Shown here: piece after piece, positions 1 to 64,000 of the stretch
Layout of the letters: each line of letters starts with the position of its first letter
Position numbering within the stretch: position 1 is the first letter of the stretch
Assembly: GCA_001600175.1 (NCBI GenBank)
Contig: BCJC01000001.1
Coordinates: forward strand, 4,511,652 to 4,575,651
Source: Erythrobasidium yunnanense
Taxonomy: Eukaryota > Basidiomycota > Cystobasidiomycetes > Erythrobasidiales > Erythrobasidiaceae
DNA: 64,000 nucleotides
Reading direction: 5' to 3'
Position numbers and translations under genes: made by a program
Notes under the pieces: generated by a model
Seen by the model: only the letters and a program-made list of their open reading frames with translations
Database searches by the model: none
What the model was told of the DNA's origin: nothing

Positions 1-15
1 TATCCTGCTTCATCA

Positions 16-696
16 TTACTTCGATACCTCCATCCGCTGATACCGCTTATCTCCCTTCTCATATCGAGCATTCATCTTCTGCTGTCGCTTGCTCATACCT
101 TCTGTCGACTTTGTTTGCGCTTGTGCCTGCGACTGTGCTGCTTTCAGATTTGCTGCTGCTTGATCTTTCGCCTTGAAGAGGAAAGGAGCGGCGATCTTTG
201 CGATCTTGTACGCTGCAAAGCCCGGAATCTGATGTGCAGATACTGTCAGATGCTTTGTACTTACAGAGAATCATGAGGGTACTTACCAATGCATAAAGCC
301 ACCAAGCTTTTGAAGTAATTAAAGCGCCCGTCTGAGCTGCCCAAGTCACGAATACGACGTCCAGCATGTACTGCGTGAGTCCAGCTTGTCCGAGATCATC
401 TCCTGCCGACTTTGCTCTCGGCGAGCCCATCGATACCAGCTGTGCATAGAGCGCTAAGGACGGTACTGAAGTGAGGATGTAGAGGAGGATATGGGAGCGG
501 GTTCTTTGTGACGAGAAGAGGAGGAAGCAGAGTAGTTGGAGGAGCTGCGAGCGGACAAAGTCAGTCAGTTTCGGTCCAGCTTTCTTGACGCAGGCAGGTC
601 GCATGAATGTACATGAGTAATGAGGAATCCGTATTTGAGCATGGCTAATGTCGACGCATTTTCAGCTGCAATACGCTTATCGCTCTTGTTGGCCAT
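16..696 (-). CDS. SND2: SND2 / TMEM208 family ER protein
   Basis: Small multi-pass ER membrane protein of the TMEM208/Snd2 family, which acts in the SRP-independent (SND) route for targeting proteins to the ER. Three exons on the minus strand: 613-696, 287-544 and 16-228, giving 184 residues, the usual size. The N-terminus starts MANKSDKRIAAENA, typical of the family. Hydrophobic segments fill exon 2, and the join into exon 3 restores the conserved ALIPGFAAYKIAKI segment. A Q/K-rich cytosolic tail (SKRQQKMNARYEK) follows. An alternative acceptor 16 nt downstream in intron 2 is possible but breaks the conserved segment. The start codon lies 51 bp from that of the divergent ENP2. Confidence 0.85.
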
Positions 697-747
697 CTTT
701 GAGTAGGTCTAAGGTCATCCTTGTAATCACTTCAAGACTTTTGGTCC

Positions 748-3480
748 ATGGTCGTCAATCTCGCGTCGACGGGGTCTAATGCAAGCTTCAAGACATCTCT
801 AAAGCACCTTTAAACATGATAATAACACTTTCCTTCAACAGGCTCGTGTTTATATTGTAAATGGTGCAAACCTGTCGGTACCGGACTGGCTCGCGCCCAA
901 GAAGAAGGGCGAACGTCGCAGAAGAAACAAAGCTGACAGCGAACAGCAAGGACTACGCCTGATTCAGGTAGATTGACTGATTATGATGCCGGTCAGGTGA
1001 AGATTCTGACTCTCGTGGCCATTTTATCAGGACTTTGACTTTCCTGAAGCCAGCAACAAGATCAAGACTACCAGAGATGGCCAGTACTGTCTCGTTACTG
1101 GAACATACAAGCCGCGCTTGAAGATATACGACCTCGTCGAACTCGGACTGAAGAGCGAGCGAGTGACAGACTCTGAAAATGTAGACTTTGCAATCCTATC
1201 CGATGACTGGACCAAGACACTCCACTTGCAAGCAGATAGAAGCTTGTCGGTCCATACTGCGGCGTCAGTCTTCTATTCGACGAGGATACCGAAACATGGA
1301 AGAGCGCTCGCATACCATTTTCCTTCATGCGATGCTCTAGTCGGAGCGCAGGGCAATCAGATATACAGGTTGAACCTCGACCAAGGTCGTTTCCTCAACT
1401 CGCTTGAATGCCAGACATCCGTAGCAGGCGTGAATGCGCTAGACCTCAATCCAGCGCATGGCCTGCTAGCATGCGGTACAGAAGGCATAGATACGCCAGG
1501 GACTGTGGAATTCTGGGACTTGAGGTCGCGGCGGCGAGCTGGAATTCTCGAAATGCCTGCTTCGCAACTGCAAGGAGCAACTTCTTTCTCGGCAGACGGG
1601 GTTGATGCACCATTGTCAGTCACCTCTCTCGCATCGCGTACCGATGGTCTCAATCTCGCAGTCGGTACCTCTTCTGGCCACACCCTTCTATACGATCTAC
1701 GAGCCAACGCACCTTACACAATGAAAGACCAAGGCTACGGCATGCCCATCAAGAAGATCGAATGGTGCTATTCTTCAGCTTCTACAGACTCGAACGAAGC
1801 AGGTGGCTACGTAGCGACTGTCGATGCGAAAGTCATGAAGATCTGGGGCGCGCAGTCTTCCAACAATCTCATCTCCATCAACCCGCCCAACGACATCAAC
1901 GATATGCACATCTATCCTGGTTCCGGCCTCGTCATGCTCGCGAACGAAGCTTCGCCCGTCACTGCATACTATGTACCTCAGCTTGGCCAAGCACCGAAAT
2001 GGTGTCGCTTCTTGGACAACATGACCGAAGAGATGGAGCAAGACACTGTGGAGACGCTCTATGACGACTACAAGTTCGTTGATCGAGCAGAACTACAACA
2101 GCTGGGTATGGATCATCTCGTTGGGACAGAGACGCTCAAGCCATATATGCATGGATTCTTCGTCGATCTCCGCCTATATACGAAAGCGAGAGCTATTGCG
2201 AATCCCTTCGCGTACGCAGAGTATAGAGACAGACTTGTTCGCGAGAAGATGGAGAAAGAGCAGGAAAGCAGAATCAGAGCTAGTAAGACATCGCTGGCGT
2301 CGCAGAGCAAGAAGGCGAAAGAAGCCGCAGAAGCTGTCAAGAGTGCGTCCGTTAACAAAGACCTCGCAGAGAAGATCAGACTGCGCGAAGAGAAGGAAGA
2401 ACAGTTGCGCGAGAAGAAAGCTGCCAAGAGAGCTGCTGTGCTTGCGAGTCGCGAGGCTGGCAATGCAGATGCAGAAGCGGAAGAGGGAGATGCACAACCT
2501 GCTTCTACTAAACAGCAACCGAAAGCTGGTGCACAATCTATCCTTACAGACTCTCGATTCGGTGCACTCTTCCAAGATCCAGAATTCGAAGTCGATGAAG
2601 ACACACTTGAATTCGCTATGCTCAACCCGTCGACTGTTGCGAGAAAGGCTAATCAGCCGAAAGACAGACAAGAGATTGGAGCGGAGTATGCTGAAGCCAG
2701 TGATGAGCAAGCTGAAGACGTGGAAGATGATGAAGACGAAGCTTCGGAAGGCGATAGCGATAGCAACAGTAGTGATGAAGGAGGTAAGTCGGTAACGCAT
2801 CTGCTTACGGTGATGGAGCACGTATTAATGCATGACTGGCAGACCTTGGACAATACGATCCGCGTGTCAAGAACGGCCGTGCAGCGCCTGGTCAAGTGGA
2901 TGAGCGGACAGGCAAGCGGCGTGCACCTAATCAAGTGAAAGAGCGTGAAGCAAAGCGTGAAGTCTGGGCTGCATCGAAAGCTGCAGCCAAGGCAAGAGCC
3001 GTAGCTAGCGAAGCACCACGAACATATCGACCTAAGCTAGTCGTGGACAATGGCGAAGATGCGCTCGGTACATCTGCCGATCAGACGTTTGGTCAGCGGG
3101 CACATAAGACGCTGGATCCGCAGACCTCCAAGAAGAGTCGATCTGGCCGTGCCTTGCCGCGAGGCGCAGCTGTCGATTCTGAAGACGGTGTCATTCGATC
3201 TATTGGCGGAGGAGGCATGGAATACTCCTTCGTGCCGAAAACGACTTCTGCGCAAGATAGGATCGACGAAGAGCGCTTGCAGCGGAAGCAGCAGAGGATG
3301 GACAAGCAGGCGAAAGACAACATTGCGAAAGGCCGTTTCGGTGCAGGATTGGAGAAGGGAACTGCAGCGTCAGAAAGTGCAAGAGCGCAGCTTGATCTGG
3401 GGGAAGACGAGAGGTCTGGTAGGAAGAATATGCGAAGACCGTTCCGCAGTGCAAGCAGGAACAAGACTAGAAATCTATAA
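748..3480 (+). CDS. ENP2: ENP2/NOL10 nucleolar WD-repeat protein
   Basis: Nucleolar protein required for 40S ribosome biogenesis as part of the small-subunit processome. Exons 748-780, 842-967, 1031-2783 and 2843-3480 give 849 residues. Intron 1 is GC-AG (GCAAGC donor at 781), which joins to the family N-terminus ARVYIVNGANLSVPDW. The WD-repeat part includes EASNKIKTTRDGQYC, FAILSDDWTKTLHL, VEFWDLRSR and KDQGYGMPIKKIEW, all hallmarks of Enp2. Charged coiled-coil and acidic stretches follow (from about residue 430), then a C-terminal basic NUC153-like segment (MEYSFVPK). It converges on ELP2, with 80 bp between stop codons. Confidence 0.92.
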
Positions 3481-3560
3481 CTCTCGACTCAGTGCTTGTT
3501 GCTATTACTACCGCCATGGAGACGGGCTGCCAGATGTTGTTGCGATAACTACATTCTAGA

Positions 3561-6500
3561 TTACGCTTCGGGCAGAGTTACTCGAGATACCCGGACCGAA
3601 TGATCCTCGCTACAGCTGGCTAACAAGGGTAGCTCGCCACCTTGAGCCCTTGCATGAGGCTGCCAAGCTAGTCTTCGTACCGTCCCGGTATGTGCATAGC
3701 TGTAGTATGGTTAGCGAGGTACTTATGATTGCTCGATCAGGACAGATACGTACTCGGAATCTATGGTCAAGCGGTGCGTCCACTCTGTACTGTTATCGAG
3801 ACTTGCAGAATAGATTTGGATGAGACCGCTTTCCGTGCCTACCGCGAGGTACCGACTGAAACAGCACAACCTCAGTTGGGCCTTGAGGAAAGACGTCAAG
3901 ATGCCTTACCTGTGCTGATCTGATGTAAAGGAGACGGCAGTCGCCGCTTCAGTAAGAGTCAGAGTAGCTGCTGTCGTCCACCGTGTGTGATCGTTGTCCT
4001 CTTTGTGCCAGATTTTGACCTAGAACCCTAATTAGCATTGGTTTGCTAGCAGTAGCAGTTTAGCCTACCTGCTTATCGCGAGAAGCGGTTGCGAAAATGC
4101 TTCCATCATCCGACCAAGCAGCATCCCAGATAATACGAGCGTGCGCTTTGCTGAGATGAGCAATACGCTGATACTGGCCATCTTCTCCCTTGTAGTACAT
4201 CTGCCAGCTTCGATCGCGGGAAACAGACAAGATGTACTTGTCGTCAGGCGAGAAGATGATCCGCGTAACAGTGAGCGTATGCCCAGCTAGAGGAGGTAAG
4301 ACTTGCGCCCATGTGTCAGTGCGGTGCAGTCGTAAGACAGCATGCTCAGCTGTTGTCGACCGACAAGCCGACGCTATAAGTTGGCCATCACGCGATGCTG
4401 CGATTGCGTTTATCTCGTAGCCGTGAGCATATAGCTTCTCGGTCCTTTTCGAGCTTGTCAGATACATTCTGGAACAGCTTTAGAGACTACCCACTCTGGC
4501 CATAGAGTCGAGGTAAGTAGCTGCTCTTCGAAGGGCGGTTGCTGAAGAGCTTGGAAAGTGATCGTGTCCGCTCCTCCCATTGCTGTCCCGTTCAATTCGG
4601 ATTTGCCTTGTGCTGTCAAGTATGTCAGCAGAATTACAAACTTGGAAAGCTTCCATCTCACTGCCGAAGACTGCCTTGTTCGATAAGCCAAGCGCAGGTA
4701 CAGTCGCTGCGTTCGGTCGTTCACCCTGGCAATCTTGTAAGTTAGGCCTTGTAGGTATGTGAGATTGGACTCACATCGTCTTCCAGATCGCTACATGTAC
4801 CCAAAGAAGCCATTGATCTGACAAAGACGCCAGGCGCGTCGAAGACTCTGACGATCTTCTCCTCTGATCCGCTAATGAGCCGTGTCCGCGACAGGAATGC
4901 GACGTCTTCCATGTCATATCCATGTATCTGAGGCCGACACAGTTCATGCCACGTCTCTTTCCCATTCCGCTTCCACGGCGCATGCAGTCGAGCTGTCTGG
5001 TCTGCTCCTACAGATACGAGATAGTCGCCGTTGGGCTCCCAAGCAAGACTTGTGACTTTCTCAAAGTGACCTGTGACGGATATCACTGGCTTCCAATGCC
5101 CTGCTTTTGCGTCTTCTCGTCGCCAGCAGTGGAAACTGCCTCCCCAGCCATGAGCTAGCACAGTCTCTGCATCCTTGCCCCATAAAGCGCCGAAGAAGCC
5201 AAGATTCGTGCCTCCAAGCTCGCCGAACCTCTGACTTGATAGCCAGAGTGAAGAAGAGGAATCGTGGGTCCACATGATCATTGATCTGTCTGCAGATGCA
5301 GATAGAAGAACAGGTATGCTAGATTCGGAAGTTGGAGGCCGCCAATGTACGCCAGTCACCCAATTATCGTGTCCCAAGAGCACTGATTCCGAAGTGCATG
5401 CATAGCTGTAGCAATACTTAGCATGACGCTACCCGACGGATGAGCTTGATGACGCACCTTCTGCCATCTACAGATATAAGATACTGCTTAGCAGCTATCT
5501 CTCCATCCTGGATATCGTCTATGCTATCCAGAATATCCAGCGGTGATGAGCTGCTTGAAGCGGCGATAGATGCATCATTCGTATGCTTGCTTTGCGTGAA
5601 CTTCCATAGACGAATATAGTTGTCTTGTGACCCAGAGGCCAGTAGTATATCGCCGTCTTTGTAGTCTGTCACTTCTGAAGGACCTGATTGCGCATCGAGA
5701 GGATAGCAGAAGGATAGGCAACGGACCCAGTCAGTGTGGCCTGGTAGAGTGACAGACGCGGAGAACGTCTAGACCAGTAGTCAGTAGGCTGTCAGTCGGT
5801 GAAGATGCTTTACGAACTTGGCTTCCAGACGGGCAGGTGTACAGGAAGATGCGCTTGTCGGTCCCGCCGATGGTCAGCAGGATGTCTGCAGCACTCATAT
5901 AAGTCATGGCGACATGTCGATGGACGATGGCTTACCCTTGCTATTCGGGAGGAAGCTAAAGGCAGCATCCATAGGGATAGTCCGCTTGAGATCTAGCTTT
6001 TGCAGCAACTTGGGCGCTTCTAGAATATTCAATTAGTACTATTGAACTTGCAGCACATAATTGATCCAGCCAATTACCTAGACCTTCCCAGCTGTACATT
6101 GACATGGTTGTGTCGGATGTTCCGACAGCGAGTAAATGCGAATCCACATTGACCTCGAAGCTTGCGAGCGCTCCGATAGATGCTGTATGCGATAGTGTCG
6201 CTACTCTCACCCACTTTGTTATGCAATGTCAGCTGGGCTCAACGTACGCCTGCAGTAGTTCGAGGTGCCCACCTGGCCGTCATCATCTTGTGACCATACG
6301 ATAGCTGTACCAGAAGTATCTCCACTGAGGAAAGTCGGTCTAGCGTTACTATTGGTTGACTTCAAGAATTTGACGACCGTGACAGTGCCTTGATGGCCAG
6401 GAAGAGTCGCATAAACACCGCGTGAGCTGTCATCCTACATTTAGAGATATCAGAACAAGAATACAGAGAAGGAGCTGCGAAAAGCATCAAGGAAAGTAGA

Positions 6501-6646
6501 TGGACCTCGGAGTTCCAGAGAGCTATAAGTTTGCCGGCGCCATATGCGACGAGGCCATATTGGTTGACATCTGCGACGTTCGAGTAGCGGTTGCATCCAG
6601 CGGAAATGTAGACGGGCTCGACGCTTCTGGCTTTTCCTTTGCTCAT
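3561..6646 (-). CDS. ELP2: Elongator complex subunit 2
   Basis: Double WD40 beta-propeller subunit of Elongator, which modifies wobble uridines in tRNA and supports transcription elongation. Thirteen exons on the minus strand: 6506-6646, 6273-6434, 6078-6213, 5936-6019, 5818-5885, 5458-5768, 4775-5405, 4638-4725, 4495-4582, 4069-4444, 3910-4019, 3754-3855 and 3561-3699, giving 811 residues (human about 826). Diagnostic motifs are LPGHTDWVRCLSF, VLLGHDNWVTGVHW, VPALGLSNKAVF, STLWPE-TEKLYAHGYEIN, SPDDKYILSVSRDRSW and LASCSEDHSVRV. Weakest joins are the exon 1 donor (GTCCAT) and the 4638 boundary. It diverges from TRS20 with 96 bp between start codons. Confidence 0.93.
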
Positions 6647-6742
6647 CGTCGTTCAGGCAGTTCAGTCAGTTCGCCGAAATCAAACAAGCTTGTCTTTACA
6701 CCATTTCACGACTTTGCTAACAAAGATTAACATCCACAAGGC

Positions 6743-7396
6743 ATGGCGTACTACTTTGTTATAGTCGGGACGCGCGACAACCCGCTGTATGAAGCGACCT
6801 TGACCTCGTCCAAGTTCCCTGCCCCAGCTCCTCTACCTCCAAACGTCCAGTCTGCAGCATCGCTGTTCGCAAGTGGAGGCGCACCGGGATATGCTACCAA
6901 GAACTCCCGCCATGTAATGCAGATGGTCGCCCATGCTAGCCTGGACGTTATCGAGGAAATCCAGTGGACGACGGCAACGATGTAGGGGCTAACCTCTTTC
7001 TAATGCTGATGTATGAGCTTACTCTTGGTTGCCGCAGGTACATGAAGGGCGTTGACCGCTTTCACGAGTGGAACATCTCGTCTTGGGCGACACCTGGAGG
7101 TAAGCTTGCACTGAATCATCGTCTAAGGCTATCTAAGAATGCGTTTGCGCAGGCATGAAGTTAATTCTGCTATATGATACCAAGAATGACGACGGTATAC
7201 GACTCTTCTTTCATGAAGCGTGGGAACTGTATGTCAAGGTAAGCTTTCAGGCTGGTGCAATTAGAGCTCTTATAGGCCTTTGCTGATTGTGTGTTGTGTA
7301 CAGACCCTGCTCAATCCATTCCATCAGCCAAATGCACCCATACAGAGCAGGCTATTCGACATGAAGGTCCGTGCGAGCGCAAAGAAGCATCTCTGA
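6743..7396 (+). CDS. TRS20: TRAPP subunit Trs20 / sedlin (TRAPPC2)
   Basis: Small longin-fold subunit of TRAPP, the guanine-nucleotide exchange and tethering complex of ER-Golgi and endosomal traffic. Exons 6743-6981, 7038-7099, 7153-7238 and 7304-7396 give 159 residues, a little longer than human TRAPPC2 (140). Family motifs: MAYYFVIVGTRDNPLYEA at the N-terminus, then MYMKGVDRFHEWNISSW across the first join, MKLILLYD and the C-terminal FDMKVRASAKKHL. A small insertion rich in Ala, Gly and Pro lies around residues 25-50. All three introns are 50-65 nt. Confidence 0.93.
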
Positions 7397-8173
7397 GCTC
7401 AATCAGTCGACAATGGATATGTATATGCACATATCAGGACTACCTCCCGTTCAGTCAGCTTCTTCAAGACGAAGCGGCCAGGGTTCCGTAGCACAACCGT
7501 ACTGCGGTCGCTGGTACGCTGGTAGGGTGCATCTAGATAGCTCGGATGAGCTCGTGACGCTACAGTTACAACAGTCCGCCAACCATGAAAGACATCGGGC
7601 CAACAGCGCTGCGCACGCAGCAGACACGGTCAGGATCTGGACTCGGAACCTGTCTTTGAACCTCCAGCCAGATGGCGAATCCGACTACTGGCTCAGTAAA
7701 GAGTCGCATCCGAAGCCATACGGATAGTACACAGCAAGGCTGCCGGAGAATGCTCGTATAATTCAAGCGGGATAGCCCAAAAAATGGGTAACAGAGCGGT
7801 TTCCAGCTATGCCTCGCAGTCGATCAGTGCGACAAACGAGCTCAAAGGACACATGCCTGCTGTAGACTCCCTCCTCATCATGATTAAAGCGACGCCCTGG
7901 TATTAGACCACGTGTGAGACCGATCGAAGGAGGATGTATCCGCATTTATATTACAGAGTGCCTTGTAGCTAGCTAGCTTTGCTTTCTATCCATTTCTGCC
8001 AGAAAGCAACATGCCCAACTAGATAGTTACGGCACAGTTCGTGCGTTGAGGCCTACACCTCTGCTGAAACCAGAGGGATCTTCCACACCAGAAAGAAGCA
8101 AGAACCGCGGAGCTAGAGCTGGAAAAGCTTGCCTATCAAAGTGCAGGCTTTTCAGGCAAAGCTGCATCCCACA
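7397..8173. other. Intergenic region without a recognised gene
   Basis: About 780 bp between TRS20 and the DUF6534-type gene. A short open frame at 7371-7727 (+) continues out of the TRS20 tail in another frame, resembles no family I know and has no supporting splice pattern, so I do not call it. The last 100 bp presumably hold the promoter of the next gene. Confidence 0.4.
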
Positions 8174-9825
8174 ATGATAGGTGTCATCGACAAAGGTTCT
8201 CATAACCCATATCCTGTCGCTGCGACCGGTTTCCTGTTCGGCACCTGCACCACGCTCTTGCTCTTCGGTATTCACATCTCCCAAGTCGCACGCTACTACC
8301 ACCGCTTTGGAGAAGACAGGAAGAGATACCGATATGCTCTCGTTCCGGTCGTCTTTGGCCTCTCGCTTCTGCACATCGTTCTCATCCTCCTGGCGATGTA
8401 TAACTATTTCGTTTTCGGGATTCTGGAGCCACGAGTATGGGGAAGCTTCTACTGGGTAAGTTTGCTAATCTGTGCTTGTACAGCTTTGCTGAAAAGCTTT
8501 GTTGCAGTCCCTCTCAGGTGTGCTTGACTGCTGTTTTCGGTGGTTGAGACGGATCACCTAACAAGCTCAATCGCCAGCACAAGATCTACTTATTCCCACG
8601 GTCTCCTTCGTCTCGCATTGCTTCTTCGGCTACCGAGTCTGTAGTCTTGCGGGAGCAAAGCGGACCTGGTGGCATCTCTATACCGTCTTCGCCTTCCTGA
8701 CCTTCTTGACAGGCATAGCGTGAGCCCACACTACGTCAAATGAGCTCTTGCCCATCATACTAATTGTGTTGTTTGAAGATTCGGCATATGCGCCCGCCTC
8801 TGGTCTCAAGATCCGTGGATGCCATATGATCAATTCTTGGTCAGCTCGTCTCGAAATCCATTGCACGGCGATGTGCTGACTATCTGGCATTACAGCGGCT
8901 TTCAGTCGGGCCTGTTGCCAATTCATTGCCCACTGCCTGGCTCTCATGCGCTGCTCTGATCGATGGTGGTCTTACTGCCTCCCTCGTCTACCTTCTTTTG
9001 CGCGAGAAGTCGGCATATACGCACACACGCCGGCTGCTGGCAAAAGTGGCTCAGCTGACTCTAGAAACGGGTGCGCTTTTACTACAAACTTTCCCGATGC
9101 TAACTGTCATGAGCTGACTCGTACATCATGTGCTATTAGTTTTGCTAACACACCTCATTGGTGCAACTCTCTTCATACTATGGCTTGTCTCGCGAACCCG
9201 GTCCAACGCCTTCTGGTTTTTAATTGAAATCATCTCCGAGATGTATGCTCTCAGCATATTGTTCACGCTCAAGTAAGTCTCAAATTGTAACTCGCATGTG
9301 GAACTATCGAACTGATTAAGCGCTGCTCGTGGTTATAGTTCCAGACAAGTCTTACGCAAGAATGCTCGCCCGGACTCCCAAATCATGATGGACCGACAGC
9401 TTCATATACTGAGCAATAACAACAGCACCTCATCCCAGCAAGCGAATCCTCCTTTACCGCATTGGCGGCACAGTGTCCGGTCAGATAGTGCGATACCTTC
9501 GAGTGTCGCCGATCCTAGGACGACGCCAATTGCAGCAACTCTCGTAGACTTGAGGACCCACGGAATATCGACTCCGTTTAATGGCGGTCCGTCTCAAGCA
9601 GCAAGCGGTCATACCTTCTTAGAAGCCCTCATGGACACTGAGGGAGAGCCTGACAGCGGAGCCAACACCCCTTGGAGCGAGAAAAGCATCAGATGGATAC
9701 CAAACCTTGGCAGTAGGTTGAGGCGCACCTCCAATCATGTTCAGCGCGGCCTCCGGAATTCCGATTCAACAGAAACATCTTCTGTCTCTTCGGATAAGGC
9801 CGACAAGAACGGGCAGTCTGTATAA
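8174..9825 (+). CDS. Seven-helix membrane protein, DUF6534 type
   Basis: Multi-pass membrane protein resembling the basidiomycete DUF6534 family, whose function is unknown. Exons 8174-8455, 8508-8517, 8578-8719, 8779-8839, 8896-9070, 9140-9272 and 9339-9825 give 429 residues. Features typical of the family: an N-terminal segment with VAATGFLFGTCTTLLLFGI, the FVSHCFFGYRV motif in the middle, a helix ending in ALIDGGLTASLVYLLL, and the NAFWFLIEIISEMYALSIL / TLNSRQ end of the last helix. A polar Ser/Thr-rich cytosolic tail of about 150 residues follows. Exon 2 is only 10 nt (TCCCTCTCAG) and is needed to hold frame between two good introns. The start is the first Met of the open frame. Confidence 0.8.
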
Positions 9826-10076
9826 TAGTGAACGTGTGAAGAGCTCCTCAATCGTATCATAGATGTGTAGCATTAGCATTGGTGCATAGTCGCAAAATAG
9901 CATGTCCGGCTGGACGATCTAGCAACAGCATCACAGACTCGTCGGCTGCTTTAAGTCAAGTAGATAGCTTGCACACCACAGTGCAAATCAAACCGCAATT
10001 CTGTGCCGTTAACCTTGCCATCACATCAACACGTCGTCATTATTCCGGGCTTTCGCGTTCGCAGCATAGCAAGTTG

Positions 10077-12685
10077 ATGCTAGACTCGGACACCGGTGGT
10101 GGTTCTGGCCAGTCATTGCCTGGATGGGTCCTCACCGCGTCGACTATTGCGGCGCTGCTGGCTACCGGTCTTTCCGTATGGACCATTGTTCTTCAGCTCA
10201 AGAATTATAGGAAGCCTCTTCTGCGTTGGTCCACGCTCTCCAGATACTGCTCTGCATGTGGCTCACAAGCTTGCTACAGAACGATGGGTCGTCCGGATCC
10301 TTTGTATGGTGCCTATCTATTCTCTGGCCTCTATGATAGCGCTGTACTCTTTGGACGCGGCTTTCCTTATTGATCTGATAAGAGATCTGTACGAAGCATT
10401 CTGTATCTAGTAAGTTGGCATATCTACTCCAAGAAGTCATGCTGACGTCTCTTGCCGCGAACAGCTGCTTCTTCTCTCTACTCTTGACATATCTGGGCGG
10501 CGAACGATCTCTTCTCATATTGCTGCATGGGAGAGAACCTACGCCGCATCTCTGGCCGATGAACTATTTCTGCCGACCTCTGGACATCAGTGACCCGTTC
10601 AGCTTTCTCTTTCTGAAGCGAGGCATTCTTCGTAAGGACACAATATGCACTTGAGATGTACACCAAGCTGACTTCTTTACTCAGAATATGTCCAGCTCAA
10701 GCCTTTACTGGCGATTATCACGATTGTCCTGAAAGCCACTGGCAAATATGGCGAGGGAAATATAGAGGCCAGCAAAGGCTATACGTACATCTCTGTAGTC
10801 TCAAACTTCAGCGTTACACTAAGTCTGTACTGTCTGGCGATGTTTTGGCTCTGTACAGGCCAAGACCTGAAACCTTTCCGGTAAGGAACCGACCGAATCA
10901 TAGATGGCTAGGCTGACCTTGGGTTGCAGACCTATGCCCAAGTTCCTCTGCGTCAAAGCGCTCATCTGTAAGTCCGATCATTCACGTGTGCATCCCGATC
11001 TGACGGTTCCATACCAGTCTTCACATTCTGGCAAGGACTTGCAATCTCAATCTTAGTGCGAGCTGGGATACTCCATTCAAAGACCTACGACTCTGAACAC
11101 TTCGCTTTGGCGCTACAAGATCAGTTCCTATGCTACGAAATGCCATTCTTCGCGATTCTGCATGCTTTTGCATTTTCGCACAAGGATTACATGCCATCCC
11201 AGACGCGGACCTACTCTGGGCGCCTTCCATTCATGTATGCATTCCGGGATTCACTGCTTGGCTACAAGGATGTGCTGGACGACAGTTTGACGACTTTCCG
11301 AGGGACTGGCTTCAGTTACAGAACCTTCGAGCCAGCAGAAGGTGGACTACACAGCGCAACTGCCGATGCTCGCGCGCGGAGAGCAAGAGCAGGTCTGCGG
11401 TATGCTGATGGTGGGAAAACGAAGTACTGGCTACCTATGCCTGGTGCCGATGCAGAAGAAGCGTACGGACAACGTCCAACTCGGACGCCTGCTATCGCAT
11501 ACATTGGCACAGACGCGACTGAGCGACTCATAGAGACAGTTGAGCATCCTATAGAAAGTACTTCTGGAACTGGCTTCACAGAGTTTATCATCAATCCAGT
11601 CTCGACTATCAGTCGGAAAGTACGGGAAGCTAGGGATGAACGAAGAGGCTATGCACCAATAGCGCCTGAACAAGCAGATGAAGTGGTCCATCGCGATCCA
11701 CGCTATAGCACGGAGACGGATGTCAGTCGCCTGCAGGATCACTTGGATGCAGCTGCTGGATATGTGCCTTTGGCTGGTAGTGGCAGGGGTAATAAAAGCC
11801 TATTTGTAGAGAGATCAGATAGTCCGGTCTCCACCGAACGAAGTAATCTGGAATTCGATGGCCCGACCGAGGAGGAAGAGGCAATGTACAAGGAGAGTCG
11901 GTTGCTGGAGTTTGGCGACTACAACTACCGTAAGTATCGCAGGCAATGACCCCGGTACCTATGCTCGAGACTGATGGCTGTCTTCTAGCTGTTCTTGACG
12001 CCTCGAAAGAAGAAGCTCGACGGACAATGCGCGAGATGGAAGACGAGTTCATCAAAGGTCGTTCGGAAGCATGGCGACTTCACCGTCAATTCGATCAGAG
12101 GGAATGGCTCCGCACACACGGCAAGAAAGCCAAGCCTAAACATGCTAAAGCTAGCAAGAAGAAGCCTTCGAAACTTCCAGAGGGCTGCATCGATATCCTT
12201 GTTGAAGACCCTAATGCAGAAGAAGAAGAGCAGATTCTCGATAGGGAAAGGTACGTTCTGTCTTTCGGTGCGACAGATGGTGTCTTAAGGAACTCCGCTT
12301 TTGCAGGGGCGAACCAGGCTTATCGACAGGAGCGCCTGTGCGACTGTTCAGACGGACGTACGGGACGATACCATCGAGTGCGCGCTCAGCATCCTTTCCA
12401 CGCGAGACCGAAGATATACCTGGGACGCCTCCGCTCGAGCGAGGCACTACAGCAAGTGTCGCACGGCCGATTGAATCGCGGGCGCCTCCCAGTTTTGCCA
12501 AACTCACGCACCTGGACGATGGCTCTCCGATGCAGAAAAAGGCAGCTGATAGTGCAACGCATCATGTCGTCGAAACGTCTGAAGACCAAGAAGAAGAGGA
12601 GGCAGAGGCGGCAGACGAAATCGAACGGAGAAGGCGGCTGCCTAGAGCCAGCCAAGATCCGGACTACAACCCTTGGGAGCAGTGA
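10077..12685 (+). CDS. TMEM184 / DUF300 (organic solute transporter alpha-like) protein
   Basis: Seven-helix protein of the DUF300 family (TMEM184; related to organic solute transporter alpha). Exons 10077-10224, 10280-10409, 10465-10631, 10685-10880, 10930-10967, 11018-11929, 11989-12250 and 12307-12685 give 743 residues. The membrane core matches the family well: RWVVRILCMVPIYSLASM, DLYEAFCIYCFFSLL, YLGGERSLL, KPLLAIITIVLKATGKY, CVKALIFFTFWQG and EMPFFAILHAFAFSH. The remaining 400 or so residues form a long polar tail, rich in Arg, Glu and Ser, ending NPWEQ. Intron 1 uses an unusual GTTGGT donor. The substrate cannot be inferred. Confidence 0.88.
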
Positions 12686-13260
12686 GGTAGACAGTAGGTA
12701 ATTGTTGTTGCAATAGCGAGAGTATTCTACGCATACAAGCCGTTCTTTCTGACACGCTCAGATATTCCAGACTGATGTCTAGCGGTTGTCTCGGTCAAAA
12801 GACACGCAAGCCAACCTAACTTCTTCATAGCGCAACTGACGTGAGGGTAGATACAAGGCGTCATAGCTAAACAGCACCCTTTCGGAAATTCTAGCTGAGA
12901 TCCACCGAGGCTCCCTTCCAGCTGCGCGAGGTAGTAGTAAGAAAGCTGGCCAGTTCCGCGATATATGGCGTTGTTTAAAGCATAGCTACATCGCTTTCTT
13001 GGGCGATAGCAGCTCAGGTTTGGCTTAGAATTCGTTTGTTTCGTCTTTCGGCGCAGCTTCCCAACGCAGCTGGGAAAGGAGCCCATAGCAGGTCCAAGCC
13101 AAAACTTCCGAGAAAGTATACGCCGTTTCAGCTCGCCTTGATACCATTACCGTCAATTTGAGCGGAAGGAGAGCCGACTACTTGTCGCATTTCTGGCTTT
13201 GATCTCGCCCAACACTTGGGAGATTTCGCCTGATATCTAGACGATACTGTCGGCACCACC
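12686..13260. other. Intergenic region without a recognised gene
   Basis: About 575 bp between the TMEM184-like gene and CWC21. The open frame at 12727-13086 (-) has no recognisable motif and no splice sites that extend it. I read the region as the 3' flank plus the CWC21 promoter. Confidence 0.4.
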
Positions 13261-14535
13261 ATGTACAACGGCGTCGGTATCACTACGCCTCGTGGCTCTG
13301 GCACATCAGGGTGAGTTTGACGCAAAAACGGCTAAGTCTTTTCGAGCATTTCTGAGACTTGTCGTCCTTCGCGCAGTCACATTATCCGCAATCTGTCACA
13401 CGTACGGCCTCGAGATGACTTCAGGAATCCTGGCGACTTTGCGAACCAGACCGTCAAGCACCGTGTCCCAGACGCTGGCATCTTGGATCACGAACGAAAG
13501 CGCAAGATTGAAGTACAATGCCTGGAACTGCAAGACGAGCTAGAAGAGAAGAACGTAGATGCAGATGAAATCGAAAAGCAAGTCAGCGAGCTGCGAGAAC
13601 GGCTCTCAAAGCAGGGGAATGCCCAGCCTGAACGAGGCTCAATCAAGGAATACCAGCGCCATGAACTGCTGGCTGCGAAAGCAGTAGATAACGACAGGTT
13701 CTCGAGAGCTCTAGGCATCAGGAAAGACTATGTCGAGGGAGAGAGCATCAACAAAGAAAGGCAGGAAGAGCTGCGGCAGCAGAGGCAAATGGACAAGGAG
13801 AAGCGCAACGAAGAGCTTGCAGAACGCAAGAGACAGTGGGAACAAGATCAAGAACAACGTAAGGTTGAATCTGAGCAGCAAGCGTTGAGAGCTCGCGCAG
13901 AACGAGCGGATCAGATGGAGAGACATCGCAAAGAAGTGGAAGCAAGAGCAAGAGACAGAGAAGCGAAGTTGAGGGATATGCAGATGGACAGGGAGAGAGA
14001 TGCTGGACGATCAGCGCCTAGAGCAAGAAACGACCTTGTCGACTCGTATAGACCTGGGAAAGATGGTCGAAGGTCCCGCTCACCTCCTCCGAGAAGACGC
14101 AGAGACGACTCACGAGATCGCTCACGCAACAGAAGCCGTTCTCGCAGCATCAGTCGCAGTCGATCCCCTCCGAGACGCAGAAGAGCCGCTTCGGACTCTA
14201 GGTCCCGCTCTCGTTCCCGCTCTCGCTCGCTATCAAGATCAAGATCAAGATCTATCTCCCGTTCGCGCTCTCCTCCCGCTCGCCGTCGTCGTTCCGTATC
14301 GCGTGGACGAGGAAGAACGTTATCTAGGTCCCGCTCTCCTCCAGCATCGAAACGTAGAGATCCATCTCCCTCTCGCTCGAGATCAAGATCACGCTCGCCG
14401 CCTAGAAGGAGAGCTGCTTCTCGCTCTCGATCACCTCCTGCTCGAGCTGCTGCTGCCGATGACAGGAAAGTAAGAGCACCCAGTGCTTCAGGGAGCGAAG
14501 ACATGGATGTGGAAAGCGATGCCGGTAGTCCGTAG
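13261..14535 (+). CDS. CWC21: CWC21/SRRM2-type splicing factor with RS domain
   Basis: Spliceosome component of the Cwc21/SRm300 family, which sits near the catalytic centre and contacts Prp8. Two exons, 13261-13310 and 13377-14535, give 402 residues. The N-terminus [17 protein letters not shown] is the family signature. The cwf21 helical domain follows at about residues 50-100, with [20 protein letters not shown]. Then comes a charged coiled coil, and from about residue 230 an arginine/serine-rich tail with many RSRS and SPPRRRR units, as in animal SRRM2; yeast Cwc21 (135 residues) lacks such a tail. The long open frame antisense to the RS region is a codon-bias artefact. Confidence 0.93.
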
Positions 14536-14999
14536 AGCCGAGATGCCAACAGCAACAATCATTTTATGGCAAGGAGACCTACATAAAAACAAGCTAAGAG
14601 GCGAGCTTTCGGGCCTTGACCATGCGAACATGTTCGGCCATCGCTCTGTTGTAACACTACTAATCTACAAGTCTACCCTGCTAGATGTGCAATCAATCGG
14701 CCAAAGTCATGCTCACCAGAGCTATAGCAACACGATGAGGTTGGAACAGTGGCCGTCACCGCGTTTGATAGACTATGCGTATCTGAAGAGAAGAATGCAG
14801 AACTGGTCTACATGTTTTGAGTGACCTGACTGACCGTGAATTACTATGTTTGTAACGATATGAAGAGAAACGACAAGCCGAATCGATTGTACAAGCAACA
14901 AGCTGCTACTATATTTCTTACTGATACTATGAACCGCGTGTGCCGTTTGCGTGGAGTCGAGATTATGATTATATGATTGTCCGTATCGTGAAGAATACC
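14536..14999. other. Intergenic region between convergent genes
   Basis: About 460 bp between the convergent ends of CWC21 and the protein kinase gene. I see no coding signal or structured RNA; it is probably 3' untranslated sequence for both. Confidence 0.5.
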
Positions 15000-17796
<2,797 letters not shown>

Positions 17797-18190
17797 GATG
17801 TATGTATAGTATGTGGTATTACGATAAACCTATCAGCCTTTATTTCGCTGTTTACCCTGTAAAATGTACGCCCACTAACCATCTGCAGGCCAGGCGCGCG
17901 CGTTAACTGCGATGCGATGTTTACAGGACCTTTGAAATGGTGTGTAGCCTGTGTAATGCTGGATGTGTAAGAGAGTGTTGAATTGGTTGTAAGGTGGTGT
18001 AATGGTCCTTCCTAACACTCCCTTGAAATGTCGATGTAAGGGTCACCCTTCTGACAAACAGGTTGGTTGGTTGGGTTGGTTGGTTAGATTGCAAAAGGCT
18101 CACTCCGAAGATCCAGATCAGCCAAAGGAACATGTCACATTTCCAGTGAAGCAGCCAGCAAGACACACAATACTCATGAACAAATAGCTG
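17797..18190. other. Divergent promoter region
   Basis: About 390 bp between the divergent kinase and dehydrogenase genes, presumably holding both promoters. It contains the GGTT-rich tract at 18061-18085, described separately. No open frame here looks real. Confidence 0.5.
18061..18085 (+). repeat. GGTT short tandem repeat, G-quadruplex-like
   Basis: The plus strand carries GGTTGGTTGG, then TTGGGTTGGTTGGTT: six GG/GGG runs separated by TT. This spacing matches two-tetrad G-quadruplex sequences such as the thrombin aptamer. It lies 110 bp upstream of the proposed dehydrogenase start and 265 bp upstream of the kinase start. Confidence 0.75.
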
Positions 18191-19588
18191 ATGATTGATA
18201 CTCTGTTATGTTACGTTACTCCCTCCCGCTCTCCGCTCCTCTCTCCCATCACTTCCTATGACGCAGCGTCTCCAAACTCTTCAACCTCTCGGGCTATGTC
18301 TGCCTCGTCACAGGCGCAGGCACTGGTATAGGACTCATGGCTACGCAGGTCAATCCTCATCGACATTCCCTGATCTCGGTCAACTAGCTGAAGTGGGCGA
18401 TCTTCTCGCAGGCTCTTTCGCACAATGGAGCCAAGGTCTATGCAGCTGGCCGTAGAGGAGACGTCTTACAGAAATCAGCAGAGGTAAGTCCCACTTCATC
18501 TCATCTCGCGCGCCAAAAGCTGACGAAACGATGGTTGACGATCGCCAGGTCCACGCCGGAGACGGCGAAGTCATTCCCCTCGAGATGGACGTGACCGACA
18601 AAGAGAGCATCAAAGCGGCCGTCGAGTTCATCAAGTCTCGAGAGAGCAAGCTCGATCTTCTAATCAACAATGCCGGACTCGCATCCAACAAGGCCAACGT
18701 TGAAAAGGGAGATACGGATGTCGATGCTTTTTCGAAGGATCTTTTCGAAGACCCGATGTCGAACTGGGAAGATACGTATAGAACGAACGTGTTTGCGCTC
18801 TACTATACGTCAGTAGCGTTCGTACCACTCCTCACGAAAGGAAACAACGAAGACAAGATGCACAAAGTAGCAAAGGATTTCTCGCCGAGCATTGTGCGTA
18901 CCACGTATTTGCAAAGTTGGGAATTCGCTGACAACATGTCTGTCGCAGATCAACATCTGCTCCATCTCTGGAATCACAAAAACCACCCAGCACGGTCAAT
19001 TCGCTTACAACAGCAGCAAGGCAGCCACTATTCAGCTCAACAGACTTCTAGCTACCGAGTTCTCGCGCAGCAACATCAGTGTCCGCGTAAAGTGAGTCTT
19101 GGTTACCTCTTCCTGCATGCTTCCGGACGGCTTTTCTTACTGATTGTGTGGTCCTAAAGCTCGATCGCACCAGGCTACTTCGTGAGTACAGTCGGATCGA
19201 ATCGAAACACATCGAGAAAGTATCGCTGATGGTATATATATCGTAGCCCTCCGAAATGACGACTAGCGAGTCCAATTCCGAAAACAAATCCGAGATGAAG
19301 CAAGAAGGCTGGCGCAAAGAAAAGATGGTCCCCGCCGACCGACCGGGCAAAGACGAGGTGCGTCGTCGTCTCACCTGAGCTAGAGGCAAAAGAGAGAAAT
19401 GCTGATGTTGATTTGCTTGGGCCAAAAGGACATGGCTATGGCTGTCATCATGCTAGCTAAGAATACATACGTTGATGGACAGACTATCGTAGTTGATGGA
19501 GGACTGCTTATCGAGATGGTGCGTCTGCCTCCGTCTCCAATAAAGACCGTACTGATTTCAAGTCTCCCTTTGTCGCTTATAGCCATAA
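18191..19588 (+). CDS. Short-chain dehydrogenase/reductase
   Basis: NAD(P)-dependent oxidoreductase of the classical SDR family; substrate unknown. Nine exons: 18191-18204, 18267-18348, 18412-18483, 18549-18893, 18949-19091, 19160-19181, 19247-19357, 19429-19518 and 19583-19588, giving 294 residues. Visible are the cofactor loop VTGAGTGIGLMATQ, the NNAG motif (LLINNAG), the catalytic YNSSK, SIAPGYF and the end VDGGLLIEMP. Exon 1 (14 nt, GTTATG donor) is inferred because the main frame has no upstream Met. The last exon codes only Pro plus stop; reading through its 64-nt intron would instead add about 40 residues to 19641. These two ends are the least certain parts. Confidence 0.85.
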
Positions 19589-19852
19589 GCACTTCTGAAC
19601 AGAAACAGAAAGCAACTGACTTCACACTCTATGTAGCGTAAAAAGAATCAACACCTAGCTTTGGAAACATTTCTCTTATACATAACGGTGGGAAAGCTGA
19701 CCTTGTTATTCCCATGCCTCAAAGGGTTTGAGGAGGTCTGACAAGGGAACCTGCCCTTACTAACTGACCTCGCTGAGCTTGCTGCAGACTGGCTCTGACT
19801 GGTTACTGCTCTCTGGGGATTCACGTTATCGAGCTCAAGCGGAATAGCAAAC

Positions 19853-20872
19853 ATGCAAGGTCAACCTAGCAAACCATACGCCCAGAAGCGCCGCTCACCT
19901 CAGCGACACGCTCGCTCGCAATCCACTTCGTCGGCGACCAGTCGCACAAAGCAGGAGCCGGAGGTAGATGACCCAGGAGCGCAGTTATGGCTTGACAGTC
20001 TAGATGCAGAGCCTCCAAGCCGCTATAGCTACTCTCTGGAGGATGAACGAGAACGGTATACGCCTCCATACCCATACCAACGAGATCGTGTAGGTATTGT
20101 GGATCTGGATCAACGACCCGTTCTAGATCTGGCCAAGGATTATTGGGACTTGTGGAACAGCAAGGATGAAAGATATAGTAAAGATATTACTAATTCTCGG
20201 AAGAGTGGCGTGGTAACGTACATGCCTTTGGGTCACGCAGGTCGTGCAGGTACTCCTCGTGAACGATCTCAGCGATCTACTGTAGCATTGACTACTGGTA
20301 CTCGCGCAAGGCAGACCAAAGAACAGGAGGATTCAGCGAAAGCTTATTTCGATAGGCTAGACGCCGACCCTCCGATCCGTTATCGAAATATCGTTGGTCG
20401 CCCGGTAGACGGTCGTACAGAAAGCATGGGAGCTGAACATCAAGTCTCTAATCCGCCTATGATGTCAATCTTCCCTTCAGCCCTCAGTATCAGTATGTCC
20501 TCCCGACGAAGCAGCTCAGCCGCAAGTACCGGGGTACCGTCCGTCGCTGCTCCTTCCAGACGCTCAAGTGGAGCTAGCGCGGCCTCATCAGGCCTTATCG
20601 CTTCCGCCAGAGTAGGAGAAGGACCTCCTCCTAAATATACAGCAAGGCCACCACACCGTCGATCCAGTCCCTCGCAAAGCCCAATCTCCGCTCGAACACC
20701 TCGACCGCTGTCGAGAACATTATCACGAAGTGGCACTCTGAGCGCCCAGTCTTCCGGTAAGGCGCGCTGGAACTCTGATCAACGACGAATGCTCAAACTC
20801 TTGACTGGCGACGAAGAGAAAGCTAGACTAGAAGCGTGGGCTAGAAGCGTCGAGCGCGACAGTCAGAAGTAA
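19853..20872 (+). CDS. Orphan intronless protein, tandem copy 1
   Basis: I do not recognise this 339-residue protein. It is intronless, unlike nearly all its neighbours, and rich in Ser, Arg and Pro, so largely disordered. Two things stand out inside it: a repeated motif (LWLDSLDAEPPSRY near residue 45 and AYFDRLDADPPIRY near residue 164), and a C-terminal block at residues 305-336 beginning RWNSDQRRMLKLL and ending EAWARSVERD. The same block closes the next gene. Its upstream flank shares short segments with that of copy 2, which points to a tandem duplication. No signal peptide or membrane segment is visible. Confidence 0.75.
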   Translation: MQGQPSKPYAQKRRSPQRHARSQSTSSATSRTKQEPEVDDPGAQLWLDSLDAEPPSRYSYSLEDERERYTPPYPYQRDRVGIVDLDQRPVLDLAKDYWDLWNSKDERYSKDITNSRKSGVVTYMPLGHAGRAGTPRERSQRSTVALTTGTRARQTKEQEDSAKAYFDRLDADPPIRYRNIVGRPVDGRTESMGAEHQVSNPPMMSIFPSALSISMSSRRSSSAASTGVPSVAAPSRRSSGASAASSGLIASARVGEGPPPKYTARPPHRRSSPSQSPISARTPRPLSRTLSRSGTLSAQSSGKARWNSDQRRMLKLLTGDEEKARLEAWARSVERDSQK

Positions 20873-21172
20873 AGGGGCGTGGAGGTCAGGCCGTTCTCCA
20901 TGATGTAGCGTAAAAGAATCACCTTCTAACTTGTATCAGCTTCACCATATCGCTGCGTGTATTGAACGCGAATACGACCTTTGAATGCTAAATCCCACAA
21001 AGGGCAACAGAGGACCTGACAAAGACACCGCCCTTACTGTCTGACTGACCCTGCTGGTCCTCGCTGCAGGCTCGCTCCTCCCTCATCGGCTCTAATTCGA
21101 AAGCTCCTCTCAACAGGCTCTCTTTACTTCCTACAGCTCGTAAACAGACCAACGCACTCCCTGCCAGCAACT

Positions 21173-21904
21173 ATGCCTACTCATCCTGTCAAAGCACACG
21201 TTCAGAAGCGCGTAGCACAACGACTCGCTCCCCTGCGAGCCCTTGCGGCCGAGTCGAAAGCAAGGCGAGAGACCCAGAAACTGAACGAGTTCTACGACTT
21301 CCTCGACACCTTGGATGACCAAGATGATCAAGACGGGTACAACTGGCACTCCAAGTTGGATGCCAATGATGGTATCGGGCGGCTTGTGGATGTCACAAAA
21401 CCGTACGCGGATGAAGTCGCAGCGGTCTGGAAGGCATCCCGCGATCGTGTGTGCAGCATGCGAGCTGATCATAAAGTCTATCATCCTCCAACACCGCCTA
21501 TCCCATCTTCGAAAGGCAGTATGGACTCCCGTCGAAACAGCATTGTGGCGGGCAGCAGAGGACCAACAGTCGCCAGAAGTGATTCTGGGTACTTCAGTCA
21601 ATCCAGTGCTGCTGCACCAGCTCCCGTCACTACTGTCAGGAATGATGTAAGGCGTCCTCCTAGAGGCACACAAAGGCCACGGCCCCAATCCCGATCAGCC
21701 AGCTCGCATAGCTCCGCGCTCTTCATGAGTAGCCGTCCAGTCTCGAGAAGTGGATCATTCGCTCGTGTCACTGGCACTGAACGCTGGGACTCCGATCAAA
21801 AACGAATGTCCAAGGTCTTGGCCGACGATAATGAGCAAGCTAGACTAGAAGCTTGGGCTAAGAGCGTCGAGCGCGATATTAGGAGGAGAGGACTCAAGGG
21901 CTAG
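21173..21904 (+). CDS. Orphan intronless protein, tandem copy 2
   Basis: A diverged paralogue of the preceding gene: 243 residues, intronless and Ser/Arg-rich. The C-terminal block at residues 204-235 (RWDSDQKRMSKVL ... EAWAKSVERD) aligns closely with copy 1. An acidic stretch (FYDFLDTLDDQDDQD, about residues 40-54) takes the place of the DxLDAxPP motifs. The upstream flank shares with copy 1 a block around GACCTGACAAAG...GCCCTTACT and a CTCGCTGCAGGCT-like element. The function is unknown; basic C-terminus and disorder would fit a regulatory or binding role, but that is only a guess. Confidence 0.75.
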   Translation: MPTHPVKAHVQKRVAQRLAPLRALAAESKARRETQKLNEFYDFLDTLDDQDDQDGYNWHSKLDANDGIGRLVDVTKPYADEVAAVWKASRDRVCSMRADHKVYHPPTPPIPSSKGSMDSRRNSIVAGSRGPTVARSDSGYFSQSSAAAPAPVTTVRNDVRRPPRGTQRPRPQSRSASSHSSALFMSSRPVSRSGSFARVTGTERWDSDQKRMSKVLADDNEQARLEAWAKSVERDIRRRGLKG

Positions 21905-22268
21905 CTTGACTGTATTACCGTACTAGCGCTCGTTGTACTTGTGTCGTAATTGAATCTCTGCTCAGATCAATCTTGCAGCACTATGGGCTGTGAGCTAAGC
22001 TATCGAACCTTGCTTCTGCATCCTGAGCGTATGCGTAATGCTTGCAATCAGCCGCAGCCTCGTACGCGCGATTCTCTTCAGGCTTGGCATCCTCGCGCTC
22101 TCAGGAGATTCGGATATGGAGGTCTAGCTGCCGCGTTAGTGATGAAAGGAAGAAATATATACTGTGAAGAGACTCACTGTCCTTCAGCTAGCCTGCGCTC
22201 GTTGCGAGCCAGCATGCAAAGCTTAGCCGGCTACTTCGCTTCGAGTTTTCGACTACGGCTCTGATATT
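21905..22268. other. Intergenic region
   Basis: About 360 bp between orphan copy 2 and COX16, which converge. A short open frame at 21950-22264 (+) has no recognisable features and is not called. Confidence 0.5.
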
Positions 22269-22619
22269 CTACTTCCCGCTCTCAGTAGGAGGTAGACCCC
22301 ATTCTGCCTGTCCAGGAAGTCTCGAGATGCGCTTGTTCTCCCAATTCTCGAGGTCTCCTTCTTTCGCTCTAAGCTTGAAGTACTCCTCCCGTATATCGAC
22401 CTTCTTCCTAGCCTTGTTCATCTTGAGCTCATCTTCTTTACTCAGTGTCTGGATCTTGCTCTCTCTCAGATCATAGCGCGTACGAGTTACGGATGAAAGA
22501 GCGAAGGACCCGAAGACGAGGATGGTCATGAAGGGTAGCCCGAAGTAGAGGAAAGGACGGCGGCGTGTCTTGCTGAGAACGGGAGATGCTTGAAGCCGCT
22601 GCGATGCAAAGACAGCCAT
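22269..22619 (-). CDS. COX16: Cytochrome c oxidase assembly protein Cox16
   Basis: Small mitochondrial inner-membrane protein needed for cytochrome c oxidase assembly (Cox2/Cox1 maturation). Single exon, 116 residues, the usual size. An N-terminal basic stretch precedes RRRPFLYFGLPFMTILVFGS, the conserved single membrane segment. Then come TRTRYDLRESKIQ, DIREEYFKLRAKEGDLENWE and ENKRISRLPGQAEW, all matching the family. The Met chosen opens the stretch that resembles Cox16; an upstream in-frame Met would add 24 residues that do not. Confidence 0.9.
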   Translation of the reverse strand: MAVFASQRLQASPVLSKTRRRPFLYFGLPFMTILVFGSFALSSVTRTRYDLRESKIQTLSKEDELKMNKARKKVDIREEYFKLRAKEGDLENWENKRISRLPGQAEWGLPPTESGK

Positions 22620-22829
22620 GCTTAGGTAACCTGAACGATGAGAGTAAAGGCAAACTGTGCCAAATTGATGATAGGCTAACATCTCTATCATTACCCTATA
22701 TGTTGGACTACGATTATGATGACTACTGTTACGACAGGCACTGCCTATATGCTCGGAAGTATAGCCCTGAATATCTTCATACCCTAACTGCCGGTTTGAT
22801 GCATCTACACTACTTGTACATATGACATA

Positions 22830-24553
22830 CTATAGCTCTGTAATGCAAGGAAGTGTCAGTTGCGACCAGTCGTCGGAGGTGAGAAGCGTAAAAGGACAGA
22901 CCTATACGCATCCCTTGCTCTACTATCAGAAATTCCACTCCCAACTTGTGTTCTTGCTCTAGGTCCAGCAACTCGTCTCTTATAACATCCCTTATGCTCT
23001 CTGGTACGATACCTTGCTCTGCTTGTCGAATGTCCGGTCAGCTGGGTCAGCCTTACCAACAAATCTGTACCCACCCCGCCGCAATGAGGACCGACTCGTC
23101 GATATGGCTTGTTCAAGTTCTTCGATACTTGTCAGATCCTTGATATGTATGACCGCCACTGGCGTCGGCAGTTCTCCAGTCAGCTGGAGTATTCAATCGG
23201 CCACTAAGAGGCAGACGCACCAGTGATGCCTTTCAGCCGACCTGTCGAGTCATCCTGAGACTGCCCCGCCGTTGGCGGTAAGAACGAGGCGAGTACGCGT
23301 AGTTCTTCGAATATATAGGGAGGTGATAAATGGCCGTATAGCTGCGCTTTCGGCCGTGATGACTGCGTATATATAACTCAGTACGAATGCATACTTACGA
23401 GAAACGTGCGGACCGAAAGCATACCGTGTATGAGCATTCGATAAATATCGTAGATAACCGTCGTGCCTTTATCCGTAGGGCGGCCTCCTGCCAAACTTTG
23501 CGATTATATTGTTCTCCGGAAATAGAGTCTGCCAAAATGAAAGAAGACCAGATCAGATCAACATCTCAGAACCTGAGTAGACAGCTAGATTGCCTTACCA
23601 GCTTCAAGATCGCCAAAGATGAGGAAGCCATTCTGCGTCTCCTCATTCTCAAAAAAGAATGCGCTGGATGCGTACTGCGACTTGTTGTGGTGCGTCCCAT
23701 GGCTTATCGGTCTTGCGGATGCAGTAAGGCCTTTCGAGGGTTTCACTTTTGCTTCGCCTTCCGTTCTGCAACGAAATGTGCTTGATTAGATCGTGGCAAG
23801 CAGGATAGTCGAACGCTGTGGACTTACGCTTTCCAGACGTAAGGTACGCCATTCGCAGCTTCGTAGCTCCCCAGAACAGGCCATAGCCCGCCATTCATGG
23901 CGGCCGACAGATTGCCTAGCGTTTGTTTTGAGCCATAGACTGACTTCTGCGAGGCACCGGATCCCGATGCGAGTACCAAGCCCTGCGATATAAAATCAGC
24001 TTCTAATCCTTGCTAAATCGCAATGGCCAAGCGTAGCGTACAGAGATGTGATCTAGAATATATGACGAAACGTAAGATAATCTGCGTGAGTGAGAGCGCT
24101 GCAAGCTGCACTCACCCCAGTGTGCATGTGTGATAATAAAGCTCCGAAGAAAGCTAAAGATAAAGCCAGCATTGGCCAAGGGAGACCCTCTGTTACTTTC
24201 CGGCAGATCAAAGTCTGCGAAGAGTGCAGGCGTCTTTTCCAACAAGCGTGTGAGAGCTCCCAGACATGACCCTGATGATAAACAAACAAGGGGAGACCAA
24301 ATCAGAGGGGAAAGTCGGAGTAGGCAGCATAGCGAGCGAATGTACCGCCATCCACAGAAGTAAAGCCATCACTCCATGGCTGATTCGTAGGCTTGACGAG
24401 ATATGCTGATAAGTTGTCTTCTGCTGGTCCCCCGCCGCATCCCAGGACAAGCATATCGAAGCTGGGCTTTTCCGACAATTTCACAACATTGTGACGGCTC
24501 CTTGATGATTGCGCAGACGGAACAACTGCTTCAGAATCGCCGGCGCTGCCCAT
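22830..24553 (-). CDS. PDE1: Class II (low-affinity) cAMP phosphodiesterase
   Basis: Hydrolyses cAMP; a class II metallo-beta-lactamase-fold phosphodiesterase acting in cAMP/PKA signalling. Ten exons: 24346-24553, 24116-24271, 24042-24052, 23828-23982, 23599-23765, 23425-23528, 23221-23362, 23075-23158, 22902-23012 and 22830-22837, giving 381 residues. Motifs: FDMLVLGCGGGPAEDNLSAY, the metal-binding HAHWDH (residues 118-123), NGGLWPVLGSY, SSAFFFENEE with FLIFGDLEADS, IFIECSY, HLSPPYIFEEL and the end EQGMRIEL. The 11-nt exon 3 supplies Asp and His of the HAHWDH motif. The last exon codes only the end of Glu, then Leu and stop. Confidence 0.93.
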
Positions 24554-25074
24554 TTCATGCAGTTTCTTTGTTGTTTGAGCTTCGCGGGACGACGATTTGA
24601 CTGATTTGTTACGTTCGCAGATCTTCCAGGCTTGATCTACGCTGATGGATCATGCTCGCAGCTTCTGCCCAACCTGTTTCTACTGCTTCATGCCCGCTGC
24701 GCCCATATGCTCGTCCCGCAAGTTCGAAAGTGACCAAACGCTGCAGGAAACTCGAAATGCACGAAAGCTATGTCACTCCAGATTCTGCTGTATTCGCGTA
24801 GTACGAGCAACGAGCAAGATACACTTTTCTACACCCATTTGTACTGCGACAGCAGATCCCGTTAATCAGGGGCAGCGCATGTCTCGGATACTGCAAGTTT
24901 CCATATACGAAACGAGTATAGCGCAGTCCACAAAACGTGGCATGCAAACCACCCTCTGGGTCACCTTCACTGAATTACACATGCCTTTCCTTTCTACAAC
25001 ACCAGTACTGAATGCGCGGTTACATCAGATTAGTAGACTGGGAGGATAGGCAGCTAGGAAGCTCCGTTGATAGC
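24554..25074. other. Intergenic region upstream of PDE1
   Basis: About 520 bp between the PDE1 start and the end of cystathionine beta-synthase; both genes are on the minus strand. I searched it for C-terminal CBS (Bateman) domains of the latter gene and saw none. An open frame at 24645-25049 (+) has no recognisable motif. Confidence 0.45.
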
Positions 25075-26921
25075 CTACTCCTGCAGTAGCCAAGGCTTCG
25101 TGATATAGTTGCGAATGCTGCGCAAACCAAGACAAAATCTCAGCTTCACCCCAGACGTGCATACATCTTGACAATGCGGGCTTACCTATCGGGCATGAGC
25201 ACGACGACATTCCTAGTGTCGTCCGCAGCGATGGCCTTCCCTTCCTCTGTCTCTGTCAGCCAGCGTATAGCGCCTGCCATTGCGCAACCGCTGGATCCGC
25301 CTACGAGGAGCCCTTCTGTTCGAATAAGCTGGCGGGTCATCTTGAATGCAGCATCGTCGTTGACTTTCAGCCATGAGTCAACGAGCTTCCTGTCCAGCAC
25401 ATCCGGGATAAACTCGTAGCCTGCGGTCGCAGCTTCAGCTGGCTTCCTGAATGAATGTTCACCAAGCTGTGCTCACCAATACCCTCAACCTTGTAGAATG
25501 CGCTTTCCCCATCCTTCAGCTCGTTCAGCGTCTCCGGCTGCGCGAGTATGCTACCTATCGGATCGATGCCTACGACCGTAGCATCGCTCCACTCTTCCTT
25601 CAGCCGCTTACTTGTGCCGCTGATCGACCCTCCAGTCCCTGCTCCAGCAAAGAACACATCCAGCTTCCCATTCGAGGCTCTCGAAGCCGATCCATTCTGC
25701 GCAGGCTTCAAGAGCTCATCTTTCGTGTTCACTGCTGGCTCTTCGCTGTGTCCATTGGCGGAAGTTGTGGAGGGCAGTCCGCCTAACATGCTGCTCATGT
25801 CCAGATACTTATCGAGCGTATTTCCTCGCGACCTCGTCTTCGTCTTCCCAGGTGAATTCGTTGAGCTTTCCTTATCAGATTCTCCACTCTTCTGTCTCTC
25901 CATATCCTTCGACGCTGTTCCAGTTCCAGTTCCAGGCAAGCCGGCTAAGCGACTTGATCCGTTAACCAATCGATCCAAGGTGTTTCCTCGTGGTCGAGTG
26001 ACGGGCTTGATATAGGTCGACTTGATATCTGTTATGATCTCTTCGGCTGTTCCGTAGTAATGCGCTAAGGGGTTGGCAGTGTTGACATATTGATCCAGCA
26101 CGATACCATGTGGAATCTCCTTCTCCAGTCGCCGGGCCACCTCTGAGCAAGACATTCAGCTATGACCAGCTGCTGCGATGCATCAAACTTACGTATGTGA
26201 GACCGAGGATCGTCATAGGCTGCTTCCGTAGGTGTGCGAACGACTTCTGCGCCGAGACTGACGGTATTGAAACCTTCAGCTCATCGCGATGTGGCTCCAA
26301 GGATGGCCGACTTACGCCTGCAAGACGGTCTGTTTCTCCTGTGACATCTTCTCCGGTAGGCAGATGATGCATCTATACCCTCTGACAGCGCATGCCATGG
26401 CGAGTGCAATGCCCGTATTTCCGCTTGCTGTAGAACGATCGCGTCAGCTTAGCCCACTGCTATAAGAACAGTCCATCTTACTAGGCTCAATGACGACGCT
26501 CTTACCCTTGATCAAGCGACCATCCTTTTCGGCCTGCTCCACCATTCGGCGACTGACAATTAATTAGCAACGCAGCTCAGCTTGCGCAAAGATGTACCTA
26601 CCCAATACGGTCCTTGACGCTTCCTCCAGCGTTGAAGTATTCTAGCGGCAAGCCTTAGTATCAGGTTGCATCGCGAGCTCGTCATGTGACGCGACGTACC
26701 GCATTTGCAATCTACAGTCTCAAGCATCAGCGTTTGCACGCCGGGGTAGTGATTGTACCTACATAGATTGCACTTGATGCCATACTCCCTGGCCAGCCTG
26801 TCTACACGGACCTGGGCGACAGCTCAATCCATTAGCCGGTTGTTTGAACTCCGCTTTTGACAGGCAGCGTTTTCACCATGGGCGTGTTGCCAATATGCTC
26901 GAGGACATCGTTTAGAATCAT
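25075..26921 (-). CDS. CYS4: Cystathionine beta-synthase, catalytic core with large insert
   Basis: PLP enzyme that condenses serine and homocysteine to cystathionine in transsulfuration. Ten exons: 26877-26921, 26763-26811, 26700-26711 (12 nt), 26602-26641, 26482-26552, 26316-26427, 26193-26257, 25477-26142, 25186-25420 and 25075-25117, giving 445 residues. Conserved: [28 protein letters not shown] (PLP lysine), [61 protein letters not shown] and GGSSGC. Two oddities: about 115 extra residues (173-288) between GTAEEI and the GAGTGG loop, holding two copies of an R-x-R-GNTLD motif; and a stop right after [15 protein letters not shown], with no C-terminal Bateman module. The N-terminal start is approximate. 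Confidence 0.9.
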
Positions 26922-27120
26922 CGTTGTATAGCTTTAGGAAGGGAAGGAGTGGGACCAAACGAAACAGACGGAGTACAGTACACATCGAGGCCCTTTGAGG
27001 CCGGGGGCAATCATGCGTATCATCGCGTGCTCCAAACATGCAAACATGCAAACTTTGCATCTCGCAAATCGAGCTCTCAAACAAGATTTTCTGCCATCGT
27101 AACTTGTTAACTTGTCTATG

Positions 27121-28377
27121 CTACATTACAAGCTCAACCTCTGAGTCTTCGATCTTCGGGTCCTGCTGTTCCTTCACGTACTTGGACTCCGCTTGTACCT
27201 GAAGAACGCTCGAAAATAGATGGTCTTCCGCGTTAATGACGACCACATCTTCTCTATCGACATGCGAGCCGCTCCTGATGGCGACAGCGATAGCTTTCGC
27301 TTCGGCTAAGTAGCCAACACGGTCTGCGTCCTGCATCGACAGCTTAGTGCTGCGCGACTCTGATAGAAGATCTGCTTACAGTATATCCTGCCGCCAAACC
27401 GCTTGTAGACGGGAGTGCGACCAGCCTGACGAGATGCCTGCCATCATTCGAAGGACCTGGAATCGAAATGATTACATTCTGTAGTCCTAGCTGTACGTCA
27501 CTTGTAGACTGCTTGCGCTTCGAAGGAGATGCCGGCGAGGTGATGTCGCCGTTCGCTGGGGTCTCGCGCTTGACAATGCGTTGTCGCTGTTCAGGCGATA
27601 TGCTCGCTAGCAGGTGTCTCCGGAAATTTCGATACACGTCCATGCCCACGAAGCATACTCTAAAAGCAGAGACCTCAGCTTGCGAACGAGATTCAAGGCT
27701 TGAATACTAACACAAGCGGCCGCCATGTGATCATCTTCTGCAGAGTCTTGACTGCTCCCGCTTGGAACTCCAGACTTGGCACCTGATCCGCTCTAGCCGT
27801 ACATCTCTGTACGCTGTCCGTCAAGCCTAGCTTATATTTGACAGGCATATCAGGCGATTCAGATGGGTGTAGGCGGTGAGGTGTGAGACCGGCTTCGTGA
27901 AGGACTCGATAGAAGCGATTGGAAGGGTGTGCATAATGGTAGCCGAGCTCAGAAGAACGTACGCCAGGATTGCAGCCGCAGAATAGAACTGCAAGGTTAT
28001 GAAGTCAGTTTGTAAAGAGGGGCGCAGCTTAGGCGAGACCTACTGTCCAAGTCCTCAGCGAGTCGATCAGGGACTTCTTTCATCCCTTCATACTGGCCTG
28101 TATCCATTATTTTCCGCTTCTTGCTACTTGAAGTCCGGCTCTTTGGCTTCGGACGCGTTTTACTAGTTGGCGTGGATGGCTCCTCCAGCTTGATATTATT
28201 TTCGAAGCCTTGTGATGTGGATGGAGACGGTGCAGCCTTATGCTCCAGCTTACTTGGTGAAGAGCTGGCAATCCGCGTAGATCTTCGCTCGGTAGGCGTT
28301 TCGGACGAGATGAGGTGGTCAAGACTGCTTCCAAAGGAGAGGGTATATTCTGCTGCATCTTCATCCTCCTGCTTCAT
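27121..28377 (-). CDS. G/T(U)-mismatch DNA glycosylase (TDG/MUG family)
   Basis: Base-excision repair enzyme removing U or T mispaired with G, similar to animal TDG and S. pombe Thp1. Four exons: 28044-28377, 27712-27988, 27380-27659 and 27121-27330, giving 366 residues. The catalytic segment DILFCGCNPGVRS and the following HYAHPSNRFYRVLHEAGL match the family active site (the GINPG region has GCNPG here). FVGMDVYRNF and LVRLVALPSTSG follow. The N-terminal 110 residues are charged and Lys/Ser-rich, as expected for a nuclear protein with a DNA-contacting tail. The start could lie further upstream in a spliced exon, since the frame stays open past Met 1. Confidence 0.85.
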
Positions 28378-28748
28378 GCCGCGCTTGTGTTTTGAGCGAC
28401 CTTCAGGAGTAGCCGACCTGAGGCAGAGCACACGGACGACATTAAAGGCTTGCACCGCGAGCAGGTTGATTACAGCCAGCTTTACATCGTAGAGGCCAAG
28501 TGTTGTAGCCTATAATCTGGATGAGCGGTTTAGAGAAGAGACGTGTGGACGTGTCTGAAGCTTGATGACCTCCGCCGTAAGTCGTTCATTCACGTCAGCA
28601 AACCAAAAAGCATTGTGGCAGCGTGTATAGCTCTATCATGAAGTCAGGTTCATTAATGGGTGGAAAGTAGAGAAGAGAAAGATCTAGATATGCGAAGATC
28701 AAGCTGGTGTGACAACAACGAAAGACAGCGGCCAAATCTGGGACGCGA
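28378..28748. other. Intergenic region between TDG-type gene and SSF1
   Basis: About 370 bp between two minus-strand genes: the TDG promoter and the SSF1 3' flank. A short spliced 5' exon of the TDG gene could lie here, but none stands out. Confidence 0.45.
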
Positions 28749-30510
28749 TTACTTCCTTCCAGGTACCTTCATGCTGAACTTAGGTTTGCCTCTTCCATTA
28801 GCAGGCGGTGCGATTTTCGCTTTCTTCTTCTTCTGAACCGGCTCTTCCGCTTCAGACTCGCTGGAATCAGCAGCCTCGTCCAGCGGTATCGGCTCGATAT
28901 CACTATCGTCGTCATCCGGCTCTTCAAATAACTCTTCCTCGTCGCCGATCTCGTTTTGTCCTCCAGGTCCGTCTCCTTTCAGATCTCCATCTTCGCCATA
29001 CATATCTTCATATTCGAACTCGTCCACTACGTCTTCTTCACTCTCTTCTTCATCCTCATCCTCATCGTCCTCGCCTGCGACTGAGCCAGAAGCTTTGCGC
29101 TTCTCGGCTTTTGCTTGTTTCTTCGCTTCGAGTTCTTGCTTCTTTCGCTTGACGTTCGCTTCTTGTTGCTCGCGTCTGGACTTTGCAAGCTTCTCACGCT
29201 CTTTGGCCTTTCGGGCAGTCTCCGCAGCTTCTTTAGGTGTTTTGTGGATGAATTCGTGGAAAAGGACCTCGCCTTTCCCGTCTCCGATACCATCTTCGAT
29301 CTTCACTAGTCCTAGTTCGATACGCGGCCCGAGTTCCGTCAAGCGTACCGCGCGCTTCTCGCTGCCTGTATTGGATGCAAGTCGCTTGTTCGCCCGCCCG
29401 ATATAGGCGCCTGCAAGTTCTACCTGTCGCGATTCTGGCCCTTCCTCCTCGCCTCCGCTCGCATCTGACTCCGCTTCACTAGCAGAGGACAAGAAGCCCA
29501 TATCGCCGTGATTCAAAATGTAGTCTGAAATATCCTTTGCACTTCGCAGATCTGGCAGACCTTTCGCTCGTAACGCAGCGAAAGATGCTTGAGATGAGAC
29601 GTCCGATGGAGCTGCTGAATATACACTTGATGCGCGCTTTTGCCTGCTGCCTGACGTGCCATCGATGATCTTGCGAATGGAGCGTGAAACACCGACAGGT
29701 CGAATCGTAATCAGGTAATGTCTGAAGTCGATAGTGCGGGTCGTAGGGTTATAAGATAGAAGAACAACTCTTCGTGCGCTGGATAAGGGCATGCTATGTA
29801 CCCTGATCGGAGGGAAGAGGTTTTGAAACATCGTTTGGAGAAGCGTGAGTTGTCGGGCATCGTTAGTGTTATTGGAAGCGGAGAAGTTGTTGAGAATGAG
29901 CTGAAGACACGAACATCAGACTAATGCACCTGCATATGATGTGCGAATGCCTTACAATAGGTTCGGTTGCAAACTCCTTGCCTGGACTTCTAGGTCTCTT
30001 AGTCGCAGCCAGTATATCTTTGACCAAAGCATATCGCAGTACTTTGAAACCAAGTGTAGGACCTCTAGGCAGTCTTGTTATGCGAAGATTGACATTGCTT
30101 GCTGGGTCTTCCTTGTCGTCCTCGGCCAAGCTCTTGTTCGCCTCGGATTGCGCCAGAACGAGCATATGTGTGACATGGAGTGGTCCAGACATTGCGATAA
30201 AGTCCTTACTCTTGTTGCTCTTTCTTTCCTGTTTACACGAAATCAGCATATTGTCTATATACTCCAATTTTCCAGCCCAAACCTTCAATCTTGAAGCTGT
30301 ATTGGGCTCAAGGACTCTTCGTAGATCCTTCGAGAGCTGCTTGACGCTGTTCCCGACTTCGCCAGCATGCACGACGAAGGATTTTGGTTTTCCATCGCCG
30401 ACCTTTTTGGCCGTATCTGCCTTGATGTTGTGCGTCCGAGTCTTGCGCTGTCACCGCACATTAGGCGTGCTCTGTATCTACACGTTAAATGTACTCACTC
30501 GGCGCGCCAT
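28749..30510 (-). CDS. SSF1: Ribosome biogenesis protein Ssf1 / Peter Pan (Brix domain)
   Basis: Brix-domain nucleolar protein of 27S pre-rRNA processing (60S assembly). Three exons: 30499-30510 (12 nt, MARR), 29956-30447 and 28749-29900, giving 551 residues. The N-terminus MARRRKTRTHN is typical. The Brix domain includes SFVVHAGEVGNSVKQL, DLRRVLEPNTASRLK, GPTLGFKVLRYALVKDI, FQNLFPPIRVH, LLSYNPTTRTIDFRHY and GPRIELGLVKIEDG. A Lys/Glu-rich coiled coil and an acidic tail end in a basic segment. It diverges from the mitochondrial carrier with about 210 bp between start codons. Confidence 0.93.
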
Positions 30511-30723
30511 TGTGATATGAAAGAATTGGTAAAAGACCAAAATTTGGAAATGACAGCTTTCTGGCTTCGCACTATTGACACCTCGAAACCCTGAATTGGA
30601 ACGAAGCAAGATTGCGTGCTTTGGAAGCCTCAAGAGTCCTGATCTCCCACAAGAACCGCCTTGTCTTTTGTTGCAAGCCCAACTCCACATTTACGTCGTC
30701 AATCCAGCGCTTGATGCGCTTCG

Positions 30724-32373
30724 ATGTCCGAGAATGTCTCTACCTCTTCTGCATCACCGGTAGCATCAACATCAACATTGCCCAACAAAGCAGCATACCA
30801 TGAGCCTGCGCTTCTGGATGATCTTGTCGCGGGCTGGCTAGGCGGAGCTCTGGGTATTCTGGCTGTAGGCTGCATCTGCGCGTAGTATACAAGCATCCAA
30901 CAAGCTGATGCTTCCTTTCCAGTCAAATCCCCTAGAAGTGCTGTACGTTCGATAGTCCAAGCTTTTGCGGACACGCATGTTTGCGGCAGAAGTACGAATT
31001 TAGAATATACACTTACAAGCATATATGTTCTCCTTCCCGCTTTTAGGAAAGTCCGCATGCAGACCGCAATACCTGCGGCAGCGGCTGCCGATACGCCTAG
31101 TACACCTCGAGCTGGAGCAGGCAGTCGACCTCCGCGAGGCACGACAGAGGGTCTTCTCATGCTATGGCGTACTGAGGGAGCTCGTATATTGATAGCCGGA
31201 GCAGCGGCGCCTATACTCGTAGGCTTCTTCCTACGTGTCTCAGGGTGTTAGCTCCACTGATCCAGCGATTTCTAGGGCCTGGCTGTCATCGACTCCGCTT
31301 TCTTTGGCATATATGGCCGTACTATGTCTGCTTTTGAGCAAGATCGCCAGAATCCTGCTTCTCTACCTTTAGTATTCTCTTCCGGTGCCCTTGCCGGAGG
31401 TGTATGTGCCCTTCTGCAGACTCCCGTGAGTATGTATAAACAACTCGACTACAAGCCTGCTGACGCTTCGTATATAGATCGAAGTCGTTAAATGCAGAGC
31501 GCAAGTGGAAAATCAAGCATCTGAAAAGCGGTTAGGGAGCTTTGGGATAGCTCGCATGATAGCGAAACAAGAAGGCATCAAAGGTAATTGTGCATCAGGT
31601 ATAATGCTTTTACGTTATCTATACTAATGGTCCATGCACAGGCTTCTACCACGGCGGGTTGACGACCACCCTTCGCGATACCGTCAGTTCTGGCATCTTC
31701 TTTTCTACATGTGTGTACATGGCGTTCAATCTTGCCGGGCATTGACTGACTGAGGATCCGCAGACATTCTATTTCGTCGCATTCTTCGTTCCGAATCGCC
31801 TTTTGCACCTGCATCTTCTGTAGCATCCTTGTCAACGCCATCACTTGGCGAAGCAGTCACTCCTATACCTGACATAGAAGACGGCCATTCTTCTACTTCC
31901 TTCACTTCTGAAATCGCGACCATACTGCTCGCGGGCGGTATGGCTGGCACTTTCGCTGCCATCATACCATATCCGTAAGCAATCTCTGAGCAGACAGTCA
32001 ATCTCTGTGCTCATATATGTGTTGCAGTCTGGACATCATCAAGACACGCCTCCAGACCTTCCATTCGCAACCTGCGCCCACCCTTACGAGTGTCTGCCGA
32101 CAAATTTACGCAGACGGCATTCGGACCTATATCTACCTCTACCCCAACACACTGACACATTCCTTCCTACAACGGATATCGAGGTTGAAGCGTACCTGGC
32201 ATCCAGGCGAGCGGAGTGCATTTCTGGAGATGTGGAGTACAAGGTTGCTAGCTTTGAGGGCATACTTTGTAGGCTATAGGCCGACGGTCGCGAGTAGCTT
32301 TATAGGCTCGGCTGTCACTATTACTTGTGTAGAGGCGGTCCTCCGCGGCTTTCAGCATTGGAGGGAGCGGTAA
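30724..32373 (+). CDS. Mitochondrial carrier family protein (SLC25)
   Basis: Six-helix transporter of the mitochondrial inner membrane. Eight exons: 30724-30864, 30923-30942 (20 nt), 31047-31218, 31276-31425, 31478-31583, 31642-31710, 31764-31974 and 32028-32373, giving 404 residues. The three repeat signatures are visible: NPLEVLKVRMQT, TPIEVVKCRAQVE and YPLDIIKTRLQT, each followed by a G-rich loop. Repeat 2 (TPIEVVKCRAQ) resembles the carnitine/ornithine branch, but the poor conservation of repeat 1 and extra loops (about residues 60-95 and 215-245) leave the substrate open. Confidence 0.85.
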
Positions 32374-32652
32374 CATGACCTTCCTTTCCAATTTACCAAT
32401 CGTCGACTGCTTGAAAGCAGCAAGCCGTTAAATCTTATCGCTTGCTCCAATCCATCTACTGTTCTGCATACGTCACTGTCTTCGCAGCTCCGACAGCTTG
32501 AGGAGGACTGTGCGGAATCTGCTGGGCTGACACCTCCCGCAGCATGAGCGGACCCTCCTTTCCTCTCTTACGCTGAGCGCAGACTGTACAAGCATTCGAA
32601 TTCGTGCTATCAAATCCATCTGTCCGAAATCTAACAAGAACCTGCTGCAAGC

Positions 32653-33824
32653 ATGGCTCAAAGTCCGAAAGCAAAGATCGCCGTGATCTACTGCAAGCAA
32701 CTACCTGTCGGATACACCTTAAAGATTCAGCTAACATCTTCTTATCATTGGCTATCATTCACATTTTCTGCTGTGCAACGATATCTCCCTCGTCCTCAGA
32801 CTCAACGTAAGCTCTAGCGGCCAGAGTATCGGCAGATACTAGTAATCGGCTTACGCGAACGTCCTGTATAGCTACGGCCACATCACAAAGCTCACAGAAG
32901 AGATCGTGGCTGGCGCAAGATCCACTGGCGCGCAAATCGATGTGTTCCAGATTCCAGAAACCTTGCCAGCTGAAGTCTTAGCGAAGGTGCGATACCACTC
33001 ATCAATTTCACGAGATCTTCCTTGTATCATCTTACTAACACAGTATGTCATGATTGCAGCAAGGCGCCATCCCTAGGCCTGACGTTCCTGTCATTACCCC
33101 AGAACAGCTGCCAGAGTATGATGGATTCATCTTTGGCAGTCCTACCAGGTATGTCTTCCTTGCGACCTCTGACTATCTACACGCGCAATTCCTTTTATGC
33201 CCTTTTCGAATCGATTCTGATCGTGCAAACCATTCTCTGCTCTTCTTACATTAGATACGGACGCGTTACTGCACAAGTCAGTGCATTCTTTGATCGTACA
33301 GGAAAGCTCTGGGACAAGGGTGCCCTGGTCGGCAAATTCGCGACGATGTACACATCGACCGCCTCTCAGGTATGTTTGAATTCGATTCCGTCGCGGTACA
33401 GTTAACTAATTTCATTTGGACTTCTTCAACTAGCACGGTGGGATCGAGGAAACCGCTCTGACTACCATGCCCTTCTTCTTTCATCATGGTGCGCCTTAGC
33501 CTCCCAAATTGCTTGTTTCCTTTCCCAATTAATCTCATAATGTATAGGCATATCCTACGTCCCTCTGGGATACACGAATGAGGATCTGACCAATGTCTCC
33601 GAGATCGTAAGTCTGCTTAGCGCACTTGATAAGCAGGCAAGCTAATTCAGCGACCTGTAAAACAGATCGGAGCTTCTGCAAGCGGAGCTGGCACCATTGC
33701 TGGGCCTACTGGTGAAAGAAACCCTACGGCTATCGATCTCAAAGTCGCTAGACACCATGGCGTCCACTTCGCCAATATCGTCAACACCTACGTGGCTGGC
33801 AAGCATGCTCTGGCCTCTCAATGA
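32653..33824 (+). CDS. WrbA-type NAD(P)H:quinone oxidoreductase (flavodoxin fold)
   Basis: FMN-dependent quinone reductase of the WrbA/Pst2/Ycp4 family, protective against oxidative stress. Eight exons: 32653-32692, 32800-32806 (7 nt), 32872-32986, 33060-33148, 33255-33369, 33434-33488, 33548-33606 and 33666-33824, giving 212 residues, normal for the family. Motifs: KIAVIYYSTYGHITKL (FMN phosphate loop), VFQIPETLPAEVLAK, PEYDGFIFGSPTRYG, FFDRTGKLWDKGALVGK and GAGTIAGPTGERNPTAIDL. Intron 1 is GC-AG with a GCAAGC donor. Together with the 7-nt exon ACTCAAC it rebuilds YYSTYGH, which the unspliced sequence lacks. Confidence 0.9.
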
Positions 33825-34097
33825 ACAATCTCCCATATTTCGGGCATTTCAGGCTCCATTGCAGAACCGCTTCGTTGTCGTCCCGATTGGAATAGAGGAA
33901 ATCGTGGTCTGACGCGTACCATCGCACTGCGCACAGCGAGGGATTGCTCAAGCTTGATTGTATTGACTGATGCCGTACTCCAAGACGACCACACAGGGTT
34001 GCACTCAAGCTTTCCTTGCGAAACAGTGGGCTACAGGTACTGCCTTCTAAGGAACGTGCTATCTTTAAGCGTCCTTCTGTGATATCTTCTCTGGCAC

Positions 34098-34826
34098 CTA
34101 TAAATCGTCTGGCAGATTCATAACCTTCGGAAGTCCCTCTCTGTATTTCAGTGATCAGTCTGAGCCACTCTGACGATGCGATATTGCGAACGCACCCATT
34201 GAGCTTCTTGATCATAGCACCAAAGCCGGTGTGCGAATAGTCCTTCTCGTTCCACTGATCTTTATGGTACTTGACCAACGGTGTCTATCGCGTCAAAGGA
34301 AGATCAGTCCGAGAAAAGCTACGATCGGTAAAGCCGCTTACCGGTCCTGAAGTATCTAAGCTGAGCGTGATGAGATGCTTGATCTCCTTTGTACCCAGCA
34401 CAGGCTCAGTATAAGCCGTTCGCAGCTTGAGTGCTATTAGGTTTGGATCATTTCGGGCAACCTCATGCTCCTTGACGGTCACGTCTTTGAATACGCGATT
34501 GAGAGCTATGAATTGGGCTGCGATCTTCTTCCTGCGACAGTATATGGTGAACTGATCAAGCCTTGCATTGTAGGATGTTCGGCCTACCGAGTATCCGAGA
34601 AACTCAGGATGTCATCATACACACTCCGGCGATGATAAACGGCCTTATAGTCCTCAAGGTTGTACTCTAGCTTTGCATTGTACATCTTGATAACCGTGTC
34701 CACGATCTTCTGGCGGTCTGCAGGTAGGGATACGGACTTTGATGCATCGGGCGTATATTCGCCATTGCTATCTAGGAACTCGGCTGTGTTGACACGCTGT
34801 TCCCAGCTTCGTGGATCCTCAGACAT
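34098..34826 (-). CDS. Conserved fungal NTF2/SnoaL-like protein
   Basis: Four exons, 34588-34826, 34342-34531, 34196-34284 and 34098-34140, give 186 residues. The look is of a SnoaL/NTF2-like cone fold found widely in fungi without known function: a helical start (RQKIVDTVIKMYNAKLEYN), then YHRRSVYDDILSFSDTR, a strand-rich middle (LIALKLRTAYT, IKHLITLSLDTSGP) and the ending HKDQWNEKDYSHTGFGAMIKKLNGEGLPK. Intron 3 removes a frame that would otherwise run on into sequence near the WrbA gene. I infer the fold from pattern only. Confidence 0.75.
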
Positions 34827-35061
34827 GATGTATATGTATTAGAAGGCAAGCACAGTTGGCGAAAGCAAAGGCAAGATGTGACTGACGCGCATCGATATCG
34901 CAGATCGACGCGCACTGTGCCTGAAGAGTAGCACTCAAATGCTGCAGATTCTAGCAGTAATACGAGCTACAGCTCCTTTAGTGTACTGATAACAACAACC
35001 TCCACCCCAATATCCCTAAAGTGACACACCAACAAGCTACAAATTCCCCTCTAAAACCAAT

Positions 35062-35886
35062 CTATTCGAACAGCAATTCCGTCTCTCCAGCAGTAACTCT
35101 TATGAACTTTGCGACCGCCTCTGGCTGCGACAGCGGAACCATGTGGCCCGAAGATACCTCATCGGAGTATGCGCAACCTGCTTCCATTGCGTATCGATGT
35201 TGTAGCTTTGGGTCAAGAATGTTGTCCCTTGTAGCTATTAAGTACGTGCTTTGAACTCCATCATCCTGCCAGCCGTAATAGCCTCCCGACGATCCAGTCT
35301 TGAGTTCGCCTGCGTAGCCTATTCCCGGCTGCACTTGCAGTTTGGCAATATGCTTCTTGGCCGTTACTGGGGTCATATCGTTGAAGAGCAGCAAGCGTGG
35401 GTTGTGACACATCATCCCTCCGTATTCCTGTAGGCCTTGCTTTAGCTTCGTCTGTTTCGGTCAACGGCAAGACGGTAGACGGCTCACATCAAACTCGAAA
35501 TGCGGCCAGTCATACCCAAGATACATCAGCAAGGCTGCTATGTATACGAGCTTGGTGACGCCTCCGGTCTTGTTGAGCTTCTGACGGCCGACTTTGGTGA
35601 AGCCTTCCATGGCTTTAGAACCGATGATTCCTCCTCCTGCATGCATGACTAGCATGATTTCTCTTCCTGGGTACTCGTTGAGCGCAGTCTCGATGACAGC
35701 TTTCACTGCAGCGACATCGTCTCGGTAGGTGGGTCCAGCGCTGTTTGTATCGTTGCGATGCCCGGTACTAGCCAGTGCAGCTACATAGGTGATGTATCCA
35801 TGTTTGTGAAGCTTTGCGACGACTTCATCCCAGAGATACGTTCCTATCCATAAGCCGGGTACTAGGACGACAACCGGCTTGGGCAT
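35062..35886 (-). CDS. Alpha/beta-hydrolase
   Basis: Predicted cytosolic serine hydrolase. Two exons, 35488-35886 and 35062-35451, with a 36-nt intron, the shortest clear intron seen here; 262 residues. The N-terminus KPVVVLVPGLWIGTYLWDEV is the usual first strand and oxyanion-type turn, with VVAKLHKHGY helix A. The nucleophile elbow position reads VMHAGGGIIG, so the expected G-x-S-x-G has Ala in place of Ser (HAGGG). The C-terminal SGHMVPLSQPEAVAKFI contains the catalytic His. With the Ser missing, it may be a non-hydrolytic member or use different chemistry. Confidence 0.8.
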
Positions 35887-36945
35887 GCACGGGCAGGGCC
35901 AATGAAGGTGTGATGGGTATACGAGGAGAGCTTGTTCAGCTGTAAGTTGCCGGTGTTCCGATTCGAAAGGGTTGACTCGCGCAGTCGTGCTTAGGCAGAG
36001 GACGATTCATCGACAACATTCGGCGTGTCGAGCTGGAAGAAGAGCTCAGCAATACATGATGAGCTGCATGTGCCTTGTCCATGAGTCCCAGCTGCTTATG
36101 GACTGGTCGAAACATCTGGTCGGCGTGTGATGTCCGAACGACACCTCCATCATCAAGCTGCAGCCGGCTTCGCGGTTGACCTCCCGCAACAGCGTAGTGA
36201 ATGCGGTGCAAGACAAGATGCAATAATCCCCAGCTGGTCCTGACAAGCAAGTGCCTCTGCTTGGCGTGTAATCTGTCCGACCTTTCGTCACCGCTCTGGC
36301 TGGCTCTATCAAAAAGGTTGTCGAATATACTACACCTGTCTCGCAAAAGCTCATGCGCTACATGAGCATCCTATCAAGACAGGTCTCCGGCGACATCAGG
36401 TCCCAGCTGTGTCAGGCCTGATTCGATGGATCAGGCCGTCCGTACCTCTTTACGCGTCTATCTGTTGGTAAAATCAAGTAAGAGTGCGGCGTGTCTTCAG
36501 AAGCAGCTCTTTCTATAGCTCCGCTATGTAATTAGCTGGCAAGACAGGGCTTTCACCTTGAACAGCTTCGCCGATTTCTGAATCACTTCTTCTTCCGAGC
36601 TGGCTGTTCACTTCTCTGATCTTTCACATCTTCCTGCAATGCTCGTACTACCTGGATATGGCCTCACACCATCTGTCTGACGAAGCGATCACGAGCCGAT
36701 CCCTCATATCTCGGCCAAACAGGTTCGCACGACTACGAAACAGAGCTCTACAGATGCGTAACAAGGCATTCTACGGGCTGGAGATCTGCTCCTCGCCGTG
36801 CGAACCAGTCTGATTCCGTTCGGGCGGATTTTGGCTACATGTATGTTTTGGGGCGGCTGGCTGTCAGCCGTTGAACGGTCTAAACTGCTTCTTATCAAGT
36901 AGCTCAGTGGTTCTGTCCTGTGGGGGAATTAGCTCGTACGCATTC

Positions 36946-36951
36946 CTTATC
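36946..36951 (-). promoter_or_regulatory. GATAAG element 1 upstream of amino-acid permease
   Basis: CTTATC on the plus strand (GATAAG on the minus strand), 450 bp before the permease start. GATAAG is the core site of fungal nitrogen-regulatory GATA factors (AreA/Gat1 type). A single hexamer is weak evidence; the call rests on three occurrences upstream of a fitting target. Confidence 0.4.
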
Positions 36952-37095
36952 TCCCGTCACGCAAACTCTCGTACTCACGCCCTCCCCTCCGCAGAGATGG
37001 TAGAGCGCGCGCTTAGCATCTTGTCATGTCTGCGCGAGGTAAAGGGATCGATGCCCTTATTCTCCAAAGCATTCTTTTGCTGCAGCGTTCAAGTC

Positions 37096-37108
37096 TTTTT
37101 TTTTTTTT
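37096..37108 (+). repeat. Homopolymer T13
   Basis: A run of 13 T residues, 290 bp before the permease start. Poly(dA:dT) tracts exclude nucleosomes and are common in fungal promoters. Confidence 0.8.
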
Positions 37109-37192
37109 GTTGGAATGGATCTACTTCTCACGGCGGCCGGCTTTTGCCACCCGAAAGGATTGGCTTTGGCTCTTGGCAACTGCTCCGACTGC

Positions 37193-37198
37193 CTTATC
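37193..37198 (-). promoter_or_regulatory. GATAAG element 2 upstream of amino-acid permease
   Basis: CTTATC on the plus strand, about 200 bp before the permease start; the distance is typical for a functional GATA-factor site. Confidence 0.4.
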
Positions 37199-37350
37199 TG
37201 CACATGATACGTAAGAGCCAAGCGTCATGATACAGGTATTCACCCTGGTGGAGCCCAGACATCCAATATCATGGCAGCATGTAACTGGAATCCGGGTTAT
37301 CTCTGAAGCTTTGTCCTTTTGGAACTCTTTCTTCCTTCCTTCTTGACTTT

Positions 37351-37356
37351 CTTATC
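37351..37356 (-). promoter_or_regulatory. GATAAG element 3 upstream of amino-acid permease
   Basis: CTTATC inside a pyrimidine-rich leader about 45 bp before the permease start. It may be chance in a CT-rich stretch, since it lies where the 5' untranslated region is expected. Confidence 0.3.
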
Positions 37357-37400
37357 TTCTTCCTTCCTCTTCTCCTTCTTCCTGACATCCACCCGGGAAG

Positions 37401-39722
37401 ATGGCTGACTTTGACGATAAATCCAAGTTCGCCTCTGGCGCCGACATCGATGTGTCGACCGTCCAGAAGCGCCAACCGGCCTACGATCCTATGCAGGAAA
37501 GCCGATTGACCAGACTCGGTCTTTCCTGGGAGTCTTTCAAGAGGGCTCCAGGCTCAACTGGCGGTCAGATCGTCCATGGTCGCGAACATATGGACCCGGA
37601 ACATCAGGACGACAGTAAGGAGTCTCATTCCACGGAAAGTCGATAGTCTCTCACATGGACATTGCAGACCCGATGCTCCAGCAACAGATGAAAACCCGTC
37701 ATCTAAATATGATTGCCGTAGGAGGCAGTATTGGTACCGGTCTTTTCATCGGTTCCGGTAGCGCTCTGCGACGAGGTGGTCCAGCTGGTAAGTCTGAAAT
37801 TATGTCTTTGCCAATGATATCTTCCGCTAACGGGAGGCTCTCCAGCTCTTATCATCGATTTCTCCATCATGGGTATCATGTTGCTCAATACTTGTCAGGC
37901 TATCGGTGAGATGGCTATGTAAGTTCGATCCGTCAGTACTAGTGCACTGCGATCACAGCTGACCCCACTTCTGCAGTATGTATCGTGCGTACAGTTTCAA
38001 CGATCAATCAAGAATTTAGACTAACCGGCATGATTGTAGCCGTCTCTGGTGGTTTCTATACTCTGGTTTCTCGTTTCGTTGACCCAAGTTGGGGTTTCGC
38101 TATGGGATGGGTAAGCAAGCTAACTCGGCAGATTGCGTCAGGTGTACTAAAATATGTTCTCCAGAACTACGTGTTCCAATGGGCTGTTGTCTTACCTCTT
38201 GAAGTCAGTATACTGGTCAGAACTAAAGCAATTGACTGACAAACTGTTTCAGCTCGTCGCTGCCTCCTTTACTTTGCAATTCTGGGATACCAACGGAACG
38301 GTCAATGTCGCTGTCTGGATGACCATCTTCGCTCTAATCATCATCATTGTTAATCTCTTCGGCTCCTTGGGATTCGCCGAGGAAGAGTGAGTACAGTGAG
38401 CTTTGATGTATGCAAGCCAGCTAACGACTCTCGCTAGATTCTGGTCATCTTGCCTCAAACTTACGGTCATCTTCATCTTCATCTTTGCTTCCTTGGTGTT
38501 TGTCCTCGGTGGTGGCCCTAGCGATGGAGCATATGGCCAGTACTACGGAGCGCGCCACTATTACGACCCAGGCGCATTTGCGAACGGGTTCAAGGGAGTG
38601 TGCGCTGTCTTCGTGACGGCTGCATTCAGTTTCGCCGGTACCGAGTTGGTCGGATTGGCTGCGACTGAACACCCCAATCCCAGAAAGGCCCTGCCGTCCG
38701 CCATCAAGATGACTTTCTGGCGTATCAGTTTCGTCTTCATCCTTTCTCTCATCTTTGTCGGTCTTCTCGTCCCCTACAACGATGAGCGACTCGTCGGAGG
38801 CAGCTACGATGCAAACACCAGTCCTTTCGTCATTGTGTTCACCTCCGCTGGGGTCCCAGTCCTCCCTCACATTGTCAATGCTACGATCACCATCTCCGTT
38901 CTATCCATCGGTATGTCCTGCGTATATGCTGGAAGCAGAACCCTCTTGGCTCTCGCCGAACAAGGATATGCTCCCAAGTTCTTCACCTACGTCGATAAGG
39001 CAGGCCGACCGCTGTGGGCTGTACTAGCAATCATTGCATTCTTCCCGATCTGTAAGCTGGCTTTGAGGCATGCTGATCTGGTCCTTTACTGACACGATCA
39101 CCTCTAGCATACTGCCAGACTGCTCCTGATATCGGTACCACCATCTTCGACTGGCTTTTGGCATTGAGCGGTTTGAGCACCATCTTCGTAAGCTTTGTTG
39201 GGCGTATCTGCTTCCACCCTGGCTGATGGTTTTCTCGCAGACATGGCTCAGTATCAACATCGCTCACATTCGATTCCGTCAAGCCTGGAAGGCTCAAGGA
39301 CACTCCACGGATGAGCTACCCTTCCGAGCTCTCGGAGGCGTCTATGGCTCCATGTTTGGTGCTACGGTTCTCATTCTTGTCCTGATCGCCCAATTCTACA
39401 TTGCTCTGTTCCCAATTGGCGGAACTGGATCTTCTTCAGAGAGAGTAGAAGCCTTCTTCCTATCCTATCTGGCCGCTCCGATCCTCATCATGTTCTATAT
39501 CATCGGATACGCCTGGAAGCGAGCTGGTCCACGCAAGACAAGTGAAATAGATCTAGTAACTGGCCGCAAGTGCTTCGAAACAGCTGAAGAACTAAATGCA
39601 TGGGTAAGTCGTGCGCAACGAGTTGCAGCATGCCGAGAAAGCTGACCATCCTTGTTTTTTAGCGCGCGAGAACCAAGGAATGGTCCTTGCCCAAGCGTAT
39701 CGTTCACAAGCTCTTCCTATAG
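37401..39722 (+). CDS. Amino-acid permease (APC superfamily, YAT family)
   Basis: Plasma-membrane amino-acid/proton symporter of the fungal Gap1-like family. Eleven exons: 37401-37614, 37668-37787, 37846-37918, 37977-37984 (8 nt), 38040-38110, 38165-38203, 38253-38386, 38438-39051, 39108-39187, 39241-39603 and 39663-39722, giving 591 residues. Family signatures: [20 protein letters not shown] at TM1, [18 protein letters not shown] (rebuilt by the 8-nt exon), [59 protein letters not shown] and the tail [15 protein letters not shown]. The polar N-terminus carries Lys residues suitable for ubiquitin control. Three GATAAG elements upstream suggest nitrogen regulation. Confidence 0.94.
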
Positions 39723-40145
39723 GTAACACACATGTTTCGTACTTGTCTATACTTCGTATATATCCAAGTGCGTGAACGGCTTGTCAAAAAGTAGCTATAG
39801 CAGGTGGAGCGTTGTGCCCGCTAGGGTAATATAGGCGAGTAGACTATCGCGGCACGACGGCGTAAGTCAAAGTAACGGAATAACGTTTATCAACACATGC
39901 ATTGCAAAGCATTTTCGGGTTATAGCAAACGCCGCCAGCTATCTACAACGTTTCCCTTTAGCAAATCCTCAAATCACATAAAGGACGCTCTGTGTACATT
40001 CTCTTGACTTCCATCGTATGAATCAATCCCTCTTCGAGCTTTACCTTCCATGTTTCATTTCGACCGTTAATGACCCCGGTAGGCGCGGGCACGCTCCACT
40101 ACAAACCAGATTCTGGATACATAATGGCGTTAGTCCTGAGCACAG
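39723..40145. other. Intergenic region between convergent genes
   Basis: About 420 bp between the ends of the permease and PUF genes. No coding signal seen. Confidence 0.5.
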
Positions 40146-43100
40146 CTATTTCTGCGACCTTGCGCACCTGCTACCATGCTTTGACCCTTTCAAGGTGACT
40201 CCATGTCGGCGGATTGCTTCCACTAGTAGCTCCTTTAGCTCTAAAGGTGCAGAGGTCAACAGCAGCGTGACCATCTGACTGCCATTCGCATTCTGGCATA
40301 TCGAGATGACTGCAGGGCGTCCACTGAGGCTAGCGATTAGCCGGCTATCGCAGGTGGTCGGAGTGGATTGACCCACGCTGAGGCATCGCAAATTTGCTTG
40401 ACATAGTCTTGCACAACTGCAGAAGTCATGCCTGCCACCTTCACCATCTTCTCGCTGTGGTGACCCGTCTTTCAGTAACGCTCTCCGCCGCCTGTGGTTG
40501 TCGCTTACATTGCTTTCGCTCCATACTGATCTTGCGAAATCGTGACAGCCGAGGTCAGAAGTATGTTGAAGATCTGCTCCCGCTCTTCGCTCTGTATAGT
40601 CGGAGTCAGAATCGACGTGCCAAGGCAGATATCTCGTTTACCTGGCCATGCTCGATCAGGCTGTTCCACCGTGCAATCAGCTTGTGTGGGCGAAAATGAA
40701 GTGCTGAACTTACTGTAATACGACAAAAGTAGCCCACTGACTACCGCAAAGCTCCACAGTGCTATTTATAAGGGATTCCACAATGCTTTGCTTCTCTTGC
40801 GCAGGCCAATTTTCGAGAATAGCCTGACATAGAAGACTGCCTGTCTCGTCCATGGCGATGCTCGGCCAGTCTTTGACTTCTTTGAGTGCTTTGTACAGGT
40901 TTGCAGCTGGCGTAGGACTAGCAAGCAACTTGGACCAGACATGCCCCGACGATTTGCTATTTACGATATCAGTATCTGAAGGTAGGTGTCCACGTCAAAG
41001 AGACCCACTGAATGAGTGTCTTTGGGTTTCTGCTAAGCCTGTGCATATGTGTCAGCGAGCCCCTCCAACTGCTTGAATAGCGATGGCCACTTACTCAGCT
41101 ACTACAGTTTGATCGAAACCTTCGACCAGGTCAAGTGCCTTCTGCACTACGTGAGATCCATAAGTGTCGCATGACATAGCAGCCAGGCTCCCATGCATAT
41201 GGCTGGCGATTGTGCGTTGCTGATGCTCGTCGCCAAGGTCAAGGCATCGCGATATGACTGCAACAGAATGTCCTTCAGCAACGATGCATCCGCTCGAACG
41301 GTTAGCACTTACTGAAGTTTCCGAATCTGCGAAAGAATCGTCAGCTTGGAAGTCCGCACATAGCGAAAGCAGGAGACACACCTATTCGTGATTAGAGGAG
41401 CTGAGTGAGGCATGATGCTATTGATGATCTGAGAACGCTTCCCAGCATCACTGCAGCTCTTCAGCTTTTGCTGTAGGAAGATGCTGGCTTGCTGATCGTT
41501 CCTATCGAGGATTAAACGGATGATACCCTGTGTGGGAGTATGAGCCAAATTCTTGGCTATGCTATACCCACGCTACTTACCGCATAGTCGACATGAGCGT
41601 GATCTTGTAGTAGCATTCGATAGTTGGGTTGACCGCCATTGCGCTGAATCGTGCCAATTCAATCTGCTGGAAATATGCTTCCTATGTTCAAGGTCAATCT
41701 TACCTCGTAGTCTTGGAGAACAACGCCCGAAGCGCTAGCGAGAGCATGAAAAGGTCGATTATAAGATTGAGAAGCTGTAGATGAAGCTGACGAGGCAGGA
41801 GCATATGCCGAGGATGTAGATGCTCGGCTTCTCCCCGATGGATGCATGTCCGTAGATCTAGCAGAGTGAGCCCCGGTGCTCTGAGCATGCGGTCTGCCAG
41901 GCATAGCGGCGGCTTGTCGAGGCGTATATGATTCCACTACTTTACCCAACCAAATCAGTATCTGTACAGTATGTCCTATATTCGCGTAAAGGTCATACTC
42001 ACTGTTGTGAGGACCTCTGGCGCCTGGCGCTGCTTGATGAGAAGGCATGTAATGCTTGTAATCGTTTTGTTGATGTGAAGAGTGAACGAGGTGGCTAGCA
42101 GAGACAGATCCTTCTTGTTCGTAATTGTGTATATTTGAAGCCGATGTAGGAAGTACCGGGCTTTCTCGCATCTGACGGCCGGCAGAGCTTCCTGAGCCAG
42201 CAAGGCCGGTTGAAGTGGATATGGTCAGGCCTGGTCGTCTGCTTTCTCTTCCACCAGCTGACGTTTGTGAATTATAGGCGTTGTCTCGAAGCCTGTCTAA
42301 TTCCGCAGCTTGTCTATCTATTTCTCTGTTCTGTCTTTCGATATCGCGTCTTTGAGATTGTTGTTCGTGTGAGATGTGGTCGACTTTGTCTGTCAATCGA
42401 TCGATGGCGTTGAGTATGGCCTGTAAATAATCTGGTTGATGTGCTTGATAGCTGATCAACAACCACGAGTAAGCAATTATCGAGCTCGAGAATAAGGATA
42501 CTCACGATGATCCTTGCAGTAGGCTTCCCCTTGTAGTGTTGTGTCTGTCCCTCCAGGGGATGTCCTATGTTACAAGAAAGTCAGCAATGGGAGCTTTGGC
42601 AGCGATTAGATCAGCTTACTGCGGGCGAAGACAAGTATGGGCCCGCTCCAGACGAGCCTCTCGAGTCAGGAAGGGAAGCCATGCTATCGTGTCTACTAAT
42701 GCTTGCATTGGATGGAGCAGCAGCAGTGCGGGAGCGGTATCGCTGAGGAGCTCCAGGAGCCATGTTGAACCTTGTCTCGAAAGGTGAAGGTGTTTTTGCG
42801 GCATCTACCTCTTCTTCCTCTTCTTCTTCGGACCCGAAAGACGAGTTTTGGTATTTTCTCAGAAATGCAGAGACCGGGGATTCTTGCTTGGATCTGCGTG
42901 GCTCTCGATCAGACTGAAGAGGAATGCTGCCTTGTCTAGCTCGGTAAGATGGTAGTTTGACGGAAGCTGGATGATCAGGAAGAGGTGAGACTCTGAAAGA
43001 AGCGTCGTAGCCAGAGTCATCCGGCCAATCTTGCTGATAGCGGAAGCCAGGCTGTTGAGTGCGGAATTCTTCGTAACTATCACCATCTTCTGAAAGAGGA

Positions 43101-43798
43101 GGAAATCTGAAAGTATCGGGATGTTCTGTGTTTTGTATTTGTGTATCTTCTGGATGCATGAAGAAGCCAGTTCCTTCGGTCATCGAGACTCGAAGGGCTT
43201 GAAGAGGGTCTGCACCTAGAGCAGCAGCAGTTGATGTACCAGGGTCATTTTGATCCGATATTCCGTGCTTCAGACGATGTGTACGAGGGGATTCAGTCTC
43301 TGTATCGAAGAAATGAGAGTACTGCTTGTGAGCTGCAGGAGAAAGCATGTTGGAAGCAGGGTGTCCTGCGGCTTCTGAAGATGACGAAGAGCTGGAAGAG
43401 AGGATTGAGCGAGATGGTTGACTACGATCTGCGTTGTTTGGAGTGTTGGGCAGAGCTCCTATATGGAAAGTTGGAGGAAAAGCTGGCTGAACTCGATTGC
43501 TGGGGCGCTGCTCGTTTGGGTCACGTTCATACTGAATGGTACGCTTCTCTGGTGTTTTGGGTAGACTGGAAGTAGACATTGATGTGCGGAGAAACGAAGG
43601 ACGGCGTTCTGTGTCCAGCCTTGACGAGGTGGAGCTTGTGACGGAGGGAGTTCTCGACGGATCTGGCTCGAGCTCGTACGATGCGTGTTCATCTTCATGA
43701 GTTTCGGTAGCAGTCGAAGAAGCACGTGAAGCAGCTGTTGACGGTCTGCCGGTGTATTCTGCAGGAGCTCGTCGCAGCTCTCTTTCGTTTGCAGCCAT
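40146..43798 (-). CDS. PUF (Pumilio) RNA-binding protein
   Basis: Sequence-specific mRNA 3'-UTR-binding repressor of the PUF family. Fourteen exons: 42620-43798, 42506-42564, 42003-42451, 41704-41939, 41581-41643, 41382-41527, 41313-41326 (14 nt), 41095-41257, 41009-41038, 40714-40956, 40642-40660 (19 nt), 40509-40591, 40377-40454 and 40146-40323, giving 979 residues. The first 600 or so residues are disordered, rich in Ser, Pro and Gln, with a short coiled coil. The repeat domain shows NDQQASIFLQQKLK, MPHSAPLITNRFGNF, AMSCDTYGSHVVQKALDLV, IHKSSGHVWSKLL, CGSQWATFVVLQHLIEHG, DQYGAKAIEKMVK, CQNANGSQMVTLLL and LKGSKHGSR. Several repeat joins depend on tiny exons. Confidence 0.9.
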
Positions 43799-44151
43799 GG
43801 TTTGTGAGTTTATATAAGCAAATGAGCGAGGACTTAGCGAGTGTGCGACCAGAAGGAGAGAACGAGTTGAAAGAAAGGAAAGAGACAAAAGAGAAAGAAA
43901 GAAAGAAAGAAGAGGATGGGGAGGGAGGAGAAGAAGAGGAAGTGATCGGGGTCGCCACCAGATGGGACTAGCTTGGGAGGGTATACAACGAGAAAGAAGA
44001 GGTAGATAGGGTATGAGATATGTATCTTAAGAGGATGATGATGGTGATACTGACAACAAATCTTCTATGGAAGCCAAATGGCTTTTTGACAGATTAAATA
44101 CTATTCGATAAGCTGTATGCAGATGAACGGAGCTATGGTGACTGTATAATA
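43799..44151. other. Intergenic region with polypurine leader
   Basis: About 350 bp between the PUF gene start and the stop of the yapsin-like protease gene. The part next to PUF is a purine tract on the plus strand (listed separately). Nothing coding is seen. Confidence 0.5.
43869..43943 (+). repeat. Polypurine tract (GAAA/GGA-rich)
   Basis: About 75 bp almost purely A and G on the plus strand, with GAAA tandem units at 43890-43910. On the coding (minus) strand it is a CT-rich stretch 70-145 bp before the PUF start codon, as expected for a fungal promoter or leader. Confidence 0.7.
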
Positions 44152-46417
44152 CTATAATAATGCACGCATGATTGTCCATGATAACAGAAGAGCACTCGGA
44201 AGACGCCAATCGAGCGGGATTGTCAGGGAGCTTGCAGAGACTGCAGCAATTGTAGAGAGAGATTGAGGCGAGTTGCCATTAGCAAAGACGGCAGCTGGAG
44301 AGGCGGTAGGGAAGAGAGGAGAGCCGGTGCTGAAACCGGTAAGTCTGGCTGAAGGACCGCCGATAATGACGGAAGGAAGAGTAGCAGCAGAGCTGGCGAA
44401 AGAAGACTGATCAGACTTGATTTGATTGTCTGTTGCTGCTAGGAGAGCAGGTGAGAGCTGCGCAAAGCCGACAGACGCTGTAGGAGCGAAGCGGTACACG
44501 CTGTTGTGAAACGAACGTCAGCATATCTACCTTGCTGAATGAGCAAAGGAAACGTACGAGTAGACATTCTTCAGGAAAGCACCGCCAATGACCCAGCTGA
44601 TGACAGCCGCTGAGCCGGGAGAAAGATTTAGGTCGAAGAACGCTCCCAGGCATTGATCACCGCTAAAGACTCCCAGATCCAGGTCGACTGAAGACATATT
44701 GTAGGTCTAAAGAAAGGGAGCTCTCAGCTTGACATAGGATTGACAGAATAAGCTTCCACCTACTACGTTACCGAAAGTAAAGCCGATGTTGACGGAAGCA
44801 TTGCAAGGATACGTATAGTATCCTTCGAAGTCCCCATCAAGAGCATATGCTCCTCCTATTTGTTCGTATATGCCTTGAACGACTTCAGCAGGCCCGCCGA
44901 TAAGCGTTGTCCCAGTATCAATAGCCACATTCGGCAAACCGAGATTCGTAAGGTTTTGATCATTGATCGAAAGACCAGATAGGGGAACGACCCAGTATGA
45001 CTCGCTTCCAAGGGGTATGTCGACATAGTTCACATCGCCAATGTAGCTCTGATTCGACAGCGTTCCCAAGGTGAAGATACCACTGGCAGAAGGGTCAGTG
45101 AACCCGATAGCCCTGGATCGTATGGAACTGCTGGACTCACCCAAATTGCGAGCTGGTAGGCATAGTAGAATTGATAAATCGGGTGAGATAGAAGGAAAAG
45201 CCATAAAAGTCGAAAGCGGAAGCATTCTGAAGCATAAGGTCTTGCCAGAAGGGCATTGCAGAAGAAGCCGAAAGTCTAGGCCAGCCGAGTCCTTTGTGAT
45301 ATGTACGGTCAATACCGTTTTTCAAGGTCGCTATATTTGCAGCTCACCCATGATTCCGGAAGCGTTTCCAGCAATGAGAGGATCGCTGACTATGTCACAG
45401 ACAGCAAAGCTTTGGTTGCTTAACGTATGGCCAGCGAGAGTCACTGTATCATTCCACATAAAGCCTGAAGCAGTGCCCTGTAATCGTACTTATCGTTAGT
45501 CTACATTCGCCTTTCTAGGGCGTGCAGGGAGACTGACCATTCCATACTGTATAGCAAAACCAGTATCGTTGAAAATGCCAGAGGTGGAAAGGTTGGTCGC
45601 AAAGGTGGTGGCATTTAGACAGGCGGCAGAGGTACAGTTGCTATCAACGAGCCAGAAGTCTGCTGAGCCGGTGTCGAGAAGGACGTTCTGAAGGCGGAGT
45701 ACTTTGATGAATACCGATGGTGGGAGATAGCTGATCTGAAGAAGCGACCTACAAACTGCTGCGGCGGAGTTCCAACGAGAATAGGCGCCTGTGAGCAAGT
45801 CAGAATCAGCCAGAGCTTCACTCTCACAGTTTCACAGTCTACCCACGTAATATTCACTACATCAGGCCAATATCGGAGAGAGAAAGAATAGCATGTCAGC
45901 CCACATCTCCTCGAGAAAGCGATCTTCCCACTGACAGATCTCGCTCATAGTTGGTCAGATTGGTGTATCCAGTAGTAGGAGTGGTAGGAAGCAGAGGTAT
46001 AGGTGTTGCAGTTGGCAGTGATGTCGATGCATTCCGCAGCGATGTCACGATGGCGTTCGAAGTTGCTGACCCAGCAAGCCCAGTCCTCGACGTCGAGGTA
46101 GTTCTTCTGTAGCTCGTACTACTCCTCCTACTTGTCGTTGTTGTTCTGCTTGAATAGTACGTATTGCTGCCGCTGCCTTCGCCGTTGTTTTCTTGCCTCT
46201 TCAGCGGACCCAGCTTCTGCGAGCTGTCGCTATCGCTGCCACTGCTTCCATAGCGATTGTGTACTTTGCTCTTCTCGCTGAGCGCCCATTTCCGAAGCTG
46301 CGAGCTGCCAGCTCCTGCCTGATTCTGCTGTCTTCGGACTAAGTTGATTTCGAAGCTATTGGCGAGCAGCGACGCTGCAGCTGCAAGTACCAGCCAGTAA
46401 TGGATCCATAAGGTCAT
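44152..46417 (-). CDS. Yapsin-like GPI-anchored aspartic protease
   Basis: Secreted pepsin-family endopeptidase, probably held at the cell surface. Nine exons: 45936-46417, 45847-45856 (10 nt), 45753-45788, 45538-45687, 45348-45477, 45141-45291, 44767-45082, 44558-44706 and 44152-44500, giving 590 residues. A signal peptide (about residues 1-22, WLVLAAAASLLANS) precedes a Ser/Thr/Arg-rich propart, then LEYYAPILVGTPPQQF, first active site LLDTGSADFW (Asp about 181), SGIMGLGWPR, second active site AIDTGTTLIGGP (Asp about 375) and WVIGGAFLKNVYSVY. Many N-x-S/T sites, a Ser-rich stalk and a C-terminal hydrophobic end fit GPI anchoring. The 10-nt exon is needed to form the DLEYYAP strand. Confidence 0.9.
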
Positions 46418-46858
46418 GTCGCGGAAGTCATAGGTACCGAGCTGGGAGGCGGTCGCTTTAGCGTGAAAGAGACGTCAATTATGCAAGTTGTAGCGAGCAA
46501 GTAGGGTCAACATTCGAGATGAAGATAATTGATCATTACAATTGTAGCTTGTCGACGTAAGGCATAAGCTATCTACACAGAGGGGAAGGAAGAGGAGGGA
46601 CGGAAGAGCCTGGTTTGCGAAGACCAGGACCCGCATATTAATGAGAGAGATAATTATATAACCAAGCATTGCACAATTACACTTCTAGCGTTCCGTCTTG
46701 TATTCGCTTGTCTTCAGACTTGTTCACTCGGAATATGAATTCGAGTCGGAGGCCTTCTAAAGATCCACGTTTCTGGTCGACAAACGATACCGCCCAGTCG
46801 AGGTAGAGACGAAACTGACCTCAGCACCCTCCAAACTCTATGGCTCCTTGCAAGCCCT
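46418..46858. other. Intergenic region
   Basis: About 440 bp between two minus-strand genes, presumably the protease promoter and the 3' flank of the CBM protein gene. Short open frames here have no recognisable content. Confidence 0.5.
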
Positions 46859-49800
46859 TTATGGCGAGAATGCCTTCTTGACCTTCTGGAAGAAGGAGGA
46901 CTTGCGCTTCCTATCAGCTGGAGTGGCTGGGGTGGACGGAGCAGTCTTGTATGCGCCGTCTGTGTGAGCACTTGCAGGCGTACCAGCCTCCGCTACACCA
47001 GACTTCTTAGGCGTGGTAGGAGGAAGGGAAGTAGCTGCTCCTGCACCAGATGCGACGCCGAGGCTAGAGCCAGTCTCCTTCTTTGCAGCTCCTGGTACGG
47101 CCGTTGAAGTTGTAGATGGCTTGGTCTTGTCAGCTGCAGCTGTGCCGGTCACACCGCTGGCTGTAGCTGCGGATCCTCGCTTGGCCAGATCGGCTGTAGG
47201 TGTAGACAGCTTCTTGTCGTTGTCTGGCAAGATTCTCGAGCTGGGGGTAGAGGAGCCCTTCTTGGGCGTGCTGGGTGCACTTCCAGTAGTAGTAGGTACA
47301 GGAGGCGTAGTGGTGGTCTTGGCAGAGTCGTCCTTGGAAGGATCGATCTTGGAGACTCGTCGCTTCAGCTTATCGGTGAAGCTACTTCCTTCCTTCTTGC
47401 CGATGGTGCTGGCAGGCGTGGCTGTAGTCTTGCTATCGGTGGCAGTACCAACCGAAGTAGCTGGGACAGTGGGCACGGTCTGCTTCACCTCGCTGGCGAC
47501 CTCCTTCTTTAGCTCGGCAGGAGCAGCTGTCTGACCAGATGATGCTCCGGTTGCAACGTTGGAGCCTGTGACTGCACCGGCAGGAGCTGAACCTTGGCCG
47601 GTACCAGTAGATGTAGCAGGCACCGTAGGGACGGTCTGCTTGACTTCGCTTGCAATTTCCTGCTTCAACTCTTTGACAGCAGAGGGCGCGGCGGTACCAT
47701 TAGGACCGGACGATCCTGTGCCGATGTATGAACCAGTTGCTGCTCTTGGTGAAGCTTCTCTGGTCTCGCCATAGTATGATGGCTTGCTGGAGTCGCTCGC
47801 TGTGCTGGTGTTTGTAGCGGTTACGGGAGCAGGGACTGGAGCTGCGGAGCTTGACAGAGCAGGAGCGATGCCGCTTGAGGCTGTTGGTGAGAAAGCGCGG
47901 TTAACTGAGCGTCAGTAAGAGGGTCGGTTGCAGTAGTGGTTTTGTTGGAAATCATGAAAAGGACAAGGGGAAAGAAAGCAAACTCACTCTTAGCTGAAGA
48001 AACTGGGGCAATGGAAGAGACCCTACCCTCTGCGCTAGCTCCAATGCTGGCAAGGGCGCCAGCGATTGCACCTCCGAGAGACTCGACAGCATGTGTGACT
48101 TCCAACTTTGTGTGCTGCAGGTCGACGGCACCGAACTCCTTTGCGATCTTCGCTACTCCATCGTTGGTGGCAATGGGTGCAAGAGCGGCTGCGGGCTCTT
48201 TGGGGCTCGAAGCTTGTGCAGTGGGTGCTGGATGAGCTTTCAAGGCCGAGCTGACCTGAGTTCCAGAAGGAACGGTCGGTACGGATGCCTGAGAGTTCTG
48301 GAGACCGAACGCTGGAGTCTGCGTAGCGGTTCGTGGACCCTCGCTAGCTACTGTTCCGGTCGTGTGTGCATCACCCTCGATCGCATGTACAACTCGCTCA
48401 GCAGCGTGCTGGGCAGCGACAGTAGCTGCAGAAGCGATGTGAGAGATGGCACTGAAGAGGCCTTGTCCTTCTTGGACGTGGGTGCCGGGTGCTACAGGTG
48501 CATCGCGAGTGGGAGCTGGCAAAGGTGCTTTTGTGCCGGTAGTCGAAGTGGAAGAAGGTACAGCAGTCGCTGAGCTTGTGTTGGTCGACTTCGAGACATT
48601 GGCAACAGCATCACGAGCGCTTTCCTTCGCAACAGCTGCAGCGCCAGCGACACCGCCAGCAACGACACCAGCAGCAGCAGCGATACCGGCAGCAGCAGTA
48701 CCAACAGCATTGCTAGCAGTCTCCGCTGCAGTGTTTGCTGAAGGAAGGTTACTCGTTGCGCCTTGCAAAGTGGATGCAGGAGATCCTGCAATGTATGATC
48801 CGGTTGCTGCTTTTGGTGTAGCCTCTCGAGTCTCGCCGAAGTACGATGGCTTGCCAGTCGCGTGAGTAGCGTTGGATGAAGTAGATCCTGGTGCAGTAGT
48901 ACCGTTGGGGACCAGAGCGACGTTGGACTCGGTGCCCGTGACACCAGAATGGGACAGATGAGCCGCGTTCGCATCGGTCTTTGCGGTACCAGCGGAGTTG
49001 GCAAGAGCGTGCTTGCTCTCTAGAGTAGGTCCTGCGAGATCTGTCTTTGCGAGATCTGATAATCCGGAACATCAGTCACTGTCAAGGCTCGCTTTGTGAA
49101 AGACGGCCTACCGCGATCTGATACGCCATGACCGGAAGGAGTAGCTTCCACGACACCAGGAGCGACCTTTTCAACCTTATCTGTTACTGGCTCGGCAGTG
49201 GAGCTGCCGCTTCCGACAACACTATGACTGTTTGGCGGGAGAGCAGTTGGAGAGCCGACTACTACTGGTTCTTCTCGAGGATTTGACGTAGATCCAATGA
49301 CTGGGCCATCCAAAGCCTGCTTCTCTGGGACTGCGAACGAGATTTTGGGATTTAAGCAGGCTGGACGGAGAAAGACCTTTGAGACTGGCGAATTTTGCCT
49401 ACCTTGGAACACGTTGTTGACTAGTCCATCACTTCCAGTCTCTGTAGGCTCGCTATCGACGGTCTTCCACTCGCCGTTGATGATGTACTGTTGTTTGCGA
49501 AATCAGCGCCTTCTTCAAGCAGGAAAGCCAGGCCTTTGACGGCGCGGCTGGACGCAGAATATGTCTGACCTTGTATAGCACTTTCTGGCCGTATGGTAGA
49601 TCCTGTTGCACCGTGCGAAACTATCAGCGCTCGTTCTTTTGGGCTTTGCATTTCCCTTTGAGCTGGGGCTGTTGAGATGGCACTCACGACCGAGGTGATG
49701 AAGTAGAGGCCAGGAATCTTGGTTAGGACATGACGGCCCCTGTTAGAAGTACAGAAAAGCAAAGAAAAGCCTTAGAAGACCGTCTTGACAGTGGACACAT

Positions 49801-49912
49801 GGCAGGTAATCTTTCCGAACTTTTGCCAGTTGCACCACGATCCTGTGACTTCGACAGATTGGTACGATGTATCGTAAAGAATGAAATCTCGCTTAAAGGA
49901 GTCGCCGTCCAT
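46859..49912 (-). CDS. AMPK-type glycogen-binding domain protein (Mdg1/Crp1-like)
   Basis: Seven exons, 49821-49912, 49688-49739, 49571-49603, 49403-49487, 49112-49330, 47988-49055 and 46859-47880, give 856 residues. The N-terminal 100 residues form an AMPK1-CBM/E-set domain: VEVTGSWCNWQK, GLYFITSV, DLPYGQKVLYKYIINGEW and VDSEPTE, as in yeast Mdg1 and Crp1, which are linked to pheromone signalling and cruciform DNA binding. The rest is low-complexity Ala/Thr/Ser sequence with internal duplications (KPSYFGETREA / KPSYYGETREA; SEVKQTVPTVPATS twice) and closes with a basic end (RKRKSSFFQKVKKAFSP), also seen in the family. The intron before 47880 is 107 nt, long for this region. Confidence 0.8.
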
Positions 49913-50159
49913 CGTTGCAGGGCTTTTCGGTTGGGAGAAGAAAGAAGTCGGGAAAGATGAAGTCACGCAGCAAAGGCTCGATCAAATAGGTCAGAAAGGT
50001 GTAGGAAGCTGTACAGGCAGTCTTCTTACGCCTGACACTATCCGTACATCGTGCACGCATTCTTCCGCCTAGCTACATCGGGCTCTATCTAATACAGACT
50101 TGAACAAGCTTCGTCATGACACATTCTGATTCACCATAAAGAGCCTGAGAGCAACATTC

Positions 50160-51595
50160 CTACACGTCGTTGGCGGCTTGCTCAGCCCCGCTTATTAGCA
50201 ATCTTTCCCTCTCGGAACCTGCTCTCCGGATGAAAAGCCGAATAAGACGTGCTTGTATGGAAGCAGGCCATCTTCGTGCGCGCTGTAACAGTACGCGAAC
50301 AAGGGACTTGAAGAGGAAGGCAGCCAAGGCCGGGGCTTCCTCTTCTTCCGCAGGCTGTTCCCCTTCAAGACCGTCGTCTGCATCAACGGGTGCAGGCGAG
50401 TTCTGTCGCTTGGCGAGGTGGATGTAGATGATGCCCTTGTTCGCCTTGTCTATATCGAAGCCGAAGTTGTGCCTGTCAACAGGTCAGCTCCCTCCGCCGA
50501 CTCGGTTCTAACGCCTGCTGTTCCGAACAAAGCAGGCTTACACTTCAGCGAATGCAGTCACTGCAGATTGAGCATGGCACAGACCGTCCGCTCCAGGATG
50601 GAAGCCGGTGCAGACGACGATCTGCTTCATGTCACGTCGAATGGCTGCCTGTAGACTTGCACTCAAGCCGGAGCTGACTGACATCAGAACGTAGAACGTG
50701 AGTCTTACCTCTACAAAGTTGTGCAGCTTCTCCAGCGCAGCTCCGATGGGCAGGTCGTGCAGATTAATCATAAAGTCGAATGCCACTTTCCGATTTTTCT
50801 CTGCCGGGATGTCCATCAGTATAAGGTGTAACTGCCATGACATCCATGGTCACTGACTCTGGAATGTCTTTTGAGCTTTGATCAGCTTGGCGGCCTTGTC
50901 TCTATAGTCGGAGAGCTCTTGCTCCCTGATCAAACTCTTGAGGTGCTCTTTCATGTCTGAGATGTCCGTTTCTTTATATTTTCGCGGACATTCATTGTGC
51001 AGCTCGGACAGCACAAAGTCGACCTGTGCCTTGTACAGCAGATGCTGGATCTCCAGGATCGGTCTCTGCGAGCAATATTCAGCCTGTAGAAGAGGGAGGA
51101 AGCGGAAGCGGAATGAGCATGTCCTTACCGACGAACGATGATCTGATTTGTCCGCTTTGCGGTATGCGGTCCCCAAGACTGAGCTAACGGTTTTCCAATA
51201 GACAGACTCTGTGTGCAGTCTCAGTCTGTGAAGGAAGCTGATTTCATATGGCACAAACCTGAGAGCTGCCACGCTTCTTCAGGAGGATGCTTGAATTGGC
51301 ACTGCTCTTTGTGCTTGCAGACGCCTTTCAACCACTTAACGCAAGGACGCTTTGCATGGTACCACAGAGGATCTATTGCTACGTCAGCATTACAGGCGAT
51401 GCAGACGACGAGTCAGACGTTACGATGGCCTGCGATACTGAATTGCTCTATGCGATGGTCGAAGGTACAGCTAGTACCCTTGTCGCAGCGACTGTAGTAA
51501 TAGGGTATGCATTTCTGTTGCATAGCTCCTGATTGATAGTTTGCAGCCCGGTGACCTGTGAAGTCGGCCTCGGCAGAATCGCTTGGATGGGTCAT
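50160..51595 (-). CDS. Tandem CCCH zinc finger and Smr domain protein
   Basis: Seven exons, 51424-51595, 51259-51378, 51129-51208, 50858-51083, 50709-50800, 50542-50648 and 50160-50472, give 369 residues. Two CCCH fingers of spacing C-x7-C-x5-C-x3-H lie at residues 29-47 (CIPYYYSRCDKGTSC) and 70-88 (CVKWLKGVCKHKEQC), so RNA binding is likely. A helical Lys/Glu-rich segment follows, then an Smr-like domain from about residue 200: INLHDLPIGAALEKLHNFVE, MKQIVVCTGFHPG and VHNFGFDIDKANKGIIYIHL. Smr domains are often RNA endonucleases, acting for example in no-go decay. The C-terminal 60 residues are basic and unassigned, and that end is less certain. Confidence 0.8.
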
Positions 51596-51682
51596 GCTTG
51601 TTCGAAGTGTTGCGCCAGCAGATGAAGAGCGTAGTGAATTGTAGGAAAGAGAGAGAGAGCTTGGAAAGATACTAAAGACAGA

Positions 51683-52062
51683 TTATTGCTGGTCATCATT
51701 GGCGACAGCTCCCGTGACTGAACACCCGATTGACGTCCATCAGTCAAACGTCACAGAGGCTGAGAACAAAAGCTCACCGATCAGTGCGACAGCCGCCGTT
51801 ACGGGTGATACTTGTATTTCTTCCAGTGCGTTCTAGCGTTCCATTCTGCGCATGCGTTCAGTGGAGATACGGCGAAGGGTATGGAAGAGGTGGTACAGTT
51901 AATTAGCTGGCGATGCACGATTTGCTTGAGAGCATCCCGATCAGAGAGCATGCAGCCGGAGAAATAGTCAGCTAGCCAAGCATTCAAAGAAGAGACAGCT
52001 GCCTCGAGGATGCAGGAAAGTAATAAGTGAAACATGTCAAGCAGAAGTCTAGAGCGTAACAT
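51683..52062 (-). CDS. Possible small gene, unrecognised
   Basis: Three exons (51871-52062, 51778-51832 and 51683-51717) join in frame to a 93-residue protein with a strongly hydrophobic start (MLRSRLLLDMFHLLLSC) and a small-residue end (SPVTAAVALIVTGAVANDDQ). The second intron is convincing (GTGAGC donor, TGACTGATGG branch region, GTTCAG acceptor, 60 nt). The first, with GTATCT donor and 38 nt, is weaker. I recognise no family. It could be a fragment of a gene whose 5' exons I have misjudged. Confidence 0.3.
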
Positions 52063-52135
52063 ATAGCGGACAAGTCATCATATCAGCACCTCCAGTCACC
52101 CCGCCCCATCAACCCAGAAGCGGCGTCTGAGCAGC

Positions 52136-52825
52136 TTAAGGCTTGAAGTCTAGCTTCATGAGGACAATCTTGAGATGCTTCTTCATCTTGGCAAACTCTT
52201 CATCGGTATACTTGTTGTCTTCCTTAGCTTTGGTCGACAGAGCGGGGACCAAGAAGTCAAGATGAGCTTGGGCCAGAGTGCGCTCTTTCTCCTTCTTATC
52301 GGCCTAGAGTGCAGGGAGGGCATTAGCGAGCGAAGATATAAGGATTTTAAGCATGACTTACAGTTTGACGGACATGTCCGATGTTAGGCTTGGACGAGTC
52401 TGGAAGACCAAGAACGACCAGGATGTCCTTGACGTCGGCATGCTCTGCGACAGGCTTCAGGTAAGCCAGATGCTTGTTTAGAAGCAGACATGCAACCTAC
52501 CCGGAAAGTACAGCTCGTCTTCGCTAGCGGGAGGGTGAGAACCTCCGCACCATCCGGTACAGGTATCGCCCATAAGGAAGGCTTTGCAAGGTTCGACGGA
52601 ACCCTCATCGTCTCCCCAAGCGCCATCTCCATTGTTGTCATCGTCGAAGGAGCTGGCAGCGCCTTTCGAGGGAGAGAAGGGAGTAGCAGAGCGCCAGGGA
52701 TCAGAGCCTTTGAGGCCGGGAGTCTTGGGTCGAGCATCACCCCAGCCATCGCTGATGGACATAGCGCGCATGGCGGGAGACATGCCCCATGAGTCGGCTA
52801 CTTTGGGAGACTTGGTTGCTGCCAT
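52136..52825 (-). CDS. Small protein with CCCH-like motif, function unknown
   Basis: Three exons, 52501-52825, 52362-52444 and 52136-52303, give 191 residues. The N-terminal half is Ser/Pro/Asp-rich with W-G motifs (SWGMSP, DGWGDA, DPWRS, GAWGDDEG). A CCCH-like cluster follows (CKAFLMGDTCTGWCGGSH: C-x8-C-x3-C-x3-H, with a shorter middle spacing than classical fingers). The C-terminal half is helical and charged (EHADVKDILVVLGLPDSSKP, FAKMKKHLKIVLMKLDFKP). Frame forces the intron 1 acceptor at CCTGTCGCAG. I recognise no named family. Confidence 0.7.
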
Positions 52826-53048
52826 TGTATGTTGTATGAAGTATAGGTGAGAGCAGGGAGCAGGATAAGGCTGCGGTAGTGGTTGGGAGGAAGAGAAGCA
52901 GAGGAGAGCAGAGATTTCGCTATTTGAGGTCGATGCACAACAGACGATGACCAACTTTGTAAGTTGGGTTCAGCAGGCAGACAATGACCTCCTCCGACTA
53001 GCCCGGGCGAGCAGTGCTAGCCACCTCCACGTTCGATAAGGCTCTCCG

Positions 53049-53850
53049 TCAATTGAAGCGTACTTCTGAAACAGGTCCGTTATAATAGGCGGCATTATTG
53101 CGAGCCAAGGTCGCGATCTGTTCTGCTGTAGCAGGTACGATAGACACGCTTTGTTGAACACATACGAGAATACGTCAGTGAATGTAAGACAAGAGTACAA
53201 GTCTTGTCTTACAAGATGCGCCCGTTCGGCATGGCGCTCGTGTTTGGCTCCGAATGTATCGTAGATGTATGTGGCCCTACTAGCCAGCATACCATTTCGC
53301 CCTTGCTGATCTGATACGTCTCTACTCCTTCGAGTTGTTCGGCTAGAGCGAGTCGCGGCTGCTTCTTTGCAGGATCGCTGATTGCAGCCGACTGCTGCTC
53401 GTAACTTTGTCGAACAGCCAGGTGCATATCCGGATCGTCTGTACCGTAGAACACTGTGCCAGGGCCTAGTAAAACAGTCCCAATTTTGATGATGGGCGGA
53501 TCATCCGGTTTCTGCAGCCAGTATTTCCCGTCATCTCCATCGTGGTGCGGATTTGGGATGTTGAAAGCGGTGTTTTGCCTCTCGACCCGCACAGTGAGGC
53601 ATACCGAGCTTCTCTCAGCAGTCATATATCGAGCTTGTGCATGGTGCACGAACTCCTTCAACGCCTGCTCGAAGTCCCCAAGAATGCCATTCTGGGCTGC
53701 CCACTGAACAGCATAGTACACTGCGTGATCTAGGCTGTAGCTGAAGTAGTTGAAATTGCGTTCCACTGGTTTCCTGGGGTGTACAGCGGCCAGACGGACA
53801 CTGCAAGGCGCTTCGGCCTCTGCATATCGCACAAATTCGACTAGAGGCAT
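53049..53850 (-). CDS. Conserved fungal protein of unknown function
   Basis: Two exons, 53213-53850 and 53049-53148, give 245 residues. The pattern resembles a fungal family of about 250 residues with HxDG-x(n)-GP...FY and WLVGP...HSEP segments: here IPNPHHDGDDGKYW, KIGTVLLGPGTVFYG and MVCWLVGPHTSTIHSEPN, then GRIFVSIVPAT formed by the join. Histidines and acids in these positions hint at a cupin- or dioxygenase-like metal site, but that is inference. The 5' splice site lies in a perfect 12-bp inverted repeat (53183-53213), listed separately. Confidence 0.75.
53183..53213 (-). repeat. Perfect 12-bp inverted repeat over a 5' splice site
   Basis: TGTAAGACAAGA, a 7-nt spacer, then TCTTGTCTTACA. 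In the transcript of the minus-strand gene it would fold as a 12-bp hairpin that includes the exon edge and the whole GTAAGA donor at 53212. Confidence 0.8.
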
Positions 53851-54171
53851 TGTCGCCGGTCGTTAGCTGTGATGGGAGAGTGTGAACAGTTCAGGCTTGA
53901 ATGCGCAGGTGAAAATGCGAAGTCCAGGCTGGGCCATGCAGACAGCCGGTCGAGCAGAGGCGACGTCGGATCCGGAGCTTTCGAGGCAGTATAAGCGGGA
54001 CAGATGGCAGCATCGTGCTTAGAAGTAGCCTTTGTATCGTATAATCAGATGTTTCTTTGCGCGAAAGAATCGTGAAGAAACTAACCTGAAAAGCTGCAGA
54101 ATGTCTTTCATCCTCAGCCCAAGTCGCAAGAAAGCAAGCATAGCCAATATAGCTGCGCGAGTACCGACACG
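53851..54171. other. Divergent promoter region
   Basis: About 320 bp between two divergently transcribed genes, presumably both promoters. No open frame of note. Confidence 0.5.
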
Positions 54172-54783
54172 ATGCTGGGCTTGAAGGCGACCATGGTAGC
54201 GATCTCCAAGAACTCCGAAAGTCTGGCGCAAAAGAGCTGATACCGAAAGTGCCAGGCGGTCATTGACAACTCCGGCGCTTTAGTTGCTGAATGCGTCAAC
54301 GTGCTCAAAGTCAAGACTGGACATGGCCTTGCTCGCACTGGTTAGCTGACTCTCTCTTCCCTGGCCGCGCTTCCCAAGACCTTCCAATCTGACGTTTGTC
54401 GTGACTTTCGCAGGCGACGAGATTGTCGTAGTCGTCAAGAAAGCTCGTCCGGTACCTACTGGAACAGCGCCCGGCTCAGCTGCTGCAAACAAAGTCAGAA
54501 GAGGAGATGTCAGGCGAGCAGTCATTGTGCGCACCAAGAAGGAAACGCGGCGGCCGGATGGCAGATGGATACGCTTCGATGACAATGCTGCAGTGTTGCT
54601 GAACAATAAAGTAAGCAGACTTTCACTTGGCGAGCAAGGACGCTCCATACAGGCAAGATCTCTGATCTGCTTATGGATTGGCAGCGCGAACTGTTAGGAA
54701 CAAGAGTAAACGGCGTAGTCGCTGCGGAACTACGCGAAAAAGGCTGGAGCAGGATATGCTCGTTGGCTTCCAAAGTTGCATGA
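54172..54783 (+). CDS. MRPL38: Mitochondrial ribosomal protein uL14m
   Basis: Mitochondrial large-subunit protein of the bacterial L14 family, which sits at the subunit interface. Four exons, 54172-54195, 54250-54340, 54414-54610 and 54685-54783, give 136 residues. Conserved: [91 protein letters not shown] and CSLASKVA at the end. The start in the 24-nt first exon gives MLGLKATM, fitting the family's MI-x-L start. Confidence 0.92.
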
Positions 54784-55477
54784 TCTGGCTCTATCTCAAG
54801 ATCTGCCCTTCCTTCGTCTCAACCGCAAGACCGCAAGATATCCGTCGCAACATACCTCACCTCGTTTCTCGATTACAGTACAGGTCCAAATGTTGTAGCC
54901 ATGAACTCACGCCAGCGCCTCAGTGAAAGCAACAAAGCAAATTATCCTCGTCTCACCTGACTCCGACACGCTGGCGACGGGAGTCGCGTCGATGCACCTC
55001 TGCGCTGGTGTTGGCACAAGTAGCTATATTACGAATCGATAGAAGCCTCGATAGCCCCTCCGGCTGCTCATTATACATAATAGAGCCTTTCCTCCAGCCT
55101 TTTTGGATGTCTGCTTACCGCCAGACTGGTACTGACACTCGGGGTCGTCCCTGCTGTAAGTAAGGCGATTAGGTGCTTTTGCTTATTACGACAGCCCCAA
55201 GCTGTCTCTCCAGGTGATCTCGCTGCCAATCGGCCGCACAAAGCATGGGCTGACATGACTCAGACAGGACTTGATACTTTCTGCTGTAAAGTATATATGC
55301 ATATATTACGTTATAACAAAAGTACCACAAAATGGCCACCGGAACAAGGTTACAGCTCGAGTTGCCGCATGACAGATCTGACAGGTCGCCTTGCCGTTAA
55401 CTTGACCGGGGTGCTCATGTGCAAGTGCCATCTTATCTGTCTGCATTGCTACTCCAACACGCAAAACGTAGCGGAAG
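54784..55477. other. Intergenic region upstream of Dal5-type transporter
   Basis: About 690 bp between uL14m and the transporter start. Scattered short open frames only, none with a recognisable motif. No GATAAG cluster seen, in contrast to the amino-acid permease. Confidence 0.45.
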
Positions 55478-57853
55478 ATGACTGCTTCTGCCGTTCGGGC
55501 AGACTCGCCTACAGCAAGACCTGCGAGCCAAGGTCATCGAGATGAGCCATTCGAGCAAGACGATGCGGTAAAGCCTGCGCAAGAAGACGAGAAGACAGAC
55601 AAAATGCAACATTCAGATATGAAATGTACAGCTATACAGCATGCCGGCGAAAGCGAGAGTGCCGCATCTGACTTTGGCCATATCAGTCACGGATGCTGAG
55701 AACCGGCGGGTCCTGAACAAGATTGACAGGCGTTTGATGCCTATCATGTGTCTCGTATACACGCTGCAATGTAAGTTAAGCTACCGCTTCTCAAACTGAC
55801 CGATGTGCTGAGTCGATTAATAGATATCGACAAATCGGCAATGTGTAAGCTAATCATTCAATTTCCTCGGGTCCACCACTCATTTTCAACATCTACAACA
55901 GCCTACGCTGCGGTATACACGTTCCGCCAGGTAGACCCTCTCTAAGTTAGATCAGTCGACATCGTGCTCACGTAATATTCGCGCAGGACCGGAACCTTAC
56001 AGGACGACAGTATTCCTGGCTAGGGACTGTCTTCTACCTCGGGTACACCATCTTTGAATTTCCAGGCAGCTGGCTCCTCCAGAAAACCAAGACAAGCATC
56101 TTCATGGGCGTCCTCGCGATGGTTTGGGGAAGTCTGCTCGTTTGCATGGCTTTTCCACCCGGTTTCACAGGGCTAGCAGCGCTCAGGACACTACTTGGAG
56201 CAGCGGAAAGTCTGGTCACACCTGGCTTTGCGCTCATCACGGCTAGGTTTTACAAAAGGGAGGAGCAGCCCTTCAGGATCGGTATATGGTACTGCTGTAA
56301 CGGAATAGGAAGCATCCTTGGTGGATTTATGGGTGAGTCGCCTTGCTTACGTGCCGGTTTTGCTGTAGAGTCTGACTACTGTCTGCAGGTTATGGCTCTG
56401 GACGGATCGACATCCCATCGCTCCCGAACTGGGCATGGATCTTTCTGTTGAACGGAATGTGAGAACTGCTTCATTTCTTTGCGCTGGTACGCAGCTAATG
56501 CGCTTGACCTTTATCGTCATACAGACTGACCGTTATGGCTGGCCTTCTTTTCCTGGTCATCTGCCCAAACTCACCTGAAGAAGCTCGTTTCCTCAGCCAG
56601 AGGGAGCGGATCGTAGCTATGGAACGAATCAAGACGAATCAATCCTCCTTGCACGAGAAAGTCATGTCAGTGATAAGATGCATCTTTACTAATAACATCT
56701 AATCATGGGCATACTAATGTTATAATCAACAGCAAATGGCATCAAGTGCGAGAAGCGCTCAATCCCTTTGAGGATCCCCAAGGCTGGCTTCTGGCGATGG
56801 CTACATTCGCTTTGACGGTACCCAACGGCGGCCTCGGTACATACGTACGTTCTCTTAATAGACACATTCACTCTGCTGTGCTTACTTACCCCTCCATGCA
56901 GCTTCATCTAATCCTGCAAGCGTACGGATACAATGCCTTCCAAGCGGTAAGCGTGTGCATCTCGAATACAATAACGGCTGAAACTGAGGAGTTGTGTCTG
57001 TAAGATCCTTCTCGGCCTACCGCAAGGTGCTGTACAAGTGGTTCTGGTTCTTAGCACTACGTACCTTGCACGCAAATATACAAATACGCGAAGTGAGTGA
57101 TGCATGTAAGAGCTCTGTCGTCAGAGTCTGACGTATAGTGTCGCTTGCGCAGTCTATGTATCTTTAGGCGGAGTGCGCATCCCTTCAGATCATGACTTAT
57201 CGGACGAGAAAGCTGAACTCTTCCTCGCGGCGTAGATCGCGCTCGCTCTGTTTGGCATCCTCCTGCAGTACTGTACAACCAAAAATGAAGCACGCCTCTT
57301 CGGATACTACTTGATAGTAGGGTTTGTCGTCGCTTTGGCTCAGCTCTTCGCGATGCCTGCTTCAAACGTAAATGGCTAGTAAGTGTTCCTACTCATGGTT
57401 TATAATGAGAAGAAATGGGTATTGACGCTTCTTCAGCTCCAAAAGGATTACGGTCCAAGCTATGGTCTTTATCGCCTACGGATCCGGTAACGCACTGTTA
57501 GTGGCCATTCTTTCCAGTGTCTTGTAAGTCTGAGAGCTAACAATGCTTGTTGATGTGTCAGCGGTCCCACCTTCTGGAAAGGAGGACAAAAGCCAGCTTA
57601 TCGCGATGGCATGATCACCTGTATCATTGGTTTTTCTGCTTGCATCGTCTTGATGATGATCTTGAGGTGAAGTCCAGCACCATAATCCATGTACCACGAC
57701 TGAGCTGAATTGCGTGATCACAGACTGCACTACATGCGCGAGAACAGTCGACGGGATAAGCGTCAAAGCGCTGCAGGAACGGCAGATCTACCAATCACCG
57801 ACTTTCAAGACATCACAGACATGCAAAACACGTCTTTCAGGTATCTCATGTAA
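55478..57853 (+). CDS. MFS transporter, Dal5/anion:cation symporter family
   Basis: Twelve-helix transporter of the fungal Dal5-like (allantoate/vitamin/organic anion) group. Fifteen exons: 55478-55625, 55687-55770, 55824-55844, 55902-55930, 55987-56332, 56389-56458, 56525-56665, 56733-56844, 56902-56946, 57005-57092, 57153-57172 (20 nt), 57236-57378, 57437-57496, 57562-57666 and 57724-57853, giving 513 residues. Signatures: NRRVLNKIDRRLMPIMCLVY, LQYIDKSAMSYAA, YSWLGTVFYLGYTIFEFPGS, LRTLLGAAESLVTPGFALIT, LVICPNSPEEARFL, GYYLIVGFVVAL and GPTFWKGGQKPAYRDGM. A 66-nt intron after the 20-nt exon removes an in-frame stop. The substrate is not predictable. Confidence 0.9.
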
Positions 57854-58278
57854 TCGAGAACTCCACCCGGCTCTTTTCAAGCGATACTAGCCGGGCTACA
57901 AACAAGCATTGGAGACAGAGCAGAGAGGATGTACAGTTGTGTTAGGGAAGTGTACAGTTTGGAAGGAACGCAGTCGAGCAGTGTCTGTACCGAATCACAG
58001 GCAGTGGCAGTCTGCAGATATCGAAGGAAGGCTGGCTCAGGCAATCGAAGAAGAAAGTCAAAAATCAGAAAGTGCTGTATGTGTAGCCATCTTGCGTTAG
58101 TACATAGATCTGTATCATATGTGCATAAGTATTTGCGTCGACTGATTTGCTTTCATCATTGCCTCTTCGTCCCTTTCGCTTCTCTTCTTTCTCCCAACTT
58201 CGAAATTCTTGCAGGAAAAGTCCAGCAGGAAATCAGCAGCAACTACTAAAACAACTACTACCACATCTACAACGAACA
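57854..58278. other. Intergenic region
   Basis: About 425 bp between the transporter and GIS2. Nothing coding is seen; the last 130 bp are pyrimidine-rich and probably the GIS2 promoter and leader. Confidence 0.5.
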
Positions 58279-60064
58279 ATGGCAGACTCGTGGGGATCCA
58301 ACTCTGGCGGCAACGACGGTGCGGCCAGCCTCGCTCTCCGAAATCCTGCAAGACTGGGCTCGGAAATATTGACTTGTTGACTGACCTACAGCCTCATGGG
58401 GTAACTCTGGCGGAGGAGGTAACTGGGGAGGCGTGAGTTCTTGTTCTGTTTTTCTCGAGAAAGTCTGAGAAATCGTGTCTGACAAGCTTCCCAAATTTTC
58501 GGAAAATCGACTATTACAGAACTCCGGCGGTGGCTTCTCGTCAGGCGGATACGGTGGTCAACAACGCTCGAATGCGTGCTTCAACTGCGGTGGAGGTAGG
58601 CTGCTCGCTCTTCTCGTCGGTTTGTCGAAAGATCGCTGATGAGTGCCTTCTATTCATGCAGAGGTAAATATATGCTTTTTCAGTCTTGCATTCCCCATCA
58701 TATACTACAGCACGAAACACGAAAATACGAAGCAAGTCATGAAAGCCCGAAACTCTGTTCAATACGCGAAGTCCCGAAACGCCCCATCAAGAAGACTTGA
58801 AGAAAAACCACGCTGTTTCTTGAGGACATGTTCAGCAGTATTCCATGATCGTCTTCGTGATGAGGCAGTCGACCATGATGGTGTAGAGCAGATGCAGCCG
58901 CCGTCGTGGTCGATAGTCGGAGTCAGAGCGAAGTCAGAAAGAGAAGAAGCGCCTTGTACAGCGGTGGTGAAGAAGCGAAGCGAAGAGCGGACGAGAGCTG
59001 CAATATAATTCTCTTTCTCTTCGCTGCGTCTTGACTGGTTGAGAGCGGGTGGTAGCAGGGCGGAACGGTCGGGGCGTTTTCTTCAGTTCTTTCATTGACA
59101 ACCTGACGTTCTCTTCCACTTCCTTGTGTTGACGATCCGTATACACACTGACTATATATCGAGGGAGAGAGGCGGTGACTGACACGCTTGACTTCTCTTC
59201 CACCCTTTTCTGTTCCCCTTCTGTGTCTACACGCAATAGGGTCACCGATCTGCTGGTAAGTTTGAGCATGATATTATCTGCCGATACGATCTAATAAAGC
59301 CATCGATGCAGAGTGCCCCGAGCCCAGAAAGCCAAGAAACACTGCCTGCTTCAAGTGCGGTGAGGAGGGGTGAGTACCATTCCTTTGCATACCGATACCG
59401 ATCACACGGTCTGATTCCTCCTTCAGTCACATGTCCCGAGAGTGTAAGCCGTCTTCAGAAAGATTCGTCCGAAGATCAAACTCTTACATTATGTGACAAC
59501 GACAGGCCCTAACCAGCAGTCAGGTGGAAACTCCTATGGAGGCGGTAACGACACCCGTGCCTGCTACAACTGTGGACAGCCAGGCCATCTCTCCCGAGAC
59601 TGCCCTACCAAGTCAGGCGGAGGCTCATACGGAGGAGGCGGTGACAGAAGCTGCTACAACTGTGGTGAATCCGGTCACATCAGCAGAGGTGAGCCTCCCG
59701 TTGGTTTCCAATCCCGCGCCAGGCTAATCAGGTTTTCACAGACTGCCCCCAGCCCAGAGCTGAGAGAGGCTCTGGCGGATATGGAGGTTCCTCAGGTGCA
59801 TACCAAGGTGGCTCGAACAGGTCGTGCTACAACTGCGGCGGCTCTGGCCACATCAGCCGGTACGTCCGAATTTTCTATTTTCTGTTTCGCGCAAGCTGAC
59901 TTGGGATCAATGTACACAGAGACTGCCCTGAGCCCCGATCAGGTGGAGGAGGTGGTGGTTACAGCTCTGGCGGCCGCTCGTGCTACAACTGCGGCGAGAC
60001 CGGTCACATCTCTCGAGACTGCCCTACCGGAGGTAGCGGAGGCGGAAACGCTGGAGGTTACTAA
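58279..60064 (+). CDS. GIS2: CCHC zinc-knuckle protein Gis2/CNBP
   Basis: Single-strand nucleic-acid-binding protein of the CNBP/Gis2/Byr3 family, linked to translation control and stress granules. Ten exons: 58279-58318, 58392-58432, 58520-58595, 58662-58663 (2 nt), 59240-59255, 59312-59369, 59427-59443, 59506-59688, 59742-59859 and 59920-60064, giving 231 residues. Six CCHC knuckles: [70 protein letters not shown] and [14 protein letters not shown], with Gly/Ser linkers. The AG exon at 58662 is inferred because only it yields Glu and keeps frame in knuckle 1. The intron after it is 576 nt, by far the longest here. Confidence 0.9.
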
Positions 60065-60653
60065 GCGGCTCATCTGCGTCTAGAGAGTGACTCTTGCTCT
60101 GAACGCGTGCAGACGTGTTGAAGGGAGTCTGGCTCTGCTAGTGCGATGAAGGATGCTCTATTTTCTATTCTATTTCGATTGCAGAAGAAGAAGGAGGGCT
60201 GTTCCAGAGAGAGGTAGCTCGATCTGATATCCCTTCTTCACATTCTCAATCCCAAAAATGCTATGAATGATTCCAAATACTACACAAAAATGTCTCTTCT
60301 ATCTCTTTACTCCGAAAAACGATGAATGTCTCGTTTAGCGAACTAGCGTTGTTCTATCGCGTAACAAGTCGATGTTTACTATCTTTCTTGTCGTTGCTGC
60401 TTGCTATTCTTTGCTCAAGTCTGATGAACCAATCACAGCTCGTCTGGACCAGATCGCGTCGCAGAGACCTGGAACATCCGCTGCTCGGAAGAATGCAAGG
60501 TCTACATGTTGTATCTCTCATCTGCTTTACTGTAAGAGCAAATCTGTGTCCTGGGTTTTTGCGATTTCTTGCTCCCTTCTTTCGCGTTTGCCACTTGGGC
60601 CGTCCAACTTCTTCCATTTTTCAAACCCTTCTGGATCTCGCCAACACCCAACC
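60065..60653. other. Intergenic region, GIS2 tail and eS25 promoter
   Basis: About 590 bp between GIS2 and eS25. Overlapping short open frames on both strands have no family features. I read it as 3' untranslated sequence plus promoter. Confidence 0.45.
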
Positions 60654-61381
60654 ATGTGAGTAGCGGCTGCAGGACACAACGACGACGACGACGATGCTGA
60701 TGTACATCCTACAGGGCGCCTGCACCAACAAAAACGAAGGTACGGGCTGGCGAGCGAAAGAACGAGCGAGAACGGCCGACGTTTGAGCAAGATAGAGGGA
60801 GCAACTAGCTGACTGATTCTACCTACTTCTACTACTACTACTACAATTACACGACTATTCGATACTCGCGAACAACAGGCTCAGAAGGGTGTGTTGGGAT
60901 TATCGATGGGCGAAGTTTCTGGGTCGAGGTTCTGACGATGATGGATCTGCTACAGCCGCGGCCGCTGCATCTTCCAGCAGAGGTAAAAAGAAGAAGTGGT
61001 CAAAGGGAAAGGTCAAGGACAAGGCCCAGAACGCCGTAGTGCTCGACAAGCCTACATACGACCGGTGGGTCCACCCTCGCCGACCGTGCGGTCCTGGATA
61101 GCAAGCTCAAGTAATCATCGTGTGATTGTCACAGCATCTTCAAGGAAATCCCTACATTCAAGCTCATCTCGGTCTCCGCCATCATGGAGCGAATGAAGGT
61201 CAACGGTTCCCTTGCACGAAGGGCCGTCTACACTCTCGAGAAGGAGGGGTGCGTTACATCCCACCCATTCACTATCACCGTCGCATGTCTAATGTACGAT
61301 GTTTGATTGTGCAGCCTCATCAAGCGAGTCATCCACGCTAGAAACCAACTCGTCTACACGCGCGCAACAGCAGCAGAATAG
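60654..61381 (+). CDS. RPS25: 40S ribosomal protein eS25
   Basis: Small-subunit ribosomal protein near the P/E-site head, important for IRES use. Exons 60654-60655 (AT), 60715-60739, 60879-60888 (10 nt), 60956-61064, 61135-61248 and 61315-61381 give 108 residues. Conserved: KKKKWSKGKVKDKAQNAVVL, KPTYDRIFKEIPTFKLISVS, ERMKVNGSLARRAV, LEKEGLIKRVIHARNQLVYT and RATAAE. The start codon is split: AT before a GTGAGT donor and G after the acceptor at 60714. The unspliced ATG is followed at once by TGA, and no other Met precedes the conserved region. Confidence 0.93.
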
Positions 61382-61562
61382 ATGGATCGTCCGAGCCGGG
61401 CTTGCTAGTGTCTTCTGGAGATATGGAATTGCTTGAAGCTTATTGTCAGATGTTAGGAAACAGTATGCAATGGCAAAACCCAGTCTTTTTCGTCTGCACC
61501 TCATACCGACTGGTCTACTTCGTCATTTCAGAAGGGCTGCTTACACTACACTCTAGCTGTGA

Positions 61563-63412
61563 CTAGGCCATGGATGCATCTAAGGCATCTGCGAACGCCT
61601 TCGTCCTCGACACTACTTCACCTCTGGCGCCCATGACCGTCAATCTGACTTGCACTCCTTCTTTCCGCAGTCTCTCACTCAGCTCGCTACTCGCTTCATG
61701 CAGATCATATCGCCCAAATGCCCAATTCAGGATATGATATGTCCCCTCGCTTTCATTGCTGTCTGAGGGCGGCGACGAAGGCAGAAGAATGAACCCTTTG
61801 ATCCGATAGACCTCTTCTGATGATATCGCGTTAAGGAGCGCATCGAGCTTCCCTCTATCGAACGCAGTATCTTGCTGCGCTTCAGCCGATGGGGCTTCTG
61901 CGTGATCGTGCGAATGTGAATGTAATTGACCAGGCTTCTCTCCGCCTTTCCAGATATTCTTGGTCTCCACTTCCTCATTATGATCCTGCATCCCGTTCCC
62001 ACCATTACTTGTGCCAAGGAGAAGCGCTTCAGACCTATCTAACCGCTCAGCATCGACCTGGCTAAAGACTTTACTTTCTCTCGCCTGCTGCGGGGTGGAA
62101 GCAGAGGAAGATGAGAGGACGGAAAGGAGGCCGAATATCAAGTCAGGAGAAGGTGGAGACTCCCGAGAGACTTTGATCTTGGGCGTCTCGGTGTTGAGCT
62201 CGTATAACGAGTCCAAGACCTGGCAAATCAGAAGACAGAATCGTCAGAGGAGTTGAGGAGCTTATGCAGAGCATAGAAGAGAGAGTCACATCGTCTAGTT
62301 GCCGCTCGCTCGCCTATGTCAAGCGCGATTAGCTAATGCACAGGCTCCTTCTGCGGGCCTCAATAAGACGTCGCTTACCAACTCATGCTTGTTCTGTTGA
62401 TATAAGCAAGTAAGTAAGACTCGATTCTGCATACCCTGGGCTACTGCGGAGCTTGGTGGCACTCACCAATATGAGGAGATCCGTGTATTTCGCTTGCATC
62501 TTCGCTCTTTGCGGACTAGTCAGCCTTCTGGCAAGCCCATAGCGTAAGGACCTACGTCGGACTCGTGTCTTCATACCCCTTGAAGTTCAAGCAGTCTATC
62601 ACAGCTGATAGCGCCAAGAACAGCATATTAGTCATTGGGTCGAATTAATTCGTTTCTCGGGTAGCGAGTCACTTACTGACTACAGCATCTAGCTTCAAGC
62701 CTTCTTCATCGAGCTGCCGGACTTGCCATGCTAATGTAGCTGGGAAAGCACTACCCGAAGACTCGATTATGATTCTATCGGGCGAGAACTTTTCTGCATG
62801 GTTGAACGTATCAGTTTGCAGCGGAATAATCGGATGAAGGGTAATCGCGGACCTTGTATCTCTAGAAGCGCGCTGCGCATCTGGCCGACTAAGCTGTAGA
62901 AAGTTTCAGACATACTCTATCGGAAGAAACGGAGAGTCAGCTTACACACAGCACATGCATCCATCTGTGTGTCAGGAAAGGTGAGCTCGTATCAGCTATC
63001 GTACGAAATGGATCCAGCATGGATAGTCGCGACTTGCTGAGGATTTCGCTAACAGATTCGACTGCGCTTTCTTTAGCGAGTTGCGAGTCTACTTCTACAT
63101 CTCCGAACTCATTCTTGAGCAGGACGACCTTGATAGTGACATTTTGGCATCAGATTGAGTTATGATACGTATGAGGGAAAGGTTGCAAGGCACTTTATAG
63201 TCTTTTGGAAGTTGTTTCAGAAGGGAAAGGATGATCTGGGTAGGAAGGTAGGGTTAAAAGCAAGACAGATCCGGTGTTCAGGGCATATCGTACGGATGTC
63301 TTTCCAGCACCAAGGCTACATTTGACAAGGCCAAGTATCAGCTTAGATACTGTTATATGTAGTATTTCTCTGCTTGCTATCCTGTAAAGACGGATACTGG
63401 AATGTCTTTCAT
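61563..63412 (-). CDS. ZNG1: Zinc-regulated GTPase metalloprotein activator ZNG1 (CobW/COG0523)
   Basis: GTP-driven zinc chaperone, which in yeast and animals supplies methionine aminopeptidase. Twelve exons: 63378-63412, 63294-63315, 63194-63235, 63038-63128, 62946-62964 (19 nt), 62853-62893, 62677-62793, 62556-62604, 62467-62506, 62379-62393 (15 nt), 62290-62313 and 61563-62219, giving 383 residues. Motifs: P-loop FTGYLGAGKTS, LKNEFGDVEVDS, the metal site NGCMCC, ESSGSAFPATLAWQV, VIDCLNF, NKHEL, the His-rich HSHSHDH and SSEEVYRIKGF. Two GC-AG introns (donors at 63377 and 63037) rebuild the P-loop and the metal site. Shares an 87-bp divergent promoter with VMA13. Confidence 0.9.
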
Positions 63413-63499
63413 GTTCAGCTGAGGGTAACCCTCTGATCAATCGCAATTCAACACTTCCAAGACCAACATTAACCTCAAGTATTATACATCAATATTAAA

Positions 63500-64000
63500 A
63501 TGGCCAGCTCTCGGAAGCTTGAGAGCATCTGCGAGAAGCTGCGAGCTCGCCAGATAGGATGGGAGGTCAGCGCGGCCAGGCCAGCCAAACGGCGAACAAG
63601 ACAGTAGCAATTTCCTGACATTCCTACGATGGTGTTGGTACAGGGATACACTCGTGCTGGTGACCTCGACAATGCCCAGCTCCAGCAAGTCCTCAAGCTC
63701 GCGAAACAGCCAAAGCAAACGACCGACCAGCTCGTGCAGCAGGTGGGGCTGCGTCAATCTGGTTAGCTTCGCATGCAAGTATGCTAAATAAAATGCCTAG
63801 GATTTGGACGCCTACATCGCCCTCTTCGTCAAGCTCCTGGCCACGATGAACCGCACTGACGCCTTACAATGGTCCCTCGTCATGCTGGGCGATATCATCA
63901 TCGGCAAGCCTGAATACCATGTCCATTACTGCTGTATATCGTGTCTGACCACCGTGCATCTCTCAGGCAAGGACGAGAAACAGGCTCAGGCCGTCATCCG
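63500..64000 (+). CDS. VMA13: V-ATPase subunit H (5' part, runs off the window)
   Basis: Regulatory subunit of the vacuolar proton pump. Exons 63500-63565 and 63644-63742, and from 63801 on; the rest lies beyond the window. The N-terminus fits the family: CEKLRARQIGWEGYTRAGDL (compare the IRARTIPWEGYQRA start of homologues), then LKLAKQPKQTTDQL and DLDAYIALFVKLLATMNRTD with LQWSLVMLGDI. The third exon probably ends near 63920, with an acceptor at 63965, but that join is uncertain. Partial because of the window edge, not damage. Confidence 0.8.

Follow-up and report, generated by a model that had tools for sequence, protein, structure and literature searches.

The window, a 64,000-nt stretch of fungal genomic DNA, carries on its minus strand a gene of 10 exons that, judged from its sequence, encodes a cystathionine beta-synthase (CBS), a fold type II PLP enzyme (Table 1). 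It is followed on that strand by a gene that looks like a class II cAMP phosphodiesterase (the yeast PDE1 type), with two PF02112 matches that are below the cut-off and collinear (profile 30-97 and 187-223) and a spliced THAHWDHIS motif. A link between the two genes was considered and dropped, as it rested on adjacency alone. Upstream of the CBS gene lies an ORF that matches the uracil-DNA glycosylase superfamily, and the window also contains ORFs for a Brix domain protein and COX16 and an imperfect CAG-rich tandem repeat. The COX16 and Brix ORFs, together with the shortness of the introns, are consistent with a fungus. The tRNA and Rfam scans each returned 0 matches.

Table 1. Features of the CBS gene and other features of the window (positions are those of the window)
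Feature	Position	Strand	Details	Basis
CBS gene	25075..26921	(-)	10 exons, 445 aa	splice model, PF00291, TIGR01137
CBS exons 1-5	26921-26877, 26811-26763, 26711-26700, 26641-26602, 26552-26482	(-)		splice model
CBS exons 6-10	26427-26316, 26257-26193, 26142-25477, 25420-25186, 25117-25075	(-)		splice model
CBS last exon	25075..25117	(-)	then stop codon TAG	splice model
Exonic low-complexity insert	25673..26035	(-)	residues 168-288 (121 aa), flanked by helix GTAEEI and the next strand	
Repeat unit 1	25928..25999	(-)	residues 180-203, candidate phospho-Thr186 (25979-25981)	
Repeat unit 2	25766..25837	(-)	residues 234-257, candidate phospho-Thr240 (25817-25819)	
Class II cAMP phosphodiesterase-like gene	24553 to ~23580	(-)		PF02112, below cut-off
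Uracil-DNA glycosylase superfamily	27693-28004	(-)		PF03167, E 1.3e-08
Brix domain ORF	28752-29915	(-)		
COX16 ORF	22269-22829	(-)		
CAG-rich tandem repeat, imperfect	48645-48709		periods 15, 18, 33; within a 416-codon minus-strand ORF	

The nine introns of the splice model are all GT-AG and 49-68 nt long. For intron 1, two donors are possible: position 26876 yields the 445-aa protein, which aligns with human CBS without a gap at that spot, whereas position 26861 yields a 450-aa product with a five-residue gap against human CBS. The residue numbering of the original prediction, with repeats starting at 180 and 234, is that given by donor 26876. The protein matched PF00291 with an E-value of 1.6e-68. 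With the 450-aa model, TIGR01137 (cystathionine beta-synthase) ranked at the top of 34 NCBIfam models with 437 bits, below its curated cut-off of 510.25 bits; this 457-position profile spans a tail that is absent here, which may account for the shortfall. Identity to the human CBS core amounted to 181/309 aligned residues. The catalytic core proved to be intact, as had been predicted: the PLP lysine (K45), the asparagine loop (N76), the phosphate loop (G300-S304), the GIGY loop (G352-Y355), and the equivalent of human Ser349 (S396) are all retained, and judged by these residues, the enzyme should be catalytically competent. The haem segment of human CBS is reported to comprise residues 38-74 (PMC10995199); residue 2 of the window CBS aligns with human Ile76, and the enzyme is therefore without a haem segment. 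The CXXC cysteines are replaced by W and A, and neither feature of the animal haem-CBS (N-terminal haem-binding segment, CXXC) was found.

The C-terminal regulatory tail is also missing. The Bateman domains (PF00571) were not found in the protein, nor in the 18 of the 24 downstream minus-strand ORFs of >=50 aa (22253-25255) that were scanned; this search took in all 10 ORFs between 24003 and 25255, and a domain broken up by introns could escape it. The phosphodiesterase-like gene seems to start at about 24553, leaving little room after the CBS stop. The earlier claim that the protein ends directly after its core, with no Bateman module, thus agrees with these scans. Among the 15 closest prokaryotic relatives, 11 end right after the core, 311 to 320 residues past the match start, and none carries the insert; the two of these 11 that were scanned against Pfam (L002 and L006) lack PF00571. 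The other four (L001, L004, L005, and L007) extend to 446-454 residues past the match start and carry PF00571. In 11/11 core-only CBS-type prokaryotic relatives whose tails were compared, RNY-x-[TS]-K is followed by a [FH]xx[DN]xW stretch, and at the C-terminus of the window CBS, within the last exon, this stretch is shortened to PWLLQE. The CBS enzymes of Trypanosoma cruzi and Leishmania major are reported to have no Bateman module (PMC7474069), and the lack of this module is thus already known elsewhere and is not new. Because human CBS deprived of its regulatory domain is reported to be an active core (PMC9081730, PMC7277093), a tail-less enzyme can work. Furthermore, because tail-less protozoan enzymes and tail-less prokaryotic enzymes without the insert exist, the short tail and the insert need not be linked.

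The insert lies wholly within exon 8, between I167 and N289. No frame-preserving intron candidate was found in exon 8 when a GT[AG]NG donor, a branch-like YTRAY 10-50 nt before the AG, and a length of 40-420 nt were required, and a frame open over the length of the insert occurred in only 15/5000 simulations from its own dinucleotides. The insert has a Ser/Thr/Gly-rich composition, its fraction of order-promoting residues is 0.17 versus 0.35 in the remainder of the protein, its charge and hydropathy place it on the disordered side, and it had no Pfam family match at E 1. In an AlphaFold2 model of exon 8, built with 20 prokaryotic relatives, pLDDT was <50 at residues 202-288, residues 168-175 extended the preceding helix, and a weak short helix appeared at residues 186-191. 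Because this is a fragment model (mean pLDDT 59, pTM 0.43) in which part of the core end (336-341 and 343-353) is also <50, the low pLDDT of the insert is weak evidence of disorder. The extra disordered Ser/Thr/Gly segment originally placed at residues 173-288 corresponds to residues 168-288, a low-complexity segment between GTAEEI and the phosphate loop that is exonic in the splice model and predicted to be disordered.

At this site, the loop measures 4 residues in 35/35 prokaryotic relatives, all taken from one scan of prokaryotic genome contigs (15 near eukaryotic CBS and 20 more distant; the frames of L027 and L034 stop prematurely, downstream of the loop), versus 121 in the window CBS. 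Loop lengths in solved CBS structures, obtained by subtracting match coordinates, were 4 in 5mms, 7xrq, 6xwl, 5ohx, 3pc2, and 4ofx (the human, Candida, Toxoplasma, honeybee, fly, and Coxiella enzymes, respectively) and 9 in 6c2h (yeast). The entry 7XRQ is named as C. albicans CBS in PMC11506715. Yeast Cys4 and C. albicans CBS have the eukaryotic CBS core in common with the window CBS and differ from it in this loop. The site thus tolerates a small length change in yeast, and nothing near 121 residues occurred among the structures and relatives compared. IMG/VR scans with exon 8, the core minus the insert, and a two-row alignment yielded no confirmed relatives. A CBS insert is not mentioned in the titles and abstract openings of open-licence PubMed Central papers on fungal CBS, tail loss, and phosphorylation, and the peptide RGNTLD returned 0 papers. 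Passages of a paper on Ganoderma CBS (PMC11024145) and of a review on enzymes of the fungal methionine pathway (PMC11506715) give no account of the domain architecture of CBS.

Within the insert, a 24-residue unit occurs twice. The two copies share 15/24 identical residues and align with a score of 74, far above that of 300 shuffles (mean 21, s.d. 5, maximum 46), so that the two units of about 22 residues with an R-x-R-GNTLD core that had been described were recovered in slightly longer form. Over the 24 codons, the differences between copies amount to pS 0.91 versus pN 0.33; the values are 0.88 versus 0.12 in the eight codons of the RxRGNTLD core and 0.91 versus 0.50 in the 16 codons 3' of it. 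This comparison covers 24 codons of one gene and presumes descent by duplication. Silent sites are saturated and the RxRGNTLD core is retained, suggesting that the peptide has been under selection, and this is the strongest evidence available that it matters. Conservation between the units extends past the kinase core to SSxLxGLP. A search of all six reading frames of the window with four patterns of the unit gave matches confined to the two units, apart from one R..GNT at 21928 that is interrupted by a stop. Against the PDB, a 28-residue peptide spanning unit 1 had 0 matches at E 10.

Thr186 and Thr240 both stand in RxRxxT with Leu at +1 (RPRGNT-L and RSRGNT-L). Sch9 and Ypk are fungal kinases with a preference for RXRXXS/T. 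The same motif is the consensus of Akt/SGK (PMC6824681), and the AGC-kinase consensus originally recognized in both units fits it. The 57 other ORFs of 150 aa or longer (12922 aa; some are not genes) contain 35 RxRxxS/T sites, of which 9 have a hydrophobic +1 residue; two such sites per 121 aa occurred in 228/6082 background windows. Shuffling the insert itself gave two or more sites in 104/20000 cases. PKA-type sites and 14-3-3 mode I/II motifs were not found in the insert. Human CBS is reported to be phosphorylated at Ser227 by PKG, with increased H2S output (PMC7277093, PMC11942099); the corresponding position lies about 14 residues upstream of the insertion point and is Ala in the window CBS. 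In yeast, TORC1-Sch9 is reported to control transsulfuration and H2S via the cysteine level and CYS3/CYS4 expression (PMC6814617). According to the results of that paper, CYS4 overexpression restores H2S in the rapamycin-treated wild type but fails to do so in the sch9 deletion; the abstract claims the rescue in both backgrounds, and no weight is placed on this rescue here. By analogy, the PKG site and the control by TORC1-Sch9 make a kinase reading plausible.

The intact core, the open insert, the duplication, the peptide conserved against silent change, and the missing tail, all read from the gene itself, would best be explained overall by a haem-less, Bateman-less CBS with a disordered tether that is regulated by an AGC kinase and bears two old copies of a motif, a reading to which we assign a probability of roughly 0.42. 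In such an enzyme, the helix-to-strand loop just before the PLP-phosphate loop would have lengthened by about 117 residues to form a regulatory tether, disordered in the cell, with the 24-residue unit as a short linear motif in two old copies. An AGC kinase of the Akt/SGK/Sch9/Ypk type would phosphorylate Thr186 and Thr240; in one phosphorylation state, the units would engage either a partner or the surface of CBS itself, and through this binding growth signals may alter the activity, stability, or location of the enzyme. Counted against this explanation are the conserved SSxLxGLP, which goes beyond what a kinase site needs, the Ala at the Ser227 position, the background frequency of paired sites, the absence of PKA-type and 14-3-3 patterns, the small basis of the selection comparison, the weakness of low pLDDT as evidence, and, by analogy with yeast, the reported effect of Sch9 on CYS3/CYS4 expression rather than on Cys4 phosphorylation. 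The original reading, in which regulation passed from an allosteric domain to phosphorylation of the insert, thus stands in part: the insert, the duplication, the missing tail, the consensus, and the retained peptide support it, whereas the conserved unit is longer than the motif, paired RxRxxS/T sites also occur in the background ORFs, and tail and insert need not be linked. A transfer of regulation from tail to insert is unproven, as the order of the two events cannot be drawn from one sequence.

Because the conserved unit extends past the kinase core, the main rival is that the units form a tandem docking motif for another protein, LDxxLxxSSxLxGLP-like downstream of the basic core, that would recruit CBS to a partner or a place, with phosphorylation incidental or absent. 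A docking motif fits the 24-residue conservation, including SS-L-GLP beyond the kinase core, about as well as a kinase site does; the low-confidence short helix predicted at residues 186-191 is consistent with it, and the 54-residue spacing of the copies would lend itself to two-handed binding. However, the 8-residue core is better retained than the 16 codons that follow, and neither the solved chains nor Pfam offered a match, leaving no known partner to name; we regard docking as somewhat doubtful. It is less likely still that a permissive surface loop has tolerated low-complexity growth and that the units are an old duplication devoid of a regulatory role. The different loop length in yeast (9 versus 4), the Ser/Thr/Gly-rich composition, and the lack of a family match would suit such an expansion, but neutrality predicts replacement changes about as frequent as silent ones, and the core is almost unchanged while silent sites are saturated.

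The insert, the short tail, or both may also be usual and conserved in CBS of the fungal group to which the host belongs, for which we see not far from an even chance. The fungal enzymes compared were two (6c2h and 7xrq), which favors this possibility, although the feature is absent from both and, as described above, the insert is unmentioned in the openings of the papers searched; a group-wide feature would be compatible with a function and overlaps the other readings. An error in the gene model, by which the insert would be an intron or an extra exon would add a Bateman module, appears very improbable. In favor of such an error, a GT-AG stretch of 71 nt with branch-like sites starts at 25078 and overlaps the stop codon; however, the 121-codon frame is open, exon 8 offers no frame-preserving intron candidate, the frame of the possible extra exon (24866-25024) had no Pfam match, and the phosphodiesterase-like gene seems to begin at about 24553.

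The window CBS resembles the closest known systems in part and differs from each of them. Human CBS has a haem segment, CXXC, and a Bateman module (PMC9081730), and the window CBS has none of these and has the insert. Yeast CBS is likewise reported to be without haem (PMC9081730), but a C-terminal regulatory domain, absent here, is reported for Cys4 (PMC10995199). The T. cruzi and L. major enzymes and prokaryotic L002 and L006 are Bateman-less like the window CBS, and L002 and L006, unlike it, have a 4-residue loop. Akt/SGK substrate sites are defined by a 6-residue motif, whereas the unit described here is conserved over 24 residues and its sites are candidates. We regard the window CBS as a novel form of a known enzyme, with a loop that is probably phospho-regulated or docks a partner.

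CBS occupies the branch point where cysteine/H2S production departs from the methionine cycle, and AdoMet regulation is reported not to be notable in yeast CBS (PMC7474069, PMC10995199). It seems unlikely, though conceivable, that in this lineage CBS lost its tail and gained a doubled phospho-switch in the catalytic domain, tying cysteine and H2S to a TOR/Sch9-type kinase. In a CBS with two conserved kinase-consensus sites inside its catalytic domain, two point mutations could test whether a kinase controls this step directly.
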